Source of the DNA: Diphasiastrum complanatum
Lineage: Eukaryota; Streptophyta; Lycopodiopsida; Lycopodiales; Lycopodiaceae
Assembly: GCA_029204225.1 (NCBI GenBank)
Contig: CM055106.1
Coordinates: forward strand, 48,435,337 to 48,499,336
Length of the DNA stretch: 64,000 nt
Reading direction: 5' to 3'
The translations under genes were made by a program, and so were the position numbers. The notes beneath the pieces are model-generated. The model was not told the origin of the DNA, ran no database searches, and saw only the letters and a program-made list of their open reading frames with translations. This document shows, one piece after another, positions 1 to 64,000 of the stretch. Each line of letters begins with the position of its first letter. Positions within the stretch are counted from its first letter, which is position 1.

Positions 1-3000
1 GACGAATCTACAGTGGGATGAAAAAGACCCCACTTCTTTCATAAGGAAGATGAAGGATCTGTTTCTATCACTACATAACTCTGGAGCAGAGAACGTTGAG
101 TCAGCTGAGAAGCAGCTCACGTACCTATTGAGAGCCTTACCCAGATCAATCCAGACAACAAGGACCCTGCTCGTGAAGGATCCTACCATGACCCTTGAAA
201 AGGCGATTGTCGAGATTCAAGAGGAAGTCGAGGCCAGAGAACACCTCAATCACATGGATGGTTCTGACCAGGCCCTCTATGGCAACATAAAAAAATCCAA
301 GAAACAATTTAAGCCTAAGAGGAAGTCGAATCAAAGGCAGGATCGTGACCAACAAGCATAGGAGATCAACAAGAGCAATTGGAAGACCAAAGGGAGGTCG
401 AAACAACAAGGTGTAGACAAGAAGACTTGCGTGAGATGCAGAAGAGATGGGCATACAGTAGATACTTGCTGGCTCAATCCCAAGATTGAGTGTATCCATT
501 GCCACAAGAAGGGTCATGCAGCCATGGATTGCCGCACAGAACAGACAGGAGAACAAATCAGCACAGAGCAGACAAGAGAACAGCATCCTATGTCAAGGAG
601 CCCGAGAGCTCAAAAATGGGTGAAGAAAGAACGAACAGAAACTATTCGACCACCTATATCTGTGAAGACGTGTGTGCAGCTTCAACATTTGACACACATG
701 AGGACATTCTAGACTTAGGAGCCACCTCTCACTTCATGACATCAAGACGAATAATGTCTGATTTTAGAAGTGCAGATCCTTCAAGATTCATAGTTCTTGG
801 AGATGGATCTAAGCATCAAGTGAACGGTATTGGTTCACTATGGCTCAACACTAATGGCAAAGACAAACGACTTGAAGATGTTCTGTTTGTGCCTACTCTG
901 CAACAAGACTTGCTCTATGAAGCAAGAATAGCAGATGCAGGGATGCATGTGACATTTTTTGATGAAGTATGCAACGTGATTGACAAAAGTACCAGTACAT
1001 TGATCGCTCAAGGTAGAAGAAAAAAAAACCTATATCATCTGAAGGTATGCCTACCTGCAGATCAGGTGCATCAGACTCATGATGACCAGCCTGACACTCT
1101 GTGGCATAGAAGACTCTGCCACATGAACTCAATGGCACTTTACCAAGCAAGCCATCATGGAGCAATAACAGGGGTCAGCATCTCGAATGCAACCAGTTCG
1201 ACCACCTGTGATGCATGTCTGAAGGGTAAGATGTCACACACTCCATTTGTCAAAGACTCCTACAAAACGACCAAGATTATGGAGTTAGTGCATTTTGACA
1301 TCTGTGGGCCTTTCAATGTGATCTCAGTAGGAGGTTCAAAGTATTATATAACCTTCATTGATGATTATAGCAAATTTTCCAGAGTGTAATTTATTCAGAA
1401 TTAATCTGAAGCAATCGATAAGGTCACAGAACACGTGAATTGGGCTGAAAGATGTACAGGCAATAAAGTAAAGCAGATTAGAACAGATCGAGGTGGCAAA
1501 TACATCTTGAATCGCTTCACTGACTCTACAATGATTGTGGCATCATTCACATAAGCACTGCAGCCTACAAACCACAGCACAATGGTATTGTTGAACGAAA
1601 GAACAGGACCCTGATGGAAGTAGCTAGATGTATGATGGCCTACTCGAAAGCTCCAAGGGTACTGTGGGCTGAAGCAGTAGCTATATCCGCATACATCCAA
1701 AACCGAACATGCAAGTCTGGTATTCCTCACACGACACCACATGAGCTATGGTGGGGTAGAAAGCCCAACCTGTCTCACGTTAGTGTCTTTGGCTGTGCAG
1801 CTTATGCACATATTCCTGATAAGCTTCAAAAGAAGCTTGATGAGAAAGTCGAGCAGAGATTTCTGGTAGGTTATGACAAAAATTCATCATACTACAGAGT
1901 CTACATGCCAGACACGAACACTGTGAAAATAGTGAGGGATGTCAGATTTGATGAGAGCAGGACAATGGCCAATGACATGGACATTGGAGCCATTACCACA
2001 TAAGCGCAAGACTGTCAAATGCAAATGGTCTTCAAGCTCAAATACGGACCAGATGGGAACATCACGAAATACAAGGCAATATTGGTAGCGAAGGGATTCT
2101 CTTAGAGATATGTTATTGACTACTCTGAAACCTTCTCTCCTGTCATCAAACATTTGTCCCTATGTCTGTTATTTGCATATGTAGCAGCTTATGACCTCGG
2201 GATCCACATTGTGGACGAGAAGACAGCCTTCTTGCATGGCGAACTAGACAAAGAGGTCTATATGGATTAACCCCCAGGATTTGTCTCGAATTCACTTCCT
2301 GACCATGCATGCAGAATGCACGGAAGTATCTACGGTCTGAAATAGTCAGCCCAACAATGGTACAAGAAGAAAGATCAAGCCCTGAAATCATTAGGATTCA
2401 AGCCTCTGTTGGCTGATTTCAATGTATATGTCAGAGTTACAGATGGGCAGATCATCATTGTGGCTGTATACGTGGACGACACTTTGATACTTTGCAGGAG
2501 TGAGCAGCTGATTGCTGAGGTGAAGACATACATCTCGAAACATTTCAAGATCGTGGATCTAGGAGAAGCCAGGTGTTACCTAGGCTTACAAATTGAAAGG
2601 GACTATGAGGGAGGTAAGTTGTACCTTCACCAGTCCAGATACACCCAGAAGATCCTAGAGGACTTTGGAATGTTGAACTGCAAAGGAGCGAACACTCCAA
2701 TGCTCGCAGGGACGGTGTTGACAAATGATGACTGTCCAAAGATTGAGGAAGAGAGAGAACAAATGCAGCTCACACCTTACAGGAAGCTGATAGGATCACA
2801 GATGTACTTTGTAGACAACACCCACCCTAATATTGCTTATGCAGTATTCAAAATGAGCCAATTCTGCACAAATCCAAGCTCAACACATTGGAAGATTGCA
2901 AAACGAATTTTGCAATATCTTCAATCAACAAGGGATTATGGATTGTGCTATTGTCGTGGTGCACGTTTCAGGATACTTTCCTACAGTGATGCTAGCTGGG

Positions 3001-3862
3001 CATCTCTCAAGGACGATTGTAAAAGCATCTCAAGAGGGTGCACCATCGCATCAGGAGCAGCAATTCTATGGGTCAGCAAGAAGCAAACCATCGTGGCCCA
3101 GTCATCTTGCAAGGCAGAATATGTTGCAGCAGCAAAGATGGCCAACAAGATAATCTGGCTAAGGCAATTTCTAGACGAATTGGACGAAACAAGGAACGAG
3201 CCTCAGGTCTTGCAGATGGACAACACCTCTACAATACATCTAACAAAAGATCTCGTGTTCCATTCCAGAACGAAGCACATTGTGATCAAGTACCACTTGA
3301 TCAGGGATCTAATTGAAGAGAAGATGCTGCAGACCACCTTCAGCGGAACGAAAAATATGGTTGCTGACATCTTCACCAAAGCCCTGGACAAAGGACTCTT
3401 TGAGAGACAGAGGAGCATGCTTTGAGAGGGAGCTGAAGAAACAAAATGTTTCTAACTACAAAGCCTGCTAGCTATCAGCCCTCTGCCTAGCATGAAACAC
3501 GAAGACAAACGGTTTGCGAACACGACAGTTAAAGGAGACGAACACGAACGGTTCACGAACACGAAAGTCAAAGGAGACGATCACGAACGGTTTGCAAACA
3601 TGAAATATTCACGAACGAGAATCTTTTGCGGTATGGCACGAGAATCTTTTGCGGTCCAATATGAGAGAAAGGTAGAGGAGCAAAATGAAACCAACGATGG
3701 AAACGGAACCAACAATGGAAATGAAACCAATAATGGAAAGAAACCACAGATGAAAACGAAACCAACGAAAAAAACGAAACCAACGTCGTGAAACCTTCTC
3801 CTGCCCTTCACGCTCCAAAGAGTACCAACGAGATCATGCAAGTACCCAGAAGTACAAATGTC
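1..3862 (+). mobile_element. Ty1/copia element C1, internal region (fossil, left end outside window)
   Basis: The order of parts is copia-type: gag end, two CX2CX4HX4C zinc knuckles (near 430-535), protease with a D-GATSHF-like site (near 715), GAG-pre-integrase with HRRLCHM and CxxC (near 1100-1220), integrase (near 1290-1900), reverse transcriptase with YVDDTLIL (near 2470) and RNase H ending at about 3425. Two zinc knuckles in tandem are unusual for copia gag. The element is broken, with several breaks in its reading frames, so it looks like an old inactive copy. A second copy of the same family lies on the minus strand at 19873-22680. The 5' LTR is not in the window; the 3' LTR is 3863-4554. 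Confidence 0.9.
3490..3790 (+). repeat. Short tandem repeats between the C1 pol end and its 3' LTR
   Basis: Three imperfect units of about 35-42 bp containing CGAACGGTT and AAAGGAGACGA lie at about 3500-3600. An A-rich stretch with repeated GAAACCAAC follows to 3790. The same units occur in inverted orientation in the second C1 copy (about 20690-20815), so they belong to the family and were not gained locally. Confidence 0.7.
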
Positions 3863-4554
3863 TGATCTGATGGCCTGACATTAGTAGATACACTTTAGGT
3901 CATGGCTAATCTACCACTCTTGTAATTTTCTGACTAGTTGTAGATGCTTAATTGTTCTAATATAAAAGGTTACATAGAGCGACTATATACTTGCTGGATG
4001 ATACTTGACAAGTGATGACAAAATACACATACAGTGTAATGAAATAGTCTGATGCCAGTAAGCAATCAGGATGAAATTACATAATACATGTCTGGCTGCG
4101 TGCGAAGACAATTCTCTCTAGGATCTGTAGATCCAACTGTGCGCTAGTAAAGCGAGACGATCACTTGTGAGAGAACCATGTTTCTCCCACGCCAACGCAC
4201 TACGTGGATTTGTATGCAGTGCTTGAAGAATCAGAGAAAAATCAATATAGATGATTTTCTTGTCGTGTCTGATCTCGAATGCGAATGTGTCTGTTGTTAT
4301 TCGTGTGTCTGAGTTCTCTTGTTCATTTTAATTTCGCACCTTGGTTGAAACTATGTTGAATGATGCATTAATTTTATAAACGTAGATCAGCAGTGCCTGA
4401 CTACACTCTGAAGGATTGTAGGAGTGATTTGGCCAGCAGTGTCCAGCGATCACATCTGAACTCCATCCGAGTCGCAAGAGAATCGTGCTCGAGTCACGAT
4501 CACGATAGTTTCACGACAGTTTCACAATTTTCTCTTTCGATTCCCATCCCATCA
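3863..4554 (+). repeat. LTR of copia family C1, followed by a primer-binding site
   Basis: The LTR starts TGATCTGATG and ends CCCATCCCATCA, matching 19873-20553 on the other strand over almost its whole length. Directly after it, TATCAGAGC at about 4559-4567 is the initiator tRNA-Met primer-binding site usual for copia, and about 80 bp of leader-like DNA follows. This LTR is therefore the 3' LTR of the element to its left and also looks like the 5' LTR of a second, mostly missing copy to its right. Boundaries are by eye. Confidence 0.7.
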
Positions 4555-4639
4555 GAAGTATCAGAGCATATCACACTCATCAGGATCATAAAAGGACCGC
4601 TTACCATGTGAGTAAGACCTCATTCATGATAAAGTTTGG

Positions 4640-7600
4640 AGGATATGATGTTCATTCCATCAACTATGGCTGAGTTTTTGGGAATCCACGATGTGTGATC
4701 GAGATTTGGCATCCTTCTCCCAACCCACACCTACTTGGTGGACTGGTTGTGATTTCTCTACTTCTTCATCTGACACCAAACTTGTAGAGTGCACTTCTGG
4801 TTCTTCATTGCCTGGTCCATCTATATAAGTCTTCAATCCTTCCCAGAGGGTCAGATGTGTTTTGAGTAGGGTGCTTAAGGGCATTCTAGCATCACTTCTT
4901 AGCAGATCAACTAGGACAGCGATGTGGTCTTTTTTCTCTTCCTTGCTATGGAAAGAAACTTCGAAACCATAATGCTCGTTTGCATTTTGCCCAGTCTCAC
5001 GGATGAACTACAATAACCTAGGATTCACTAGGGAGCGAGGGAAAGCAATGGGCCATTGATCGTTAGTGCCATCAGGTTGATGTTGGTCATGCTCTCGGGC
5101 TGCTTCTCTAGTCTGATCTAGGGCTTGGGCTTCTTTCACCCACTCCTTCATTCTCCTAAAGTTACCTTGCTCGACTGTGGGGTTGTAGTCACCTACGTAT
5201 AATGAATCTGAAGATCCCCTAGCAGGACATGTAGTAGCAGACTTGGATGGCTCTTTTTCTTTTCTCTTCTGTGCTCTTGTTTGGATGAATACTGGCATTG
5301 TAGATGCCTTGGGCTCTCCTACCACACTCATCAAATGTAGAGGGGCAGAGGCTTCTCCTTTCTTCTACTGTCTATTAGGGCATGTGAGATATGGGTGTCC
5401 GTACCTGCAATCTCGGCATAGAGGCACAAAATTACCTTGTGGCTTGCTAGGACACTCAACAATTCTATGGTTCTATCCACATCCGTAACATTTGATGGGA
5501 GCTCTAAATCCAGTACCTCTAAGCTGATTGGCGTAGATAGGCACTAAGTCTCCGTTCTCTCCATATATGAAATGCACTGGAATGGATTTCTGCGCTTGCT
5601 TTCCAGGGTAGTGGAGTTCTTTCGTCACCTCGACCATGTTTCAACTGCTGAGCAGCTGGTTGCGGGTTTCGTACTACTAAACATTGGGTTCTGGGGAGAA
5701 TGGGAGGTAATGCCAGTCTAGGCGGTGGATGGGGTAGAGCACCTTGGCGTTGCGCCAACGGAGCAGGATTGGGTGGCTGTTTGGTTCCTGAGATTATAAC
5801 GACATTCGGTTGTATCATAGTTGCTCATATTACATATATGACATTATCGAGCTGGTCGCTCTAATCTCTATCTCAAATGCAGACACTCGTTTTCTGTATG
5901 GTTGCCCTGCAGTGTGGACACTAGGTGGATTCTCTCCTAAGGTAGGCGGGGTTAGGGCCTGGTTGCATGCCTTTCAGCATTTGGTCTACAGTCACAGTCA
6001 GGTCAATCGTGAGCTTTTTTATTTGCTCATTGCTTTGCGTATGCAGCCTCTCCATGGTAGATATGATGGTGTCGGCACTATTGGTAGTAGAGGCAAAGGT
6101 GTCATCATGCAATTTGTCCTTATGTTTGGCTCTTCGTTCCCTTCTGTGTTTTCATTCCTGGTTAGAGTTATTGGAGTCCAAACTAGTGCTCTCACTATCA
6201 TCAACTCTCTTGATGGCATCAGCGTAGGCTGCTTGAAAAGACGCGTATTTGTCCCTTCATTTCATTTGATGTTTGATCCTCTTAGGTAATCCTGCCATGA
6301 ACCAGGTCAGGACACTATGGTTTGGAATGCTATCAAGGTCGCATCCGCCATGTAGTCTTTTGATCCGCTCAATGTAATCTCATAGAGACTTGTTCTTCTT
6401 ATCCATACAGATTTGACCTAATTGCAAGAATGGATCAGAAAGGAAGCTGGTGGTTTTGAATCTTGTTACAAATTTAGCCTGTAAAATATTCCAATCATCA
6501 CATTCGTTCTGCTCAAGATTGAAATACCAATCTTTAGCTGTATCGATTAAGCATAGATTGAAATATCTTAACAGCCCTTGTGGGCTGTCGTCTCCATAGG
6601 CTCTACATGCTTGGGTGTAGATCTCCCTTGCCATCAAACCTCGAAAGGTCGATCTTGGGAAAATTCTAGACTGCGTGAGGTACAAACGACCTAGGATTGT
6701 CCATTGGCAGTGGATCTATGTCAACCGGTTTGGGTAATATCTCGATTGTTACATTGACAAACTCTTCGAGTTCAGGGAGATCCAGAGTAGATAATCTCCT
6801 TCCGGATCTCAGATGCATACAACAGAACAAGGATTAGGACTATTTTTTAAAGCTTTGTGTTTACGATATTTTTGTTCTTTCGGTGTATAGGTGACCATAT
6901 ACTAGATCTGATAAGGGATCTAACCGATGTGATGGTGAATCTCAGATCGAGATTACATCAGGATCAAAACAAAAGTCGGACGGATGGATGAGAAGTGATG
7001 TAATTGCAATTCCAAAAGACAATAGGGGAAAATGAAAATACAAAAAATACATATGGATTCTGATTGTGAAAATATCGAGAAAAATTCTAGAATCTCTCTT
7101 ATGGCGAGTTATACAAGACAAATAATAGCAAGCGCAAGTAATAGGAATATAACTCGTCGAGTTGTCCACTTGCTTAAATGATGATTAGAACAATCTACGA
7201 AAATGACGAGTAATGAGGAACTGATGACGAGTAATGGCTCTGATGGCGAGTAATAAAATCATAACTCGTCAGTCTCTTAGATGATAGATCTTTGTGTTTT
7301 CAGGCCATTGTTCTGATGGCGAGTCATGATAATGAATAAAAATAAAAAAAATTCTGATGGCGAGTAATAGCCTAATAATTCGTCAATCACCAAAATGATA
7401 GCTCTGCGGTTGCTATTCACCCTGCTCTGATGGTGAGTAATTTTGGCTCAAAAAATGTGTCAAAAAACTCTTTGGCAAGTAATACGTGACAGGGCAAATA
7501 ATGTCTATGATGGCGAGTTATAATTTATAACTCGTCGAGCTCATAGAATAGTTTTTGGAGCCTGCCTAGCACTCTGGAGAAGTGGCAAGTAAAAACAGAG

Positions 7601-7719
7601 AAAAGTCTGTTGGTGAGTAATAAAGCTGTGAAAATGCAAGAAAAATTCAAGCAAAAAGGCAAACAAAAATCCATCTAACAGTACCTTAGCACCGTCTCCC
7701 CGGCAACGACGCCAAAAAA
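4640..7719 (-). mobile_element. Ty3/gypsy-type gag region and leader (fossil)
   Basis: Read on the minus strand, the region 6690-6300 resembles the retrotransposon gag domain (DWYFNLEQN, FVTRFK). A proline-rich linker follows, then zinc-knuckle-like CYGCG and CRDCRYGHPYLTC near 5370-5490 and a basic TRAQKRKEKE stretch near 5280. At its 5' side (7698-7715) the reverse complement reads TGGCGTCGTTGCCGGGGA, close to the tRNA-Asp primer site of plant gypsy elements, and it abuts the LTR starting at 7720. No polymerase is present. The element is incomplete and broken in several places. Its left edge meets the truncated C1 copy near 4640. Confidence 0.8.
7090..7630. repeat. Dispersed GATGGCGAGTAAT / ATAACTCGTC motif array in the gypsy leader
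   Basis: About ten copies of GATGGCGAGTAAT or close variants, several paired with inverted ATAACTCGTC, occur at irregular 30-90 bp spacing, for example near 7204, 7240, 7353 and 7506. They lie between the gag region and the primer-binding site. Their function is unknown. Confidence 0.65.
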
Positions 7720-8590
<871 letters not shown>

Positions 8591-9353
8591 TAGATCTATC
8601 TCTACTCTCGTGCCTTTGGCTTACGAGTATAGTAGTGCACCATTTGAGGGTGTCTGACATTATATTATCCGATAGATCTAATTCTTATGCTGACTCGGCT
8701 ATGTTTTTATTCCCGTTGTCGTGAAATCTATTGGGGAGATGTTGGGCTTTGTTTTTTTCTTGTTGACCTTCTAATATTGGCTTTCTCGATGAATCTGGAT
8801 TCTAGAACTCCTTTTTGGTTTTCGTCAACGTTCCTTGGCATAGTTTGGCGGCATGATAACACGCGATATTCACTTTCGGTATTTGTTATAAGATCAAAGG
8901 TTGAACTTTCTTCATACCAACTTGGTGAGGAGAAAGTATCTTTCCCTACTAGCTCCTTTGACAGAATTCTGCACTCTCTTTAACTTTTGAATGTGTTGTC
9001 AGTGGAGCGATGGGGACATCCTCTTCTGAGTTTTGATTCCTCCATATTCGAATTGAATGATACAATTCCCTCATAGCTCACATGAACATCCTGTAATCCG
9101 TTAGAAGAATCTTTACCAGAATCATCCGTTAGAAGAATCTTCACCAAAATCTTCTAACACACGCTCCTTTTCCATGTATGTTATTTGGTGCCCTTTCTGA
9201 TTGGAAGAATATTCTATTATTCTTGATTGTTGTTGCACTTGTATTGTGTAGGATGATGACTCACACTCACATGACTGTCAAATAATTCACCCAGATGTTG
9301 CCATGCAATCCGCAAGATTCAAACATGCAAGCGCATGAGAGCTACCGCTTTTC
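8591..9353. other. No gene seen
   Basis: Non-coding sequence between the gypsy LTR and the CACTA remnant. A short direct repeat (ATCCGTTAGAAGAATCTT, twice near 9096-9140) is the only structure I noticed. Confidence 0.5.
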
Positions 9354-11340
9354 TTGCATACATTACCCGTGGACTTGCATGAAGATATGTCTCAAGGAGA
9401 CACAACACATGAGGATGTGCCATTCACATCACATGATCACGAGGGGGACATGAATGACATGATGGATGCATTCTTTTCAAATCCACCCGAGGCCACATTG
9501 ACAAGGGAAGAAGAGATGATGCATGGCTTGGCATCCACTCCTTTGTACGAGGGTGCACAAATGTCAAAGTTGCAAGCTTGTTTGCTACTTTTGAACTTGC
9601 AAACTAAGTACGGGTGGTCGGATGCGAGCGTCACGGAGTTGTTTGGGTAAGCTTGCTTGCTTCATGATGTGTGTTATAGACAAATTGCTCTAAACTCGTT
9701 TTATTTTTTATTTATGCATTACGAGAAACTAAATATAACTAATTACATAAATTTATATTTCGTCATAGTTTGCTTAAGAAAATGTTTCCCCCAAATAACA
9801 CCATGGCGGCGTCTCGACAAGAAGCCAAGAAAATGCTATCCGCAGTCAGCATGGATTACAAGAGCATCCATGCATGTCCCAACGACTGCATCTTATATCG
9901 AGTTGAGTTTGAGGAGGTAAGCACGTGTCCACGCTATGGGGAACACCGCTACAGGCAAGATTTACAAGGAGCGACCATACCCGCCAAGGTGATAAGACAT
10001 TTTCCCATCATACCCAGGATACGCCACATGTTTAAGTGTAATTCCATTGCGGAGCTAATGATATGGCATTCGAGCAATCATTCATCTGACGATACTATGA
10101 GGATCCCTGCCGATTCTCTAGCATGGAAGCACGTGGATGCTACCTGACATGAGTTTAGGGATGAGCCTTGCCATTTGCATTTGGGATTGGCCATGGATGG
10201 TGTGAATCCATTCGATTTGCACTCCACATCATGGTCCACTTGGCCGGTTGTCCTTGTAAACTACAACATCCCCCCTTGGCTAAGTATAAAGAACTCGCCC
10301 TTCTTATCCCAAGAAAATACAAGGTAAAAAATATGGACATGTATATGGCTCCCTTGATAGATGAGCTAAAGACCTTATGGCAAGGAGTTCAAGTGAGCGA
10401 TATATCAAGACCACTGAGAAAAGAGATTTTGTGGCAAAGGGGATCTTGATGTGGACGATGCACAACTTTCTTGGCTATGGGGAATGTTCAAGTGAGATAT
10501 CCTTGGCATTGGTTTGATTCATGGTATTGTATTAAATTTTATATGAATTCACAAAATTTCTTTGAATTTAAACATTGGACTCATGATTAAGTTGGTTGTT
10601 TTGTCTCAATGTAGGGCTCCAAACTAGTGGTTACAATGCCCCGTTTGTGAAAAGTATTTGCAAGCATGCCACTCACAACATCTACAGAAGATGGTAGCGA
10701 CACATTTGTTTTTTCGCAGCAATGTGAGCAAGTACATTAGTTCTATGTCTTCAAGATGTCTATGCTCTTTTGTTGTCAATCAATCGAATTTCAGTGTACT
10801 GCAAAAAATGTATATTGTGTATAGTAATACACAAACAACTGTAACATAGCTATGGATACTAACTACGAGTCAACATTTATGGTAAGATTGATCAATTGCA
10901 GGTGGTCTTTCACCCCGATCGTTTAGATCCCAGATGGTGGTACATGATTCAAGTCGCTCCTTGAAGTAAAAGAATGTTTGAAGATAGAGATGTCGTGGAG
11001 GACATGGCACTACCAGCTGATACACCTCATGAACAAGATCGTGATGATGTATTCAATGACACAATTTTGGAGGATGATCATGTGCAAGCTTCACAAGCTA
11101 ATGATGACGTTGAGCGTTATGCATCATCATAAGATGGTTCAACAACACATGACACACTTTCACGATCTCACTCGTCGTCACCGTCACCATTAGCTTTTGA
11201 AGATCAGCTTATTAATGATGAAGCTATAGGAGATATTGGGTAGAGATAGACTCATTTGGTTAGAATTAGAGATAGACTCATTTGGTTTGGTGGATTTGTC
11301 GCATGATGATGTGGCAAATGATAACGATGAACCACTAAAT
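9354..11340 (+). pseudogene. CACTA (En/Spm) transposase, TNP2 type, decayed
   Basis: The first part (9354-9650) is acidic and ends LQTKYGWSDASVTELFG. After a probable intron, 9770-10147 continues with MAASRQEAKKMLSAVSMDYK, HACPNDCILYR, TCPRYGEHRYRQDLQGATIP and VIRHFPIIPR. These match the N-terminal part of Transposase_21 proteins and the better-kept copy at 35295-39104. Further similarity (VNYNIPPWLS, SRPL) runs out of frame to about 10480. A C-terminal piece near 10890-11200 (VVFHPDRLDPRWWYMIQVAP) matches the end of that copy. The central catalytic region is largely missing and there are stops and frame changes, so this is a dead copy. Confidence 0.85.
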
Positions 11341-11599
11341 GAATGAGTGAGACAGTACGATGTATTTCAATTCATTGTAATATTAATCATATTGCTCACA
11401 GATGCAATTACACTTTATTAATTGACTAGTTGACATCGAACAAGAAGTCGATGCATGTGAGTACACAATTTGTGATCATCATTCTTTTGTGATACATAAA
11501 TTCCTTTATTCACTTGTGCATATGGCAACCAAAGTTGACAGAAAATGGAATTCAATGTGTTGATAGGTAACAAATTTCAAAAGCGAGATCCATTTACAT

Positions 11600-12010
11600 T
11601 CTGTTTTATATCGTGGTTTATACCGAGGGGCCTTTTTTCATCAGTCTCGGTATTCCCCTCGGTTAGCAGAGTGTCCTAGAATGCCTCTGGCCACCTAGAC
11701 CCTCTCTATAACCCTCTCTATAAATGTCTCAAAACAAGTGCAAATTTGGTAGGCTTATACCAATGTCAACCTCGATATACCTCTCTATAACCTCTCTATA
11801 AATGTCTCAAAAACAAGTGCAAATTTGGTAGGCTTATACCAACATCAACCTTGGTAGACCCCTCAAAGTAGCTTCAGTATTCCGATGTATGTTCTGAGGT
11901 CGTGGGGTAATTCTATAACCCTCTCTATAAATGTTTCAAAACCAAGTTCAAATTTGGTAGGCTTATTCCGAGGCCAAATACCGGACCCGAGGCTCGAACA
12001 TTCCGCTCCC
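11600..12010. repeat. Three about 50-bp repeats with CCGAGG motifs, likely CACTA subterminal region
   Basis: A unit containing CTCTCTATAAATGTCTCAAA and CAAATTTGGTAGGCTTAT occurs at about 11712, 11787 and 11918. Around it are repeated CCGAGG/CCTCGG motifs in both orientations (about 11623, 11655, 11970). Clustered short motifs beside a CACTA gene are typical of subterminal transposase-binding regions, but I could not identify the terminal CACTA. Confidence 0.5.
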
Positions 12011-12376
12011 CCCGCGACTCATTTTAAAAACTATCTTTCAAAGAAACGCTCAAAAAAAGCCCTGGAAATTGCCCGTCCTCTTGTAGTGTCCCCAAGACGA
12101 GATGTGCTATGTGGACATGCAGAATTGATGACCACATCAAGTGGATCATCGTCATCGCTAGACCACCACAATAGGAGACACCGAGGTGGCTCCTCCTCTT
12201 ATCTTGAGAGTGTCGGGAGGAAGCACTAGTAGTAATGACATGGATGAGGGAGGGACCCTCGCTGGAGGGACTCTCGCAAGAAGGAGAAGCATGTCGGTCG
12301 TAAGGGTGAGGAGTGGACTCAATCTCCTCGGAGGACGACAGTAGTCAGCTAGTCTACTGGATCTACGAGTCTCTCG

Positions 12377-12527
12377 TCAAGCTCTCAGTTGCTCCAACAT
12401 TATATCCTGTTGCGAGGAAGACAACTGATCCAAGTAGCTAGCTAAAGATTCCTCGCTCATGGAGGAAATGCGGGATGACCCGCGACTACGGCCTGACCTT
12501 TGGTTGGGAGATATTTCATTAGACATA
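12377..12527 (-). CDS. Short Ser-rich open frame, unrecognised
   Basis: Minus-strand frame of about 50 residues starting MSNEISPNQRSGRSRGSS and ending SQQDIMLEQLRA. The composition (Ser/Arg then a short amphipathic end) looks more protein-like than most frames nearby, and it may be the first exon of a transposon accessory gene. There is no recognised domain, and a continuation upstream or downstream is not clear. Confidence 0.25.
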
Positions 12528-12622
12528 ATGGGCAGAAGAGGAGGGAAAATATTGTAGACAACCAATGAACATCTCAAAAATAGTAAAAAACAAAAAATTC
12601 ATGTGATAAGCATGCAAAAAAT

Positions 12623-12725
<103 letters not shown>

Positions 12726-13210
12726 GGATGCTCCTTTGTTCAATTTTGCTCTTCTGCAGTAATGGAAAAGTGGACAAATATTGACGCACTGCTCCTCCAA
12801 ATTTACAAGGTCTTTTAAAATATCCGACTCTTGCATATAATAAAGCTTTATTCTTTGCTAAGTGGGTTTCCCACTAAAAAATTGATTTGTTACTTTAAAA
12901 AAAGTTTTTTTTTTTTAAATTGAGGGAAGTTGAGTTCTCACACCTTCTTGGAGGTTACCATATTGGCACTATAAGTGCAGGCTTTTTTGACAATTGATCT
13001 CTACAATACTAGTGAAGAAGTTCTCTCCTCCAATACATCCTGAAAGTGCGCCCTACTAGTTCACACGGTATGCATATCTTCTTCTTTTGCATTACTCTCT
13101 ATGCCTTGCTCTCATATTAATGGTGCTTTGATAATCTTTTACTTTTGTCTATTTGATGCTCATCATATGAAGGTATGAAGGAGCTTTGGTAAAGCTAAGA
13201 GATGTGAGGG

Positions 13211-13734
13211 TCCAGCGATGGAATTCTATGGCTATTTTTTTATAAGAAAAAATACCCATCCTACCTCAATAGACAACGATGGTTGGCTTCTATCATGAAG
13301 TAAACTCCCAGTGAGTTCTGTTGATAAGAATGGTATACTTACCACCTATCCCATTTTCATTACCGCTCAAGCTTGTCTGGTTAGCAAGCGATGGAGGGAT
13401 ACTCTATTTGCTTGCTCATTGTTTACTCTTTGTACAAGAGGTTAGTCGCTGTCCAGCGATGGACAGTTGGCCTCCTTTCTCAATAAAAATCGTTGTGAAT
13501 GCATTGTGCATGGTCCTAACCAGCGATGGTCTAGTCCGTAATTGGAAGCCAGTTTATTTACCATTTTACTTTGCATAAACCCTATTGTCCAACGATGGAC
13601 ATGAAGAGTTGCTTTTCTGGATGCTCTGCGAATGTATGAGGTTTACTGGCTGACTGTCCAACGATGGACTACAAATTGAACTCTTTGTTTTGATACTTCT
13701 TACATAGATATCCTCCTCTATCCAGCGATGGATG
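13211..13734. repeat. Regularly spaced palindromic TGTCCARCGATGGACA array
   Basis: Eight copies of a 12-16 bp core, best form TGTCCAACGATGGACA (arms TGTCCA/TGGACA around ACGA), start near 13211, 13272, 13383, 13451, 13519, 13587, 13656 and 13720. The last six are 64-69 bp apart, mostly 68. The DNA between cores does not look alike. This is not a normal tandem satellite, where the whole unit repeats. It could be a binding-site array at a transposon end. Confidence 0.75.
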
Positions 13735-14496
13735 GTTGGATATATGTAAATTCAATATTGATGGCACCGTGACTCTCTTTAAAGTATTCACTTAGCTTTG
13801 GTCTCATAATACAAAACTAATGATGTTTCATACTATAGTTGCATCATATTGCTCTGGCTGCTCTAGGATATGTTTTGGTTCAGATCTAGACCTAATACCA
13901 GTTACTACGAGGTATGACACCAACCAATTCTCTACAAAGCAACTTAGGTAAGTCTTATAAATGTTTTTTTCGTAACTTTATTTGAGTAGCTATATGCTAA
14001 CAAATATGTCTATTGGTTGTTTTATGCTCTAAAAGCAAAAGAATTCCCTTGCTTAAAACATTCATGGCTGCCTCTCAAGAAGCTAAGTCTACAACCATTC
14101 AGGTATGTTTTCTGAGTTTAAGCAAACTCCGCGCATTCTCGGTAGGTACGGTAATTTCAGCTCCATATTCGTATGGTGTGACACTTTTCTACACAAGCTC
14201 ATACTTTTCTCTCTTTCTTTTTGTTAGTTTTCCTTTTCCCAAAAAAAAGAGACAACATAAGACGACACTTAGGTTGAACTGAAGCAACTTGAAATAAGAA
14301 TGGGTCATTTAAAAATAACAGTAAGGACTCCAAGTACACGATCCAAGTAGTATAACTTCTTTTGGACATGAATAACAATTGTTGTTCAACTATGACACCT
14401 GTCTTCCTCACCGAACTAACTTGAGCGGTTTTGTTTTGTGGGATGGTGGCAGGTATCAGCTGGACGTCTTGAAAGTGGTTATGCTTTATGGTGCTT

Positions 14497-14563
14497 TCTC
14501 GATTTTGGTGTAGAATCCCCTCTAGCATGCTCTAGACTTGATATCTTCACCAAATCATTGATA
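14497..14563 (+). repeat. Fragment of the copia C3 leader
   Basis: About 65 bp (TTTTGGTGTAGAATCC through CACCAAATCATTGAT) match 27243-27309, the 5' leader of element C3, almost perfectly. It is an isolated piece with no LTR beside it. Confidence 0.8.
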
Positions 14564-14696
14564 TAAATTTTTATTTTTTCTGATTTTTATATTGAATTTC
14601 AAAATTATTGATGTTATAGTTATTAATTATTATTATAATTTTATTGTTATTAATATTATTATAATTTTATTGAATATCTTAATTGTATTTGTAGTG

Positions 14697-16377
14697 GATG
14701 TTACAAAAAACGCTTCAAGTGCACAAAGATCAACAAACAGCTAAAAGACAAAAGCTGGAGAAACATCAAAAGAAATGTTTGGAATGGTATTTGGGCCTTG
14801 TCATCTATGGCATGGATAAAAATAAATAAATGTTACCTCATTTCGTTAGAGTTCCAAAAAATTTGAACGAGGTAGATTTTATTCAGGTTCTTCTCGTTGG
14901 CGCACTTGTGTTTAATGGCCAATTGGAGTTGAAAGTATTTATTAATTATTCCAATATTCAAAATGATCCAAATTTGACAATCACCATTATATAAAAGATA
15001 ATTTGAGAATTTGGTGATAATCTTCCAAAAATATTCTATTTGCAACTTAACAACACTACTAGGAAAAATAAAAATCAAATTGTCTTGACTTACTCGTCCA
15101 TGTTGGTAGAGAAAAAAAAAATCAAAAAAAAAAAAAATAGGATCTTTGTTGGTGGGTCACACCCATGTTCAAATTGATCAGATGTTTACTTGTTTTTCCA
15201 ATAGACTAAGATGCAAGAAGGCATTTTCTTTACCAGTGCTTCAAAGCATTTTTGAAGAATCATATGTGCCGAAGCCAAATATGTCATTAATTAAACACAC
15301 ATATGATTTTCGTGAATATATTAAGGCGTCCAATGAAACAGAGTGATGTGTTGCTACTATTATGACATTAGCTTTTAACACCAGTTCAAAATCAAATGTA
15401 ATGAAACTTGCATCACATTACTACGGGACAAACAATTTCCAAGTTCAGTTTCATGGCTACCTCTTGAAGGAGTACGATTTTTGCTCAATATGCCATCGGG
15501 TCAAATCAAGCTTGCTGGGTTGTCTCGCTTGAAGTCCATGCTAGAAGAACAAAAAGCACAAAGAGAGCATCATGAGGTTGATCCATTTGTCTCCTTAAAT
15601 TTTTTGGAATCAAGTACTCAAGCAACTTATCCATTTTTGATGAGTTTGATCAGCATTGGTGAATGGACTTTTTCGGGGAACAAAAATTCAGTTTGCTCAA
15701 CTTCAAAGATGCATCAACAACTGAAGAATTTCACTAGCCTCATAAATTAGGAGCTTAACTACAATTGCCGAACCTTCAAATCTTCCTTGGGATAATGATT
15801 TCTTGTAGCTTGTGCAAGGTGAAGAACATGAAATTTATGTGGGCTCAAGGAAGAATAGGCAAAGTGTAAAAGCTGCAAAATGAAGTGGTGCGGTGATTTG
15901 AATGAAATCCAAATTGGAAGCCTTGTTGCACTTCTAGCTTCAAAAAACATTGAAAGACATCCATTTTGTTTGGTTTCATTCAACACAGCAACTAGACAAA
16001 AGTATTACACGTCCATTGGTTGCGCACCACTTCAATGAATGTTTTTTTGGGAAGGTATGAATTTGAAATGTTGCAAGTAGATCCAAAGGGCAAGAAAAAA
16101 ATGATTGCCAAAGAACCAATCGAGGGTTGGTTATTTGAATTTACAAGATGTAGATGCTTTAGCTTTTAATTTTGAGTTAACAATGACCAATCATCTACGA
16201 AAATCAACTATAGCCATATTGACAGAACGACTTGGACTAATGGGACAACCATCGTCCTCAACTCGTCAGCAACAGAGAGAAGTTGACTTGCAAGGTTTCT
16301 TATCAACATTGGATGTAGACCCTAAGGACGATATGCCTCTCCAAAAGAAAAAACACATTTTTCAAAACAATGAGTGA
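14697..16377 (+). pseudogene. Transposase-like protein with VGHTHxxIDQMF motif, decayed
   Basis: Several frames on the plus strand add up to one degraded gene: an N-terminal stretch near 14700-14800 (QKLEKHQKKCLEWYLG), then FVRVPKNLNEVDFIQ near 14840, LPKIFYLQLNNTTRKNKNQ near 15030-15080 and VGHTHVQIDQMFTCFSNRL near 15150-15205. Weaker pieces extend to 16377. The pair D/N-N-T-x-x-NKN followed by VGHTH-x-x-ID is a pattern I associate with RNase H-fold, DUF7869-like proteins of uncharacterised mobile elements. The gene is broken by stops and shifts. I am fairly sure of the family pattern but not of the element class. Confidence 0.55.
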
Positions 16378-16874
16378 TTAACTCATTCTTGCTCTTCTTG
16401 GAGTCTTCCCTTCTTAACCTGTGAAAAGGTTCACAGAGTTTGTACGAGTCTTCCACCACATTGGTTGAAAACGAGAGGTCAAAATATGTTGAGTTCTGAA
16501 CTGAGAGGCATCAGAATTGAGAGGCATCAATGAAAATTCTTTAGAAAATGTACTTTGTAAAAAATACATATGTGATATAATTAAGCCCTTTTGTATCTTA
16601 ATGGCATTTGGACTTTCAAAAATCATATGTTGACTTGAAATGTTATGTGGTATGTAATTATGATGGTTTTATGAAATTTGAAAAAAAAAAAAAAACTCGT
16701 AGTGCTTTATTTAACATAGGCACTTTTAACATTTTCTTTTAATAAAATTTAGAGAATCCTTAAAAAAATCATGATTCTAGTCTAAAACTAGGACCACTAA
16801 AAAATACCAAAAAATGTTACTCTTTTTTAGGTCAAAGTCCCAAAACAAATGTCATCGCGTTCATGGGTGTGCAC

Positions 16875-17032
16875 CCCACGCTTTAAATGCACCACTATAT
16901 GCAAGTCATAACTAGCAATAAATTCATGTTCCTATCTTTTTCTTGCATGCATGCCCACGTTTTAGACGCACCTCTATACGCAAGTCATAACTAGTAATAA
17001 ATTCATGTCCGTTTTGGTTTTTTTGCATGCAT
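16875..17032. repeat. Two tandem about 79-bp units
   Basis: Two adjacent copies share CGCAAGTCATAACTAG-type sequence, AATAAATTCATGT and TTGCATGCATG, at about 80% identity. The rest of 17041-17872 is AT-rich with no gene that I can support. Confidence 0.75.
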
Positions 17033-17880
17033 GCCAAGCTCTTGACTTGCATGATGCAGCAACGTCATCACCAACAATTTCATCATTTAATGTTTTTAAA
17101 TGTTGTCATATCTTTATTCATGCACACATTTCAAATAACAAATGAATACTTGAGATAAGAAAAGAGAATTCTAACCATTCTCCCACAGTTTGAAGACATT
17201 TAGGAGTTTAAAATAGCTTATTGCCTTGCATAAATTTGCTCCAAAGCCTTTGTGTGTGCCACAAAGTTGTTGTTTGCATTTTGGAGCACTTTCATAATCA
17301 TTATGTATAGGTGCTTCACAAAAATCACCAAAGATGTCATGAGAACACTTATGAGAGGTTGACTCTTTAGCATGAAACATTTTTGCATAATGTGCATGCA
17401 AAAAAATGATTGGATGACAAATAACATGGAAATGTGCATGTGTTATGTGACAAACGAATTGTTGATGAACATCCTTATGCACACTTTGCTAGAGCTAAGA
17501 AAAATTAAAAGACCTGGCTTCCATGACTTTAAGAGAGGAGGGGAGGGGCTCGAGGGTGAGTGTGGACGGTGTGCAAGGCGCTCATGTGGGAGAAAGACTA
17601 AGGAGACAGACCTTGTCTTGATTTTTTTTTTAAATTTTGTTTAACATTTTTTATTCTGAATTTGTTTTACATGCGCCTTTTAATAAATAAAAAGAAGTTA
17701 AGCTCACTAGACTATGCACAAGATTTAAATGCTTGTGCCCGTCCGAAAATTCAGGTTAAATGAAAGAGTGCCAGTGATGGGCACCTAGCATTTAAAGCAT
17801 GTGCCTTTTTCATCCTCAGTGTCTTTTCCAGGGGTTGTGGGGTTGTTGCTGTAAATCCTTTTTTCCCATGGAGTACATTC

Positions 17881-18350
17881 CAGTGTTGGGCGGGTATATA
17901 GGGTCGTGGCTGGTATCAATAATGGATATCAACATGGTATCAAAAAACCTACCCAACTGGTATATGAATTCTAATACCAGGGTCTAGAACCGGACAACCA
18001 GTATTAACTATCTCACTATTCATATTGATACCCAGGTTTGGGAGATTTATTGAATTTTTGCCATGGTGTCAGTAGTTGTACTATTTTTAGCAATTTATTT
18101 TGATATTTCAGATTTTTTATATCTTATATAATGATATTAATCTTTAAAAAGCATATTTTTAGCAATTCATACAAGTTCATACCCGGGTTGATAACCGGCT
18201 GGTATCACCCTTGTGATACCAGTGCAGTTTATACCAGTCTACAACTCCTATACCTCCTTATATTGATACCCAACTGGTATTAAATTTTTTAGAAAGCTGC
18301 AATAGCATGATCCGTTTGGTTTAAAATTTTTTGATACCCAGCCAACACTG
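17881..18350. mobile_element. hAT-type MITE, whole, with target-site duplication
   Basis: Terminal inverted repeats CAGTGTTGGGCGGGTAT (17881) and ATACCCAGCCAACACTG (ending 18350) are flanked by GTACATTC at 17873-17880 and GTACATTC at 18352-18359, an 8-bp duplication with one extra G at the right end. A CAGTGTTGG-type end and an 8-bp duplication fit hAT. The 470-bp interior has no coding frame but holds many GGTATC/GATACC and ACCAGT copies in both orientations, probably subterminal motifs. Confidence 0.9.
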
Positions 18351-18359
18351 GGTACATTC

Positions 18360-19872
18360 CATCTTACAAGGGTGCACCTGAGCTTGCGGAGTCGTTTTCT
18401 TTGTAAAATAACAAAAAAATGTGTACATCTAGATCCTTCCGTCCCTCCCTCCAGGCTCCTACAGCGCAAGGTTTTGGGTGAGGGGCATGGGCCTCCTTCC
18501 CCACAGAAGGTGTGCGGTGCTCCTGGATTCTTCCCTACCACGGTCCCGGCTTAAGGCTCTGGAGGCTGGGCCCTGGCGCAGGAGTCAGGAACCCCTCACC
18601 GCTCAAGCCTCACTCCTCCTCCTCCCAAAGAGAACACCGACAAGCTTTAAAAAACGCGAAAAGCTTTCAAAGGACGGGGCACCCTTCGTTCGTTCTTCGC
18701 AACGTGAGTCACGTGACACAACACACGTGCCACGTTTCAGATCGCGATACCAGTTGAATTTTTGGCTAATTTCACTGGGGTAACGTGGAGCAGGAGGATT
18801 CGCACAAGTAACAAAGCAGGCAGGGCCATCAAGCACAAGTCAAAGACGTCGCTTTTATATATGTATTCAATTTTCAGAGTCAGAGCTACACACGGCGCTA
18901 GGTTAGGCATTCCATACCACGGCTCCTCGCTTCAACTTTTTGGCCCTTTTCTATTATAATTTATGTCCAATGCTCGCAAAAACTAGACAAACATCTCAAA
19001 TTTTAATTGCCCAAAAAATTACACAAACAGCCCAATTGTTAGAATTCACTTTTTATTGCTCTATTTTAGATTTTGCAGGTTTTTTAATGGCTCAAAATGA
19101 TTTCGTTTCAGACTTTCAGTTAGAAATTTCACATTTTCAGATTTTACATTAACCTTTCATTGATTTCATGGTAAATTTTGTACCCGAAAATTTTGTACTG
19201 CTTAAGATGATGTAGTTGGGAACTTGGGAACTGAAAAACTTTCATGAAATTCGCATGTGATTGTATATCATTGTAAAGTCGTAGACCTGTCTATGATGAG
19301 AACTAGTTAAAGATTTCACTAATTGTAAATTGACAAATGGTATGCTTGTATTTGTATAATATTGTCTTCGTACGAGGTGTGCTTTCAGATGTAACATCTA
19401 TGTAGAAATTTGTGAATCTGTGCTGAATGTAGATGGGTCACAGGTGTGAGCCCGTGCATAAAGGACGCAGGTATTTGCTTAAAAAGGGGAAGCCACGCTT
19501 GGAACATGTTGACTGTGCCGACCATGTTGTTTACAGCTCCGCAGAAGTTTAGAAATGATTCACACTCTACTTTAGCACTAATTGACTGATTCTGTACGCA
19601 ATTAGAAAGCATGAAAGTTTGCAATTATTATTACTATAATGTATTATCTATAAAAGGAGTGCAAGTTACAATGGAAATCACAGACCAGGCTCCAGCTGTC
19701 GACACTCAAACAGAATCTAAACCAGATCACGGATTCTCTCTCCTCACTTTGTAAAAGGGCTAAGCCTAATTTTAACAAATTATAAATGCACATTTGAATA
19801 ACTCATTGGCCTTGCTCATAAGAAGAAATTTCTTGTTTTTTTTTTTTGGGCTTAATTGCACTATTATATATT
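18360..19872. other. No gene seen
   Basis: 18360-18800 is richer in GC than its surroundings and has a small cluster of ACGTG sites near 18700-18735. The rest is AT-rich. Open frames are short and show no domain. Confidence 0.5.
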
Positions 19873-20553
19873 TGATGAGAATCGTGATTTGGATTTCGTA
19901 GTCGCGAAGTTTTCACGAAGGAACCACAATCCTCTCTTCCGATTCGGATGAAGTTCAGATGCGATCTGTGGACACTGCCAGCTGAATCACTCCTACAATC
20001 CTCTAGAATGTAGTCAGGTTCTACTGATCTACGTTTATAAAATTAATGCAGCATTCAACATAGTTTCAACCAAGTTGCGGAATTAAAATGAACAAGAGAA
20101 CTCAGACACGATTAACAGCAGAAGCATTTGCATACGAGATCAGACACAACAACAGAAATTATCTATATTGATCTTCCTCTGCTTTCTTCAAGCACTGCAT
20201 GCAAATCCACGCACTGCGTTGGCGTGGGAGAAACACGGTTCTCTCACGAGTAATCGTCTCGCTTTACTAGCAGACAGTTGGATCTCTATGGAACCTGATC
20301 ACAGAGCTAGTCTCGCACGCAGGCGGACTTCTTGTCTGTATTTTGTCTTGATTGCTTACTAGCATCAGACTACTACGTTACACTGTATGTGTATTCTGTT
20401 GATCTATATGTCAAGTATTATCCAGTAGGTATGGTCGCTCTATGTAAATCTGAGATTAGAGTGATTAAGCATCTACAACTAATCAGGGAATTACAAGAGT
20501 GGCAGATTAGCCACGACCTAAAAAGTATCTGCTGATGTCATATCATCAGATCA
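19873..20553 (-). repeat. 3' LTR of the second C1 copy
   Basis: Bounded by TGATGAG and CATCAGATCA on the plus strand, the inverse of the LTR at 3863-4554. The two LTRs differ at many positions, so the two insertions are not recent relative to each other. Confidence 0.75.
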
Positions 20554-22680
20554 GATATCTGTACTTCTGGATACTTGCATAATCTTGTTGGTACTCTTTG
20601 GAGCGTAGAGGGCAGGAGAAAGTTTCGTTTCCGTTGTCGGTTTCGTTTTGGTCATTTGCCTTCTCTCGTACTCAACCGCAAAAGATTCTCGTTCGTGAAT
20701 CTTTCGTGTTCGCGAACCGTTCGTCTTCGTCTGCTTTGACTTTCGTGTTCGCGAACCGTTCGTCTTCGTTTCCTTTGACTTTCGTGTTCGCGAAACTTTT
20801 CGTGCTTCGTGTCTCCAGATCTTCGAGTTCACAAATGCCTTCGTCGGGCTGAGGGTTGAAAGCTAGCAAGGCTTTGTAATTAGAAACGTTTTGTTTCTTC
20901 AGCTCCCTCTCAAAGCATGATAGCTTTACGATCCCGAGACTACTCCTTTGTCTCTCAAAGAGTCCTTTGTCCAGTGCTTTAGTGAAGATGTCAGCAATCA
21001 TGTCTCTCGTTCCGATGAAGGTGGTCTGCAGCATCTTCTTCTCAATTAGATCCCTGATCAAGTAGTACTTGATTGCAATGTGCTTCGTTCTGGAATGGAA
21101 CACGGGATCTTTTGTCAGGTGTCTTGCAGAGGTGTTGTCCATCCGCAGACCAGGGGCTCGTTCCTCGTTTCGCCCAATTTGTCTAGGAATTGCCTTAGCC
21201 AGACAAGCCTAGGTAACACCTGGCTTCTCTCAGATCCACGATCTTGAAATGTTTCGAGATGTCTGCCTTTACTTCAACAATTAGCTACTCACTCTTGCAA
21301 AGTATCAGAGTGTCATCCACATACACAACCACAATGATGATCTACCCATCTGTAACTCTGACATATACATTGGAATCAGCCAATAGAGGCTTGAATCCTA
21401 ATGATTTCAGGGCTTTATCTTTCTTCTTGTACCATTGTCGGGCTGATTGTTTCAGACCTTAGATGCTTCTATGCATTCTGCATGCATAGTCAGGAAGTGA
21501 ATTAGAGACATATCCTGGGGGTTGATCCATGTAGACCTCTTCGTCTAGTTCGCCATGCAAGAAGGCTGTCTTCTCGTCCACAATGTGGATCTTGAGGTCA
21601 TAAGCTGCTGCATATGCAAATAATAGACGTAGGAATGAATGTTTGATCACAAGAGAGAAGGTTTCAAAGTAGTCAATACCATATCTCTGAGAGAAACCTT
21701 CCGCTACCAGTCTTGCCTTGTATTTTGTGATGTTCCCATTTGGTCTGTATTTGAGCTTGAGGACCCATTTGCATTTGATAGTCTTGCGCTTATGTGGTAA
21801 TGGCTCCAACGTCCATATCTGGTTCTTCCTCATGGACTCCATCTCTTCGTTCATGGCTTGGATCCATCTGTCCTTTTCTGGACCTTCAATCGCCTCCTCG
21901 AAAGTTTGTGGTTCGCCACTAAACCCGCAGAACTCTTCTGATGTGGAAGCTGAGCTGTTTGGCACATATCTTGATGGCGCACTTCGTGGTCTTGTCGACC
22001 TTTTAGGAGATGCTCCTGGAATAGCTATGCCTTTGCCCTTGTCTGCTTTGCTTGGTCCGGAACCATTTTGGTTTACTGGAACCGCGGCAGCAGGTTGCCT
22101 CTCGAACCTTTCTTTGTCAGATTCGTCGTTCGAATGGGAGGCGACTCGAAAATCTTCATTTTTGTGTTCGTCCTCTGCTCCCTCTGTCGTTGGTGGCAGG
22201 TGATAGTACTGTCTCTCCAGAACCGCGTAGCTGACAGGATTGTCGTTGGCCATTGTCCTGCTCTCATCGAATCTGACATCTCTCACTGTTTTCACAGTGT
22301 TCGTGTCTGGCATGTAGACTCTGTAGTATGACGAATTGTTGTCATAACTTACCAGAAATCCCTGCTCGACTTCTTGTTTGTTCTTTCTTCGTCCATTTTC
22401 GAGCTCTTGCTGTTCTCCTGTCTGTTCTGTGCTGACTTGTTTCTCGGGTTCTGGTGGCAATCCACGGCTGCGTGACTCTTCTCGTGGCAATGGCTACACT
22501 CAATCTTGGGATTGAGCCAGCAGGTATCTACTGTATGCCCATATCTTCTACATCTCACACAACTCTTCTTGTCTGCACCTTGTTGTTTCGACCTCTCTTT
22601 GGTCTTCCAATTGCTCTTGTTGGTCTCCTATGCTTGTTGGTCACGATCCTGCCTTTGATTCGACTCCCTTCTATTACGGG
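19873..22680 (-). mobile_element. Ty1/copia element C1, second copy (fossil, incomplete)
   Basis: On the minus strand, from right to left: the gag end with the same two zinc knuckles (CVRCRRYGHTVDTC and CSHCHEKSHAAVDC, near 22460-22560), part of pol including an RT region with TAFLHGELDEEVYMDQPPGY near 21530, the RNase H end (HSRTKHIAIKYYLIRDL, near 21080), the short tandem repeats (20690-20815) and the 3' LTR (19873-20553). It is the same family as the element at the left edge of the window. It is incomplete, with several breaks, and its 5' end is missing. Its right edge lies within about 90 bp of element C3. Confidence 0.88.
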
Positions 22681-22769
22681 GCTTGCTCCAGTGAAGCCTA
22701 ACGTTTTAACAAATACAATATTTACTGGGAAAATCTAGCATTTGAAGGGTTCCAGCTAACAAGATCCCG

Positions 22770-23416
22770 TGAAAGATTTCAGATCCTTAAGATCCAATCT
22801 ACTTGAATGATCTTTGGTTAGAAAGAGAAATACACTACCAATTTCACCAATGTAGAAAAATCAGCATCTACACACAATTTGAGATGCAAACACTAATAGA
22901 ACTTGATCAAACTTGAATGAAATGATTATGTACTATTGCTGTCCGTACAAAACCAGCAAGCTACTGTATTTCACACGTGTGGATCCAAAAATAGCAAATA
23001 TAGATCATTTTACACATAGAATTGCAAGCAATCACCAAGATAGTGCACCAATGGATAGTAGAACCCAAGAGAACCATGTATAAGCATGAAATGAGATAGA
23101 GAAGAGAGAAGATTGCTCTCTCCACGAGTTACATCCTTTTATAGCAGGTCCAAACGTTATTTGGCCACTTGGCTTTTCCCACCAAAATGCTAACCCTACC
23201 AATTTTGGGTCTAGATTCAATGTACCCAACTTATTCAAATTGAATCTACCCAAACTCGCATTCTATCTTTCCCACACTTTCAAAAATTGTTTATTCAAAT
23301 GAAATTTAGACTAATGAACTTTGAAAAGTCAACCTGTAAGTCTAAAACAAGTTTTGGCCTCAATATGCCAAATATGGAAATATTGCAAAATGTGATGAAA
23401 CTAGTTGAATCTTTCA
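22770..23416 (-). repeat. 3' LTR of C3
   Basis: Starts TGAAAGATTT and ends AATCTTTCA, a 9-bp inverted terminal repeat. To its right the minus strand reads GAAGAGGGAGTG, the polypurine tract. Confidence 0.97.
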
Positions 23417-26400
23417 CACTCCCTCTTCAACTAGTTTTAGCATAGACTTTGATAATACTCCAAGTGAAGTCCTATGCTTCATGAACAAGTTTTTTCCAAT
23501 GCTTTGGTGAAGATATCAGCTACACATTCCCTTGAAGACACATGTTGAAGCTCCACCTCCTTTGCAATGACTCGCTCCCTCACAAAATGATACTGTATCT
23601 CAATATGCTTGCTCCTAGCATAGTTTTTGACAATAGAACTTTGATCCATCATAAGAATGATCTTCTTCCTAAGAATAGATCTCCTTTCAATGATCATGTA
23701 ATGCTCAAAATTAGAAACAACCATAATTGATATAGAGAATAGTGTCCACTTGGGATGCTTCATTATTTCTTACATCAATTTTACATATCAAGATGTGACT
23801 AGAACATGAAGAATCAATTAGAATGTAAATGAAATGATTCCACCATGCTTCCAACTCTCAACTCTCTGGAAAAATATAGCAAACAAACAATAAATGTGAG
23901 TGATCAACTTTTGCTTGCATTTCTCTTCCTCCTTTGTCCTTTGTTGCCTTGTATCCACCATGATACTCCATGAATGAGCCTCTATCTTCATCTTGCCATA
24001 AGATGCCATCATCACTTGGCGACTTGCCATGAATGAGTGACATAATGAGCCTCCAATAGCTTCATTTCCATCAGCAAAATCAGCCAAGAATGCTAGTACA
24101 AATCCAACATCAAAACAATGCTCACCAATGTAGCTAGTTTTAACATATCTTGACAATTTGCACACATCCACATGAAATTGCTCAAACATGAGATAGAACA
24201 AGTAAAGTAAACTTGAACGACACTTCCTTGCTACTCCTTTGACCTTACTTGAGTCTTCAATATGCTGCAAAAACAAATCCATAACACCTTTGCCAATTAC
24301 CTCTCCTTTGAAGCTCTTGACTAGCTCCAAATTGCCAACTTCCCTTTTGACTAGTTGAAGCGCTTTGAGATCAACCTCTTGATCTTCAACTTGACCATCA
24401 AAGTCATTGAACAAAATTTGTTTTCCAGATCCATTACTTGATTTTACAGCAAGATAACATCCATCCACTTGCATAGCTCCATGTACACAAGAAGATCCTC
24501 CAAAAGATGTTCCACTCTTCATAAGAGATCGATACTCAAGATCCATTGCTTGGATCCACTCCTCTTCTTTCCTTGCTTGATCTACACTTGTAGGCTCATC
24601 CAAAGAGGTTAGGAAAGCAACATAATTTCCAGAAACTACTTGCTTACCCTTTTGATCATATGTGAGCCTTGAAGGTACTTGTCTTTCTCTTGATGTTCTC
24701 CTTGGCTTTTGACTTGATGAAGGTCCATCATCACCACCATGACATAGCATGTGCATCCAAAGGTTCTTAGAAAGTTGACACTCGGCCTCCTCTTAAATAG
24801 CATCTCAAAAGGTGTCCTTCCATCCAAAGTAGCACTCGGCCACCTATTGCACAAGAAATTGGCACACAACAAAGCTTGATTCCAAAATGGTTTGTCAAGA
24901 TTAGCACTTAAATTCATAGCTTTAGCACTTGCACATAAATTTCTATTCTTCCTTTCAGCCACTCCATTTTGTTGTGGGGTCCTTGATGTTGTATACTCCC
25001 TCTTGATCCCATGCTCGTCACAAAAGGCCTTGAACTTGTTAGATATGTACTCACCACCATTGTCACCTCTCAAGCACTTGATCTTTGTGGAAAATTGGTT
25101 CTCCCTCGCATTCTTGAACTTGACAAAGACATCATACACTTCATCCTTGCTCTTTAGTAGATAGATCCAACAAAATCTACTAAAATCATCAATGAATGTT
25201 ACATACATCTTAGCTCCACTATTGCTAATTGTAGTAAATCCATGAATATCCGAATGTACAAGTTGAAAAGGCTTTGTAGATCTAGAAATAGATCTAGTAT
25301 AAGGTAGTCTATGTGACTTAGACAAAGCACAAGAATCACAAACATGCTTGTCATTACTTAAGGAACTTGGAAGACCAATCACAACCTTCTTCCTTGCCAT
25401 TACCTCCAATGACTTGAAGTTGAGGTGTCCCATCCTTTTGTGCCAAACCTCTTGAATAGAAATTTGCTCCCTTGCAACACATCCAACTTGGTTAGCAATA
25501 ACACAAGCATCAAGTTTGAACAACTTCCCTTGCCTTTTACCTTTTCCAATCAAGACATCCTTCCTTTTGATCAAACAAGCATCTCCATCAAACTCCACCT
25601 TGAGGCCCTTACTTAGCATTTGACTCACACTAAGCAAATTCTTGGTAATAGATGGAATAAACAAGACATCCTCCAAATGAACATTCCTATTTGTAGAGAG
25701 AGAAATAGGAATTGTGCCAATCCCTTTGATTGCACACTCACCATCATTGGCCGTGTAGATCACCCTCTTGTCATCTCCATATGCCAACAAAGAAGTGAAG
25801 TACTCTTTGTGAAAGGTCATGTGTGAAATTGCTCCACTATTAATCCACCAAGGATCTAGATCTCCATCATTAGCAAGCATACATGAAGACATCACAAAAG
25901 CATCATCATTTGCATCTTGCACATCCAAACCATCCTCATCAAGAGTAAGATTACCTTGCTTGTCTCCTTGATCTCTCTTCTTCTTGTAGCACTCACTTGC
26001 AAAGTGTCCTTTGATGCCACAATAGAAGCATTTGAGCTTTGATCTATCCTTCTTTTGCCACTTGAAGAAGCATCCACTTGATCTTGCCCTTTATACCACT
26101 TGCTTTTGGTTTTGCCCTTGAATTTGCCCTTTGTGAACATAGCATCCTCTTGAAGTGTCGATGTAGATCCACCTCTTGCTTGAAGCCTATATTCCTCATT
26201 GATCAAGATCTCTTGAAGATCCATCAAACTTGGCAAAGTCTTTTGAATAGCAATACTTTGAACAATGTTAGCATGAACATCCAACAAGCCATTAAGAATC
26301 ACTTGAATAAGTTCTCCTTCCTTAATGCTTTCATCTATGCAAGCTAACTCATCATTCAATGCTTTCATTCTCAAAACAAAAGTACTTGGACTTTCTTCGT

Positions 26401-27329
26401 TCTTTTGCAAACAAGAAAAGATTTGCCTTCTTAGAGTCAACACTCTAGAAGTAGACTTGGATTCATAAAGCTTCTTCAATGAATTCCAAGCTTCCAAAGA
26501 TGATGTGCACTTACCAACTTCCTTGAGAAGTTCATTGGTAACATTAATCTTTATCATGTGTAGAGCCTTCTTGGCCCTCTTGTCATACCTCAATTGATCT
26601 TGTTGTGTTGCTGGTCTCTCCTCCAAACCTACAACAATATCCAAAACATCATTCATCTCAAGAAGTGACTCCATCCTCACTTTCCATAATGAATAGTTAC
26701 TTGAGGTAAGCCTATCATTGGCTTCCAACATGACTCCAATTGAGGTTGCCATGTAGCAATGACCTGATCTTCTCTTTCAACCTGCTTCAATGCACAAAGC
26801 ACTCCTTTGAACAACAACAAATGCTTTTAAAAGAAATCACCAAGATTTGAAACTATCTCACAAATTCTCTTCTAGCACTTATCCAAGCAAATCAACACAT
26901 AAAATCATGGAATCTTGATCAACCTATGATCTATCCTCAATCTAATGACTTTTGTCACTTCCTAAGATTGAAACACACTCAAATGAAGTCCAGCAACCTC
27001 ACTATCTAGAGATCCAATCAAAATTAGGGTTCTGACAAAATCACAAAAAATTGACTATTCCAAATCTACATGCAAATGCTGAAAATTTGATATGCAATCT
27101 ATAAGCCACCACTTAGGCTGAACCAATGATCCAAAAATCGGCCAAATCCAGCATGTGAATTCAAAAAACGGAATTGAACAAGTATATTGACCTATTTAGT
27201 GTTTTGATCTACAAAAGATCCAATCTACAAAAGCAAAAAATCCGATTTTGGTGTAGAATCCTCTCTAGCATGCTCTAGACTTGATATCTTCACCAAATCA
27301 TTGATAGATCTGATTTTCTCTTTCATAAC

Positions 27330-27354
27330 CTGAAACACAAGCTCTGATACCACG
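27330..27354 (-). other. Primer-binding site of C3
   Basis: The minus strand reads TGGTATCAGAGCTTGTG directly after the 5' LTR, complementary to the 3' end of initiator tRNA-Met, as in most plant copia elements. Confidence 0.93.
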
Positions 27355-28000
27355 TGAAAGATTTCAGATCCTTAAGATCCAATCTACTTGAATGATCTTT
27401 GGTTAGAAAGAGAAATACACTACCAATTTCACCAATGTAGAAAAATCAGCATCTACACACAATTTGAGATGCAAACACTAATAGAACTTGATCAAACTTG
27501 AATGAAATGATTATGTACTGTTGCTGTCCGTACAAAACCAGCAAGCTACTGTATTTCACACGTGTGGATCCAAAAATAGCAAATATAGATCATTTTACAC
27601 ATAGAATTGCAAGCAATCACCAAGATAGTGCACCAATGGATAGTAGAACCCAAGAGAACCATGTATAAGCATGAAATGAGATAGAGAAGAGAGAAGATTG
27701 CTCTCTCCACGAGTTACATCCTTTTATAGCAGGTCCAAACCCTATTTGGCCACTTGGCTTTCCCACCAAAATGCTAACCCTACCAATTTTGGGTCTAGAT
27801 TCAATGTACCCAACTTATTCAAATTGAATCTACTCAAAGTCGCATTCTATCTTTCCCACACTTTCAAAAAGTGTTTATTCAAATGAAATTTAGACTAATG
27901 AACTTTGAAAAGTCAACCTGTAAGTCTAAAACAAGTTTTGGCCTCAATATGCCAAATATGAAAATATTGCAAAATGTGATGAAACTAGTTGAATCTTTCA
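27355..28000 (-). repeat. 5' LTR of C3, with TATA box
   Basis: About 99% identical to 22770-23416. A minus-strand CTATAAAAG at 27721-27729 is a good TATA box and would start transcription towards gag. Confidence 0.97.
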
Positions 28001-29474
28001 TAGAGCCTTCACTTTTTAAATTTTAAAAACATCAAATTTTCAAATCTACTAGCCTTCCAAAAATTGCAGCATATATAAGAGGTAATATTCATGAAGATTT
28101 CCGATGAGCACTATCTCAAAGAGATTTCAACCTTTATGACCGTGATCCATTTCCACCCTTAGATGACTTGATCCAAGGGTTTCACCATTGAATGAGGATG
28201 GGGCACCATTTGTCAAAGAGGATGGTCATCCACTCATATCTTATGGTTAAATATTTGATACTTCCTTTATGGTACACATGCAAGTCATTAAAATTTGTAT
28301 TTTCCCAATCCAAGGTTTAATATAAATTCCTTTCAATAAAATAAATGGTACTTCTTAGGTTCATCAGGTTTTCCAACATCTTGTCTTTTCCTAAAGTAGA
28401 TAATGATGACATGGCCTAGGGCTCATGTGAGATGCAAGGATGCAAGTGATGAGCCAAATCCCAAAACTAGTTAAACTTCTATGGTGGAGAAATCTTGACT
28501 CATTCATCATCACCTAAGGCTTCCCCATCCAAGGATGGTGGAAAGATCCCCAGCCAATGCATCACAGTAAACGTCTGAGATCCATTTCAGATCCTTCCAT
28601 CACCATGGGATCGTGGGTGAACCTCGGTTTGAATGACAAATACACTATTGCCAAGTGCCAAGGTCTTATGATTGAGCATAGATCATAAAAAATAAAAAAT
28701 AAGGTGCTCAAAAATCCTCACCCGTGTCTCTGTACACACACACATCAAACTTCAAACGACCAGGCTGTCAATTGACAGCTTAGCTCATCTCTGACTTTCC
28801 ACCCACGACGGTTTCGTTGGGTCAGCTCGCTGCTGCAAATTTTCACTAATTCACTGAAAAAAGAGCATAACAAAATCCTTTCCCGGTACAAAGTGGCAAT
28901 GCTCAATGCATTAAAAAAAAAGGCAAAAAGAGTTTGTGTAGGAGGTGGAACTGAGGGCCCTGACAACTGAGATGAAGGATCATAAAGGACGTACTTGGGG
29001 AGTCATAATTCAGACAGGCTGTATCTGCCCAAGTCAAAAACCAATTCAGAATCTGGACCTTTCAAGTTTCGGGAATGCCTTACAATCTTTGTTCTGAACA
29101 ATTGAAATCCTTCTGATCTGACTGACCCCTTTTCTACAAGCTGCGTCAGTAGAGGACAAATAATCCAATTACTGCTTCCGTCATTTTGGCTCTTGTGGGC
29201 GTATCCTAGTAAATGTATAGTTCCTTCAGCTTCTGATCAGCACGCAAGAGGTGGGTGTTGGGTTTACTAAGCCTTGCGCAAACCTCCATTGCTTCTTACT
29301 ATTTAGCGACTCTCCTTCAGACTTGTGAGTAGATTTCTGTGGGAATTTTGTAGTGTGGTTGCACAAATCTTCATTCTTTGTTGATGTATAGCAATTTTTG
29401 TGTGAGGCCTCGTGTGTAGATCTGTTGTGAGAATTGTGCAACGACTATAGCGTTTTTGTGTGCCTGCTACCAGG
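28001..29474. other. Upstream region of the ALS3-like gene, no other gene seen
   Basis: AT-rich, without a supported gene. The last few hundred bases presumably hold the promoter and 5' untranslated region of the gene that starts at 29475. I see no convincing TATA box. Confidence 0.5.
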
Positions 29475-31655
29475 ATGGTAATGGAACGTTTATTGGCTGA
29501 GTTCACAATTTCATGGAAGGAGTATTTCGTTGGGATGTTGAAGCCGTTACCAGCTCTGATTATTCTAGCAGCAGCTGTGGTTATTTCGTATGTTCAAAAG
29601 CTAGGTCTTGAAAAGGACATGATTTATTCTGTCACTCGCTCTTTCATTCAGCTATCAGTTGTCGCGTTTCTTCTAGATTTTATTTTCAAACAAAAGAATG
29701 TCGCTTGGATTCTCCTGGCCTTCATATTCATGGCAAGTACCTTCAAAGTCTCAAGTCAAGCCCCAAAAGCGCACTAAACTGTTGATCTTTATGGAATACT
29801 ACTCCCAGCATGCCCTACAAAAATACTTATCTGAGCAAAAGCGGGCCTGTGTAGATCGTAAAACATTGTCACTGCTTAAAACATCGTCTGATAATCTACC
29901 AAGGCGCACTGTTTTCTGGATTTGCTATTAGTTGTCATCAATATGGTTCACATTCACTCATGCTTTAGTATGGGTTCATAGATTTAACTGTTTTTGTACC
30001 GTAAGGAGGAGCAGATTTATGTCTAGATCAACAAACTCTACGTACCGTAGGCAGAACCTATAAGGCACATTGTATGGTCTTTTAAGACACAACGTACTAG
30101 AGGCTGATCAAAGAGAAAATCATTGTAATGGAACTTCATGGTGTATCAGATTAGTCACATAAATGATGCTAGTTTTGAGAAGTATTTTCCCCATCAGCCA
30201 ACACGCTTCTGTTGTTGTTATTCTGAGTCGCCAAGCAAATGAAGCTGTAAGAAGCCTTTGGATTCTTTGTGACACGATTGGCACCTCGGGCTTTCCTTTA
30301 GCTCCCTAGAAGTACTTATCTCCTATTTTAATTAATTCATACATGTCACAGGTTTTGACTTGTGGTAAGACGGACAGCTATGTTCTGTAGGAAAAATTGT
30401 TGACTTCAGCTTTCGCAACCTTTAGTGAAGTAAATTTTGTATTCTTACTATAGTTTGTTACGTCATTCAAAGATAATGCTACATCTCCGCCATCTTTGGA
30501 GAGCAACGGTAAAGAATCCCCTTTTTCAGCTCAAAACTTGCTCAATCAGATCTACATACAAAAAAATTAGCTATTCTTTCGTAGCATAGCTTATAGAGCC
30601 ACTTTTTTCTGTTTGTTTGGTGTTTACTTAAAACTTCGCTGCGAAACTTGTGCAAAAGGTCAATGTAAACCTTTTATTTACCTGATCGATGGCAGTTTCA
30701 ATAGCAATTCGAAATGACTAAATTACCAAGAACTATGTTCTCTTGGTATCACCAATTGTAATCCTTCGTGATAGAAAGTATCGTATAGACACATCAAGGA
30801 GTTTCAAAATTCAGATGTATTCTTTCTTCACTGACACACAAACTAGTAATTTGTGATTAATTGCTTCTAATGTAATGAAGTTGAACATTTGGACGTAAGA
30901 AACTCTGCAGAAGCAAGCAGGATCAAGAACTTCGTATTGTCATGCCCCTGATCAAGAATTTCCACATGTTTCTTACAGTGTTAATTTGCAATTTCAGGTG
31001 ATATTGGCAGCACATACTGCGGGAACCAGAGCCAAACATGTTCCATATGGTGCCTTTGTAGCAGGTGTGTCCATTTTTGTGGGTACATCTATAACTATGG
31101 TCATACTGATCTGTGTTCGAGCATTTCCCTTTACTCCACACTACATCATCCCAATCATGGGCATGATGGTTGGAAATTCAATGACCATAACTGGGGTGAC
31201 ATTGAAGCGCCTAAGGGATGACTTACGACTTCAAAAGGATATGGTAAGTATCCGCTCTCACACATTTTTTTCAGGAAGTTGTATCTGATTTTAAACCATA
31301 TCTTTTCTGACAATCTTTTCACATTATTTCATTATTGTAGGTTGAGACAGCTTTAGCTCTTGGAGCCACACCCAGACAGGCAACTCTGACACAAGTGAAG
31401 AGGGCTCTGACTGTTGCGCTTTCTCCAGCATTAGACAATGCCAAAGTTGTGGGTCTCATTAGCCTTCCAGGTGCAATGACTGGTCTGATCATGGGAGGGG
31501 CATCTCCGTTTGAGGCAATTCAGCTGCAAATTATGGTCATGAATATGCTCCTTGGAGCTTCTACATTCAGCAGCATCCTTTCTACTTACCTTGTATGCTC
31601 CTTTCTATTCACTAAGACGTATCAAATTAAGGAAAAGGTTATAAGAGTAGAATGA
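29475..31655 (+). CDS. ALS3: ALS3/STAR2-like ABC-transporter membrane subunit (UPF0014)
   Basis: Three exons, 29475-29732, 30998-31243 and 31341-31655, give about 272 residues, the usual length of plant ALS3. Key stretches are AAVVISYVQKLGLEKDMIYS and FIQLSVVAFLLDFIF in exon 1, HTAGTRAKHVPYG and IIPIMGMMVGNSMTITGVT in exon 2, and ETALALGATPRQATLTQVKRA and SLPGAMTGLIMGGASPFEAI in exon 3. The family has about seven membrane spans; the hydrophobic segments fit. Plant ALS3/STAR2 pairs with the ATPase STAR1 and is needed for aluminium tolerance; bacterial relatives include FetB. All exons join in frame and no stop is seen, so the gene looks functional. Intron 1 has a GC donor (ATG|GCAAGT); intron 2 is GT-AG. 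The start at 29475 (MVMERLL) is preferred; a second ATG lies two codons on. It is the only clear host gene in the window. Confidence 0.96.
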
Positions 31656-33639
31656 TTTCATTTTGGAATTTATTGTATGGCTCTTCTAAACGGCACTTCA
31701 CTTATCAGAACTAGAATGCTGAGGTTCAGGATTTCTCTGTGTCTGAGATATTGCTGATTCATTTCAATTTTTTAAGCCTCTCAAGTATGAGGATGACTTC
31801 TATGCCCTGACGTGTAGATCAAAGAAGGCTACAATCTTTTTGTATAGGGATTGACAGAAGTAAAGTTGTACGAGTATTTGAAGTTTACCAATCTTGGAGT
31901 GCAGCATCGCCTCAAATACTCGGGTAGATGAAAATAGTATTATGAAATTACATTTTTTACCTTTGGTGGTAAGCTATCGTAACGATTTGTTAAAAGCCAA
32001 GCTGTGTCTCGTGGTTTGAATTTGAGCAAGAAAATTGGTTCCTTTTTTATTTTTTAAAGCTTTTGTAATTGCGATCTGTGTTTTTAGTTTTTCAACAGAT
32101 CCATTGCTTTTTGAGCTTACTGGTATATGGCAAAGCTTCTCTTATATTTCAGATCACATTGTTTACTTTAGGCAAAGTAGCATCCTTATTTCCTAAATCT
32201 GAATTTATAGGTCATCTTGTAGTTATACCAAGCAATGTCAGGTTTTTTGGTTTCTTCTTAAACTACTAAGCATACTCTTCAATCACTAATATACCAAAGC
32301 AAAGATGAGTTATTTCGTAGTCTTCTTTATAAGGATGGTTCATAATATTTTGTTGGAAATAAATTGGAGCTGATGCAAAATCCGTTTACTTTGGGCTCTT
32401 ATGTCCATGAAAAAGCGAAGTCTTTTGCATTATTTCATGCTCTTCGGCAATGAACAATAGTTTCTTTCATGAGGATTAGAGGGCACTTAATGCATTTAAG
32501 GTTACTTAAAAAAATTATAAAGGTTGACATTCATGCTGTTACTTGGAATAAAAGTTGTAGCCAAAGTCTCTTGAAATTTGTTTGGAAACTTGTCATCGTG
32601 TGTGGACTCCTAAGCCCAAGGGTTGTATAAGTATATGTCTTGAACATTCCAAACTCCATGGGCTTTTTGTGCAGAGAAGAAAGGACAAGTATGCCATATA
32701 ATGCATAAAAAAATTAGGTAGATTTTTCTGGCCAAGATTTTATGTTGCATTTTTGAATCCATGAGTTGGAGACAATGGTATAAAGTAATAGTCTAAGTGT
32801 CATCATCTTGGTAAAAAAAACTTATGCTAATGAGGATTAGCAAATTATAGGCTTAGTTAAGAAAGTCATTTCTAAGTTGTCCTTATAATAGTGAGTACTG
32901 TTTCTAACTACACATGGCTAGCTTTGTCTTTAACAACAAACAAACACCCCAAAAGCTACTTGTGAACTTTAGCTCATGGGGCAAACAATAACATGTGCAA
33001 TCCACACAAAGGAAACAAGTTCTTACAAAACTATACACAAACTTATTTGCTTGACCTTAATCTTATCTAGAATGTACTGAGACAATTTAGTGATTTGATA
33101 AACCATTAGGCACAAGGCATCATGTCTCCTCATTATTGATATCCATGACAATATGATTTCACTTATAATTGGTATCTCTAGTGGGATTAACAACCATGCT
33201 AGCTTGCCTCTATCACACGTTGTAGCTCAATTATAGCTAAGATGTTTCATGAAACAATACTTTCTTCTCTATGCTTGGCCACAAAAATGTAAGGGCCTTT
33301 AGACATCTGGATGCCTTGTATTTGGCAAATATATTGATGTCTATATAATGTCTTTTAGGTCTACATCCCACATTTTACATCCAAAGAAGAATCATAATAA
33401 CCCAATATGCATAAAGTATTCGGATTAGTGTCATGTCCCTGCCTACCTACAACAATTAGCTATACCTGATCTTGGAGTAAAATCTAATGAGTGGCAAGGA
33501 GACCTATGCATTGATTATGATCATGTGAAGTTCAGACCCTCGTGGTATGTGCTCATAATCAATGGTTTGGAAGTCTTAATACCCTTGCTTGGGGATTTAT
33601 ATGGAACTAGCAATGACTCATTGACACAACTAGAAAACT
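31656..33639. other. No gene seen downstream of the ALS3-like gene
   Basis: AT-rich, without supported coding sequence. It includes the 3' untranslated region of the ALS3-like gene and probably old repeat DNA. Confidence 0.5.
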
Positions 33640-33647
33640 CTGTTTAT

Positions 33648-33950
33648 CCACACAGAGTATCCACGCGAGACCCGACACTGAGTCAATTTTCCAAAATTTT
33701 GTTTGCGTGGAACATCCACGCCAAAAATTTTTTGAACACACCTCTGGCCAGTCTACCGGTGTTTCTCTGACACGGCGCCGAAAAATTTATGCACGTGGAT
33801 AATCCACGCAATGATGAATGATGAATGTGATACTTTTGGCGTGGATAATCCACGCGTGGATAATTTACGCAAATTTCAATTTGTTCACCGGACGAGACTG
33901 GAAGTTAAAGATATCCACGCATGGATATCTTCTGCGTGGATTATCCACGC
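33648..33950. repeat. Cluster of GCGTGGATAATCCACGC palindromes
   Basis: The 17-bp palindrome GCGTGGATAATCCACGC or near variants occurs at 33706-33722, 33793-33809, 33839-33855 (with a half copy to 33870), 33911-33928 (in the form ATATCCACGCATGGATAT) and 33934-33950. A half site lies near 33660. There is no coding frame. Confidence 0.8.
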
Positions 33951-33976
33951 ATTTTTGTTTTTTTTTTTGTTTTTTG

Positions 33977-34171
33977 CATGTTGATAATGACATGAAATTA
34001 GTTAAATAAATATATTTCTAAAGTGAATTATATTATGATTAGGCTATATATATATATATATTTTTTTTCTAAAGTGAATTATATTATGATGATGTTTTTT
34101 TTTTTTGCATGTTCATAATGAAATCGAAGTAGTTAAATAAATATTTTTCTAAAGTGAATTATATCATGGTG
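33977..34171. repeat. Imperfect tandem duplication beside the palindromes
   Basis: About 63 bp with AGTTAAATAAATAT and CTAAAGTGAATTATAT occur at 33977-34038 and 34108-34171, with a partial copy at 34064-34094. T-runs separate them. Confidence 0.75.
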
Positions 34172-34439
34172 TTCCTAGATGATTGGGATTTTTGATGAGG
34201 GCGGCCACCTACTTTTATAAGACAGTTGACTCGAGCTACCAAGAGGGTAATTATGCATTATCTAAGGCTTTGAGAGCCAGGGGTTTAGGGTCTACCCTAA
34301 TGGCACTCTACCTAATCTCACATCCGAGATCATTTGATATGGATTGAGAGCTCATTTTGTACATACTTTGAGAGATTATCAAGAGATGATGATTTTGGCA
34401 AGTTTGCTCTTTAATGAGAAATTGATGAATGATGAATGT

Positions 34440-35060
34440 GATATTTTTTGTGTCTAATGAATAGATCTGAATTTGAACAAAGTATTATACTTTCCACGTG
34501 CGTGACAGGATGTGAAGATCAATTATTTCTAGTTTTATTGTGGTGTTCAAAAGCCTTTGCCAATTAGATGCAAAATAGGTTGAATTGTGTGCTAGTTTTC
34601 TATCTATTAGATATAAGTGAAACCTTTGATGCTTTTTCAAGGTTTTAGTATCCAAATGAGGTTCATAACCTTTGATTTTAACATGGTATCAGAGCCCAAA
34701 TGCAACCATCAAGGATGATTGTTTAATTTTTATTGCCCTTATTACTACCTTAAGTTTGATGATGTTCCTTCAAGTGTGAATGAAACTATAGCAACAAAAG
34801 AGTAATCTGATGTAATGAAAAGTGAGGTGAGTACATGATGCATTGTTTGAAATACTTGTAAAATTATTGATCCTCCATCAAAGATACAAAATGTTACTGT
34901 TTGCAAATGGGTCTTTAAGATCAAGCTTAATCAAGATGGTAGTGTGAACAATTATAAAACAAGACTAGTTGCCAAGGGATATGCTCAATTCAAGGGGATT
35001 GACTATGATGAAACACTTGATTTTGTCATAGTTTGTGGTGGTGATTTCATTAACTCACAT
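34440..35060 (+). mobile_element. Copia remnant: LTR end, primer-binding site and RT piece (fossil)
   Basis: TGGTATCAGAGCCC at 34684-34697 is an initiator tRNA-Met primer-binding site, so the sequence to its left is probably an LTR end (left limit unknown). Near 34890-35030 the plus strand encodes a piece of copia reverse transcriptase ([19 protein letters not shown] and [17 protein letters not shown]). The parts in between are missing; this is an old, heavily broken copy. Confidence 0.7.
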
Positions 35061-35294
35061 GCTTTTAGTGATTTACTGCCTTTGCAACATTTGTTAAAAA
35101 ATGAGAATTTTCTTGGAACATGAAGTCGTACATCTATCTTCACCGACATTATCTCCAAAAAAATGGGATTGAAGTCAAACTATGTCTATTCTTTTCACTT
35201 ACTTGACCATAAATGAGACTCTATTTTGGCTAAATAACAATCTTTTGAAAGCATTGCAAGAATCAATTTCATTCAGAATTGCAATAATCAATTT

Positions 35295-38200
35295 TTATTC
35301 ATAATTACAAGAATTAATTTCATCATCACTCTCACTTTCAAAAATTATTTTATCATCCTGACTATTAGAATTTCTATTCTCAACATCTATGGAAATGGGT
35401 GCTTCAAGTATGGTTTGACGATTTATTACATCTCTAGGTAGCTCAATCTCATAGTTAAAAAGGAGGTTTTCCATTTCATTCTCAACATTTGCACCCTCAA
35501 ATACTCGTTGTGAACGTGGTTCAACTTGAGCTACAAACCACCATATCTTGTTTAGTCGATCTGGTTGAAAAAACACCTGCAAAAATCACTATTTAGAACA
35601 TATCGAAAACTCAAATACTGAAGTCACTTGAAATAAAATGAAAAACATTATAGCATAGCATGTGCACCTGCTCACAGTGACGAGGCAACACCAATGTGTC
35701 AAAGGACTCCATGCTCAATGTTTTTGATGAATCAATCGCAAAAAATCCACTTGCATTCGATTTTACGGTTGCATTTGGCCCTCTACAAACTACCTTGAAC
35801 CATTTCACATCAAATAAAAAATAGTGTCCACTTTCACCAAATGACACATCATAAATATTTTGTATAGTTCTTACGTATTCTATATCTCCTGAGATGGGAT
35901 TCCGATCTCGAGCACTGCTTTGACTTTCTTGTTGGAAAGATGCTATTACACCACAATCGTGTGTGCGTCTCTTGTTATCAATCCTTTCAACACGAAAGTG
36001 GAAACCAAAAGCCCATATAGCATTATACATTTTGCACTGCCACATGACAAACATGAATCTCATAAACAATCATTGTGAATGGACATGATGTTTCAAATTG
36101 ATTAAACAAATATTGTTATAAACAAGAATGTTCTAATAATAAAGTATCTAAAGAATAATACCTTCCATTCGCATCCTCTTGCAAAGTCCCATTCTACATT
36201 TGATATTTTTTGTCCCTCTTTTGTTGCTTGTTGTAGTTGTCATGCATCCACTCTATAGTGCATTGCTTGGGCAATGGCTCAAGATCATGTGAACTTGAGG
36301 CCATGTGTCTACCTCTATTCTGTCGTTGGCGCTTTCTAGACAAGGTCCTCTCTTTTTTTTCTTCTTCATATAGGACTAACCATTTATCCATAACTCCACA
36401 ATTATAAAGCATGAATGTAGAAATTTTTTTTCGTTGGAAGGGTGCCAACCTATGGACCTCTCCCATCCCTTGAGGTTTTTCACTAGTTACCTCTTCGGCT
36501 TCCTCATCACACCACAATAGTGGAGTAGATGGATGTAGTTGGTGCAAAATTTCAGTAACATAAAAGAGAGATTCATGTACTAACCATCCCTCTGACATGC
36601 TACCTTCAGGCCTTGTCTTTTGACGCACAAAATCTTTTAAGACTTTCATGTACCTTTCTATAAAGAACATCCACCCAAAAAGTCACAAATGGTTAAAAAT
36701 AAGTGTTTTATTTAATGAGTTCATGTATCAATTGATTTAGTTTAAATACACATGCAAAAGATAATTTATGCACTTATACCTAGTGTGCACTGGACCAGCA
36801 ATAGAAACTTCTTCAATCAAGTGCACCAATAAATGCACTTGTGAGTCCATGATGGAAGTCAAAAAATATCTCTCAAACATGCACACAATCTCCACCATAT
36901 CCTCATGTCTCTTGCGACGATCCAGCTCACGGATTTCTTTTGAACACATCCATCTGCAACATATTCAATCCATTTTATGTCTATTTGAATTTCCAATCAA
37001 TAAATACTAAATAGATAAATGCACCAAGTACATGTAAATACCTGACAATGATTGATAGTTTGTATATGGTCTCACAAATATCTTTTGACAAGCACCCACG
37101 AATTGACAATGGATAGATGAATTGAATAATCTTTAGCCAATCATGAGATTTGAGACCTTGCAACTTCACATCCACTGTGAATGATGACCGTAGAGAATGG
37201 GCAAAACCATTTGGTGTTCTAATGTCATGAATAATGGAGCGCACATGGTTAAGCTCCTCCTTAGTGAATGTCCAAGGTACTTTTGGAGCATGATCTTCAC
37301 CATCCTTTATCCAATATTCTTTTTTGGTGTTTGATTCTTTTAGATTGTGCCTTGCAGCAATGGTATCTTTTTCACCAATCAAGTGTTTCCAAATAGGTTC
37401 ACCCACATTTTTAAATATGTGCATGGGATCAAGTAGGTGATTAATCAAAAGGTTATTCCAATATTCTAAATGATGAAACATAGATAATCTTTTCATACCA
37501 TCAATTGGCTTTGCTTGAGATTCCTCCCATAGTATTCGCCAATCTTTCACGGACATCCTCTTCCGCGAGCATTCTCTCTCTCAACGCTTCCTCCAAAACC
37601 TCTTCTATGAGTGTCTCTGAATGGATGGCCTTCATGCAAGTATTTACGATGATTTTCATAAACCACTTTTTCGAGACTAAAATAATATCTTCCCACAAGA
37701 TTTGGCCCGCACAAAAAACAAGTATTCTTTGCAGCCGTTTAAAATCCTGCCCAACAAATGGATACTATCAATCATTATTAAAAAAAAATATATGTCAAAG
37801 AATAATTATAGCCATTGTAGTATATCATGTAAATGTCAAGAATTACTAGTTGTATGTAACTGTAAACAAACTCCTATGTACACAAGATACACATTGTTTG
37901 AATGATTACCTAAGCATTCACCTAATCTTGGATAGTCATGCATTGTCCACATTACAATGGCATGTAGTGTAAACTCCCTCTCATGTAGGGGGCGCGAAAT
38001 GTCATATGATTTTATCCCCTTCCACAAATCTTCCAACTTGTCAATAAGCGGCTCAAGATACACATCCATGTTCTCAAAATTGCGTTGGCCAGGAATTAAA
38101 AGTGCCAACATAATGTGTCCCTTTTTTGTACTCAACCAAGGAGGAATATTATAATTTACCAAGCAAACATGCCAAATGGACCACGTAGTTGCTCGTACAC

Positions 38201-39104
38201 CAAAGGAGTTCACACCATCTGTTGTAAGACCAAATCTCACATTTCTTGACTCATTGGCAAAGCTTGGATACTCTTTGTTGATGTGTTTTCATGCAGGTGA
38301 ATCTGAAGGTACCCTCATCATCCCATCCGTAGAGGTATGGTGTGCATGCCAGTCCATAAGTTGTGCAAGAGATTTACAACAAAATAAACATTGCAATCAT
38401 GGAATTACTGGAAAATGTCGTAAAACTTTGCACGAAATGGTTGCCCCTTGCAAATCATCTCTATATCGAGGAGTATCACAAATGGGACATTTCTTGAGTG
38501 ATTCGTACCTTCCTCGACATAAAATACAATATTTTCGACATGCATGATATTGCTTGTAGTCCATCCCGATGTTAGTCAACATCTTTCGTGCCTCATCTCT
38601 TGTCTCAGGCATGACATTCCCTTCTGGGAGAATTTTGTTTTTCAATAGTCTGTACATGACAAAAGAAGTCATAGTAAAAAAAATATCACTCGATGTCCAA
38701 ATTGTAAATTTTGTTTCAAAGCAAAAATGACAAGTAGATGAAATTTTTTTTCTCAAATAATGATGTGAGGCTTTGGTCACTCCATCTATATTTGGCTTGA
38801 AGATTTAATAGAAGTAGAGAAGTCGCCAAACGAGATGTCTTTGCTCCAAGATACAATGTGGTCTTTGATTCTTCTCGCAATTTTCTTTCTTCTTTAGACA
38901 AAAGTGCCTCCTCATCTTGTTCATTGTGTCTAGCTGCAATATTGTTCTCGTACATATCTCCAACATGTCTCCCATGACTTCAAATTCATCATTCATTGGA
39001 AGCTCATTTTCATCGTTGGAACTTGTTTGCGAAGAAGTAGATCTAGATGAGCTAGATTCAAATGCATTAGTCTCTTGATTAATATGCTCATCAATTTCCA
39101 TCAT
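35295..39104 (-). CDS. CACTA (En/Spm) transposase, TNP2 type, nearly full length
   Basis: Minus-strand multi-exon gene, right to left: acidic N-terminus (39104-38760, LLLLNLQAKYRWSDQSLTSLF); the Transposase_21 start (38700-38397, ETRDEARKMLTNIGMDYKQY, CPICDTPRYRDDLQGA); NVRFGLTTDGVNSFGV and VNYNIPPWLS (38240-37950); DPMHIFKNVGEPIWKHLIGE, PNGFAHSLRSSF and LKSHDWLKIIQFIYPLSIRG (37450-37050); a DUF4218-like part (36949-36737, MVEIVCMFERYFLTSIMD); then linker exons; and a DUF4216-like end (36069-35611, DCGVIASFQQES and FDVKWFKVV) with a last exon to 35295. It acts as a cut-and-paste DNA transposase. Most exons are open with plausible splice sites; at least one tryptophan-type codon in the 38280 region reads as a stop. 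I did not find the CACTA ends. Confidence 0.88.
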
Positions 39105-39389
39105 CTCTTTTAAGCTTTGACGTAAACGACGAGGTAATTGCTTTATATGTGGACCGTTGTATTGTATTCGTCATCTACGTCGACCATTATGAGGATTATT
39201 ATCTCCAACACTAAATGAGGATGAAGAATCCTATATATCAAAATAACAAGAAGTAGGTTGAAACAATGATTGATAAACATTTCCTCCCAATACTTGATAG
39301 ATCTAAATGTTGCATATGAATATAGCAGAAGAAGCTGAGAGCCGAGCATGAGAGCCGAGGAATTACTAGCTAGGAAGATAGTGAGTTAT

Positions 39390-39700
39390 CTATGTGAGCC
39401 TACATGGTGTATCCCAAGGAAGGAATGACCATGTAGAGCTAGTATTATTTTCTAGGCATTGTAAATAAATGTAGACCCCCCTTAAATTAGTGAGAGTGAG
39501 CCACCTTTTGATGGTGACTTTTAGTGGAAGGGCAAATTCCACATGTAATTTCTCATTTGGTGGAATTGCCACTTGGGCTCCACATGGGCAGCCTTCTTGC
39601 TTATTTAAGGCCCCCCCCTCTCTTGTGAGGGAGCTTTTTGATGTATTGTCAAGTTCTCTTGAGCTAATAAAGAGGATCCTCCACGAGTGCTTGATGATAG
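39390..39700 (+). promoter_or_regulatory. Possible LTR-like promoter and polyadenylation region
   Basis: TATTTAAG near 39600 is a TATA-like element, and AATAAA near 39667 lies about 65 bp downstream, the spacing seen in LTR U3-R-U5 regions. No primer-binding site or paired copy is found, so the assignment is weak. 39700-40530 has no gene; it is rich in TTCTTGTTTCTTG runs. Confidence 0.25.
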
Positions 39701-40534
39701 CTAAGCTCCAAATTCATGGCAATGTTCTTGAGTGAGATTTCTATGAGCATGCTTGATTCCTTTGCATTGTGGATTAACTAGGTTCTTGTTTCTTGTTTCT
39801 TGCTTAGTTGTGGATTAGAGTTTAGTTCTTGTTTGTGAAATGAGGTAGTAATCAGCATTCAAGTAAACTAGATAGACTGGTTTGTGGTATAATTCTTGCA
39901 TACTCCCTTACAGCCCAGTTCTTAATTGTTCTTGAGCAATCTACGCATCAAGAAATGAGTGTTTCTTGATCCTAAGACTGTTAAAATGCTGCTAGGAATC
40001 TTGTTTCTTGAATCTTGTTTCTTGTTCCAGTAGTTAATCTTGTCTTGATTATTTCTGATTAAGTAGATAATAAGATTGCTCCCTATTCTAAAACGCTGAT
40101 CCTCTTGAGCTGTAGATGGTTACATGGCTGGTTATGCATGTAGCTGAGTATCAAAACCATGTCTCCCATTGACAGGCTGGGAAATACATGCTGAAAACTG
40201 AGTAACGCTTCTGCTGTAACCGTCCTAATAACAAGAAGTACCATAAAGAACCGTAACTACAGAAGTATAAGAAGAAACAAGAAACCGTGTTCACAGAAGC
40301 AAGGAATTCCGTGAACATTTGGTGCCGTTCCACAGCTCCACATACATTAAACCGTCCAAACCATTCCGATCTGTGCCACACACCCATCGCTCTCCGAACT
40401 TTCACGCCTTCATCACAGAGCACACCATTTTTGTCCTGCCTACCGTGAATCGCACTTCTCAACCGATGCTTCACGCTCATTTCCAAGCTGAGCCACGATT
40501 CAATCTCGACTGGCACCAGAGCCATCTTTCAAAT

Positions 40535-41030
40535 CTCGACCGATGCGCTACAGTCTTATCTCAACTGATGGCCTTCAGTTAGATCTCAACCGACACACTG
40601 CATCAGATCTCAACCGACGCCATCCTCTTCAATCTCAACCAATGGCCTTCACTTAGATCTCGATCGACGCTTCGGGTCAGATCTCAACCGACGTCCCTCA
40701 ATCAAATCTCGACCGACGCCTATTCACTCAAATCTCAATCGACGGTCAGTATTAAATCTCAACCGACGACCTCGCGTCAGATCTCGATCGATGACCTCAT
40801 GTTAGATCTCGACCGACGACCTCACGTCAGATCTTGACCGACGACCTTGCGTCAGATCTCAACTGACAACGCTTTGTGTTAGATCTTGACCGACGACCTC
40901 GCGTCAGATCTCGACCGATGCCCTCACCACAGATCTCGACCGACAGCTTTGCAACCGACCTCGATCGCTGTTTCCACTTCAGTTCTCAACCGACGGCTAA
41001 TCTCAGATCTCAACCGATCCTTTGACCGTC
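40535..41030. repeat. Minisatellite of about 28-bp units with AGATCTCGACCGAC core
   Basis: About 18-20 imperfect units, best form near CCTCGCGTCAGATCTCGACC followed by GACGA, spaced 25-45 bp. The core is the reverse complement of the TCGGTYGAGAT motif at 56880-57690 and 62213-62400. Confidence 0.85.
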
Positions 41031-41319
41031 CAGTCCATATTCACCAGGATTACAGTCACTACAACCACTCGTAACAATCGCATTGATCTGTCGAGACCAT
41101 TCTACACAGTGGCAACTGTATCCAAACATAGCGAACAAATGTACACCCCACGAACTCATCTCTGTTCTTGAGCCGTGGAGACTGCCACTGACCGTAGCAA
41201 ACCGCAATCCTACAACCCTATGACTACATTCGGCCGCCACAAACCGCAATAAGTCGCAATCCCACGGTCCTTGTCTACCCTCGATTGCCCCTGACCGCAG
41301 CAGACTGCAATCATACGGC

Positions 41320-41880
41320 CTACCCTTCCTCACCTCCAACCATCAGCATATGAGTATCTACACTCAAATATTCAGTCTCTTTATCAAGAGTATCAATCAA
41401 GAAATGACTGATATCCTTTATGGAATGTTCAGTAGTGGAGGATGAAGGGATCTCAGTATCAAGAATCAAAGTATTTGACTCTACTAGGATTTGTACCAAA
41501 AGGAAAAACACAAATCCGGTTTGATACTCTAGAAAATGACATTTCCGATTACAAACATTACATTTACTGGAATTCTTAAATTGATCAAAAAGTTTAGTGT
41601 ACATCCTGTCTACCCGCTGCTTATAATGAGAAAAAATATGTACAAGATCAATGAAATGCATAAACGACAAATTAGACGCAGAGATTGGAGGGGTACTTAC
41701 TATATCCCTGAATCTGATAAACTGGTCATAAAAAACATTAGGACTCCGTTGTGCTATACTGAACACATTTAGAAAAGGCCGGAAGAGGGACTTGAAGTAC
41801 TCTATGCGCTCAGTTATACCGAACTCAAAGAGAAAACTAGACAACAAACGTTCACGACTAGGATCAGAGGAGGAAGCCAT
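41320..41880 (-). CDS. Leftward gene of unit A, unrecognised CxxCxxxC protein, partial
   Basis: Minus-strand frame from ATG at 41880 (MASSSDPSRERLLSSF). It shares about 55-60% of residues with the protein starting at 47778: FIRFRDIVS, LSFMHFIDLVHIF, KQRVDRMYTKLFDQFK, then CNVCNRKCHFLEYQTGF, then DISHFLIDTLDKE. The cysteines (CxxCxxxC) suggest a small metal-binding site. Similarity to the other copy ends near 41335, where unrelated sequence begins, so this unit is cut on the left. It is divergent to the H3-like gene at 42731 and shares its control region. No known family is recognised. Confidence 0.6.
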   Translation of the reverse strand: MASSSDPSRERLLSSFLFEFGITERIEYFKSLFRPFLNVFSIAQRSPNVFYDQFIRFRDIVSTPPISASNLSFMHFIDLVHIFSHYKQRVDRMYTKLFDQFKNSSKCNVCNRKCHFLEYQTGFVFFLLVQILVESNTLILDTEIPSSSTTEHSIKDISHFLIDTLDKETEYLSVDTHMLMVGGEEG

Positions 41881-42730
41881 TGACTAGTATTGGATCTATG
41901 CGAGAGGGGAGTAACCGAAGATGAAGGGACAACAGTATGCACGCACAGAAGCGATATGTACGAACAACGTATCGCTCTTGTGCGCGTAAAGAAACATAAT
42001 ACAATAAGGGAACAAACAATTCGCGCACAGAAGCGATATGTGACAAAAATAGATATAAAATACGTGCGCAGAGAACCAATATGAGGGAAACCTGGGAAAG
42101 TCGAGAAAAATAGGTTCTCGGGGATCATGTCCTTTATAGTCATCTCACACATGCGAGTCAACGGTCAACTGCCCATGTGTCATATGATGATTTGTTGAAA
42201 ATTGTCGACACGTGTGAAGTCATACAGAATGCATGTTTCTAATTCGTTGTCGCTTGACACGTGTCGTAGGATGATTCGCAAAAAATATTCCACATGTGTG
42301 AATCCGTATCAGAGATATGTGTCATATTCGGATTGGTTGCCGCTTGACACATGTCATAGGATGATTCGAAGAAATATTCCACACGTGTGAAGCCATGTGT
42401 CAAAATTTGATTCAATGGAGTGTGACACATGTTGATGGCTGATTCGTTAGTTTTTAGACACGTGCGGACGGCACGTGCAACCACACACGTGCGAAAAAAT
42501 CATTTACACATGTTCGCGAGCTCGGAGGTAGTTTCACTTGTTTTCTTTCGAGTTTCGTGCCATATCGCTTCTTTGCACGCCTTCTTTTCTCCGCTATCTC
42601 CGTCTCCTTCTGTATGTGCACAAGAGCGATATCACCGTCGTACATATCGCTTCTGTGCATAGTTAGTTTTTTGTCTCGTTGTTTTTGTTTTCCACACTCG
42701 CACAAGAGCGATACGTCCTATACTGCCCTC
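41881..42730. promoter_or_regulatory. Divergent control region of unit A with GCGATAT motif arrays
   Basis: Motif GCRCANAAGMGCGATAT or variants: left group 41942-41957 (+), 41971-41986 (-), 42022-42041 (+), 42064-42083 (+, weak); right group 42562-42580 (-), 42616-42632 (+), 42644-42660 (-), 42699-42716 (+). Between the groups is a block of ACACGTGT/ACATGTGT sites with two about 90-bp units (starting near 42249 and 42339) containing CGCTTGACACRTGTCRTAGG. The last right-hand motif ends 14 bp before the ATG at 42731. The same layout occurs at 47779-48471. Confidence 0.8.
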
Positions 42731-44481
42731 ATGTCTAGGGTCAAACAGAACCAGAGGGATTTCTTCACTCCTGGGGCTGTATCCACTAGTACCCTAAACC
42801 CTAAACCCTAAACCCTAAACCAAGCATAACATGAGCAAATGGCTCTCTGAGATTAAGAAATATCAGAGATCTACCTTGCTCCTAATACCCAGATCCCCCT
42901 TCTACAAAACTGTCTATCTGATTACCCAAGATAATCTGTAGAGTGCTGTCAGGTTCACACTTGGAGCATTGCAGTGTTTGCAGGAGTCCGCGGACGACTA
43001 TTTGGCTCTTTTTTTTGAGGATTCGTTTTTGCTTTCCATCCATGCCAAGCGAGTGACCATAATGCCCAAAGATTTTTAAATCCTATATAGAATGAGGGAG
43101 AGATTTTCTAGACTTCACAAGGGTGAACCCGATGCTCCCCAGGACAAACCCCTTGATAGGACCAACCTACCCACCAAGAGGCCTCGCAAGCAACCTGCCC
43201 CCAGAAGGAGCAAGCCATCCTCTTCTTAGGCTCCCAAAAAGGTCCGACGTATGACCCTCCAAGCTTCCACATCTGGAGGTGATGGAATTGTAAATATTGT
43301 AGCTCTTGATACTGTGGTTGATTCAGCCACAAAAATTTTGGACATTTCCTCCGTTGTAGATTCTCTCCCGCCTCCTCCCATTAATGTCAAACTTGTAGCA
43401 TATTTAGATTTTGATAATTATTTAAAGTTTGAGAAAGATATTTCAGATGCGATAGATAGTATCGGCATGCCAATCCTCTTCCAAATAGAAGAGATTGGTT
43501 TTACACTTGATTTTAGAATTCCAGATTGTTTGCAGATGAAGGATAGAAGGGCCTCTATTAGCAATCCAGTGATCGAGGCTGGTCTCCCCTTACTGCAATA
43601 TGATATAGCAAGGGATTCCATGAAAGAAATGTCGGTTCTCAGCAATTTTTTTCTGCAAGGCATCAAGGACAACAACGACACTTTGTCGCACTGTATCCTT
43701 GGTGCTTGCTCACCTGCTGTGAAGTTTTTGTTGATGCATATCATACCAAGTATGTCTAACTCTTTACTTGTCAAGTTCATTACTTGTCTACTTCTTTACT
43801 TGTAATTACTGTATCATTTATCTAATGAAATTATTCATGATTTTTTGCAGTGATCACTGGAGCTTAATTGTAATTTCTGTAAAAATCACAAATAATAATA
43901 TCGTGTAAAGATGAATTCTACTAGCAACACACATAAAGATATTGACTCGTTGCTACCGGAGATATGTAAATATTTTCCAATAGAAAAATCCCACGACAGG
44001 GAAATGTGAAATTGTGAGCATTGAGGTAATCATTGAACATTTCTGGTGTATTTTGGTTTATCATCATTGTTAAGCGACAATACTCTCATCCCATTATTAA
44101 TCAATTGAATGTATTGCAGACACCCCAACAAAATGACTCATTTAGTTGTGCTTGGTGTACTCTATACAATGCAAAGTTATTTTTCAAGTGGTACAATCTT
44201 CAGGAGGATGTTGATATTTCAAAGGTGAATTATTAGCCCTTTCTATTTTATCTTCATGTAAACTATTGTTTGTTATTAATATTCATCTAATACAGTGTTT
44301 ATTGCAGTTTGCCCTAGGTGACTATACTACTGGCGAAGTGTACAAATTTCGACAGGAGATCATTCTTAGTCTATTGGCCAGGTCAACTACTGGACCAAAG
44401 GCTGATGTTGGGCTGTCTAAGCCAGACGATGTTCAGATTTTAAATAAGGCTGGGCAATTTGTAAATATCGAAGCTAAATAG
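42731..44481 (+). CDS. Histone H3-like protein joined to Ulp1/C48-type cysteine protease, unit A (degraded)
   Basis: The start MSRVKQNQRDFF resembles the H3 tail (ARTKQTARK). From 42834 come LSEIKKYQRSTLLLIP, ALQCLQESADDYLALFFED and SIHAKRVTIMPKDF, which match H3 aN, a2 and the loop before a3. A basic linker (TKRPRKQPAPRR) leads into the frame at 43251-43805, with VIEAGLPLLQ and SVLSNFFLQGI as in the N-terminal part of Ulp1-like proteases. After probable introns come DHWSLIVIS (near 43856, catalytic His), QQNDSFSCAWCTLYNAKLFF (near 44128, Gln and Cys) and the end YKFRQEIILSLLAR. Histones pack DNA; C48 proteases remove SUMO or process viral-type proteins. The gene is no longer fully open. Conserved partner at 48472. 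I know of no described H3-C48 fusion. Confidence 0.75.
42792..42821 (+). repeat. Interstitial telomere-type repeat (CCCTAAA)4
   Basis: Four perfect CCCTAAA units plus CC, the plant telomere repeat, inside the N-terminal coding part of the H3-like gene of unit A. It is absent from the same place in unit B. Confidence 0.95.
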
Positions 44482-44841
44482 ATAGACATAGAGAAATAGA
44501 ATTATAGAGATAAAGACATATAGAAACAAAATCATTTCAAACAGATGTACAAAATCCCCAAATTCGGGTGATCTTTTATTGAATACAGATACCAATTTGT
44601 ACAATTGATTGTATGGATTTTCATTGTTCTTCTACAATGTTAATATTTGTTGGAAGATCCTTGCAGGGTGTTGTGTTTTCCTATCTTTAATCTGCATGAA
44701 AGATAAGCAACTTGTTAATTTCTCTATTCTCTAATAAAGTTAAATATATGATCATTGACTGATTTACAAATCAAAATTAAAATCTTACAAGCTTTCCATT
44801 GATAATAAATCTGAAGTATTCTGGTAGAATTTCATTGTGCA
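44482..44841. other. 3' region of unit A, convergent to the BAH-like gene
   Basis: No gene. The region 44482-44690 still matches the sequence after unit B's protease (49823-50075), with TTTATTGAAT, a TTGTTC-TACAATG stretch and AGATC-TTGCA in common, so the repeated unit extends beyond the coding end. Confidence 0.6.
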
Positions 44842-45996
44842 TTAAGACCGCTCTTGTCTGATATAACTCAAGCTCCAATGATCCTCCACTATAATTGTAG
44901 TTAGCATATCTTCATTGTTAAAAATGTGGACTTCTTTTCGATTTGTGTGATCATCCATTTGAAGGTCTTGATTGAGTGACATCCATGTCCCACTTATTCG
45001 TTTCCATCTCTGGTAACTGAATGTAAGACTAAGCATTTGTCTTGCAATGCAATAACGAAATATCATACATGATTTTTTTATTCTACATTCAATATCTCCA
45101 ACTGCCTTGCATTCCCAACCCACATCCATCAGATCTGAAAGAGTGTCATCTGGCACATCCTTACAAACAAATAATGTTGGTGTTCTACGAACATTTGCAT
45201 TTGAAAGAAAAATCTACAAATACATATAAGGATAGGAACCAACTTAATCTATTGACTTTTGATCCAGTGCTAGCTTTCATTGAGTTTTTCAAATCTAATA
45301 GTAATTTGCATCTAAAAGATTCTGACACCATACTATCAAGTGCAAGCCATTCATCACTTCCAAAATGTGGCAGTGGTATATCTTCAAGCTTTCCGAAACC
45401 TCCATGCATATCTGGAATGTACTTGGGCTCATAGAAAAATATACCACTATCTTCAAGCTCCTTAGAAGTTCTTCCTCTGTATTGTAATTTTCCAATATCC
45501 GAATGAATCACATCCAATATACCTGCTAGGGATTGTGCTGGCTCCCATTCGCTTATGCTGGATGGATATAAATCTGCAAGAATGCAATACATATATGATA
45601 ACTGATATGATTTCAACAAGTTTCAAAAGCATGAATGTTATAATATAGATCCCAAATTTTTTTAAACTTACAGTTACATTTTTGGCGATCATGAATATTG
45701 AAATCTTGTAGATACAGCTTTGAATGCATATACACATGCTGAACCAAGACTTCTGAGATTGATTGCCCTCCTGAAGAAGTCCTAAAATCAAGGATCTTTG
45801 CTTTCCAATATGATTTGAATGTCATCTTTGCTTTCTTTTTTGGTCTAAACAAGCCTTTTGAGGATGGATGCAGTAGAACCCATGAGTTTTTTATATATCT
45901 TGTTGGTTTCCAAAATCTGGCATCATCCTTCTCATTGTGAAGAATCACCGATTCAATTTTAGATCTTGGTCTCCTGGCCATATCGATTGGTTCCAA
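44842..45996 (-). CDS. Unrecognised multi-exon gene, possibly BAH-domain-like
   Basis: Exons read right to left: 45980-45690 (MARRPRSKIESVILHNEKDD; SWVLLHPSSKGLF; YWKAKILDFR; VLVQHVYMHSKLYLQDF), about 45575-45215 (SSISEWEPAQSLAGILDVIH; FFYEPKYIPDMHGGFGKLED; SDEWLALDSMVSESFR) and about 45170-44842 (LMDVGWECKAVGDIECRIKK; EDHWSLSYIRQERS). The pattern of a 'WKAKILDF...VLVQ..Y' segment followed by 'I.DVI...FFYEPKY' recalls BAH domains, which read chromatin, but the match is weak and by eye only. Exons are open and splice-like sites flank them. It is convergent to the H3-protease gene of unit A and lies downstream of the unit B leftward gene. Unit A lacks this part. Confidence 0.45.
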
Positions 45997-46222
45997 AGTT
46001 TAGCGCCAAATTCTCAAATCTATGAAATGCCAAATCGACTCAATGTTATATGATACTTATTCAATGTGAATGGATAACTGGACCACAGTAATAACATGTG
46101 GTAACTATGCTTACTGTCTAACTATGATGCATGTCACCAATTCCTATGCATGTGATGACTTACTGTTGGCAAACCTGTGTAGTTTGAAATTTATGAACAT
46201 ATTAACCAGTGGGGTTAAATAA

Positions 46223-47778
46223 TTAACTAGAGACAATGTCGTCGGGTAGATTCACATGTTTGGGGCAGACACTATCCACCAATAGCATTTTCCCATCCTG
46301 CCTGGCGGCAAATTCAAATTTTTTAAAAGTTAATTCTAATAACTTTATTATTTCTAAATGTGCATTATCCTTGTTTCCACTAAGTTCAATATAAGTAGAG
46401 TACAATGAATAATGGGAGCTCGTTAAAGGAACATTCCCATCAGTAAAACCTAGAATGTTCAAAACATAAGATCTTTTAACAAAAATGACCTTATTCATCT
46501 TAACAAATTTATGTCCTCCTAGGTAAAAAGATAAAGCTTTAACTGCCCTTATTAGAGTCTCCCCAACTGGGCTCAGTTTCGAATGAGCAATACAGATCTC
46601 ATTCTTTAAAAAATGCCTAAGATAGTGGCCAAGTCCACTATCCCTCTGGAACGAGAAAGCATGTTGTCTGTAACCACTTTGTCATCAATTACGAGGGCAT
46701 CCTGCAATAAAAAATAAGTTTAAAAATTAAACATTTAGTAGTTAACAACATTCTTAGGCAAGGAAGTTAAAACACTTACACATTCTTCATCATCAATAGC
46801 AACCAGATCCAAATGATTAATATTATGGCCACCTACTGAAGAAGAATCATCTGTGAAATGCATTAATGATGGACGAGGGAAGCCCATTTGAGATTGAAAT
46901 GCCATGAATTCTTCATCAAATGGTATGCTTTGTCCATGCTCAACAAAATTTGACAAAGCTTTCGTTAGGCATCCTTCACTGATCATAAGTCCATCCTCAT
47001 CATCATAATCAATTCCAGGCACAAGGTCATCTATTTCAAAATCTACAATGTCGGAGAATTCAAAAATTGTGCTAGATAATAACATAGCACCTCATTCTCA
47101 CGATAGTCAAAGAACTGACACAAATCAGCTGTAGTAAAATATATATCGTCATTTACATGATACACAGGAAATTAAAAAGACATTTAGATTCATCTCCAGA
47201 CATTGATTCATCAGCAATAATATTAGAGCCAATGAAAGAATCCCGAAGCACTTCAGTATTAAAAACAAGAAAATCACTATCCTTATCAAAGGTGTCGATA
47301 AGGAAGTGACTAATGTCTTGAAAGGCTGATTGAACTGAGGATGATGCAATCTGAGGATCAGAAACAACAACTGCCTCATCATTTGGGATTTGAACTAACA
47401 TGGAAAGTATGAAACCAGTCTGGTATTCAACAAAACAACATTTCTCCTTACAGTAAGGACAATCGAAGTGCTTTTAAATTGCTCAAACAGTTTAGTAAAC
47501 ATTCTATCCAGTCTCTGCTTAAATTGTGGAAAGAAATGGACAAGATCAGTAAAATGCATGAAGGAGAGTGGACCTATGGAGATAACATGTATACTGACTA
47601 TATCCCTGAATCTAACATAGTGGTCAAAAAATACTTCAAAATTGGGTTGCGCAATCTTGAAAACATGTAAATATGGGCAAAATAGGGTGTGAAAGTAGTC
47701 TAAGTTTTTAGTAACTCCAAACTCAGTAAGAAATGCACTTAGGTTGCTGTCATGGCTAGATTCGGAGGACAACACCAT
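46223..47778 (-). CDS. Leftward gene of unit B, unrecognised CxxCxxxC protein
   Basis: Starts at ATG 47778 (MVLSSESSHDSNLSAFLTEF). It shares FVRFRDIVS-like, LSFMHFTDLVHFF and KQRLDRMFTKLFEQFK stretches with unit A (41880-41320), then a CPYCKEKCCFVEYQTGF-like motif near 47440 and DISHFLIDTFDKD. Further acidic exons follow: 47085-46735 (DIVDFEIDDLVPGIDYDDED; MAFQSQMGFPRPSLMHFTDD) and 46498-46223 (FVKRSYVLNILGFTDGNVPL; KKFEFAARQDGKMLLVD). Whether these last exons belong to the same gene is uncertain. No family is recognised. The frame is not fully open. It diverges from the H3-like gene at 48472. Confidence 0.5.
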
Positions 47779-48471
47779 CGGTCTCGGGCAGATATCGCTC
47801 CTGTGTGTGAGATAAGCAAACCGGAGAAAAGAGATTGTAAAGAACGCGCACAAGAGCGATATGTATGGAGGATAGCAATGGGATATCGCACTTGTGCACA
47901 GGTAGATGGCAAGCAACAACAGATAACACAAATAGCGCACACAAGAGCGATATGCCGTGAAAATCGAGAAAAAAAACAAAAAATTAATCGGGTTGCGTGT
48001 CTTTTATAGGAAATTTTTCACCAACGGTCAACAGACACGTGTTGGCTCCCCATTGTTTCATATGTTTACGCGCGTGTGAAATGACAACTGGACATGTGTC
48101 ACGTGATCATTGCTTGAAATGGCAACACGTGTCACTACCATACGAGCTGACAGTTCACACGTGCAAACTACGATATAAAACTCACAATTTACGAGGCATT
48201 TTTTTCACATTTTTTTTTTGCTCCGCATATCGCTCTTGTGTGCCACTAGCTCATGTGCATTTCTACCCTTTCATTCACACAGGTCCAATATACCGTACAC
48301 AGTCTCCGCATATCGCTCTTGTGTGACCCTTTACTATATACTCTGGTACTACTCATACTACTTGGGCACAGGTCTAATATACCCATACAGAATTTCTGTA
48401 CATATCGCTTGCACCCTTCCCCTTCCAATCTCGCTCATCGCGCACAAGTGCGATATCTCTCAAACTACCTC
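47779..48471. promoter_or_regulatory. Divergent control region of unit B with GCGATAT motif arrays
   Basis: Left group at 47792-47810 (-), 47845-47864 (+), 47883-47900 (-) and 47935-47954 (+); right group at 48226-48245 (-), 48308-48326 (-), 48401-48414 (-) and 48439-48458 (+). Weaker CACAGGTCTAATATACC-like copies lie near 48280 and 48366. In between, near 48026-48165, are ACACGTGT-type sites. The nearest motifs lie 13-14 bp from the ATGs at 47778 and 48472. This is the same layout as in unit A although most of the surrounding DNA differs. Confidence 0.8.
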
Positions 48472-49822
48472 TATGGAGAGGAAAAAGCAGACAAAGAGAG
48501 ATTTTCTCTCTGTTCATACTTCCTTAGCCCCTGCCGTTGCCATAAATCCTCCTACTCGAACTAGAAGGCGCAACCGCAACGGGTGACTCTCTGATATTCG
48601 AAAATATTAGAGGTCAACCAATCTGTTAATTCCAAAAGCTCCATTCTACCGTGTTGTCCGCCACATCACTAGGGAAGATCTCGATAATATAGTTAGATTC
48701 ACACCCGGGGCACTTCAGTGCCTTCAAGAGGCTGCTGAGGATTATCAGAGACTTTTCTTTGAAGACTCATTTTTGCTCGCTATACATGCCAACAGAGTTA
48801 CAATTATGTCTAAATATTTTCAACTACTATATAAGATGCGGGATAGATACTCCAAATTACATATGGGTGAGCCATCTGCTCCCAGACCTGATCCAATAGA
48901 TAGGACTGACCTCCCGACCAAGAGGCCTAGGAAGGAGCCAACCCCCAAGAGAGCCCCAAAGAAAGTTAGGAGGGCTATTATTACAAACTCTTTGTAATCT
49001 CACCTTGTTGATAATTTAGATACGGCTGCACTAGATTCGGTTGCTACAAATAGATACCAAGTAAGACAATTTAAATGCTTCTTGCTGTTTAAAGCTTTGT
49101 CATTGGCATTATCAATGGAAATAGTTCTCAGAATTGCAGCTAATGGACTCTCTATCTTATTTTGCAGTGAGCACTAGAGTTTAAACCTAATCTCTATTCA
49201 GAGATCTATAGATAATGGTATTAAAGTGTTTTGTGTAAAGACGAACCCAGCTCCAATACGCATAAGGATATCGGTTTGATCTTGCCAAATATATGTAAAT
49301 ATATTCAGGTAGGTGTTGGCCAGGCAACTGAATGGCAGATCATCAATTTGGAGGTAAATTATATCATTTTTAACAACATTTTCAAATCAGCATTCTAATG
49401 TATTTGTTTAGTTCTAATACATTCTGTCTCTTAATTGATGTCTTGTTGTCACCCCAGCAAAATGATTCATTCAACTGTGGGTGGTACACTTTGTATAATG
49501 CAAAGTTATTTTTTCAGTGGTTCATCCTTTGACAAGATGTTGGTATTTCGAAGGTAATTTATTCCTTTTTTTTTTTTGGAATCGTGATTATTTTTTCTAT
49601 TCTGTAATTTTACAAAAAATAACTAATATGTGAATATTCTATCTTGTAGTTTAAACTTCTTGAATAAACATCAAGCCGGGTGTACAGATTTAGGCAAGAA
49701 ATTATCCTGAGCATACTGGCGAGGGCAAGGCTTCAGCCACCCATTGTTGATGATGGTGCTAAGGATGATGTTATTATACTAAATAAAGATAAAAAAAATA
49801 TAGATAGCACAAGACAAATATA
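48472..49822 (+). CDS. Histone H3-like protein joined to Ulp1/C48-type protease, unit B (degraded)
   Basis: The start MERKKQTKRDFLS is close to the H3 tail ARTKQTARK, keeping R-x-K-Q-T-x-R with the lysine at position 4. The fold region near 48595-48850 has RSTNLLIPKAPFYRVVRHI, RFTPGALQCLQEAAEDYQ, LFFEDSFLLAIHANRVTIM and LLYKMRDRYSKLH; compare H3 RKSTELLIRKLPF, ALQEAAEAYLVGLFEDTN and AIHAKRVTIMPKDIQL. A basic linker (KRPRKEPTPKRAPKKVRR) follows. The protease part is shorter than in unit A but keeps SSNTHKDIGLILPNICKY (near 49250), QQNDSFNCGWYTLYNAKLFF (near 49460) and YRFRQEIILSILAR (near 49685). Introns are likely. The gene is not fully open. Similarity to unit A ends near 50075, where a CACTA fragment begins. 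Confidence 0.75.
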
Positions 49823-50079
49823 GATTGCACAAATATATAATTGATAGAGAAATATACATTGACATATCAAATGCTGCTCCATTTTATGAATTGGGAGCCC
49901 AAAATACATGTACTGATGCCCAACTTGCGCTTTCGTTTATTGAATGAAAGAGTCTATACACAGATTTTTACTGAACTTTATTTGAAGCTATTGTTCCTCC
50001 ACAATGGTGATTGTTGTAGGTAGATCTTTGCAACACGTTATCAGCTCCTGTCTTTTTCGCAACTATGACAAGACAAATA

Positions 50080-50443
50080 TTAGTGAATGTGTATTGGATC
50101 CTATGCACATATTCAAAAACGTCGGTGAATTACTATGGAACCACATCATTGGCATAAAATACAACTCCGCCGCTCGTTAAGATCTACAAGCGACCGATGT
50201 GAAAAGACCTTATTAGATTCAATACACTGAAGGTGGAAATGAGATTCTACCTAGCGTGCCTTGGATTCTTACAAAAGACAACTCTCACATGTAAAACAAG
50301 TCATAATACAAATGAGAACTCCAACAGGCTATGCACATTCTTTATGCAAAAAATTTACCAAAGATGGTAAATTAAGTGGATTGAAATCACATGATTGGCA
50401 CAAGATGTTGCAATTCATACTTCCACTTTCTATTCGAGGTCTC
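50080..50443 (+). pseudogene. CACTA transposase fragment, cut by copia element C4
   Basis: DPMHIFKNVGELLWNHIIG (near 50098) and HVKQVIIQMRTPTGYAHSL, LKSHDWHKMLQFILPLSIRG (50295-50440) match the middle of the transposase at 35295-39104. The match stops at 50443, exactly where the LTR of C4 starts, and does not resume in the window. Confidence 0.85.
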
Positions 50444-51265
50444 TGTTGAATTCACACGTAGTCCACTACATGTACTTGTGATCTCCTAAGGTGTGTAGAT
50501 GCACCAAGATCAAGACTAGATTGAGATTCAAGATCTATCTTTGATTCTATGGAAAAAAACACACTACTACATGCATTTGATCACTTCCAACTCTCACTCA
50601 CATGTGTGGGAAGTGTTCCAAAGGTATTCTAAGTAAAAACAAGCTGCTCTCCTCGGGTAGAGAGAGAAAAACCATCATGAGCTCTCGGGTAGAGAGAGAA
50701 AGCTAGAAATTCAATGACACTCAAAATCCACTCAATCTCAAAATCAATTAGATCCAAAATGAGGAGTACAATGATACTAATAGATTCATGAGCTACCACT
50801 ATGCTTAATTATGATTGGATCACACTTTGCCACCTCTTAATCCTATTGGACCATTGATCCATGCACCTCTAGATTCTATTGGACTATATTCAAGCACACC
50901 TCAAATTCCTATTGGACCACACATGGTTCCACCTCTAAAACCTATTGGACCTCTTAAACTTCATCAAACAAAAGCATTACACTTTTCTACACTCTAATTG
51001 GAACAAGTTTGGCCTCCTACTCTATTTTGGCCCAATAGTGGCATTACAAGTGGAAATGGATAATTTGCCATCTTTGCCAAATTTGACCCTATCAACATCC
51101 TACACCTAAATGCTTGACTATGAAATTCTATGAGACCTTTATATCAAACATTTTGATTTACTTTACAATTCTCCACACGTGGGAACATCCTCCACACATG
51201 TGAGATTCACTTACAAACTTCTATCATAAAAAAATACCAAGCTAGATTTTTGCCAATTTCTCACA
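50444..51265 (-). repeat. 3' LTR of C4
   Basis: Plus-strand edges TGTTGAATTC and TTTCTCACA, beside the polypurine tract. It contains several short internal repeats (CTCGGGTAGAGAGAGAAA twice near 50655-50700; CCTATTGGACC-like four times near 50840-50950). Confidence 0.7.
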
Positions 51266-52650
51266 CTCCTCCTCAAAAAATAGCTTGGAAAGGTACTAGA
51301 TCACTTGAGAAGTTTGTAAATCGTTTTGAGTGGATCCTTTGGTATGCATAAGAAGTGAAGATCAGCCAAGGGATCCATCATAACAGCACCCTCACCATAT
51401 CCATGATAAGATCTCTTTGGTAGAGATCTCTTGCCAATGCCTTTGAAGAGTGCTCCACCAATATGTCACTATGATCATGGGCTTCCTCCATGCTTGATGA
51501 TGATCTTTGATTTGAAAGTTCCACTTGCATGATGGATGCACCATAAATAGAGAAATCTGAGGCTTCCAAGCCTCATAAGGATCATGGAGATCAAGATCAT
51601 AAGATGTGAAACAATGATGATTATCAAGATTATGCTTTCTAGCTTGACTAGTCCACATACAATGAACTATATCCATAATGGATCTAATCTTGATATCAAG
51701 GACTATCTTGATCTTTTTTAGGCTATTTACTCTCTCAAGGATGTAAGTGTCCACTTTGGATGTTTCACTTAATCTCAAGAGGAGTTTATGATTTGCCTCA
51801 AAACATGTGAAAACATGATTTTCAAAAAAGTGAGTACCAAGCTCAATCTTGTTCTTACTAGAATCACGAGCATACTTTTGACAATACAATATCTTGCTTT
51901 CAAAAAATATTGGAAACACATCTAAGTTAATAATGACAAGAAACATGTCCATACCATAAGCGTCATACAAAACTAGTATAGCTTTTCTTGAACTTTGAGA
52001 TCCAAAAAATTCAATGAAACAAGATAGCATTTCAAGCAAAGGAAGAGAAGCATATATGAATGTGTTGTAGTAGATACAACATGAAAGATGCCCCTCTTTG
52101 CCATGTAAGGTGAGCCATAAAGACTTGGCCATGCATCTTGAAGATCTTCTTGAAATCATATGAAGAAGAAACTCCTCCTCACACATTGGCCCCATCATAA
52201 CTTGAATACCTTCAAAAAAGATAACTTGTGATGCTTCTTGAGAAGCCTTGATCTCGGCCACTTCCAAGATTGAATCTTTATGCAATGTGACATCTCTATT
52301 CACAATCACTTTTGAGATAGAGAGTGTAAAGACACTAAAGGCCTCCTTGATGGATGAGTATCCAATCATGATCCATGAGCTTGGATCATCCTTCCTTCTT
52401 GTTTCCAAGGGAATATGTGCAAAGCAAGCACTACCAAGTTCACTAAGGTGATCAACCTTAGGCTTCATCTTGAATAAAATTTCATATGGTGCTATTCCTT
52501 CAAGAGCTCCAATACTCCTCAAGGCTTTGATCTTCAATGTGAATTTCTTCTCAACATATGCTTTGAATAATAAGAAATAATCATACACCATAATACTTGA
52601 AGAGAGAAGATATGAGTAATTTTTAACCCTTAATTGCATTTTTAAGTTCT
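50444..52650 (-). mobile_element. Ty1/copia element C4, 3' part (fossil)
   Basis: On the minus strand: the integrase C-terminal part near 52640-52240 (IAPYEILFKMKPKVDHLSEL, CFAHIPLETRRKDD, WIMIGYSSIKEAF), then about 800 bp of open sequence not recognised as reverse transcriptase, and a short RNase H-like tail. A polypurine tract (GAGGAGGAG) precedes the LTR at 51265-50444 (minus-strand start TGTGAGAAATT). The family differs from C1 and C3, but like C3 it keeps a long open frame where reverse transcriptase is expected. It is broken and its 5' part is not seen. It inserted into the CACTA fragment. Confidence 0.8.
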
Positions 52651-52763
52651 ATTCGTAGCTCAATTTCTAGCAAGTTTTTTTGATGTGTCTATAGAATGCG
52701 ATCTATGACAGAGTTCCAAGTGATGAAGAATATAAACTCTGCTACAATTGTAATTTTTAGAAC

Positions 52764-53128
52764 ATGCACATGGAATTGGAAAGTAGAGGCATCTTTCCAA
52801 TAGATAAGGTAAACCCTAACTTATTTCCTGATAGTTGAAACTACTCTTTGGTTTAAATAGCATTGCATTGCATTTAATTTTCACAAAATACGTATGTACC
52901 TCATGTTCAGCTAATATAGGGTTTTCATTGCATTTAAATTTCTCAAAGTACCTGCGATTGTGTGTGTAGATTGATGAAGCGCAAGAGGAGGAGATTGATC
53001 AAAAACTTGCGCATGATCAGCAAGCCGAGGGGACGGTGGCGGGAACTGGCGGCAGTGGCGGGGGTGATGACGATGAGAAAGTTGAAGGCATTCGTAGAAG
53101 CAATGCCTTCTTCTCAGATGAAAACTGA
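52764..53128 (+). CDS. Possible two-exon gene end, acidic Gly-rich
   Basis: 52764-52808 encodes MHMELESRGIFPIDK and is followed by GTAAAC. An acceptor TGTGTGTAG precedes 52970-53128, which continues in phase with IDEAQEEEIDQKLAHDQQAE and then GTGGSGGGDDDEKVEG, ending at TGA. Both pieces look protein-like and the splice signals fit. It may be the last exons of a host gene or of a transposon gene whose earlier part is to the left. No family is recognised. Confidence 0.25.
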
Positions 53129-53383
53129 AGCCACACCTATAAAATTGTAAATATTTTTTTGTAAATCAAATACACATGCATATACATTGCGATTTAAAAT
53201 ATGTAGCATGAAAAGTGTGAGCAATTTTTATCAATGCTAGTGCTCATCTTTCACAAATAGCAATAGAATCCCCTCAAAATAGAAAGAGGTCGCCCATTAT
53301 GTACTCTCAAAACAAAACACACTGGGGACTTGCGAGTGCAAATGAGCACCCGCGGGCCCCAACAATTTTTTAAAACACAAACA

Positions 53384-53691
53384 AACGTCGCTAGCGACAT
53401 TTCGTTAAACCCTAAATTTGTTTAAATCAAACAAATGTCAATGGGCGATGTTATCTTCAAAATGGGTCAACGATGTTTGTGCGACGCTTATATTAGCGTC
53501 ACACAAACGTTGTTAAGGTTGGCCCCGCATATGTCACTCGGTGACGTACAAGCATCTCCCTACGACACTGTATATACTGCTCAGGCTAAGTTTATCCTTT
53601 TCATAGGGACACTTATACAGCTCATATATGTTGCTAAAATAGTCATAAACGTCGCTATAAATGTCGCTATGTGTGATTGGTGTGGTAGTGC
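53384..53691. repeat. Non-coding block with GTCGCTA motifs, MITE-like
   Basis: ACGTCGCTAGCGACAT at 53384, GCGACGC-TTAGCGTC near 53480-53495 and ACGTCGCTATAAATGTCGCTA near 53650 are inverted and direct copies of one short motif. The block ends GGTAGTG, which could be a CACTA-type end, but no matching left end is seen. Confidence 0.35.
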
Positions 53692-53699
53692 CCAACAAC

Positions 53700-55590
53700 T
53701 TGACAACCTTGCATGTTGAGTGCTTTTCTCATATCTCTTTTTCTTTGTCTTTTTTCACTTGAATCTGCCATGGACGGTTTCACTTCTGGTTTCTTAGCAG
53801 GTTCTAACTTTTGGGAGGTCTGTATCCTCCATTATGCTTCTAGGTGTTTTCTCAGTTCTTCTCTCAGTTCAAGTTCTAGTCTTATCGATACTATTTTCTT
53901 GATGAGAAGAGGACATTCTACGATTGATAGGTTGCACAAATCTTGGTTATTAGTCTCATTGAATTAGAACATTCTGGTGGGTACTTGGTTAGAAGGTAGA
54001 GAAGGTTTCTGGAAGATGGATTGGCTATAAGGTTGGTGGAAGAGTGAAGGAACTAATAATACTACCATTGTAGCCTTGGACCCTTGCAATGTCGAGCTTT
54101 GACCACCACTTGCTAGGTGAGGAGCTCGTTTTGTTGGCTGACCAACCAATGTAGGTGGTAGTTGGTCTCCTCAAGCCATCTATAATGATCTCTTAGCCTC
54201 TTCGATAAGACTATCAGGATTTGAAAAAATTGGAAATTTCTCAGATGAACAGTGGAATGATGAAAAATAGAGAGATGGAAGGAATGGTGGTGGTGGTGAC
54301 ATCGGTAGATGGTGTGGATGATAGATAGAATAGGCATGGGAGTAAGAGAATAAGACTAATTTCCCAATAATTGTACTTTCTATGTGCTGAAGGATTTTCG
54401 TCGTGATTGGGGTACTTCTTTTGATTGAGTCCCTTTGGATTTCCCATTTGTCTTCTTAGCCTTGTCTTTTTCATCTTTGGTTTTGTGACCTTGGCTAGTG
54501 ATGTTTTTGTTGGTAATGAGGCTGCTTCAGTGAATGTCTCAAAATCCACTCTTCCCCCCCCAAAAAAAAAAAATCTATTGGTGGGGATGTTGTTGCTGGT
54601 ATTCGGCCTGCGCAAGGTTAGATCGTCATTTGGAACATGCAATTGAAACACGTTGAACATTGAAGATTGAACAAATTTTAACAAAATTTGTCTCAATCTT
54701 GCTTTGTTGACTTGAAAACAAATATGGCAATGAGATTCAGAAATAAACCCTGAAGTGACATGGATTTCTCAAAGTTGCAATAGGCACAAAAAATCCCAAA
54801 CTCGCTACAAGGTGATCTGGAGATAGGTAGATGAATAGAAAGTTTGTTCTTGAGATACTCTACAATGATGACTCATGTTTCGCATGCAAAAATCAATCGC
54901 ATAAAAAGGATAATGAAAAACATGGAAAGATATCAACGTTACAAAGAGTTGATAATTGTATGGCACTTGTCAAGAACAAAAATTTCATTGATTCAGATTT
55001 ATATTTGAACTTGATAATGACAATTCGCCATTGGTCTTTAGAGTAATGGAAAAAACTCTGAGATGACCTTGCCAAAAAAAGGCAGGATTGGTGACACTAA
55101 ATCTATCATCATTGATAGCAGATATTGTAAGATATGGCTTGAAAGGCATAGAAGAAGAAGATCCTATTCCCATTAATATGCTTTGGATTATGAGATTCCT
55201 AAAATGAACCTCTTTTAGATTTCCAATTCTTAGATTCGTTTTGTTATATCCAATTGTTGGAAATCTCATCAGAAAGTGGCAAGACATATAGATTCAATTC
55301 CGTGGAAAAGTTGCTCTTGTCTGGGAATAGAAGAAGATTATGGAATATTTGTTTCCTCATCGTCTTGAAATAACTCATTTCATATAATGTCTATGTGCGA
55401 CTATCAATTTGGTAATGTTGTGGTAATTCAGAAGTTTCCAAGGAACCTCTCAAGTGAGCGGCCGGTTTTAGCAGTTGGGTGCTATGGTGCTCGTGTCATG
55501 TTGTAGTGAGGATCCTAACCAGATTCATAATGGATGCGGCGGCCAGGTAGGATCTTACTGAGTTGTTGTGGACAGTCTTTGAAACTATGT
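53700..55590. other. No gene seen
   Basis: Low-complexity patches (C8A12 near 54556) and short frames only. Part may be the decayed downstream end of the gypsy-type element whose gag is at 55599-56649. Confidence 0.4.
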
Positions 55591-55598
55591 TTTCTAAC

Positions 55599-56649
55599 TC
55601 AGTCGGGACATTCGACATGGTACTTCATTTTGACCATATAATCAACCGTAAACTGGCCTGTTTTACCATAGATGAAGCATTTGTTGTTCAATGGCCCTTG
55701 TTGAATCACATAGCCATCTTGTATGGCTAGGACTTTTGGCTTTTCTGGATGGTGTTCGTGATAAGACAAAGATTGTCCAGAATTGGATGGTTGTTCTTCA
55801 TATCGTTGTATGGAATTGGCTTGAATATGTTGATATGAAGGCAAACATTAACAGGATGTGTAGCCTAGCACTGTGGGGACCAAATATTTTGTCGTCTATA
55901 AGGTACCTATGCAGGTGGTATCTGACTAGACATATGGCTTTGGATAGATGTCAAGGTGTCTCGAAACTCCTTAGTGAGTTTCTCGATTTGCATTTGGTGT
56001 TGCTAGTTAAGCAACTCCATCTACGATTTCCAAGTTGATCGTGGGTATCCTCATTCAGCTTCAATTCATGGACAATAGCACGATGTGCTTTCCATTTCCT
56101 AGACTCATCAACATCAGATCCTTCGTCTTCCTCTCGGATGACATCAGACATAGCCAAACATTTAAAATGCTCGATATAGTCTCGTATGTGTTCATAAGTT
56201 GCCATCTTGATATTACTCAATTTGACAAAAGGACTCTCTATCAAACGAAAGGGTTTGAAATGTTTGATAAAGGACTCTTTTAAGACAGACGAATCAAATT
56301 TATCGTCACGATCGAGGTTAAAAAACCAATCACGTGCTTTAGTGATCATGGTCATGGAAAACAATTGGACCATAGCGTCATTGGATGTTTCGCCATAAAC
56401 GTCACACACATTCTCAAAGATTTGCAAAAATCTTTGAGGGTCCAAACTACTGTCAAACTTGGGTAGATCTAACTTGGGTGTTCGCTTTTCAAGATGAGCT
56501 CCGAGAGTGGAAAAAATTCCATTTGGGTGTGTTCTAGCTTGTGATGATTCTGCACCATGAAAATGAGCTTTGGCATGTGAAGATTCGACTCTATCAGATT
56601 CTCGGCTCTCGAATGGGTTTGTTGATGGTTTGTGTATGTGGGATTTCAT
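55599..56649 (-). mobile_element. Ty3/gypsy-type gag, second family (fossil)
   Basis: The minus-strand frame 56649-55951 holds a gag domain: PKLDLPKFDSSLDPQRFLQI, ARDWFFNLDRDD and FIKHFKPFRLIESPF. Further left, 55844-55599, is a linker with a degraded zinc knuckle (CFIYGKTGQ). No polymerase or LTR is identified. It is incomplete and broken in a few places. It is distinct from the gag at 6300-6690. Confidence 0.8.
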
Positions 56650-56879
56650 TCGTGAGAACCTATGTCATCGGATTTCTTCAGACGTAGGTGACACCATTTC
56701 GGGTTGATAGTCTTCTAGGGTATGTGGATCAATATGGTGTTCCATTGAGTAAGATCTTGGTTTCTTTTCTTTTTTGTATTTTTGTTGTTGTTTTTGGTTT
56801 TTTGGGTTTTTTTTTTTAGTATCGGGAAGTGGTTAATGGGTAAGTTAGTGGTGTTTTTTTTTTTTTTTTTTTGAATAAG

Positions 56880-57690
56880 CTAGGTGTCGGCTCGGTCGAG
56901 ATGTGGTGGGGTTAGTTGGGTCGGTTGAGATTGGAGTCGATGAGGGCTCGATCGAGAATGGACGTATGAGGGCTTGGTCGAAGTGGGAGTCGATGAAGGC
57001 TCGGTTGAGAATGGATGTATGAGGGCTTGGTCGAAGTGGGGGTCGATGAGGTCTCAGGGGCTTGGGTCGGCGGTTGAGAACTGAGCGAATGTGGCTCGGT
57101 CGAAATTGAATGTAGGTGTTGGGACGCGGTTGAGTTTGGACTCCGTTTGGGTTTGGTTTAAGATTGGACTGCAGGAGGCGTCGTGGTCGAGATTTTGGAG
57201 AGGGAAATGTGGGAGGGTTGTAAGTAGTTCAGTCGATATTATAGGCATTCGGTCGAGTTTTAGGGCTGTCGGTCAAGTTTTGTAGAGGCTTGGAGTCGGT
57301 TGAGAATGTGAGGGAGATGAAGTCAGTCTAAGTTTGAAAGGAGGCAGAGTCCGGTTGAAGTTTGAAAGGAGGGCTTGGGACTCGGTCAAGATTTTCTACT
57401 TTTTTTTTGGAGAGGGAACTATGGGTATTCCATGGAGTTTGGTGTGGGATAGGTTTTGGTCGAGTGTGGACAAAGGAGGAGTGTGGTCCGATCCGGTTGA
57501 GATTCGTCGAGATCGAGTGTGGACAAAGGAGGCGTGGTGGTCCAGTCCGGTCGAGTTTGAAGGAGGGGCTCATTCAGTCAAGATATTGGAGAGGGTCTGT
57601 CGGTCGAGTTTGAAGTAGGGGCTCATTCGGTCGAGATTTTGGAGAGGGTCCGTCGGTCGAGTTTGAAGGAGGGGCTCATTCGGTTGAGAT
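56880..57690. repeat. TCGGTYGAGA motif array
   Basis: About 20-25 copies of TCGGTCGAGA/TTGGTCGAAG-like cores at 20-60 bp spacing, with purine-rich DNA in between (GGAGAGGGTCYG, GAAGGAGGGG). Longer units near 57560-57690 repeat CTCATTCGGTCGAGAT. The array has no coding content; open frames through it are by-products. Confidence 0.85.
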
Positions 57691-57854
57691 TCTTGGGGGG
57701 GGGGAAGGTCCTGCTCCGAGGCCCTTCCACCCCGGAAGAGTGTGCGCCCAAGGGCGGAGGCCCGAGGGCGCACGGTCTTCCGTGGGCGGAAGGGCCGAGG
57801 AGCTGGCCCATCCCTTCTGTGAATTCCGTTTTTACATTTCTTTTCTTATTTTTT

Positions 57855-57945
57855 TTTGACGAAATTTTTTTTTTACATGCACCTTCCGGTGTCCGGAAGG
57901 TGCATGTAAAAAACAATTTGTCATAAAAAAATTTGCCCCACAGAT
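57855..57945. repeat. Near-perfect inverted repeat (hairpin)
   Basis: TTTTACATGCACCTTCCGG, TGT, CCGGAAGGTGCATGTAAAA is perfect over the central 19+19 bp. With mismatches in the T-rich outer part (TGACGAAATT against AATTTGTCA) the arms reach about 33 bp. GC-rich DNA (57700-57820) lies to the left. Confidence 0.85.
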
Positions 57946-58012
57946 TACGTTCTGCGAGGCATCACCATTTGCTTTGTAAAAATCTAAAAACTGATTTCAC
58001 GGAGAGGGTCCA

Positions 58013-58524
58013 TCATTTGAGATGGAAGGAGGAACTAGTCGGTCGAGATGGGAGAACTATTGCTGCTGCTCGCAGATCAAAATTCACCAAAAGATGAGAA
58101 GAAAAGAAGCGCAGGAAACATCGTCGATCGTAGGCAAGCGCTATGACGCCATCGCTTCCAAAACAAAAGAAATTGTTGAGATGCTTATCTCCATATGCAG
58201 GCAACACGCTTGATAGTAGCTCTTGAAGCTGCAACAACAAAAGATTGGTTGCCGGTAAATCGCTCATACCCGCATCTTGATTCATGTCCCGTTCCAACTT
58301 CAACCCATCACAGGTATTTGTGACGCAAACGCTGCTTCCTTTGCTTTCTGCAACCATATAATTCTCGTGTACTGCTTCATCAGCATGTGGGTGGATCTGT
58401 GACTGCTGGATTCCATCCGTGTAGGGATACTGCAGCTGCAGCTGATACTGAGTCGAGCTGTATGGAGCCCAAGGAGTGGCGTAGGATTGTAGATGCTGGA
58501 CTTGAGTAGGGCGACCTATCGCAG
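58013..58524 (-). CDS. Host-like exon, Gln-rich, unrecognised
   Basis: An acceptor (ATCTAG) at 58525-58526 opens a minus-strand frame: RPTQVQHLQSYATPWAPYSS, QYQLQLQYPYTDGIQQSQ, DEAVHENYMVAESKGSSV, CDGLKLERDMNQDAGMSDLP and LLLLQLQELLSSVL, continuing to a stop at 58013. The composition resembles the disordered end of a regulatory protein. It could be the last exon of the minus-strand gene at 62840-63990, with the TCGGTYGAGA array and the LINE in the intron, but this is inference. Confidence 0.35.
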
Positions 58525-58687
58525 CTAGATTTCTTCAGGTTTGGATAAGCAAGCATACAGTTAGAGTTATAAACGAGTCAGGACAGATTGTAGGGCAGCC
58601 AATCACTGGCGTTAGTCTTTGAAAACTCATTCTACTGAAAAGCAAAGCAGGGTCTTGTTGGCCAACAAGGAGGCTTCACACTAATTT

Positions 58688-61600
58688 TTGAAATCTTCGG
58701 AGGCAGCGGCTGGATCTTTACCTGTCAATATGGTTCCTCAAGAATCTTCTCATCCTTTGCAACTCCCGGATTTCAATCCTCTTGTTCGACGTGGAGAAAA
58801 GAGACCTGCTTCCCCTTCAGAGCATCCTTCTAGTGCTTCCCCTTCTTGCGCGCGTCGTGAAGCCCAACGTGATGTTGCGGATTCCTTGCTTGTCTCCTCT
58901 GGCCAGGTGGTGCCATACTGTCCGCCCCATCTTCGCACATCAGCTTTCTTCCTCTCTTTTTGTTTCTTAGCTTTCTCCTTCTTCCTCTTCTCGCCCCCGT
59001 GTTCCATGTGCAGGCTGTGGTCGCCTTTATGTGCAAGGTGCCGGTCTTTCTCGCCATCATAACGCTTGCTCTGCTTTTCGTCAACAACTCGCATTAACCA
59101 ATGTCGACCTTGCACCTCATCCTGCTCCCACTTCGCCACCTGACTCGGCTTGGACATGGATTCGCTCCCTTGATATTTTGACCGCTTTTCACTTGGGTTT
59201 TCCTCGTCCTCGTCTTTATGCACACATTCCCTTTGCCTTGCGCTTAGATGTCCAGAGAGCTTTGTCCTTACCTTTGTCTCGTCTGGCTTCCAACCCTTCT
59301 GATATTGCAGCTTGGCATGCCTTTTTGCTTTTTCCTCTCTGGTGTTTCCCTCTGCCTCCCCGGGGTGGTGATGTTGGTCATAGGGAAACTTGCAACAAGA
59401 TTCGTCGCTTTATGTTAGGAGATTGGAAAAATCTGTAAGAAGAGCATTTCCTTCGCTGTCATGCACTTGCTGCTCAGCGAGATTCGACTTCGGATGGTGT
59501 TTCTATACTCCCTGTTCATCGTCGGTTGCGTTGCTGTGTTTTACTTGGGCAAGTGGGTGAGTATTCTCGTGCAGCTCGTGCTCTAGCTCCTACAAGTCCA
59601 GCTACTCCTTCTGCTGCCACCCTTCAGGCTTTGGAGCTTCTTCACCCACCGGCAAATGACTCCCTTCCTTCTTTTGTTGAGGACTTTGAATCTGATTCCG
59701 ATTTGTAGCTCTCAGAACCTCATTTTCTTAATGCTTTTCTGTACAACCCTCATTTGTCAACTAGGGGTCCTTCTGGTATGGTTTTCGAGTATCTTCATGA
59801 CTGTTTTTCTCCTTATGACTCTGCTAGCGAGTTTGGTTTGCTCTTTCAAGTTTGCTCTTCTGTAGCATGTGGCCGTATTCCTCTTTCTATTGCTCGTAAT
59901 CTTGGTGCTGTTCGTTTGATAGCCTTGGATAAGCCTGGCGGTGGAGTGCGTCCCATTGCTGTTGGAGAGGTTTTATACAGATTGGTTTCTAGGGCTCTTG
60001 GTTTTCAGCTTCGTGACAGTTTTCATGACCACCTATTTCCTCATTAGTTTGGTTGTGCTACTCCTGGCGGTCGCAAGACAGTCATACATGCTTTGCGTGC
60101 TACCTTGGATCTTCATCCAGATTGGGTTGTCCTTCAGGTGGATGTTAAAAATGCTTTCAATTCTGTTTTCCGAGGGGCCATTTTCGAAGAACTTCGTGCG
60201 GCTCACGGTCCTCTCTCTCAGCTCATCATGTTTGTTCGCTCTTTTTATTCCATGGATGCGCCTCTATATTTCAGTCATGCTTCTCGCTTAGGTGATGTTT
60301 CGGTTATCTCGTCTGCTGATGGCATCAGACAAGGTGATCCCTTGGGTGGTGTTCTTTTTGCTTTGGCGCACTTTCGGGCATTGCGTGCTTCTTCTGCTGC
60401 TTTTTCTTCTTGTTTGTTTCCCTCTATTGCTGATGACACGCATATTGTGGGACCTGCTAATGACTTCTTTTCGGCTTTCCTACATTTCTCTCAGCAACTT
60501 TCGGCTTTGGGCCTCACTGTCAATCCCTCTAAGTGCATTGCTTGGTGTCCTCAGGGCCTCCTTCCTGAGCTCCCTTTACCTATAGGTTTCAATACTCCCG
60601 TTGATGGGATTAGAGTGTTTGGTATTCCTATAGGTTTCTCGAATTTTGTGGCTTCCTCTTTGCGGGACACTTTGGACGCACATCTTCGTCACGCTGATCT
60701 GCTACCAAAGCTTGGCAATGCTCAAGTTGCTCTAGGGATTCTCACTCAATGCTTCACTCAACGGCCAAGTTATATTCTACGGAGTGTTCCTCCCTCTCCT
60801 GATGTTTTGGCTTTGCTACAGGATTTCGATAGTACTTTATCAGATATTCTGGGTCGCTTGATGGGTTTAGAATCCTTTCCTTTTCCCAATGGTCAGTTCG
60901 TTAAGCGACAAGTCTCTCTTCCTGCTTTGTCTGGAGGTGTTGGTCTTTCTTGAACAGCTTCTATTGCTCCAACTGCTTTTATGGGAAGTTGGGCCCTTGT
61001 TGCCTTTGCACTTATCTCTCGGTTTCAGCAAGACAACAAGCCCATTCTTCTTGATTCAATAGCTCATGTGGAAACAGGCATTCTTCCTTTCCAACAACAT
61101 CTTCGTGCGGCCAAGGATCTCATTCCTCCACCTGTGCGAGCTTCTTTGCCTCCCTTTGAATCTTTGCTTAGCCATCAGCGTGCTCATTTTCAGAAGTATC
61201 TTTTGGAGTGCTTCCACTCTCATGCTTTCACTCAGCTTCTCATTGATTCACCTTCCGATGAGACTCGGGCTCGCCTTTTGTCTTCTGCAGGCCCGGGTGC
61301 TGGTGCTTGGCTTGTTGCGCGCCCTGTTGTTCCACACTTGCGCCTTTCTTCAGAGTTGTTTCTCACCGCTCTTCGGGTTAGATTGGGTCTCCCTCATCCA
61401 GTGCTGGTAGGTTTGACAAAATGTTCCTGTGGTCACCATGTTGATCCTATTGGCACTCATCTCATACGTTGCCCTTCTGGCGGAGAGCGTACTGCAACTC
61501 ATGATTCTATTCGTGACGTATTGGCATCTATTGCTCATGAGTGCGACTTTCATGTTGTTCGGGAGCAGACCCACATCTTGCTTGTGTATGATTCACAGTC

Positions 61601-62200
61601 GCCTCAGCGTCGAGTTGATCTTGTTCTTTCGCGCGAGGGGATTCGCACACTTGGGGATGTTGTTGTTGCTGATCCTTCGCGGCCTGACCTCCTTCGTCGT
61701 GCTTCAACTACTCAGGGTGCCGCTATGAGAAGCTCTAGATAAAGAGCGAGATTATTCACATCGCACTCCTGGAGAAGGCTTTCTCCCTTTTGCTTTGAAA
61801 CATTTGGGTGCCTGCATAAGAAATTCGATGATTTTCTATCCTCCTGTGCAGGTTTTGTAGCGAAACTCCAAGGTCGTGGTGCCTTACCTTTATCTATCAT
61901 TACGGCTTATTATCGTCAACGAGTTTCGATGACTTTACAACGCACTCAGGCACTTGCAATACTTTGACGTGTCGTAGTTGCAGGAACGGCTGCTTCACAG
62001 CTTCCTGCACTACCTAAACTTCCAACTGTCTTAACTAGCGACTTACACCAAGCAGTAGGCTTTATGTAGATACTCTGCGAGATTGTTGCTTTGTTATACT
62101 TGTACAGTATCTTAATTCGCCTTATGGCCTTTACGCTTTTTACATGCATTCCTTTGTACTCTGATGAGTTTTCCTATCTTTTATTAATAAAAACAGGAAG
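58688..62200 (+). mobile_element. R2-like LINE with C2H2 finger, RT and restriction-like endonuclease, inactive
   Basis: The N-terminal region has a finger CAGCG...LSRHHNAC (near 59005-59070). RT motifs follow: LGAVRLIALDKPGGGVRPIA (near 59905), VLQVDVKNAFNSVF (near 60135), DGIRQGDPLGGVLFAL (near 60320), SIADDTHIVG (near 60425) and LTVNPSKCIAW. The C-terminus (61425-61700) has CSCGHHVDPIGTHLIRC, RTATHDSIRDVLASIA, RRVDLVLS and LGDVVVADP, the CCHC plus restriction-like nuclease arrangement of R2-type LINEs. One frame is kept from 59031 to 61742 with only four stops (59436, 59706, 60045, 60951); frame changes lie before 59000 and after 61740. Length about 3.4 kb and about 1100 codons fit a near-complete element. 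The 3' end is near 62200 after TTTATTAATAAAAACAGG. No poly(A) tail. Confidence 0.85.
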
Positions 62201-62212
62201 TTCTCAGTGTTA

Positions 62213-62400
62213 TTCTGTCGAGATGGAATGAGAAGCTATTGAGTCGATATGTGTGTGAGCTATTCGGTCGAGATGGGCGTGAGCTATTCGGTTGAGATTT
62301 TTTGAAGGAGGGAGAAGGCTCGGAGTTCGGTCGAGAATGAAGAGGAGAAGGGTTGCATGGGAGGGCTCTCGGTTGAGATCTTAGTAGGACGGGAATGGAG
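62213..62400. repeat. TCGGTYGAGAT array, right of the LINE
   Basis: Seven or so copies (TCTGTCGAGATGG, GTCGATATG, TTCGGTCGAGATGG, TTCGGTTGAGATT, TCTCGGTTGAGATC) in the same orientation as at 56880-57690. 62400-62830 has no gene. Confidence 0.8.
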
Positions 62401-62839
62401 TCCATATTTGAAAGAGAAGGCTCGAATGAGACTCAGGTGTAGAGATGGAAAGGATGGCCTGGTTCAGGAGGGGATGTGCAGGTCGTGCAGTAGTCAGGTG
62501 GTGTGAGTTGTGCGGCTTTGTCACTCCTCAATCTAAGGTGAGAAGTGCTCTTGGGTAGCTCTGGCCGAGTATGTTGGGGATTCGCCAGAATTAGTCACCA
62601 TCATCCCACCCCTAATGTGTTGCAGGACCCACTACAAGCCATATTGGATGATATTGCTCCGCTTTTGCATTGGCATCTTTGATCATCACTTGGAAAAGCA
62701 TAGATACTCGTTCGCTTGTACTGTAAAACTAAGTGCTTATTGTTGCCGATGTTTACCACAAAAACTGTTGATCGCAATTTAATCAAAAATGTCCTATAAC
62801 CAGTGGACAAGTTTTCAGACACACAAAAGTAGACAACTA

Positions 62840-63990
62840 TTTATGTAGTATCATACCTGTAGACAAGCCTTCGGGCACACAAAACTAGCTCTGGTTGCTT
62901 ATCCTCACTGGCTGCATTCTTCATTTCTTTCTGCAAATTAGGAAAGGCAAGTTGGAAATGTAATTGGCGCTGTCTCTTGAAGAAGATCTCTGTCTGGAAG
63001 TGAAGAGCCATCATCGACCATGGCCAGTTGCGTGACAATGCCCTTGGCCATTTCAATCATTTGCCACCAAAAAGTTTCCTTCGCCATATAGCGTCTGAAG
63101 ATTTTGTTATCGGAGCTCATACCCATAGCTTCTCTTTGTTGCTTGTCTCCTCCAAGCAATGCGATGACTTCCTTTTTCTTGTGACAATATATCAAATTGT
63201 GTCAGTTGAAATATGCTATTATTGCATGTTTAGAGCATGAATGGTTAGGAGTTGCAAACCTACTTTGTTGCGCTAACATAAGATGCTGCAATAGTCTGTA
63301 GTTTGTGTTCAGTCACCACTAAACCCTTCACACTCCAATCCAGGTTATACAAAATATGAAAGAACCCAGTTCCGTTTGCAGGGTTGGCAATGATAGCCAA
63401 CTTATACGCCTTGTTATTAATAGATTTTTCGATAGCCTACAAGTTAAAATCGTTAGTGTGTGTACAAATTATAGATTTTTCCACTAGAATATTGAAGGAC
63501 ATTGTCACAAACATGTACAACAATGTCATGGCATTCCTTACGTTCTTCTTCTGTCAAATGTTTCCCATCAATCACCGAGTCATGCTCATGTATCAATCTG
63601 TCAAATTCATTCTGTGCAAAGACAACCATGTTAAGTTCCGATGAATCTTTATCCCAACTCAAATACGTTACTCTTAGACCAATAGAAACATACCTTGAAT
63701 ACGAGCTGTGCAAGGACAACCATTGACACATTGTACCAGGGTTTGTGAGACCTTTTTCTTTCTTTTTTTTATCTCAACTTCCATCCAATTCTTGTCTTCG
63801 GCAGGCATGTGTCTTAGCAGGGTCTGTTTGTCAGCTTGTCCAAACTTTTGCATCATATATATCTCATGTGACAATGTGTGTGGCACAAATACCCTGGTCA
63901 ATCTGCAAACACCACAAGTTTGCTTTACAAACCTTGTTAAAATAAACTACTCATTCACACTATTAAACACCATGATTTACCTATTGATAT
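62840..63990 (-). CDS. Unrecognised multi-exon gene, right end outside window
   Basis: Minus-strand exons with fitting splice sites: 63902-63695 (RVFVPHTLSHEIYMMQKFGQ; WMEVEIKKRKKKVSQTLVQC; donor AAG|GTATGT), 63616-about 63490 (acceptor TGCACAG; NEFDRLIHEHDSVIDGKHLT; CHDIVVHVCDNVLQ), 63436-63262 (acceptor CTTGTAG; YKLAIIANPANGTGFFHILY; TEHKLQTIAASYVSATK; donor AAA|GTAGGT), about 63180-62950 (VIALLGGDKQQREAMGMSSD; FWWQMIEMAKGIVTQ; SLPDRDLL) and 62934-62850 (KEMKNAASEDKQPELVLCAR). All are open, which is rare here. 'FWWQMIEMAKGIV' weakly recalls hAT transposases (FW..l..l..i), so it may be a hAT-like or domesticated gene. No function assigned. Confidence 0.55.
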
Positions 63991-64000
63991 TGTGGAGGGC

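Follow-up and report, generated by a model that had tools for sequence, protein, structure and literature searches.

The question raised by this locus is whether a histone H3 and a SUMO protease of the Ulp1/C48 type are joined in a single protein and, if so, what kind of genetic unit carries such a protein and for what use. The window, by which we mean the whole 64-kb stretch of Diphasiastrum complanatum DNA that was analysed, lies on contig C15 of a 1.74-Gb genome. Within it, positions 42731-44481 contain an H3-like tail and fold, a basic linker and a Ulp1/C48-type protease, so that both domains are seen at the place and in the order given by the original prediction. The gene can be described by a spliced model of four exons on the plus strand, separated by GT-AG introns. 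Exon 1 (42731-43749) covers the H3-like tail, the H3 fold (42828-43097), the basic linker and the N-terminal half of the protease, and is open in other copies. Exon 2 (43851-44025) holds the protease motif NDHW with the His and the Asn region and has stops in the window copy, exon 3 (44120-44224) holds TPQQ with the Gln and SFSCAWC with the Cys, and exon 4 (44308-44481) encodes the C-terminal part and contains the stop. The junctions read ...YHT/NDHWSLIVIS, ...CEIVSIE/TPQQNDSFSCAWC and ...VDISK/FALGDYT, the first two of which (exon 1/2 and exon 2/3) were also read in other copies of this gene, here called H3-C48.

Translated across shifted frames, the window gene starts with MSRVKQNQRD..., followed by KWLSEIKKYQRSTLLLIPRSPFYKTV...IHAKRVTIMPKDF, the basic linker and the protease-like part. 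It does not form one reading frame, as insertions and deletions cause frameshifts, both in the tail and towards the 3' end of exon 1, and in-frame stops are present in the frame of the H3 part and linker. Telomere-like CCCTAAA repeats of the plant type (42791-42821, plus strand) lie inside the H3 tail, where the frame is shifted, and are part of the damage to this copy; they amount to four and a half units. Because of the CCCTAAA stretch, the frameshifts and the stops, the window gene is a decayed, dead member of a large family.

The gene belongs to unit A (41337-46356), a stretch common to other copies; here it is truncated, as its left part and the outermost portion of its right end are missing. 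Divergent from H3-C48 lies the start of gene 2 (MASSSDPSRERLL..., 41320-41883, minus strand), which has no Pfam match, and between the two is an intergenic region (41884-42730) in which AGCGATAT motifs cluster and inverted repeats occur. Gene 4 (44842-45999, minus strand; ORFs 44842-45213, 45185-45622 and 45613-45999) has no Pfam match over the cut-off. Next to unit A, unit B (46358 to approximately 49800, the right limit being approximate) is a more diverged relative with a relative of gene 2 and an H3-C48 remnant. Its H3 tail (MERKKQTKRDF), fold and linker (48473-48997, plus strand) contain two in-frame stops, and 48473-48967 matches the H3 part of another copy, L036, at 1.4e-60. Remnants of protease exons 2 and 3 (49160-49575, plus strand) are linked to unit A by shared repeats, and no repeat linking the two units was seen for the N-half of the protease in the repeat comparisons within the window. 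A structure prediction from the single sequence of the unit B H3 piece was poor (mean pLDDT 50.7). The anatomy of the element in the window and of its fusion gene can be regarded as practically certain.

The original prediction placed both domains in the same coding stretch. This is true of other copies, in which they share one open exon, and not of the window copy, which is broken into several frames. At least 45 matches to the stretch were found in the genome (best 40 of 2452 first-look candidates). A single open exon of 364 amino acids from the Met spans the H3 tail, the fold, the linker and the N-terminal protease half in L002, and L036 and L038 likewise contain H3 and the protease half in one open exon of 327 and 331 amino acids, respectively, from stop to stop. 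L034 has a stop in the H3 tail. Both the H3 part and the N-terminal protease half of L036 served as queries against the genome, and the best 150 of 7086 and the best 150 of 3876 candidates, respectively, were compared. A protease match follows 151-203 nt downstream on the same strand in 51 of these best 150 H3 matches, on many contigs. This number is a lower bound, because each list has only the best 150, and some of the matches are near-duplicate loci. Any other arrangement of the two parts within 3 kb was seen in none of the 150. A stop-free frame of at least 310 amino acids was found in 21 of the 150 scored H3 copies. Thus both the single open exons and the constant spacing and strand speak for a fusion in one gene, and related copies in the same genome, which were checked for the two parts being always separate, do not show this. 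Among the stop-bearing H3-C48 matches of the same 150, a count by hand gave TAG in about 110 of 111, TGA in 8 and TAA in 3; such an excess of TAG would fit the decay of CAG codons via deamination of methylated CHG sites.

The H3 part of L002 matches the Pfam Histone profile with 71.5 bits (cut-off 26.4, 9.3e-20), and the top PDB matches of its first 159 residues are H3 chains (2.2e-18). It resembles histone H3 and CENH3 in its whole fold, the signature IHAKRVTIMPKD and the KQT at the start of the tail, but differs from both by the additional C-terminal protease and an altered end of the C-terminal helix, and from H3 by one extra residue in loop 1. The fold is 52-56% identical to H3.1 and 46-54% identical to the plant CENH3 sequences used for comparison, with which it shares a Pro at the position of H3 R63. 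In a tree with these CENH3 sequences, the H3 folds of H3-C48 and of a second type described below each form their own well-supported group. A firm CENH3 origin of the transposon H3 was considered and is not upheld by this tree, which does not separate it from an origin from H3. The CENH3 of the host itself was not identified in the genome search, in which the matches listed were taken up by H3 genes and repeats.

The protease part was scored in spliced form against the Peptidase_C48 profile (cut-off 20.7) in two copies, giving 28.7 bits (E 1.4e-6) for L036, with X at its stop, and 13.1 bits, under the cut-off, for L006. Each of the two domains thus exceeds its Pfam cut-off in at least one copy, and 71.5 bits against 26.4 for the histone and 28.7 against 20.7 for the protease exclude chance. 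Searched singly, the window protease pieces 43230-43802 and 44030-44233 gave no C48 match, and PDB matches to Ulp1 proteins were weak (E 0.085 and 0.17). Over the genome the C48 profile gave only 3 matches (best 150 of 520 candidates), which may or may not belong to the H3-C48 family; introns interrupt the profile in the H3-C48 genes. In hand alignments, three of the originally predicted active-site residues can be made out in some copies, namely His in NDHW, Gln in PQQ and Cys in SFxCxW, with the exceptions that L006 has Asn for His, that L036 has Tyr for Cys and that PQQ is interrupted by a stop in L034 and L038. At the position of the predicted Asp, the copies read have Asn, within KMNS or KMNF. 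The loss of His or Cys in several copies may be later damage.

What carries this gene is a multi-gene DNA transposon with inverted ends. To define its limits, ten places were aligned with 20 kb each and the ends were read; these represent fewer than ten independent copies, because those on C1 and C2881 are about 100% and two on C16 99% alike (C16a and C16c). The termini are inverted and begin with CATTAGAGGAGTT, and were searched for among the best 40 of 1048 and the best 40 of 923 candidates. No target-site duplication is visible in five pairs of facing ends, approximately 4.5 to 8.7 kb apart, of which the two shortest (on C1 and C2) may or may not contain H3-C48. One clean insertion site was shown for the family: the element at C23:23985409-23992482, with H3-C48 matches inside, is inserted in a copia retrotransposon. 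When its two flanks are joined, they give a gap-free alignment of 95 bases (81% identity) with the copia element found in the window at 2979-3073. The inverted ends, this empty site and the many copies bear out the prediction of a repeated and mobile unit, with the correction that unit A is a part of a larger transposon.

The gene order in one copy on C16 is a transposase-like gene (+), gene 2 (-), H3-C48 (+) and gene 4 (-). For the transposase-like protein, 13138 first-look candidates exist in the genome, the best 135 of which were scored. Its longest exon matched nothing in Pfam at E up to 10, and two transposase-like ORFs gave no credible match to PDB; we therefore infer the role from the place and abundance of the gene. 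Although conserved, the gene gave no family match by which the transposon could be assigned to a named superfamily. Pfam searches with pieces of gene 2 and gene 4 gave no match over the cut-off, and a single-sequence structure prediction for the start of gene 4 was poor (mean pLDDT 36.5).

In addition, a second type of element carries an H3 gene without a protease. Over the genome, Pfam Histone gave 153 matches (best 150 of 6325 candidates), 13 at approximately 164-165 bits and the others listed at 82.8-109.5 bits. From our reading, the 13 are canonical H3 genes, with a single exon, on C11, C5 and C23, nine of them on C11. Ten loci of the 82.8-109.5-bit class, chosen mostly for long open frames, were fetched; three were H3-C48, including L034 with its stop in the tail, and seven were type 2 (L032, within L049+L032+L050, and L029-L031, L033, L035 and L037). 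The longer locus that was read, L049+L032+L050 (C4157:9401-16200, 6.8 kb), contains relatives of the transposase-like gene (37.7%, 7e-68), gene 2 (31.5%, 8e-13) and gene 4 (31%, 5e-10). Its H3 gene has an MARTKQTARG start, about 300 residues rich in Gln and Pro, the H3 fold at the end and one in-frame stop. No C48 part was found in the 6.8 kb of this locus nor in the 1.8 kb read at each of the remaining six type-2 loci, and the ends of type-2 elements were not found. The type-2 transposase-like gene matched nothing in Pfam at E up to 1 and had no close relative in viral contigs. Because type 2 shares three other genes and H3 with the first type, without C48, the H3 gene appears to be the common part; these comparisons suggest that the transposon group has the H3 variant as a core gene, to which the protease seems to have been added as a module.

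Selection was estimated by comparing the window-like subfamily (L002, L006 and L007) with L034, L036 and L038, leaving out unit B and taking L034 up to its frame change. Between the subfamilies, dN/dS of the H3 fold is 0.10-0.19 in the 8 of 9 pairs where it is computable (Fisher p 2.7e-9 to 6.8e-15 over nine pairs), and that of the protease N-half is 0.09-0.13 in the 4 of 9 pairs with dS not saturated (p 2.7e-12 to 1.0e-18 over nine pairs), ratios that are rough because dS is near saturation. Within the second subfamily, the fold gives 0.10 for L034 against L036, 0.09 for L034 against L038 and 0.30 for L036 against L038. Within the window-like subfamily, the values are 0.52, 0.26 and 0.77 for the fold and 1.24, 0.39 and 0.32 for the protease half, these higher ratios being expected of copies that decayed after insertion. 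The low ratios between the subfamilies thus argue that purifying selection acted on the H3-C48 protein during the time in which its lineage was mobile. As an observation apart, the divergence of L034 (C11:29717401-29719300) from L036 at silent sites is larger for H3 than for the protease half, so that L034 may be a mosaic copy.

Mobile genetic elements with their own core-histone genes are known among viruses, as in the histones of Marseillevirus and Medusavirus and the H4 of bracoviruses, but here the carrier is a chromosomal plant DNA transposon. Ulp1 domains on plant DNA transposons have also been described. According to a review, the KIU or Kaonashi genes of non-TIR MULE (VANDAL) transposons are anti-silencing genes of the VANC kind that have captured a Ulp1 domain, and they are reported to cause methylation loss on related elements via short motifs in non-coding parts (PMC13317346). 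The present family is similar in that an Ulp1-type domain is encoded by a plant DNA transposon and short motifs are clustered in non-coding parts; it differs in the fusion of the Ulp1-type part with a histone H3, in its inverted ends CATTAGAGGAGTT without visible target-site duplication and in a transposase-like gene that has no Pfam match and hence no MULE transposase match. Membership in VANDAL is not supported because of the latter, and the inverted ends also depart from the non-TIR structure of the KIU MULEs. Likewise, a study on grapevine reports CACTA and MULE families that carry an ULP1 protease domain, but histones are mentioned zero times in its main text (PMC2528002). In titles and the beginnings of abstracts of the open literature, we recognised neither a transposon-encoded histone H3 nor an H3 fused to a SUMO protease; a search of this scope does not prove priority.

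The data above demonstrate the fusion at the level of the family, its repetition, a protein that was under selection and its location within a transposon whose ends are inverted. Starting from these points, the explanation that we consider best, with a probability of roughly 40%, is that H3-C48 is an anti-silencing protein of the transposon. The H3 part would take the fusion protein to chromatin, either as a partner of H4 or through a tail that mimics that of H3. There, the protease would remove SUMO from silencing factors. The transposon would thereby counter its own silencing, as is reported for the Ulp1-bearing VANC (KIU) genes of other plant transposons (PMC13317346). In favour of this are the open exons with the fusion, the profile matches, selection, mobility and the presence of H3 also in type 2. 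The KIU precedent is joined by the clustering of AGCGATAT: 11 of the 12 sites on both strands of the 64-kb window lie in 41950-42651 and 47792-48409, between divergent genes, and the expected number for the window as a whole is approximately 2.5. This clustering fits a candidate element-specific target. Against an anti-silencing role stand the Asn at the Asp position and the His or Cys lost in several copies, the C48 score under the cut-off in L006, one of the two spliced copies, the transposase-like gene that has no Pfam match and so lends no support to VANDAL membership, the type-2 elements that manage without a protease, and dN/dS values of 0.34, 0.46 and 1.02 for the protease half among L034, L036 and L038.

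Rather less probable, though worth weighing, is a role in transposition itself, in which the H3 fold would bind, package or bend element DNA or steer integration to certain chromatin, and the protease would trim element proteins or free the histone part. The H3 gene would here be a basic need, as it seems to be because it is common to both element types and the protease is not. Among the best 150 H3 and best 135 transposase-like matches, the transposase-like gene lies upstream on the same strand within 10 kb of H3 in 14 pairs, which thus keep order and strand, and is arranged otherwise in 2, with 0.23 expected by chance. The link to a transposase protein and the cleavage site are, however, putative.

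Somewhat more doubtful again is the suggestion that the H3 part stays outside nucleosomes as a decoy, its tail mimicking that of H3 and drawing off chromatin readers or modifiers. The tail start MARTKQTARG, read in one type-2 copy, would suit such a mimic, as would the MDRRKQTRRD or MERKKQTKRD with which the type-1 (H3-C48) tails start. Conservation between the subfamilies is nevertheless strongest in the fold (0.10-0.19) and not in the tail, where dN/dS of the window-like subfamily against the others is 0.22-0.41 where computable.

That the gene is a neutral captured fragment, a passenger without function, is improbable. Plant transposons often carry captured pieces of genes (PMC13317346), and the fold ratios of 0.26-0.77 within the window-like subfamily would agree with neutrality; the ratios of 0.10-0.19 between the subfamilies, with the Fisher p values given above, and the frames still open in 21 of the best 150 copies contradict it, and it was rejected. 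Two separate neighbouring genes or an assembly artefact could be read from the broken frames of the window copy alone, but the single open exons and the same spacing in 51 of the best 150 matches on many contigs leave this next to no probability.

Returning to the anti-silencing reading, transposons that act against silencing are already known, including Ulp1-bearing ones (PMC13317346), and histone H3 is the addition that we did not recognise in the literature searched. With slightly less confidence than in that reading, and thus tentatively, we propose an undescribed group of plant DNA transposons with a core H3 variant that would serve to lay down or disturb their own chromatin, one branch of which would have joined a SUMO protease to this histone, so that a single protein might reach silent chromatin and strip SUMO from it. 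The family offers many natural, selected H3 variants with odd tails, C-termini and loop 1, which are useful for questions of what H3 tolerates. If the fusion acts as proposed, this would be a transposon that fights silencing from within the nucleosome, and it would directly connect SUMO with the silencing of plant transposons.
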